Shown here: piece by piece, positions 1 through 16,639 of the stretch
Numbering within the stretch: position 1 is the stretch's first letter
Layout of the letters: each line of letters starts with the position of its first letter
NCBI GenBank assembly: GCA_013215865.1
Contig: JABSQL010000031.1
Location: forward strand, 1 to 16,639
Origin: Candidatus Margulisiibacteriota bacterium
GTDB lineage: Bacteria > Margulisbacteria > Marinamargulisbacteria > DT-59
Length of the DNA: 16,639 nucleotides
Direction: 5' to 3'
Notes under the pieces: generated by a model
Databases searched by the model: none
The model's input: only the letters and a program-made list of their open reading frames with translations
What the model was told of the DNA's origin: nothing
Program-made: the position numbers and the translations under genes

Positions 1-344
1 CAACAGATATACCTGCAGCCGTTCATCCTGCAGATGAAACCGTCCGACCTCAAGTTGTTACAAAAGAGGCTAACCCAAGATATTATAGCCTGATTAAAGC
101 ATTTAAAAAGAAAACAGGGGTTGGGTGTTTACTTAATACCTCTTTTAATCTACATGGATATCCCATTGTAAATACGCCAGAACATGCGTTCTTTGTATTT
201 GAAAACTCTGGAATTGATGTTCTTGTTCTTAACAATACCCTCATCGCTAAAAACAACCTTACTAAGCCGACACATGTTGGAACTGATGTAAGGGTGCTTG
301 AAAATAACAACATTACCTATACTTCAACATCAAAATCGGTTTAA
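1..344 (+). CDS. Carbamoyltransferase, NodU/CmcH family, C-terminal fragment
   Basis: This is the last 113 residues of a gene that begins before the window; the reading frame starts at base 3 and stops with TAA at 342-344. The translation shows the C-terminal signature of the NodU/CmcH carbamoyltransferase family: HPADETVRPQVV, then NPRYYSLIKAF, then LLNTSFNLHGYPIV, then a TPEHAFFVFENSGIDVLVL stretch. Family members transfer a carbamoyl group from carbamoyl phosphate to a hydroxyl on a sugar or antibiotic, through a carbamoyl-adenylate made in the N-terminal half, which is not visible here. In a polysaccharide locus the likely acceptor is a sugar hydroxyl, but that is inference. Its stop codon overlaps the stop of the convergent minus-strand gene by 3-4 bases, with no room for a terminator. 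Family assignment is firm; the substrate is unknown. Confidence 0.85.
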   Translation, partial: TDIPAAVHPADETVRPQVVTKEANPRYYSLIKAFKKKTGVGCLLNTSFNLHGYPIVNTPEHAFFVFENSGIDVLVLNNTLIAKNNLTKPTHVGTDVRVLENNNITYTSTSKSV

Positions 345-2227
345 TTTTTAAGAATTTTTTTAAATAGCGCCATCCATTCTTCTTGCCAATTATCATCCGT
401 TTTTACATAGGCATCCATAAAGGAGTCTATTGCTATCTTTCGATTTGGATCCTTCCACCAGTCTTTATGGGTAATAGCAGACCTTACGTTCTTAGCCAAC
501 GTTACGGGATCATGATTCAACAAACCATTATCAATCAATGACTGAATGTGTATTTCAGCTTCTGGTTGAAACCGCATCAAATCTGGGCTCGACAAAGAAA
601 AGGCAGGGGTACCATGGAATAAACTTTCAATAAATCCTCCTGCAGGCACGTCCCAAATTGTTGCAGATACTTCGTTAAATAACTCTCTCGCTTTTCCTTT
701 TCTAATATCATCTAAAAGAACAACAGAAGAATAGTCTTTAAGCCATTTATCTAACACACTTCGAAGCAATTCTAATGAAGTTGTGCAATACGTTTTTATC
801 CATACCTCAACATTGTTGTCAGACAGTTCTTTCAATATAGCCTCAATAGATTCCGCCCATTTCATTCGAGTATCTACATAGTAAGTACCATCATATACTA
901 CCGGAAACCGAAAGATTTCTCCCAATGCGATGAGCACCCTATTGTTACAATTCGAATTGGGTCTGAACCATTTTTTTTGCTCGCTATACGCAGGACTAGA
1001 CATGGGCAAAGCTGCTTTCTTCCATGATGGGAGATGGGACTCAGGGTGTGTCCACCCACTTGTAATATAGTAGTCAGAACCAGATATATTTTCCTCTGCG
1101 ATGATGGGATCATTCGCGAGATAACCACCCCTCCCACTATGTTGAATACCATACATTGTGTAGCCTAAATGAGAAGCGGCAGCATTCACATAAAGATAAT
1201 ATTCACTTGCTGAGGTATATGAGGTTAAAAAAGCCTTAGATTTATTAAAATGGTGTAGACACTTCAGAGCCTTCTTGAATCCAATGGGTGCTCCTTCAAG
1301 ACCTGACAATGGAAAAAACTCGAAAAATAATTTTGAAAATGCTTGTGCCTTTTTATCGACTTCAGAATCTTGCAGACCAAGCGTATTAAAAGCAGACTTT
1401 AATTGAGCTTCAAATATCGGAACAAACTTTTCTGACAGGACTCGTCTTTTTTCTATATCCGGCTTAATCTTTTTAAGAATCTGGTCAACCTGAAATAACT
1501 CATTGAGAAATAGTGGACCTGTTCTAGAATTATTCATACCCTTTTTTCGAAAATATTTATTATGATAAACAATTCCGGTACCAGGAATAAGATTTGGCTT
1601 TTGAAACAGCATACGTGCAAAATGCAAATTCTGGCGTATTTTAAATTGCATAAGCCCTACAAGTTTTTTTAAAGGGTGAAGGGAGGCCAATTGATCTGTA
1701 TAGCCCCCATAAAATGTCCATTTCGCATGGTCATGACCTTCTTTCATGTTTGACAACTTGTCCTCATTGAAAAATGTCTCTCTTTCAAATCCACTAAACT
1801 CATTAATAAGATACTGATTAAATACCCAGTTATCTCTGGCCATTGCGTATAACACTTCCTTTGATGTAACCATATCAAATATGTAGGTGTTCGGAACTTT
1901 AAACATCATATCCCTTTGATGTTGAGCTAGCTTAGTTACTCGAATTAAACGATCGAATAAAACATATACCAATATACCCGTAAGAGGTCTAACCATTTTT
2001 TTCTTAACTTCTGCAGACACATCCAATTTTAAATAATCCATTCTTGCTAGCTCATTTGAAATACTACTTGAAATATGGCCAACAATAGATATAAGATTTG
2101 GATAGTCTTCGACGGGGATTGCCCAAATAGATTGAGATCCAAAACTGCTGAATATCGATTCATGTGGAGATAAAAGGTGATGATCTGCCACGGCAGTATC
2201 TGCAACAAGCCATTTCTGATGTTTCAT
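341..2227 (-). CDS. LIC12162-like putative transferase (GT-B-like C-terminal half)
   Basis: This 628-residue soluble protein has no signal peptide or membrane segment. The N-terminal 300 residues match nothing I recognise. From about residue 330 it resembles the LIC12162 family of putative transferases in surface-polysaccharide loci and, more distantly, capsule/teichoic glycerophosphotransferase-type GT-B proteins. Residues 354-369 contain a GIQHSGRGGY element followed by a DYYITSGWTHP segment (385-395), like the QHGG...GW pattern of that family. Residues 524-543 carry IWDVPAGGFIESLFHGTPAF, positioned like the nucleotide-sugar-binding (D/E)xP..E..xxGxP motif of GT-B enzymes. A Rossmann-like strand begins at VLIALGEI (431-438). 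A role transferring a sugar or related group to the polysaccharide is inference. The gene is transcribed against its neighbours. Its ATG has no Shine-Dalgarno but has a -10 box 7 nt upstream, so it may be leaderless. Confidence 0.6.
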   Translation of the reverse strand: MKHQKWLVADTAVADHHLLSPHESIFSSFGSQSIWAIPVEDYPNLISIVGHISSSISNELARMDYLKLDVSAEVKKKMVRPLTGILVYVLFDRLIRVTKLAQHQRDMMFKVPNTYIFDMVTSKEVLYAMARDNWVFNQYLINEFSGFERETFFNEDKLSNMKEGHDHAKWTFYGGYTDQLASLHPLKKLVGLMQFKIRQNLHFARMLFQKPNLIPGTGIVYHNKYFRKKGMNNSRTGPLFLNELFQVDQILKKIKPDIEKRRVLSEKFVPIFEAQLKSAFNTLGLQDSEVDKKAQAFSKLFFEFFPLSGLEGAPIGFKKALKCLHHFNKSKAFLTSYTSASEYYLYVNAAASHLGYTMYGIQHSGRGGYLANDPIIAEENISGSDYYITSGWTHPESHLPSWKKAALPMSSPAYSEQKKWFRPNSNCNNRVLIALGEIFRFPVVYDGTYYVDTRMKWAESIEAILKELSDNNVEVWIKTYCTTSLELLRSVLDKWLKDYSSVVLLDDIRKGKARELFNEVSATIWDVPAGGFIESLFHGTPAFSLSSPDLMRFQPEAEIHIQSLIDNGLLNHDPVTLAKNVRSAITHKDWWKDPNRKIAIDSFMDAYVKTDDNWQEEWMALFKKILKN

Positions 2228-2234
2228 TTAAAAG

Positions 2235-2263
2235 AGGATAGTCGAAAAGGGTAGCATGGTCTA
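2235..2263 (-). promoter_or_regulatory. Predicted leaderless sigma70-type promoter of the 2227 minus-strand gene
   Basis: Read on the minus strand, TAGACC (2263-2258) lies 17 bp from TATCCT (2240-2235), and TATCCT ends 7 nt before the ATG at 2227. Transcription would start at or next to the A of the ATG. No Shine-Dalgarno sequence is seen. The hexamers are imperfect matches to TTGACA and TATAAT. Confidence 0.5.
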
Positions 2264-2284
2264 CCAAAATAATAAAAACCACCG

Positions 2285-2290
2285 TATAAT
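2285..2290 (+). promoter_or_regulatory. Consensus -10 box (TATAAT) eight bases before the sulfotransferase ATG
   Basis: A perfect TATAAT is followed by exactly 8 bases and then the ATG at 2299. A start site 7-8 nt after the -10 box would fall on or just before the ATG, giving a leaderless transcript. No Shine-Dalgarno motif is present in the 8 bases. No good -35 hexamer is visible at 16-18 bp spacing. The identical TATAAT-N8-ATG layout occurs before the methyltransferase at 15409. Confidence 0.55.
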
Positions 2291-2298
2291 GCCTCTCT

Positions 2299-3330
2299 AT
2301 GAAATCGACAAACCCTCAAGTTATTTTACTTATAAGCCCCTATTCTTCAGGTTCTACAATTATTCAGTTTCTTCTAAATAAATCAAACATGTTAAACGTG
2401 ATAGCAAGGCCAAACATACCCATTAAACAAGCAGAACTGGGGTTTATCAATTGGGCGGCTAGATTTTGGCAGATCCCAAAAAAATCTGTTGCATATGATA
2501 CTGTACGAACGATGGATCCTAGATCCGCCGTGTTTAATGAAAGCTGGGTGAAGACATATCGCTTATTTTTAGATGAATCATCAAGTGATGGATCAGAAAC
2601 TATTGAATCTCACTTTATTTCAAATCATTTTAAGCCATTACTTCCAAAATTAGACACTTCATCTTATGACACATTCTCAAAAGAACAAAGGTATGAACTT
2701 ATTAAAAAAGGGTGGATTGAGCTGATTCTTAATCACCAACCGCTTGCCTTTGGAAAACAACCTAAAATTTTGCATGATGCCTCAGGTTGGTCTATTAAAT
2801 TATTAACCAAGCTTTTTAAGGATACAAAAAAGAACATAGATTATACGTTTATTTTCAACCTTAGAAATCCCCTTGATGTGTTCGTCTCACAAGTTAACAG
2901 AAGATTTCGATTTAAAGAAGTCTTTCAAAATCAGGATAAAAAAAGATATATTGAATACATGAGAGATGGCTTAACCCTTGCCTACCAACAATTCATAGAG
3001 TTCAGAAAAGTTATACCAAAAAAAAACCTATTCGTTTTTGAATACGAAAAACTCATCGAAAACCCCTATTCACAACTCAACGTTTTAACGGAGCGTTTAC
3101 AAATTCCAATATCTCTAAATGCCAATTCTATTGTTACTACCAAAACATCAAACCGTTACTTGGCTTACCCATGGGCTACCAAAGAAATTGAGGGCCAATT
3201 GGGACAGTTAGCCATACAATTTGGATACACACTTTTACACCCCTCTTTTCAAAAAAAGATGGCGTCTAAGTTTTCTGTTGTACGAGACAAAATTAACCGC
3301 AGAATACATAAAAAAAAGTTGGTAAACTAA
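2299..3330 (+). CDS. PAPS-dependent sulfotransferase family protein
   Basis: The 343-residue product has both PAPS-binding signatures of the sulfotransferase family. A P-loop-like 5'-phosphosulfate element, SPYSSGSTIIQFLL, lies at residues 13-26. The 3'-phosphate-binding element LRNPLDVFVSQ lies at 188-198, with Arg189 and Ser197 in the expected R-x(7)-S spacing. A FEYEKLIENP segment (247-256) matches the conserved YExL..dP stretch after it. The family moves sulfate from PAPS to a hydroxyl or amine acceptor. The acceptor is unknown, but the locus suggests a surface glycan or a lipid-linked intermediate. The stop overlaps the ATG of the APS kinase by one base (TAATG), so donor synthesis and use are translationally coupled. 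The start is chosen for the adjacent TATAAT; there is no Shine-Dalgarno. Confidence 0.85.
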   Translation: MKSTNPQVILLISPYSSGSTIIQFLLNKSNMLNVIARPNIPIKQAELGFINWAARFWQIPKKSVAYDTVRTMDPRSAVFNESWVKTYRLFLDESSSDGSETIESHFISNHFKPLLPKLDTSSYDTFSKEQRYELIKKGWIELILNHQPLAFGKQPKILHDASGWSIKLLTKLFKDTKKNIDYTFIFNLRNPLDVFVSQVNRRFRFKEVFQNQDKKRYIEYMRDGLTLAYQQFIEFRKVIPKKNLFVFEYEKLIENPYSQLNVLTERLQIPISLNANSIVTTKTSNRYLAYPWATKEIEGQLGQLAIQFGYTLLHPSFQKKMASKFSVVRDKINRRIHKKKLVN

Positions 3331-3884
3331 TGTCAAATAACACCACAGGTTCTGTATTATGGTTCACAGGTTTATCTGGTTCAGGAAAAAGCACATTAGC
3401 TGATATGACTTATAAACATTTTAAGACACAGGGGCTAAGGGTTGAACAATTGGATGGAGATACGGTTCGTCAAATTTTTCCCAATACTGGATTTACAAAA
3501 GAAAACCGGATCGAGCATATCGAACGCATCGGTTATTTGTGTTCTGTTTTAGAAAAGCATGGCATCATCGTTATTGCATCTTTCATATCACCCTATCACT
3601 CCTCCAGGGAATTTGTCCGAAATCTGTGCCATCATTTCATTGAAATATATATGTCTACCCCATTATCTGAGTGTGAAAAACGAGACATAAAAGGGCTATA
3701 TAAAAAAGCACGTCAAAATGAAATTCAAAATTTTACGGGAATAAGTGATCCATATGAAATTCCTAAAGGACCAGAAATCACCCTAAATACCCAAAATAAA
3801 ACAATTGCAGAATCATTTGAAGAATTACTCAATTCAATACAACAAGAAACTTTATTGCCCAATATGACATCAATGACCCTATAG
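3330..3884 (+). CDS. cysC: Adenylylsulfate (APS) kinase
   Basis: This 184-residue cytoplasmic kinase phosphorylates APS to PAPS using ATP. It shows the family motifs in order: Walker A GLSGSGKS (14-21), LDGDTVR (41-47), a GFTKENR segment (54-60), FISPYHSSR (85-93), GLYKKAR (123-129), FTGISDPYE (136-144) and PEITLNT (149-155). Its length is normal for a stand-alone CysC (about 180-200 residues). It is coupled by a one-base overlap to the preceding sulfotransferase, so its likely job is local PAPS supply for glycan sulfation rather than general sulfate assimilation. No ATP sulfurylase (CysD/CysN or Sat) lies in the window, so APS must come from elsewhere. Identification rests on motif order and is firm; dedication to the polysaccharide is inference. 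Confidence 0.93.
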   Translation: MSNNTTGSVLWFTGLSGSGKSTLADMTYKHFKTQGLRVEQLDGDTVRQIFPNTGFTKENRIEHIERIGYLCSVLEKHGIIVIASFISPYHSSREFVRNLCHHFIEIYMSTPLSECEKRDIKGLYKKARQNEIQNFTGISDPYEIPKGPEITLNTQNKTIAESFEELLNSIQQETLLPNMTSMTL

Positions 3885-3892
3885 ATCATTCA

Positions 3893-3921
3893 TTGTAGGT
3901 TCACAAAGCTTTAGTTATGAT
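3893..3921 (+). promoter_or_regulatory. Predicted leaderless sigma70-type promoter of wzx
   Basis: TTGTAG (3893-3898), a 17-bp spacer and TATGAT (3916-3921) are followed by 6 bases and then the ATG at 3928. Transcription would begin at or within a base or two of the start codon. There is no Shine-Dalgarno sequence upstream of this ATG. Confidence 0.5.
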
Positions 3922-3927
3922 AACGAT

Positions 3928-5367
3928 ATGAAAAAATTAGTTGCTAAAAACTTTGTGGTATATTCCATTCCAAATATTATCAGCAAAATGCTGCCGTTTA
4001 TCATCCTCCCCATTACTACCCAGTACCTGACTCTTCATGATTTTGGAATGCTTGCTCTTTTTAATTTATGTCTTCTGCCCTTTACGGTTCTGACTGAGTA
4101 CGGAAGTGGGTACATTATTAATGCTAATTGGCACACTTTTAACCAAAAAGAACGTAAGGAGCTCATGTTTACACTAATGACAATAGGGTTCGTACTCTGT
4201 GCGTTGGCCTTCATATTGATAGGTGGATTTTCAGAGCCTGTATTCAAAGTTTTGGCTGGGGAAGAGTCACAAAATATTGTTCAATTATTTTTATTTCTAT
4301 GCCTAAGTGTAACGGCTTCTATCCCTTCTCGGCTATTTAATAACTGGGTGATTATTGAACAAAAAGCCCTTTTGTGCAGTTTGCTAACTTCAGCCCAAAT
4401 TGCCATTAGTACTATTGCTATGCTAGGGGCAGTTATGCTCACTCAGAGCTATCAAATGATAATTATGGCGAATGTTATGGTTGAAGTTATATTTGCCAGT
4501 ATTCGATTCATTATCTTAATACCTAACTTGACAATTTGCCCTTTAAAAAAGCATTCTCAGTTAATTTTAAATATTGGTAGCCCTATTTTTATCCGTTCAA
4601 TATTTAATCAAATTCGAAGACAGTTTGACAAAGTATTTGTGGCTACTTTGTTTGGTGCTTCCCAGTTTGCCATATACAACTTTTCAGGCCGATTCAACCA
4701 AATTTACGAACTTTTTGATACCAATTTTTCCAAGAGCTTCCAGCCTTCTATTTTCAAAGGTCTTTCAGAAAAAAATCTCCAAGCAAAAAACATAAAAATA
4801 ATACTTTTTACATGGGGACTCATAACGTTAGCTGGTGGGACTTTAATTATCCTTTTTGGACAAATAATTATCCATTTATTAACAAACGGACTTTTTGATA
4901 AGGCCTATCCATTAGTTGTTTTATACACTTGTGTTTTTATTATTGTGTTACCGTTTATGGGACATGCAGAAATCATTGTATTTCATCAGAAGACCCGATA
5001 TCTATTGGGCATGACTGTTATACAAGCAATTATCATTGTAATAGCCTCGTTGTTACTAATACCACGCATAGGAGCTGCTGGCGGTATAATAGCTATGTGG
5101 GTAGGAACTTTAGTATATATGGGGCTTTATTGGGCAAAAAAATCTCAACTTCATCCAGAAGCATTTATTGAAAAAATAATAACCCCTTACGTAGTTGTGT
5201 TTCATATTATGGCCATTTTAAAATATATCGATTTAGATTGGATAGCTGACCCACTAGCAATCAGTCTATTAGCGCTTATTGGGTTTCACTTATTCAGGAT
5301 ATGTTTCATTCATAGGTTCACGAACTTGTCACTTTTTAAGTCTAGAAAAGCCGCACAAATTAGTTGA
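3928..5367 (+). CDS. wzx: Wzx-type polysaccharide flippase (MATE/MVF-like)
   Basis: This 479-residue integral membrane protein has roughly a dozen or more hydrophobic segments spread along its length and few long hydrophilic loops. That is the layout and size of polysaccharide-repeat-unit flippases in the MOP superfamily. The N-terminus (SIPNIISKMLPFIILPITT, then Y-L-x(4)-F-G) matches the amphipathic first helix and following loop typical of Wzx/RfbX proteins. The central QIRRQFDKVFVATLFGASQ stretch at about residues 228-246 matches the conserved region after TM6. Its role would be to move undecaprenyl-diphosphate-linked repeat units across the inner membrane. Substrate cannot be read from sequence. 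It stands between the sulfation pair and the sugar-acid operon, with its own candidate promoter 43 bp or less from cysC. Confidence 0.88.
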   Translation: MKKLVAKNFVVYSIPNIISKMLPFIILPITTQYLTLHDFGMLALFNLCLLPFTVLTEYGSGYIINANWHTFNQKERKELMFTLMTIGFVLCALAFILIGGFSEPVFKVLAGEESQNIVQLFLFLCLSVTASIPSRLFNNWVIIEQKALLCSLLTSAQIAISTIAMLGAVMLTQSYQMIIMANVMVEVIFASIRFIILIPNLTICPLKKHSQLILNIGSPIFIRSIFNQIRRQFDKVFVATLFGASQFAIYNFSGRFNQIYELFDTNFSKSFQPSIFKGLSEKNLQAKNIKIILFTWGLITLAGGTLIILFGQIIIHLLTNGLFDKAYPLVVLYTCVFIIVLPFMGHAEIIVFHQKTRYLLGMTVIQAIIIVIASLLLIPRIGAAGGIIAMWVGTLVYMGLYWAKKSQLHPEAFIEKIITPYVVVFHIMAILKYIDLDWIADPLAISLLALIGFHLFRICFIHRFTNLSLFKSRKAAQIS

Positions 5368-5385
5368 ATCTCTGCTCAAATGAGG

Positions 5386-5414
5386 TTGTCAAATATATAT
5401 GTATCACTTACACT
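5386..5414 (+). promoter_or_regulatory. Candidate promoter of the sugar-acid operon
   Basis: TTGTCA (5386-5391) is followed by a 17-bp spacer and TACACT (5409-5414). The start would fall near 5421, leaving a short leader that contains AGGA (5425-5428) six bases before the ATG at 5435. Unlike several other promoters here, this one would make a leadered message with a Shine-Dalgarno sequence. The -10 match is only moderate. Confidence 0.4.
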
Positions 5415-5434
5415 AAGGGCCTATAGGAAATAAG

Positions 5435-6181
5435 ATGACAGATACACCTACTTTTAATTTCGACTTTTCAGGCCAAACTGCTCTTGTAACGGGAGGAACA
5501 AGGGGGATCGGGGAAAACATTGTAAAGTCCTTATCTCAATGCGGTTGCCATGTCGTCTACACGGGCACGACAAAATCGGCGCCTCATCACGTTCCAAACA
5601 CATCCTTTTACACACTCGATTTATCTGATGACTCTTCTATCAAGGCGTTTTTTGAGCAAGCTAAAAAAGACCATCCCAAGATTGATGTTCTCATTAATAA
5701 TGCAGGAATAAATATTATTTCAGATATACGAAACATTAAGCCTCTTGAAGTTGAAAAGGTGATGTCTGTAAATTTATTGGGACCTGCAAAACTCACTTCT
5801 AAAGTGTCATCCATCATGGCTCACCACAAATACGGACGAATCGTCAATATATCTTCTGTTTTTGGAGTAGGATCCCGTCAACAGAGATCCAGTTATTCCG
5901 CCTCAAAAGCAGGACTCATTGGACAGACGCAAGCGGTTGCACTTGACCTAGCAAAAGAGGGTATTCTTGCCAATGTTATTTGCCCCGGTTTTGTTAAAAC
6001 AGAATTAACAGCACGAATGCTTGGGGATAAAGGGATGGCTGAAATAACAAACCGGATTCCTCTTGGAAGATTGGCAGAACCTCATGACATTACGCCCTCC
6101 ATTTTATTTCTTGCAAGCAATCTGAATACCTATATTACGGGTCAAACTCTAGTGGTAGACGGAGGGTATTTAGTTGCATAA
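5435..6181 (+). CDS. SDR-family NAD(P)-dependent oxidoreductase (FabG-like)
   Basis: This 248-residue classical short-chain dehydrogenase/reductase carries the nucleotide-binding TGGTRGIG (19-26), the NNAG structural motif (88-91), Asn113, the catalytic Ser141 and the Tyr154-x3-Lys158 pair in YSASKAG. It also has the PG turn (184-185) and a C-terminal GQTLVVDGG. All catalytic residues are present, so it should be an active carbonyl reductase or alcohol dehydrogenase. FabG-like SDRs act on many substrates. Its place as first gene of an operon with a cyclase, an isomerase and a CMP-sugar synthetase suggests a keto-sugar or keto-cyclitol substrate rather than fatty-acid synthesis. It overlaps the next gene by 8 bp. 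AGGA precedes the ATG by six bases. Confidence 0.85.
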   Translation: MTDTPTFNFDFSGQTALVTGGTRGIGENIVKSLSQCGCHVVYTGTTKSAPHHVPNTSFYTLDLSDDSSIKAFFEQAKKDHPKIDVLINNAGINIISDIRNIKPLEVEKVMSVNLLGPAKLTSKVSSIMAHHKYGRIVNISSVFGVGSRQQRSSYSASKAGLIGQTQAVALDLAKEGILANVICPGFVKTELTARMLGDKGMAEITNRIPLGRLAEPHDITPSILFLASNLNTYITGQTLVVDGGYLVA

Positions 6182-7259
6182 TACCATTAATATTTCATCT
6201 CATATTAAAGACTATACTGTCCATTTTCATGGCATAAACGACCCTGGATACAAAGCCTTATTTGCCACCCATAACATAGCTGTCGTGGATCAAAACGTAT
6301 ATGATCTTTACGGGCATTGTTCTGATACATTTGGAAAACTTTCACATATCATCACACAAGAAGCCGCTGAAACGGTTAAGACAGCTGAAACCAGCCTTAA
6401 AATATGCAATAAATTGTTACGCATTGGTTTCAAGCGTGGTGACTCTATCTTAGTTATTGGCGGTGGTGTCATTCAAGATATCATGACATTTGCTTCTTCG
6501 ATATTATTTCGAGGCATTTCATGGACATTTGTGCCCACTACTTTATTGGCTCAAGCAGATAGCTGTATTGGGGGAAAAAGTTCCCTGAATATGGGTCAAT
6601 GGAAAAACCAAATTGGAAACTTTTATCCCCCTCAGAATATATGCATTGTATCTGATTATTTAAAAACCTTAACAGAACAAGATATACGCTCTGGGATTGG
6701 TGAAATTTTAAAGGTTCACCTTATTTCAGGGATGGACTCAGTGGAATATATTGATCAAAATTTCCCAGATTCAGAACCTCTAAGAGATAAAGCCATGTAC
6801 CGTGCATTATCAATGAAAGCAACTATGATTATGAAGGATGAGTTTGATAGCGGCCCCAGGCTTACCTACAATTTTGGACACACATTTGGCCATGCGCTTG
6901 AGGCAGCAACCCACTTTGGAATGCCTCATGGGATAGCTGTTACAATTGGAGCCGATTTCGCAAATTATATGGCAGCTAAAATTGGACACATATCGGAAGA
7001 CCAATACCAATTCTTGAATAGCATCCATGAAAAAAATATAAGAAAATCAGACTGTGTGAAAGTAGACAAGAATATATTCTTTGATGCCCTTAAGCATGAT
7101 AAAAAAAACACCTCGAATGCATATTGCTTTATCCTCCCCATATCGCTTGGAACTGTTGAAAAAACCTATTTGCCTTTTGATGAGAAGACAGATTCCCTCA
7201 TTCAAAGCTATTTTAGCAAGGTATATGGAAAATATAGTGAGGCACTTGAACCCGCATGA
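6174..7259 (+). CDS. 3-dehydroquinate-synthase-like sugar phosphate cyclase
   Basis: The 361-residue product is of normal AroB length and carries the family motifs: GGGVIQD (96-102), PTTLLAQADSCIGGK (121-135), GEILK (176-180) and NFGHTFGH (233-240). Aligned by spacing with fungal DHQ synthase, every catalytic position I can place is kept: Asp129, Lys135, Asn145, Glu177, Lys180, Lys215, Arg229, Asn233, His236, His240 and His252. A DKK near 309-311 could supply the C-terminal lysine. AroB converts DAHP to 3-dehydroquinate using NAD and a metal; relatives cyclise sedoheptulose 7-phosphate or glucose 6-phosphate. Differences from housekeeping AroB include GGGVIQD for GGGVxGD and HGIAV for HGEAV. 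The start is TTG with a strong GGAGGG (6161-6166) seven bases upstream. It overlaps both neighbours, so it belongs to this pathway. The substrate is undetermined. Confidence 0.8.
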   Translation: MHNTINISSHIKDYTVHFHGINDPGYKALFATHNIAVVDQNVYDLYGHCSDTFGKLSHIITQEAAETVKTAETSLKICNKLLRIGFKRGDSILVIGGGVIQDIMTFASSILFRGISWTFVPTTLLAQADSCIGGKSSLNMGQWKNQIGNFYPPQNICIVSDYLKTLTEQDIRSGIGEILKVHLISGMDSVEYIDQNFPDSEPLRDKAMYRALSMKATMIMKDEFDSGPRLTYNFGHTFGHALEAATHFGMPHGIAVTIGADFANYMAAKIGHISEDQYQFLNSIHEKNIRKSDCVKVDKNIFFDALKHDKKNTSNAYCFILPISLGTVEKTYLPFDEKTDSLIQSYFSKVYGKYSEALEPA

Positions 7260-8068
7260 AAATTTGGAAAAATACAGAAACCTTAAGTGGATATGATGAA
7301 GGCCTGGTATTCACAGATACTAAAGAAGATGCGCATATTGCATTACTGGGAAGCAAATCCATAGAGCTAAATGAATTTCCAAAGTTGAAAGGTATTTTCA
7401 GAGCGGGTATCGGAAAAGACAATGTGCCTATCGCCGAGGCTGAAAAACGGCAAATTACCGTTCGCTTCCCCAGCACAGATACGGTCAACATCATTTTTGA
7501 AGAAACAGCTAATTTTACATGTAGCCTAATATTTAGAATGTTATACCAAAATACAGGAACTATTCAGCCTTGGAAGAAAATTGATCGTTCCCCACTGCAA
7601 CACCAAACATTATTGATCATTGGAAAAGGTAATATTGGTAAACGAGTGGCTCAAAAAATGAGTCTTTTCATAAATGTCATCACGTATGATATTCTCGAAA
7701 ATTCTCCAGCGGATCTTTTATCTTTAATCCCAAAAGCGGATTGTATTTCATTACATATTCCGAATTCTCCTGAAAACATTCATTTTATGGATTCAGAAAA
7801 ACTTACCCTTATGAAAAAGGGCGCGACTCTCATCAACACAGCAAGAGGCTCTATTGTGAGCGAAGAGGCTCTTTTTAAAGCCATAGAATCCCATCATATT
7901 AAAGCCGCTTTTGATGTCTTCTGGAAAGAGCCTTATACTGGAAATCTTGCACAATTCCATCCTGATAGGTTCTATATGACCCCGCATGTCGCAAGTACTT
8001 GTCGAGACTTTTTATTGGGATGTCGCCAAGACATAGATAAAATGATAGGAGATCTACATAATGATTAA
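7256..8068 (+). CDS. D-isomer-specific 2-hydroxyacid dehydrogenase (short)
   Basis: The 270-residue protein has the NAD-binding GKGNIG (123-128) and the catalytic triad of the family: Arg197 in NTARGS, Glu225 in FWKEP and His244 in MTPHVAS. A GIGKDNV element (51-57) corresponds to the conserved G.G.DN of the substrate domain. The family interconverts 2-keto and D-2-hydroxy acids. It is about 40-60 residues shorter than typical members (310-330), the loss lying mostly in the N-terminal catalytic domain before residue 50. The start is an ATGA overlap with the cyclase gene, with only a weak, distant GTGAGG upstream, so translational coupling is likely. In this operon it could act on a ulosonic or cyclitol carboxylic acid, but this is inference. 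Confidence 0.82.
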   Translation: MKIWKNTETLSGYDEGLVFTDTKEDAHIALLGSKSIELNEFPKLKGIFRAGIGKDNVPIAEAEKRQITVRFPSTDTVNIIFEETANFTCSLIFRMLYQNTGTIQPWKKIDRSPLQHQTLLIIGKGNIGKRVAQKMSLFINVITYDILENSPADLLSLIPKADCISLHIPNSPENIHFMDSEKLTLMKKGATLINTARGSIVSEEALFKAIESHHIKAAFDVFWKEPYTGNLAQFHPDRFYMTPHVASTCRDFLLGCRQDIDKMIGDLHND

Positions 8069-9107
8069 TATTGGGATCATTGGGTTTGGTAAAATGGGAC
8101 AAATACGTGCAAAGGCAATTCAAGAATCCGCACTGGGCAAGGTTATTTCTATTTTTGACCCTGAACCCATTGATACCTGTTTTCACCAGGCACAATCTAC
8201 GGAAGAAATCATAAACAATCCACATATTCATGCTGTTTTTATTTGCACGCCTAACTTTTTGAATAAACCTCTGACTATTAATTGTTTGGATAAAGGGAAA
8301 CATGTATTCTGTGAAAAACCACCTGCTTTTACGGCCAAAGATGTGGATGATATACGAAAATCTGAACAAGCATCTCAAAAGGTTTTAATGTATGGCTTTA
8401 ACCACCGCCATCACTGCAGCATACAAAAGATGAAATCTCTCATTGACAGTTCTGAATATGGAAAAGTGTTATGGATGAGAGGTCGTTATGGAAAGAGTGT
8501 GGATCAGGCATTTTATAACAATTGGCGATCTAAAAAAGAGTTGGCTGGCGGGGGAATATTAATTGATCAAGGAATTCATATGTTAGATCTTTTTCTCTAT
8601 TTAGGGGGCCAATTTGATAATGTCCATGCGACTGTTTCAAATTTATATTGGCATTTAGAAGTAGAAGATAATGTATTTGCCATATTAAAAAATAGTAAAA
8701 CCGGTATGGTCGCCTCTCTCCACTCAACCATGACACAGTGGCGCCATTTATTCTCGATCGAAATATTTCTGGAAAGAGGTTATATGGTATTAAATGGACT
8801 TAAAACATCCTCAAATACTTATGGAGATGAAACCCTTACTATTGCGAAAAGCCGATCGACCGCACCTGCAGCAACATGGGAAGATGAAAGAATGGAAACA
8901 TATCACTCTGATAAATCTTGGGCAAGAGAAATCAACGAATTTTTCAAGGCTATTGAAGAAAATCGTCCTGTTCATGTTGGTTCAAGTCAAGACGCCTTAA
9001 ATTTAATGACAGTTATTGACAAAATTTATGCCTCTTCTAATCCTGATGAGTTACCAAATTTGCAAAAGGTTGATACAATCCAAGCCAAAAAGGAACTGAC
9101 CTTGTAA
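8061..9107 (+). CDS. Gfo/Idh/MocA-family oxidoreductase
   Basis: This 348-residue protein starts with a Rossmann domain (IGIIGFGKMG, GxGxxG at 8-13), followed by VFICTPN (59-65) and the family hallmark EKP (85-87). The C-terminal substrate domain shows GGGILIDQGIHMLDL (163-177), where Asp169 and His173 match the conserved D-x3-H catalytic pair. Gfo/Idh/MocA enzymes oxidise or reduce sugar, inositol or UDP-sugar hydroxyls with NAD(P). Length and motifs are ordinary and intact. It overlaps the preceding gene by 8 bp and has an AGGAG nine bases before the ATG. It is the third dehydrogenase in the operon, implying several redox steps on the sugar or cyclitol. The precise substrate is not predictable. 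Confidence 0.87.
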   Translation: MINIGIIGFGKMGQIRAKAIQESALGKVISIFDPEPIDTCFHQAQSTEEIINNPHIHAVFICTPNFLNKPLTINCLDKGKHVFCEKPPAFTAKDVDDIRKSEQASQKVLMYGFNHRHHCSIQKMKSLIDSSEYGKVLWMRGRYGKSVDQAFYNNWRSKKELAGGGILIDQGIHMLDLFLYLGGQFDNVHATVSNLYWHLEVEDNVFAILKNSKTGMVASLHSTMTQWRHLFSIEIFLERGYMVLNGLKTSSNTYGDETLTIAKSRSTAPAATWEDERMETYHSDKSWAREINEFFKAIEENRPVHVGSSQDALNLMTVIDKIYASSNPDELPNLQKVDTIQAKKELTL

Positions 9108-9671
9108 ATGGACGATCACGTATTTATTTCATCATATTTGGATTTATATCAAAAGTCATTGTTTCAAACCAATGTCACTTCTCAGCTCATTTCATTTAAA
9201 AAGAAACTTATTGAAATTAAGGACTCGACAAATAAAATTATGTTCGCAGGTAATGGGGCAAGTGCATCCATCTCAAGCCATTGTGCAGTAGATTTCACTA
9301 AACAGGGGGGCGTGAGGGCTATCAATTTTAATGAGGCTGGGTTAATTACATGCTTTGCAAATGATTATGGTTATGAAGATTGGGTAGCACGTGCCATTGG
9401 TTTTTATGGAAATGAAGGGGATATCGTCGTACTAATTAGTTCTAGTGGAAAATCGCCTAATGTTGTGAGTGCTGCTAAATTTGCAAAAGAAAAAGGTTAC
9501 TATGTGGTAACATTCACAGGATTCTTACCAGATAATCCTTTAAAATCGTTGGGAGACCTCAATTTTTGGGTGGATAGTTCTGCCTATAATATTATTGAAA
9601 ATACCCATCAAATTTGGCTGCTAACTGTGTGTGACTTACTGATAGGAAAAGCTGAATACAAGGTCGTGTAG
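9108..9671 (+). CDS. SIS-domain phosphosugar isomerase (GmhA-like)
   Basis: This 187-residue single SIS domain has the phosphate-binding elements AGNGASASISSH (47-58) and SSSGKSPNV (111-119). It ends with a helix containing IIENTHQIW, like the active-site His region of GmhA. Size and motifs fit the sedoheptulose-7-phosphate isomerase group, which converts the ketose phosphate to D-glycero-D-manno-heptose 7-phosphate. One position is unusual: by my hand alignment Asp62 stands where GmhA has its catalytic glutamate, so the substrate or efficiency may differ. DiaA-like proteins share this fold but would not be expected here. The ATG follows the previous stop directly, with AAGGAA 12 bases upstream. 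An aldose/ketose phosphate isomerisation feeding the NeuB or cyclase step is the natural inference. Confidence 0.8.
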   Translation: MDDHVFISSYLDLYQKSLFQTNVTSQLISFKKKLIEIKDSTNKIMFAGNGASASISSHCAVDFTKQGGVRAINFNEAGLITCFANDYGYEDWVARAIGFYGNEGDIVVLISSSGKSPNVVSAAKFAKEKGYYVVTFTGFLPDNPLKSLGDLNFWVDSSAYNIIENTHQIWLLTVCDLLIGKAEYKVV

Positions 9672-9685
9672 AAAAGGAGAAACTG

Positions 9686-10855
9686 TTGAAAACTATCGCT
9701 ATGATTCCAGCTCGAATGGGAAGCAAACGAGTAAAAAATAAAAACTTAAGACTAATAAACGGAAAACCATTGATTGCATACATTATAGAATCGGCCACTA
9801 ATGCAAATATATTTGACGATATTTACATTAATTCGGAATCAGAAATTTTCAAATCTATAGCGGAACATTATAATGTAAAGTTTTATCATCGACCTCAATC
9901 TCTTGCGTCAGATTCAGCAACAAATGATGATTTCACACTTGATTTCATTAATCACATAGATACTGATATTCTCATACAACTCCTCCCTACATCCCCATTT
10001 ATTACTTCCAAAGATATTCAACAATTTACAAGAAACATGGCAGAAGAAAAACATGAAACATTTATCTCCGTCAGAAACGACCAGATTGAATGCATCTACA
10101 ATAATCAGGCAATAAACTTTGATCAAAAAAAGAAGACGCCGCCTTCTCAAGACCTTAAACCCGTTCAACCCTATGCTTGTGGGCTAATGGGGTGGGAAGT
10201 CAATCGTTTCCGTCAAAATATTGACACCTTTGGCGCGGCTTATCATGGTGGAGATGGAACCATTGGATACTATGTATTGGATGGGTTTTCAACAGTGGAT
10301 ATTGACCGTGAAACGGACTTTCAACTTGCTGAAGCCGTTGCTCTTGCCTTGGAAATGCCACCTAAAAGTCCGGAATACTACACTCCTTGTCAAATACAGG
10401 AAATTGCAGATTCCGACCGAGAACGAATACTAACTGAAGATGGCGTTGCTCATAATACCATGCTGGACTATAACAAAGAGCGTGTATCTTTATCAGCAAT
10501 TATTAACAAAAAAGGGGATCTAGCAAGTTGGTCACACACTATTGTTAACTCACCCTCAAATAGTGCCACTCTTATTGCACAATTACCTGGTGAAGGGAAC
10601 CGGCTGCATTATCATCCAGATTGGGATGAGTGGTGGTATATTGTTAAAGGTGACTGGGAATGGACAATTGAGGGAAAGGTCAAGAAAGTGACAGAAGGTG
10701 ACCTTGTTTTCATTGAAAGGAATCGTCAACATAAAATAACTGCAATTGGAGAAAAAATGGCCATACGTTTAGCTGTTAGCCGAAATGATGTTGATCATGT
10801 ATATGATACGAACTCTTATTCTCACCGAAGGGAACATACTGTTGCTAATAATTAA
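9686..10855 (+). CDS. CMP-sugar (acylneuraminate-type) cytidylyltransferase fused to a cupin domain
   Basis: The protein of 389 residues has two domains. Residues 1-225 are an acylneuraminate-type cytidylyltransferase: the CTP-binding IPARMGSKRVKNKN (7-20), LLPTSPF (99-105) and the metal/substrate segment DIDRETDFQLAE (205-216) are intact. Residues about 265-365 form a cupin: HYHPDWDEWWYIVKGDWEW supplies His308, His310 and Glu315, and His349 in RQHKI completes a metal-binding set. The first domain would activate a 3-deoxy-ulosonic acid with CTP. The cupin could be an epimerase, isomerase or binding domain acting on the same or next intermediate. The start is TTG with AGGAG (9675-9679) six bases upstream; this gives the family-typical N-terminus, while the next in-frame ATG (9701) would trim the first strand. 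Confidence 0.85.
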   Translation: MKTIAMIPARMGSKRVKNKNLRLINGKPLIAYIIESATNANIFDDIYINSESEIFKSIAEHYNVKFYHRPQSLASDSATNDDFTLDFINHIDTDILIQLLPTSPFITSKDIQQFTRNMAEEKHETFISVRNDQIECIYNNQAINFDQKKKTPPSQDLKPVQPYACGLMGWEVNRFRQNIDTFGAAYHGGDGTIGYYVLDGFSTVDIDRETDFQLAEAVALALEMPPKSPEYYTPCQIQEIADSDRERILTEDGVAHNTMLDYNKERVSLSAIINKKGDLASWSHTIVNSPSNSATLIAQLPGEGNRLHYHPDWDEWWYIVKGDWEWTIEGKVKKVTEGDLVFIERNRQHKITAIGEKMAIRLAVSRNDVDHVYDTNSYSHRREHTVANN

Positions 10856-10864
10856 GATAATATC

Positions 10865-12112
10865 ATGAGTAAAAGCTCAGTTTTTGGCATAAAAATTGAT
10901 TTTGAAAAAAGCAACAGTTCATATGTATATGATAAAATCACTCAGGAATCATACCTTGACTTTTTTGGACAGTATTCGACATTGGCAATTGGATATAACC
11001 ACCCTATTTTTTCAACACTCGAATTTCAAGAAGATATAAGGCGTGTATCGTCTATCAAGGTAGCCAACTGTGAAATGCTTTCTGACGAAGCTGAACGATT
11101 TGATCATCAATTCCGCCAATACACATCGAAAGGTATTTTCACCCATTACCATTACACATGCACAGGTGCATTGGCTATAGAATCCGCTCTTAAAACGGCC
11201 ATTGACTACACCCAGATTCAGCAACCTCGATTTATTAATTTCAAGGGCAGTTTTCATGGCATTAATAGCTATGGCGGCATTGTAACAGACCGTTTCTTTC
11301 CAGTGAGTCAACGCTTAGAAGGCCTACCTGGAAAATTTTGGGAACCCTTCCCCAACCCCATCATAGAATATAAAAATAACCAATCCATAATCAGAGAGGA
11401 AAAGGTCCAGCAAGTACTTAATGACATCACTACCCTAATCAAGAATGATCGTCACATAGCTGCTATATTGGTTGAGCCGATTCAGTGTACGTTTGGGGAT
11501 AGGTATTTTCCAAATTCTTTCTTCATAGGAATCCGACGTATTGCAGATGAGTATAATATTCCACTTATTTTTGATGAAATCCAAATTGGCTTTGGAGGAT
11601 CTGGTAAGACATGGTATTTCGAACACTTACCTATTGAGCCTGACATTGTCGCTTTTGGCAAAAAAACTCAGCTATCAGGAATCATGGTGAAGAAAAAGTT
11701 TGCACGGATTTTTGAAACCCCTATTCGTCTTGAAGTCACTTGGGATGCTGATATTATTGACATGATTCGATGCATGTACATTATGAAAGCATATCAACAA
11801 AACTGTGTACTTGAAAATGTGGTTGCGATGGGCAAACGGCTCTACAACGGACTTAAATCAATTCCAAACATCCAAAATATACGACAATGTGGACTTCTGG
11901 TGGGATTTGATTTTGAAACCACTGAACAGCGAAATCAATTCATGAAAATAGTAAGAGAAAATCAGATGATCTGCAACCCAACTCGAGACAAAAGTATCCG
12001 ATTACGCCCTCACCTACTGGTAAATGCCTCTGAAATAGACCACGCCTTAAATATTATGCAAAAAGCAGCACAGACCATTGTAAAGAAACAATTAGCTCAT
12101 GACACCCTCTAA
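10865..12112 (+). CDS. Class III PLP aminotransferase, L-lysine 6-aminotransferase-like
   Basis: The 415-residue product follows the L-lysine 6-aminotransferase (LAT) subfamily of class III aminotransferases along its length. Matching elements are LDFFGQYSTLAIGYNHP (31-47), GALAIESALKTA (101-112), FKGSFHG (126-132), EPIQCTFGDRYF (204-215), FDEIQIGFGGSGK (236-248) and the PLP-lysine segment FGKKTQLSG (264-272), with Asp237 binding the pyridine nitrogen. LAT transfers the terminal epsilon-amino group of lysine to 2-oxoglutarate. In this operon a role aminating a terminal aldehyde or ring ketone of a sugar or cyclitol is plausible but inferred. The usual sugar aminotransferases of such loci are DegT/DnrJ/EryC1 proteins, which makes this one notable. 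It lies 9 bp after the previous gene, has no clear Shine-Dalgarno, and overlaps neuB by 14 bp. Confidence 0.85.
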   Translation: MSKSSVFGIKIDFEKSNSSYVYDKITQESYLDFFGQYSTLAIGYNHPIFSTLEFQEDIRRVSSIKVANCEMLSDEAERFDHQFRQYTSKGIFTHYHYTCTGALAIESALKTAIDYTQIQQPRFINFKGSFHGINSYGGIVTDRFFPVSQRLEGLPGKFWEPFPNPIIEYKNNQSIIREEKVQQVLNDITTLIKNDRHIAAILVEPIQCTFGDRYFPNSFFIGIRRIADEYNIPLIFDEIQIGFGGSGKTWYFEHLPIEPDIVAFGKKTQLSGIMVKKKFARIFETPIRLEVTWDADIIDMIRCMYIMKAYQQNCVLENVVAMGKRLYNGLKSIPNIQNIRQCGLLVGFDFETTEQRNQFMKIVRENQMICNPTRDKSIRLRPHLLVNASEIDHALNIMQKAAQTIVKKQLAHDTL

Positions 12113-13118
12113 AAAACAACACACAAACATCATTGCTGAAATTGGTAATACTCATGAAGGCTCAGTGGGACTTGCAAAGCAGTTTATCAAGTCTGCAGCT
12201 GAGTGTGGAGTAGACACTGTTAAATTTCAAACCCATATTTTTGAAGCCGAAAGTCTTCCCAATGCACCCAACCCACCTTATTTTACCGGCGAAAGTCGAA
12301 AAGAATATTTCGAACGTACGGCATTTAATCTTGGCCAGTACAAACAATTAAAAGAGTTTGCTGAAAAGGAATGTCATGTCAGATTCATATCATCCCCTTT
12401 TTCAATTGAAGCTGTTGATTTACTTGAAGATCTCGGTATTCAGGAATATAAAATTCCTTCTGGTGAGGTGACCAACCTGCCATTACTTAAAAGAATTTTA
12501 CGAACGAATAAACCTGTTCTGTTGTCATCTGGCATGAGTTCTTGGGATGAGCTTGATAGGGCCGTGGAGACTTTAAAATTAAATGGTTCCAGTGATCTCA
12601 CCATTCTTCAATGCACATCTGAGTACCCATGCCCTCCTGAAAATGCAGGGCTAAATATACTATCTGAGATGAAAAAAAGGTTTAATTTGCCTATCGGTTA
12701 TTCCGACCATACTCTTGGGACTGCCATTCCAGTCGCAGCGGTAGTTTTGGGAGCGACTGTTATCGAAAAACATTTCACTCTTTCAAAAAGAATGTATGGA
12801 AGTGATGCCATGAATGCAACTGAGCCTCATGAGTTTAAGAAACTTGTTAAAGCGATACGAGATATAGAAACATCTCTTCACTCCACAGTTAATAAAGACC
12901 AAAAGGCCAGTGAATTGACAATCATGAAGCAAACGTTTGAAAAATCTATTGTTTCAGCTTCTAACCTACCCAAAGGTCATAATATTCAAGATTCTGATCT
13001 CGCATTTAAAAAACCGGGGAGTGGAATCCCAGCTTACAGCTATCAGTCATTGATTGGAAAGGTGATCAACAAAAACATTCCCCAGAATCATATGTTTCAA
13101 CTATCAGACTTCACCTAA
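12099..13118 (+). CDS. neuB: NeuB-family sialic/nonulosonic acid synthase with SAF domain
   Basis: This 339-residue enzyme has the full NeuB layout. The TIM-barrel carries AEIGNTHEGS (13-22), KFQTH (42-46), KIPSGE (118-123), SSGM (143-146), QCTSEYP (171-177), GYSDHTLG (200-207) and EKHFTL (223-228). It ends in an antifreeze-like SAF domain from about residue 281 (EKSIVSASNLPKG... to LIGKVI). NeuB enzymes condense phosphoenolpyruvate with an N-acyl-mannosamine-type aldose to give a 3-deoxy-nonulosonic acid. The cytidylyltransferase two genes upstream is its natural partner. Nothing in the window makes the usual aldose acceptor: no NeuC-type epimerase, no LegB/PseB dehydratase. The true acceptor is therefore open. 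It overlaps the aminotransferase gene by 14 bp and has no clear Shine-Dalgarno, suggesting coupling. It is the last gene of the tight operon. Confidence 0.92.
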   Translation: MTPSKKQHTNIIAEIGNTHEGSVGLAKQFIKSAAECGVDTVKFQTHIFEAESLPNAPNPPYFTGESRKEYFERTAFNLGQYKQLKEFAEKECHVRFISSPFSIEAVDLLEDLGIQEYKIPSGEVTNLPLLKRILRTNKPVLLSSGMSSWDELDRAVETLKLNGSSDLTILQCTSEYPCPPENAGLNILSEMKKRFNLPIGYSDHTLGTAIPVAAVVLGATVIEKHFTLSKRMYGSDAMNATEPHEFKKLVKAIRDIETSLHSTVNKDQKASELTIMKQTFEKSIVSASNLPKGHNIQDSDLAFKKPGSGIPAYSYQSLIGKVINKNIPQNHMFQLSDFT

Positions 13119-13153
13119 TCTATGAATCTTAATTTACATATTGTGAAAGTAAA

Positions 13154-14467
13154 ATGACAAAATTTGCCTATGGGATTGTTTATTTGGTTTTTTCACTTAT
13201 CCTATTTTGTTGGGCAAGAAAAAGACGAAAGAATCTATTATATGCTTTCCCCATGGCATTTATGCTCATTATTATCCCTCTTGCTTTTGTCGACTATCTT
13301 GGTGGAGATGACATGAAATTGGGAGGAATCCCCATCTCTTTTTTTCCATTTTTTTCGTTTCTACTAGCAATATTTTTTAAACACAAAATTAAAATTAATA
13401 AATATTTTTTAACTCTTTTTCACTTTACTGCTATGATTTCGTTTTACATATTATTCACCTGGATTTTGAACACAAGCACTTTATTAAAAACAATTCCCTA
13501 TGTAGGAATGTTTTTAATGAATTTTATGTTCTTGTTTCTTGTTGCACACTTTGTTTCAAAACTTAAAAAAGACACCATCAATACTATGTTTCTGAAGTTA
13601 GTCCAAATCACACAGATTGGCGCCATCATAGGGATCGTAAAGTTTTTGACCGGATTATCGAGTAGCGCGAATTTTATACCCATGATGAATCGAAATGGAA
13701 CCGCTTTTTGGATGGTGCTTGCATCTATTATTCTCTGCTATGCACGGGAAAAATCAATGATATCAAAACAGAATTTCATAGTCACTAATATAGTATTTTT
13801 AGTCTGTATTATATTCATTGGAAGCCGAATGGGGATTATTGGTTATTTTATGGGCCAGTACTTTTATACTATTTTCTATAGCAACAAGAAAAGAAATACC
13901 ATATCAAAGAAAAGAACTGCATTCATTTTTAGCATCATTCTTGGCATATGTCTTTTATTTTCTCCTTTAGGTGGAACGGTTGTTTCTCGATTTTCGGACC
14001 TTGGGGTCTTATACAAAGCCATGAAAGCAAACGAGTCGAATCTATACCAATTGAGGAGTTACAAACGCATTGTATATTTACAACAAGGTCTTGAACTGAT
14101 TAAGGCCCACTTTTGGTTTGGTACTGGGCCTGGGTTGCACAATTACTTGAAGGGCAAAGAAAAGTTAAACTTGCCATTCAAAGGAAAATCCCATAATTTT
14201 TTCATCTCCTATTTTGCAGAATTAGGACTCATTGGATTTTCCTTGTTAATGTGTTTGATGTTACATTTGCATCATATTTTCAAGAAAAATGGTATACAAG
14301 AAGAAAGAAAGCTTTTTTTATCTATCTGGATGATTGTGATGATCATGTCACTATTTAATGAATATTTTTTTCAGGTTTATATTTGGATTATTTGGGGAAT
14401 AGGTTGCGGACTTTCGCTTAAGTACTATAAAGAAAAAGCATCTGCAAACAAGCTACAACCGGGTTAG
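13154..14467 (+). CDS. wzy: O-antigen polymerase/ligase-like membrane protein (Wzy/WaaL type)
   Basis: This 437-residue protein has about ten or more hydrophobic segments and one larger loop near residues 275-350. The loop and its flank hold the Wzy_C-type signature: NRNGTAFWMV (179-188), GSRMGIIG (223-230), a YKRIVYLQQGLELIKAH helix followed by GTGPG (323-327), and HNFFISYFAELGLIGF (347-362), the H-N-x(8)-E-x-G motif. Such proteins polymerise lipid-linked repeats in the periplasm (Wzy) or ligate glycan to lipid A core (WaaL). The two cannot be told apart from sequence alone. Location in a locus with wzx favours Wzy. The gene lies 35 bp after neuB with only a weak purine stretch before the ATG. 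Its TAG overlaps the stop of the convergent methyltransferase gene. Confidence 0.72.
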   Translation: MTKFAYGIVYLVFSLILFCWARKRRKNLLYAFPMAFMLIIIPLAFVDYLGGDDMKLGGIPISFFPFFSFLLAIFFKHKIKINKYFLTLFHFTAMISFYILFTWILNTSTLLKTIPYVGMFLMNFMFLFLVAHFVSKLKKDTINTMFLKLVQITQIGAIIGIVKFLTGLSSSANFIPMMNRNGTAFWMVLASIILCYAREKSMISKQNFIVTNIVFLVCIIFIGSRMGIIGYFMGQYFYTIFYSNKKRNTISKKRTAFIFSIILGICLLFSPLGGTVVSRFSDLGVLYKAMKANESNLYQLRSYKRIVYLQQGLELIKAHFWFGTGPGLHNYLKGKEKLNLPFKGKSHNFFISYFAELGLIGFSLLMCLMLHLHHIFKKNGIQEERKLFLSIWMIVMIMSLFNEYFFQVYIWIIWGIGCGLSLKYYKEKASANKLQPG

Positions 14468-15321
14468 TATTTTCTCTTTTTACAGACAATAATCAGGCCA
14501 GGCGACCATTTAACAGAGAATATTGAGCTTAGAATAGGAGATATTTTATAATACAGCCACTTTAGTTGTTGCTGGTAATGTCTACCAAACGGAACATGCT
14601 TACCTTTCTCCTGATAGAATATCTTATGTATTTCGAACCCTGCTTTTTCTAACAATATTTTTACCCCCTTATAACTAAAACTATGTTTACAATCTCCAAA
14701 AAAAGCATATGGAATCGGCTTATTGAAAAAAGTTAGAATATTAAGTATCGGCGTTCGATTCGTTATTCGTAAAATAAGAATTCCATCATGATGCAGTATT
14801 TTTTCAGTTGACACTAAAATATTAAGAGGATTTTCAAAACAATACAAACTATCGACAAACGAAATCACATCGAAAGATTTCTTTTTTGGCAAATCATCAA
14901 AGTACTTGAAAACGCTATACCCTCTTTCAGAGAGCCTATTCCTTAAGCTGTCTACAATTTCCAACCCTGTAACAGAAATATTTTTCTGCTTAAAATACTC
15001 CATCATATGCCCATAAGAACACCCTATGTCTAGGAGGCGAGACCTGTTAAAGGGAGTTCTGCTATACTTTTCTATTATCTTCAAAATAAAGGAATAGAAG
15101 TGCTTTCTACTGTTATAATAATGGGTCTCATTGTCTATATTGTTATACGAAACAACGTCAAAATGAGATTTAATGTCTGAGCTTTCATAATCACAATTTC
15201 GGTTATAGGTTCCACAATCAATGCATTTGGAAATGGGCGTGGCAACAAATCCTTTAGCCGTTTTCAATTGAATTTCAGACACGGGCTTAAGGCTATTCGC
15301 ATTACAAACTTGACAATACAT
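14464..15321 (-). CDS. Class I SAM-dependent methyltransferase with N-terminal zinc ribbon
   Basis: The 285-residue product has an N-terminal cysteine cluster (Cys3-x2-Cys6 and Cys33-x2-Cys36), typical of the putative zinc-binding domain of sugar C/O-methyltransferases. This is followed by a Methyltransf_23-type Rossmann core. Motif I is LLDIGCSYGHMM (96-107), with Glu121 at the end of beta-2 as the ribose-binding acid. A DVISFVDSLYCFENP stretch corresponds to motif II/III. It likely methylates a sugar or nucleotide-sugar in the glycan pathway; the acceptor is unknown. The gene runs against its neighbours: a 4-bp stop overlap with the Wzy-like gene on one side, a divergent promoter region on the other. 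No Shine-Dalgarno; a -10 box ends six bases from the ATG. Confidence 0.8.
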   Translation of the reverse strand: MYCQVCNANSLKPVSEIQLKTAKGFVATPISKCIDCGTYNRNCDYESSDIKSHFDVVSYNNIDNETHYYNSRKHFYSFILKIIEKYSRTPFNRSRLLDIGCSYGHMMEYFKQKNISVTGLEIVDSLRNRLSERGYSVFKYFDDLPKKKSFDVISFVDSLYCFENPLNILVSTEKILHHDGILILRITNRTPILNILTFFNKPIPYAFFGDCKHSFSYKGVKILLEKAGFEIHKIFYQEKGKHVPFGRHYQQQLKWLYYKISPILSSIFSVKWSPGLIIVCKKRKY

Positions 15322-15327
15322 GAGAAC

Positions 15328-15356
15328 ATTCTAGGGTTTTCCGATACATTTTACAA
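15328..15356 (-). promoter_or_regulatory. Predicted leaderless sigma70-type promoter of the minus-strand methyltransferase
   Basis: On the minus strand TTGTAA (15356-15351), a 17-bp spacer and TAGAAT (15333-15328) are followed by 6 bases and the ATG ending at 15321. Both hexamers are good sigma70 matches. Transcription would begin at or next to the start codon, and no Shine-Dalgarno is present. Confidence 0.6.
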
Positions 15357-15371
15357 CTGACATCTCGTAGT

Positions 15372-15400
15372 TTGCCCTTAAGGCATATTAACCTTATAAT
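15372..15400 (+). promoter_or_regulatory. Predicted leaderless sigma70-type promoter of the 15409 methyltransferase
   Basis: TTGCCC (15372-15377), a 17-bp spacer and a perfect TATAAT (15395-15400) are followed by exactly 8 bases and the ATG. The layout predicts a transcript starting at or just before the start codon. No Shine-Dalgarno is seen in the 8 bases. Confidence 0.6.
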
Positions 15401-15408
15401 CTGACACT

Positions 15409-15957
15409 ATGGAAAAACTACAAATTGGTTGTGGTCATGTGATTAAAAAGGGCTGGGTAAATCATGATCTTGTAAGCCTTCCTGGCGTTGATGTTACCCA
15501 CGATCTTGACCAGTTTCCCTGGCCTTGGGAAGACCAAGTATTTGAAGAAGTGTATATGAAAGATGTGTTAGAGCATGTTTCTGATGTTATAAAAACATTG
15601 GAGGAATTACATCGCATAATGAAACCAGGAGGGAAGATATTCGTTGCCGTCCCCTACTGGAATAGCTTCGAAGCGATTACGGATCCCACTCATAAAAATC
15701 AATTCAATGAATTTACATTCCAATTTTTTGATCCAACTCATCGGCGATGTAAAAATCGGCCCTATTATTCAAAAGCAAGATTCAAAATAGCGAAACAAGG
15801 GTTTGTAGTTGGGTTTCTGAGACCCTATGTTAATTTACCCATTATCTCCCGTTCTTTTGTTGTCTATAATCCCGTATTAAAGTGGTGTTTGGGATTTCTG
15901 GCATCCCACTTCAGCAATATTATTATTGGTATTGATATACATTTTGAACGCGTCTAA
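15409..15957 (+). CDS. Small SAM-dependent methyltransferase-like protein
   Basis: This 182-residue protein has a compact class I methyltransferase fold. LQIGCG (4-9) is motif I, VNHDL (17-21) ends beta-2 with the acidic ribose-binding residue, and DVLEHVSD (52-59) and MKPGGKIFVAVP (71-82) are the Methyltransf_11 motifs IV and V. Proteins of this form (IGCG...GWVNHD...D..FPWP) are common in polysaccharide loci and are usually annotated as methyltransferases, though few have a known acceptor. The C-terminal part (GFVVGFLRPYVNLPIISRSF and after) is moderately hydrophobic and may associate with the membrane or a partner. The start codon is fixed by the adjacent consensus promoter. The following gene overlaps its 3' end. 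Confidence 0.8.
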   Translation: MEKLQIGCGHVIKKGWVNHDLVSLPGVDVTHDLDQFPWPWEDQVFEEVYMKDVLEHVSDVIKTLEELHRIMKPGGKIFVAVPYWNSFEAITDPTHKNQFNEFTFQFFDPTHRRCKNRPYYSKARFKIAKQGFVVGFLRPYVNLPIISRSFVVYNPVLKWCLGFLASHFSNIIIGIDIHFERV

Positions 15958-16639
15958 ACCTAAACTCTTAATCTCCTTATTCACAGGGATGTCTGTTCGG
16001 AATGTTCTACTCACAGGACTACTACAAGAATTGAGTAAGAATCTTGATATTCATATCATTCTATTGGATATAGATCAGGCCCTCAAAAAGCTTCTTATTA
16101 AGAGAAATATTTCGTTTATTGCAATAAAATCTACAATACTTACTTCATTTTTTTACAAATTAGTAACTATATTAAACACCATCCAATACTACAGCTTCTA
16201 TCAAAAACACCGGACTAAAACCATGTTCAAATATGTTCAGAGGGATAAAGAGAAAAACCCAATTAAATTTTTTATACTATATATTTCCGCAACTATCATT
16301 GGGATATTTAAGAACCCATTTCATTTTCCATCTTATCCCATGAGTATGATACTTCCTAAAAATATCAAGAAACGCATTCAGCATTATGACCAAGTTCTGC
16401 TGTTTTCAACGGATATCAATTTCGATAAAGCCATTCTTGCCTTTTGCAGTAAAAAAGTCCCTGTGAATATTATGGTCCATAGCTGGGACAATTTACCTTC
16501 TAGAGGCTATATCCCAGGACAGATTAATAATCTGCTTGTGTGGAATCATACTATGAAGAAAGAAGCCATAGAACTTCATAATATCCCTGAATCTAGAATC
16601 CATATCGTAGGCTGTCTCCAATTTAATTTCTATAAAACT
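15944..16639 (+). CDS. Glycosyltransferase-like protein, 3'-truncated by window end
   Basis: An open frame runs to the window edge (232 codons shown). The N-terminus KPKLLISLFTGMSVRNVLLTG and the later MVHSWDNLPSRGYIP (near residue 181) and NNLLVWNHTMKKEAIELHNIP match a family of putative GT-B glycosyltransferases in O-antigen loci, in which a WDN...K-like motif precedes a VWN...eA..h.IP.. segment. The start is uncertain: the first ATG (15989) would cut the conserved first beta strand, so a TTG at 15944, overlapping the previous gene by 14 bp, or TTGs at 15932 or 15926, are better. No clear Shine-Dalgarno supports any of them, which points to coupling with the methyltransferase. The C-terminal nucleotide-sugar-binding half is outside the window. 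A sugar-transfer role is inferred. Confidence 0.65.
   Translation, partial: MNASKPKLLISLFTGMSVRNVLLTGLLQELSKNLDIHIILLDIDQALKKLLIKRNISFIAIKSTILTSFFYKLVTILNTIQYYSFYQKHRTKTMFKYVQRDKEKNPIKFFILYISATIIGIFKNPFHFPSYPMSMILPKNIKKRIQHYDQVLLFSTDINFDKAILAFCSKKVPVNIMVHSWDNLPSRGYIPGQINNLLVWNHTMKKEAIELHNIPESRIHIVGCLQFNFYKT

Follow-up and report, generated by a model that had tools for sequence, protein, structure and literature searches.

A candidate operon for a CMP-activated sugar acid in a Wzx/Wzy locus of a Candidatus Margulisiibacteriota bacterium

How could a bacterium make a sugar acid for its surface glycan from an operon that holds a NeuB-family synthase and none of the canonical genes that feed it? 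The window analysed here, the whole stretch of DNA, is an entire contig of 16,639 nt, and negative results on its gene neighbourhood cover the window only. Family labels of the window proteins were taken from Pfam and NCBIfam profiles with curated cut-offs. Many labels in related loci (TPP enzyme, RfbH, FGGY, GMD, KdsA, NeuA, HisC-type, KdsB and the NeuB-like proteins in phages) were read from the sequences and by blast against the copies in those loci, with Pfam, NCBIfam and PHROGs applied to selected proteins.

The eight-gene run and its setting

Eight open reading frames lie on the plus strand between positions 5435 and 13118, with overlaps or gaps of no more than 14 bp between neighbours, inside a Wzx/Wzy locus. 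The run opens with an SDR oxidoreductase (5435..6181; adh_short_C2, 7.8e-54), the usual partner of the DHQS-like sugar-phosphate cyclase/phospholyase that it overlaps by 8 bp (6174..7259, TTG start; DHQ_synthase and DHQS_C). An overlap of 4 bp leads to a D-2-hydroxyacid dehydrogenase (HADH) with a short N-terminus (7256..8068; 2-Hacid_dh_C, 3.5e-35), and a further 8 bp are shared with a Gfo/Idh/MocA dehydrogenase (8061..9107; GFO_IDH_MocA), which directly abuts (0 bp) a GmhA-like SIS-domain sugar-phosphate isomerase (9108..9671; SIS_2, 4.4e-10). After a 14 bp gap follows a cytidylyltransferase fused to a C-terminal cupin (9686..10855, TTG start; CTP_transf_3, 4.4e-25 and Cupin_2, 3.3e-14), and 9 bp further on a class III, lysine-6-transaminase-like aminotransferase (10865..12112; Aminotran_3, 6.2e-58), which overlaps by 14 bp a NeuB-family synthase of a distinct clade (12099..13118; NeuB, 5.4e-78, plus an SAF domain). 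The compact one-strand arrangement described in the initial annotation agrees with both ORF coordinates and Pfam families, all eight of which matched above their gathering scores. Two labels denote resemblance: the SIS protein is only weakly similar to the GmhA model (79.5 bits, cut-off 209.45), and the "LAT-like" aminotransferase scored 261.8 bits against TIGR03251 (cut-off 520.8). A promoter and terminator scan stayed near shuffled expectation. Chance does not explain the grouping: another genome of the phylum clusters seven of the eight genes, and several further loci bring together five or six.

A Wzx-like flippase is encoded upstream of the operon (3928..5367, plus strand; Polysacc_synt, 1.1e-13), and a Wzy/O-antigen-ligase-like protein begins 35 bp past the NeuB gene (13154..14467, plus strand; Wzy_C, 1.2e-17). 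With a sulfotransferase (2299-3330; Sulfotransfer_3, 2.6e-07) and an APS kinase (3330-3884; APS_kinase, 6.2e-52) on the same strand, the surface glycan of the locus is probably sulfated and of the Wzx/Wzy type. A 628-aa protein on the minus strand (341..2227), which has no Pfam match and a weak likeness to LIC12162 family transferases (TIGR04331, 63.3 bits, cut-off 225), may not belong to the locus.

The three nonulosonic acid pathways, as outlined in PMC7371886, have the NeuB condensation as their key step. The operon shares with the Neu, Leg and Pse pathways a NeuB-family synthase and a PseF-like CMP-transferase; however, Pfam found no NeuC, Leg/Pse dehydratase, DegT or acetyltransferase family in the window, and its NeuB stayed below the cut-offs of both the NeuB model (352.5 bits, cut-off 399.65) and the PseI model (251.2 bits, cut-off 340.25), which together rule out a standard operon of this kind. 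The absence of canonical NeuB-feeding genes from the window was thus correctly noted at the outset, and the results support the earlier proposals of a CMP-activated sugar acid as the product and of a non-standard precursor route.

The Kdo pathway proceeds through KdsD, KdsA, KdsC and KdsB, with the key condensation made by KdsA. The operon has in common with it a SIS-type isomerase, the loss of a phosphate and activation of an ulosonic acid by a CTP_transf_3 protein, but carries two dehydrogenases in place of PEP condensation and the cyclase and SDR in place of a phosphatase. Profile searches of the operon found no KdsA family match, and its CMP-transferase scored 32.8 bits against KdsB (cut-off 155.2). 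No description of the gene set or route was found in the open-licence papers searched.

Recurrent gene sets

The sets that make up the operon recur separately elsewhere, both in other bacteria and among environmental phages. Close relatives of the Gfo/Idh protein were found in three plasmid records (E up to 1e-45) and in three genomes among 74 of the phylum, and the window copy is 53-63% identical to those of G036, G046, G066 and S. fredii. At all six of these other loci (S. fredii, Leisingera, Paenibacillus, G036, G046 and G066), HADH, SIS and CMP-transferase genes lie alongside, and at none is a NeuB gene inside the set; G046 and G066 do carry a NeuB-type gene, but a different one and at a distance of 4-5 kb. 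The initial annotation had the SIS isomerase and the dehydrogenases build the acceptor for NeuB, which these six loci do not support. At least 12 of 13 rows share the HADH residues R197, E225 and H244. Among 88 rows of the cyclase clade, HADH accompanies Gfo/Idh in nine of ten rows that bear it, two of the ten being duplicates of other rows, and is found in none of the rows lacking Gfo/Idh.

The cyclase belongs to the sugar-phosphate cyclase superfamily, which includes DHQS, DOIS, EEVS, DDGS and EboD (as described in PMC5133447 and PMC4426668), with which it shares the Pfam families and the DHQS catalytic set. It differs from that superfamily in forming a separate clade, in occurring in glycan loci and in its absence from loci that have a phosphatase gene. 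The best family model over nearly the whole length is TIGR04425 (366.8 bits, cut-off 400), a hypothetical-equivalog model without a named pathway for an AroB-related putative sugar phosphate phospholyase (cyclizing), whose cut-off was passed in none of 36 genomes, its own genome among them. A plain AroB 3-dehydroquinate synthase is ruled out by the score against TIGR01357 (245.6 bits, cut-off 305) and by a quick tree in which a branch with an SH-aLRT value of 100 separates 88 cyclase rows from 70 AroB rows. Residue roles and numbering were assumed to follow DHQS. In the alignment, all DHQS catalytic and carboxylate-binding residues are present in the window cyclase, and the catalytic ones, including Arg264, are invariant across the 88 rows of its clade, apart from the Lys197 position with Lys in 54 rows and His in 34. 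The clade carries Gln101 and Cys131, whereas AroB rows mostly have Gly and Ser there. By sequence, the cyclase thus keeps the DHQS catalytic residues and yet forms its own clade outside AroB. Compared with solved structures, it matched DHQS (3clh) with 234.9 bits, DOI synthase with 163.2 and ValA (4p53) with 135.6; because it is closer to DHQS, an aminocyclitol argued from the analogy to DOI or EEV synthase was rejected. In 80 of the 88 rows an SDR gene is found no more than 9 kb from the cyclase. A search of named phages with the DHQS-like protein yielded 14 records at 28.7-32.5% identity.

A cyclase gene and a phosphatase gene tend to take each other's place. Among 14 Gfo/Idh loci, the cyclase is present in ten, an inositol-monophosphatase-type (IMPase) phosphatase in four and both in none, in raw counts that ignore relatedness and with most of the cyclase loci found by the cyclase query; the seven loci reached by Gfo/Idh searches, window included, divide into three with the cyclase and four with the phosphatase. 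In 38 deduplicated phage units with CMP-transferase and aminotransferase, a HAD gene, counted by motif within 5 kb, was found in 2 of 24 with a cyclase and in 10 of 14 without one. At two of the four phosphatase loci, the gene beside the CMP-transferase is of the DUF386/YhcH family, which includes a sialate anomerase.

The set of CMP-transferase-cupin, aminotransferase and SIS is common in uncultured phages. Among 2396 homologues of the CMP-transferase-cupin, the 120 listed are 58-65% identical and carry both domains, and 42 relatives lie on phage contigs; a named-phage search with the CMP-transferase gave no match. In 19 CMP-transferase-bearing phage records searched, NeuB was found in none, and HADH stayed below the family cut-off in 18, so the carboxylate there would have another source. 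The aminotransferase copies in CMP-transferase-cupin loci are 35-51% identical, and as the enzyme is also found in units without a cyclase, its ketone need not be a cyclase product. From these units it seems that certain uncultured phages activate sugars for their own transferases.

A proposed route

Based on these recurrent sets, we tentatively propose, at somewhat less than even weight, that the product of the operon is a CMP-activated sugar acid, probably with an amino group, which exchangeable sets assemble by the following chemistry for a Wzx/Wzy glycan that is probably sulfated. The starting compound would be a ketose phosphate, which is probably sedoheptulose 7-phosphate and which the SIS enzyme would isomerise to the aldose phosphate. 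Oxidation at C1 by Gfo/Idh would give the aldono-lactone, and oxidation at C2 by HADH would yield a hept-2-ulosonate 7-phosphate without PEP. The classical DHQS substrate is exactly a C7 2-ulosonate 7-phosphate, and known cyclase relatives close a carbocycle. The DHQS-like enzyme would oxidise its substrate transiently and expel the phosphate by beta-elimination rather than hydrolysis, and would then either close a carbocycle or leave a 7-deoxy-6-ketone; the SDR would reduce this ketone or a product of it. A carbocycle fits CMP activation poorly because it has no anomeric centre. The class III aminotransferase would add the amine, and the cytidylyltransferase would activate the acid, with the cupin as a possible anomerase. 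The C7 length, the C1 oxidation and the 2-keto acid are deductions. It is possible, if doubtful, that a C7 ulosonic-type CMP acid arises in this way without PEP or pyruvate condensation, and that a phosphate-eliminating enzyme of the DHQS clade is exchanged by bacteria and phages alike for a phosphatase to choose the far end of the sugar, a carbocycle or deoxy end with the cyclase and CH2OH with the phosphatase. NeuB would be a later addition, which either extends the product or makes a second sugar from a precursor elsewhere in the cell.

The place of NeuB and competing explanations

Sequence comparison places NeuB in a distinct, common clade, with Lys at the position of Neisseria Arg314, a different loop at 70-85 and a KKPG motif. 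Ser184 was rejected as a distinctive mark, as it also occurs in six of nine ordinary NeuB sequences from the phylum. The 119 other NeuB homologues listed are 62-68% identical and the best cyclase homologue 59%, which suggests a separate history for NeuB. Related loci with the sets but without NeuB rule it out as a fixed pathway core, and it looks like an addition that is not bound to the other seven genes. At six of the 14 Gfo/Idh loci the region also encodes a NeuB-type protein or an HpcH aldolase, in or beside the set in the window, L025, L027 and L290 and 4-5 kb off in G046 and G066, and C3 addition may therefore be commoner than assumed. L027 combines the core five genes with a short (250 aa) NeuB-family gene; L025 and L290 carry an HpcH aldolase in place of NeuB.

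The loose tie of NeuB to the other seven genes would suit two products, a cyclitol or aminocyclitol from those seven and an ordinary nonulosonic acid from NeuB, fed with a ManNAc-type precursor by a NeuC encoded elsewhere. A NeuB of Rhizobium sp. WL3, 51% identical and with the KKPG motif, clusters with NeuC and an acylneuraminate cytidylyltransferase. In the MAG itself (78.5% complete), contig C95 carries a partial NeuC-like gene at its edge (163.1 bits, cut-off 235.9) and a CMP-transferase, and NeuB could therefore be fed in trans; a second NeuC-like match lies on contig C128 (106 bits, same cut-off), and PseC matches reached 97.6 and 41.4 bits (cut-off 423.5). The case that the initial annotation named as refuting its proposal, complete feeding genes just outside the window, is thus half realised. 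However, the window has a single CMP-transferase, its NeuB has the unusual Lys and loop, and the cyclase resembles DHQS more than DOI or EEV synthase, which makes this explanation rather unlikely; the earlier suggestion of two linked products came closer, with a conjectural aminocyclitol. It is improbable that SIS, Gfo/Idh, HADH and the cyclase make an aldehyde which NeuB condenses with PEP into one unusual CMP-activated ulosonic acid: all genes form one operon-like run, the NeuB loop lies near the sugar site, and the synthase or aldolase genes of L027, L025, L290, G046 and G066 are in favour, but the other Gfo/Idh loci, L027 excepted, lack NeuB among their sets, and the apparent separate history of NeuB also argues against it.

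The remaining explanation, decidedly improbable, concerns the cyclase and SDR, which would perform a terminal deoxygenation by phosphate elimination, no ring closure and reduction to a 7-deoxy ulosonic acid; the CMP-transferase would therefore always meet a normal anomeric centre. The NCBI family name (phospholyase), the frequent SDR neighbour and the occurrence of CMP-transferase-cupin and aminotransferase relatives both in cyclase-SDR units and in units with HAD instead are consistent with it. However, we know of no characterised member. According to PMC7144000, the enzyme takes little part in the last steps of DHQS, in which the ring opens and closes, and avoiding closure would therefore need special control.

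If the route by two oxidations that we prefer is true, it would explain surface-sugar clusters labelled "3-dehydroquinate synthase" and "phosphoglycerate dehydrogenase", and would widen the range of sugar acids to be expected in bacterial and phage glycans.

Family and active site of the cyclase

The cyclase scored highest with the NCBIfam model TIGR04425, 'AroB-related putative sugar phosphate phospholyase (cyclizing)', at 366.8 bits against a cut-off of 400. Assignment as AroB was rejected, as the AroB model gave 245.6 bits (cut-off 305) and the protein falls in a separate clade. The alignment holds 158 distinct rows, from 201 ORFs of suitable length in the loci retrieved before it was built (157 once deduplicated). 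A quick tree placed 88 cyclase and 70 AroB rows on opposite sides of one branch with a support of 100; two of the 88 duplicate other loci (L005, the window; L106, the locus of genome G046, also present as L191).

Gln101 and Cys131 are common to the 88 rows. The DHQS residues R130, D146, K152, K161, N162, E194, K250, R264, N268, H271, H275, H287 and K356, in A. nidulans numbering, are also retained in all of them. Retention of Arg264, a carboxylate ligand in DHQS, favours a 2-keto-acid phosphate as substrate and disfavours the DOI/EEV synthase type, which is also argued against by the search of solved structures (DHQS 234.9 bits, DOI synthase 163.2, ValA 135.6). The position of Lys197 is Lys in 54 rows, including the window, and His in 34. 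The window residue is K180, and all 24 cyclase rows of the phage group with CMP-transferase and aminotransferase carry His, a possible marker of specificity.

Phosphatase-like genes in cyclase-free loci

The Gfo/Idh protein retrieved three plasmid records (E up to 1e-45; Leisingera, S. fredii SMH12 and Paenibacillus) and four of 74 genomes of the phylum, including the window's own; the CMP-transferase retrieved two plasmid records (E up to 1e-30). D-2-hydroxyacid dehydrogenase (HADH), SIS and CMP-transferase genes accompany Gfo/Idh in all six non-window loci, with the genes of L253 and the CMP-transferase of the S. fredii locus taken from annotation, Pfam and translation instead of the automatic ORF table. 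Four of the seven loci (Leisingera, S. fredii, Paenibacillus and genome G036) contain an inositol-monophosphatase-type gene and no cyclase, and three (window, G046 and G066) contain the cyclase with SDR and no such phosphatase, a split with a chance of 1 in 35 if the loci are independent. Adding the seven cyclase-found Gfo/Idh loci (L024, L025, L026, L027 and the phage contigs L121, L150 and L171) gives ten loci with cyclase, four with phosphatase and none with both; the corresponding chance is 1 in 1001, but half of these 14 loci were picked by the cyclase.

In 24 of 38 deduplicated phage units with CMP-transferase and aminotransferase, the cyclase is no more than 7.5 kb away. Two of these 24 carry a HAD active-site motif within 5 kb of the CMP-transferase, as opposed to 10 of the 14 cyclase-free units (Fisher P = 1e-4, relatedness ignored); the other four of the 14 have neither. 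Thus, in both settings the absence of the cyclase tends to go with the presence of a phosphatase-like gene, and it is mainly on this ground that we propose phosphate removal as the job of the cyclase.

PMC7144000 gives the classical DHQS substrate as a C7 2-ulosonate 7-phosphate, and the steps as oxidation at C5, phosphate elimination, reduction at C5, then ring opening and re-closure. A GmhA-type SIS isomerase acting on sedoheptulose 7-phosphate, a Gfo/Idh-family aldose dehydrogenase and HADH would yield such a substrate in three steps. The catalytic residues of these families (Gfo/Idh EKP and D-x3-H, HADH R197/E225/H244 and SIS H58/D62/E164) are each conserved across the loci, with at most one row deviating. 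A closed carbocycle would fit CMP activation poorly, while a 7-deoxy acid would fit it well. Against this proposed PEP-free route, in which NeuB would be an add-on, phage units without HADH stay unexplained, a NeuB-type gene lies 4-5 kb from the set in G046 and G066, a short one adjoins it in L027, and L025 and G036 carry an HpcH aldolase.

Several further genes were observed around these sets. YhcH/DUF386 genes adjoin the CMP-transferase in L255 (4621-5103) and the G036 locus L290 (12013-12477); the protein is possibly an anomerase, a role perhaps filled in the window by the fused cupin. The S. fredii set (L254) includes a 259-aa protein (6401-7180) with no Pfam match, possibly fumarylacetoacetate-hydrolase-like by eye. 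A TIGR04326 surface carbohydrate protein, a candidate transferase, is found near the cyclase set in L024 (15739), L025 (14275) and L026 (12377), from three phyla, at 441.6-491.4 bits (cut-off 250).

Phage units and other contexts of the cyclase

In IMG/VR, the cyclase alignment found 114 relatives, of which the best 80 were kept; the CMP-transferase-cupin fusion gave 42 relatives out of 48 pattern matches, and the NeuB clade a single weak one (34%) out of 54. The recurrent phage-contig unit comprises CMP-transferase-cupin, aminotransferase, SIS, SDR and cyclase. By BLAST, GT29-like and MptE-like proteins lie near many such units; the copies in phage contig L114, those searched with Pfam, matched PF00777 (26.8 bits, cut-off 23) and PF01973 (39.1, cut-off 34.6). 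Of four contigs scanned with PHROGs, flank genes matched in L150 (clamp loader, processivity factor, primase) and L116 (UvsX; not a CMP-transferase unit), and the single flank protein of L111 and of L235 had no match; the phage identity of the other contigs rests on IMG/VR. Among 19 selected CMP-transferase-bearing phage records, which may be fragments, NeuB occurs in none and HADH exceeds its family cut-off in one (L150). The CMP-transferase found no match at E up to 1e-20 among 50,697 named phage records.

In the T4-like phage contig L150 (7786-9233), CMP-transferase and cupin are two separate adjoining genes, so the window fusion unites two functions that also occur as neighbouring genes. 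A second context of the cyclase clade, in phage contigs and bacteria of the window's phylum, combines an HpcH/HpaI aldolase, SDR and cyclase, in most cases accompanied by a TPP enzyme and an RfbH-like protein, labelled mostly by eye (L164, L165, L168, L169, L172, L173, L175, L177, L178, L181-L183, L185-L190; L193-L197). Some other phage contigs of the clade encode a TPP enzyme together with a more remote NeuB-like protein. This third context also includes SDR, cyclase and an FGGY-like kinase, labelled by eye (L137, L142, L152-L157, L161, L162, L174, L176, L179, L180), and perhaps represents alternative ways of making a phosphorylated 2-keto acid.

NeuB and the surrounding locus

The window NeuB shares 62-68% identity with 119 other homologs among the matches listed (Vibrio, other genomes and metagenomes); the best homolog of the cyclase shares 59%. 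Its catalytic residues are kept, with Lys at the position of Neisseria NeuB Arg314. Nine other NeuB proteins of the phylum have Arg there and a different 70-85 loop, and three others are more distant (L002, L277, L291), among which only L277, from G046, has Lys. The window loop reads 'NPPYF...ESRKEYFERTAF', in a region tied to C4-C6 specificity in PMC7371886. The same paper gives Ser184 as the Pse-type residue; by motif, 118 of the 119 window-clade homologs among the matches listed have it, but it tells little because six of the nine ordinary NeuB proteins also have it. Rhizobium sp. WL3 encodes a 51% identical NeuB with the same KKPG motif, clustered with NeuC and a cytidylyltransferase. Contig C95 of the window's MAG carries a CMP-transferase and part of a NeuC-like gene, and contig C56 another NeuB; the window NeuB may therefore receive its precursor in trans.

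The window is one entire contig of a 2.2-Mb MAG (495 contigs, 78.5% complete), and gene context is readable to the contig ends. The eight genes of the initial annotation (5435-13118, + strand) were borne out, with the ORFs as described and every family confirmed by Pfam; the operon is real and unusual, and no description of its gene set was found among the open-licence papers listed in literature searches. The single NeuB-centred pathway proposed there fits less well, as the sets separate across loci, and a composite of several exchangeable sets is the better reading of the operon. Its neighbours, all on the same strand, are a Wzx-like flippase, a sulfotransferase with an APS kinase, and a Wzy/ligase-like protein. 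The sulfotransferase and APS kinase genes (2299-3884) overlap by one base immediately upstream of the flippase, making a sulfated glycan with its own PAPS supply probable. These flanking genes mark the window as a surface-glycan locus; the glycan is probably sulfated.
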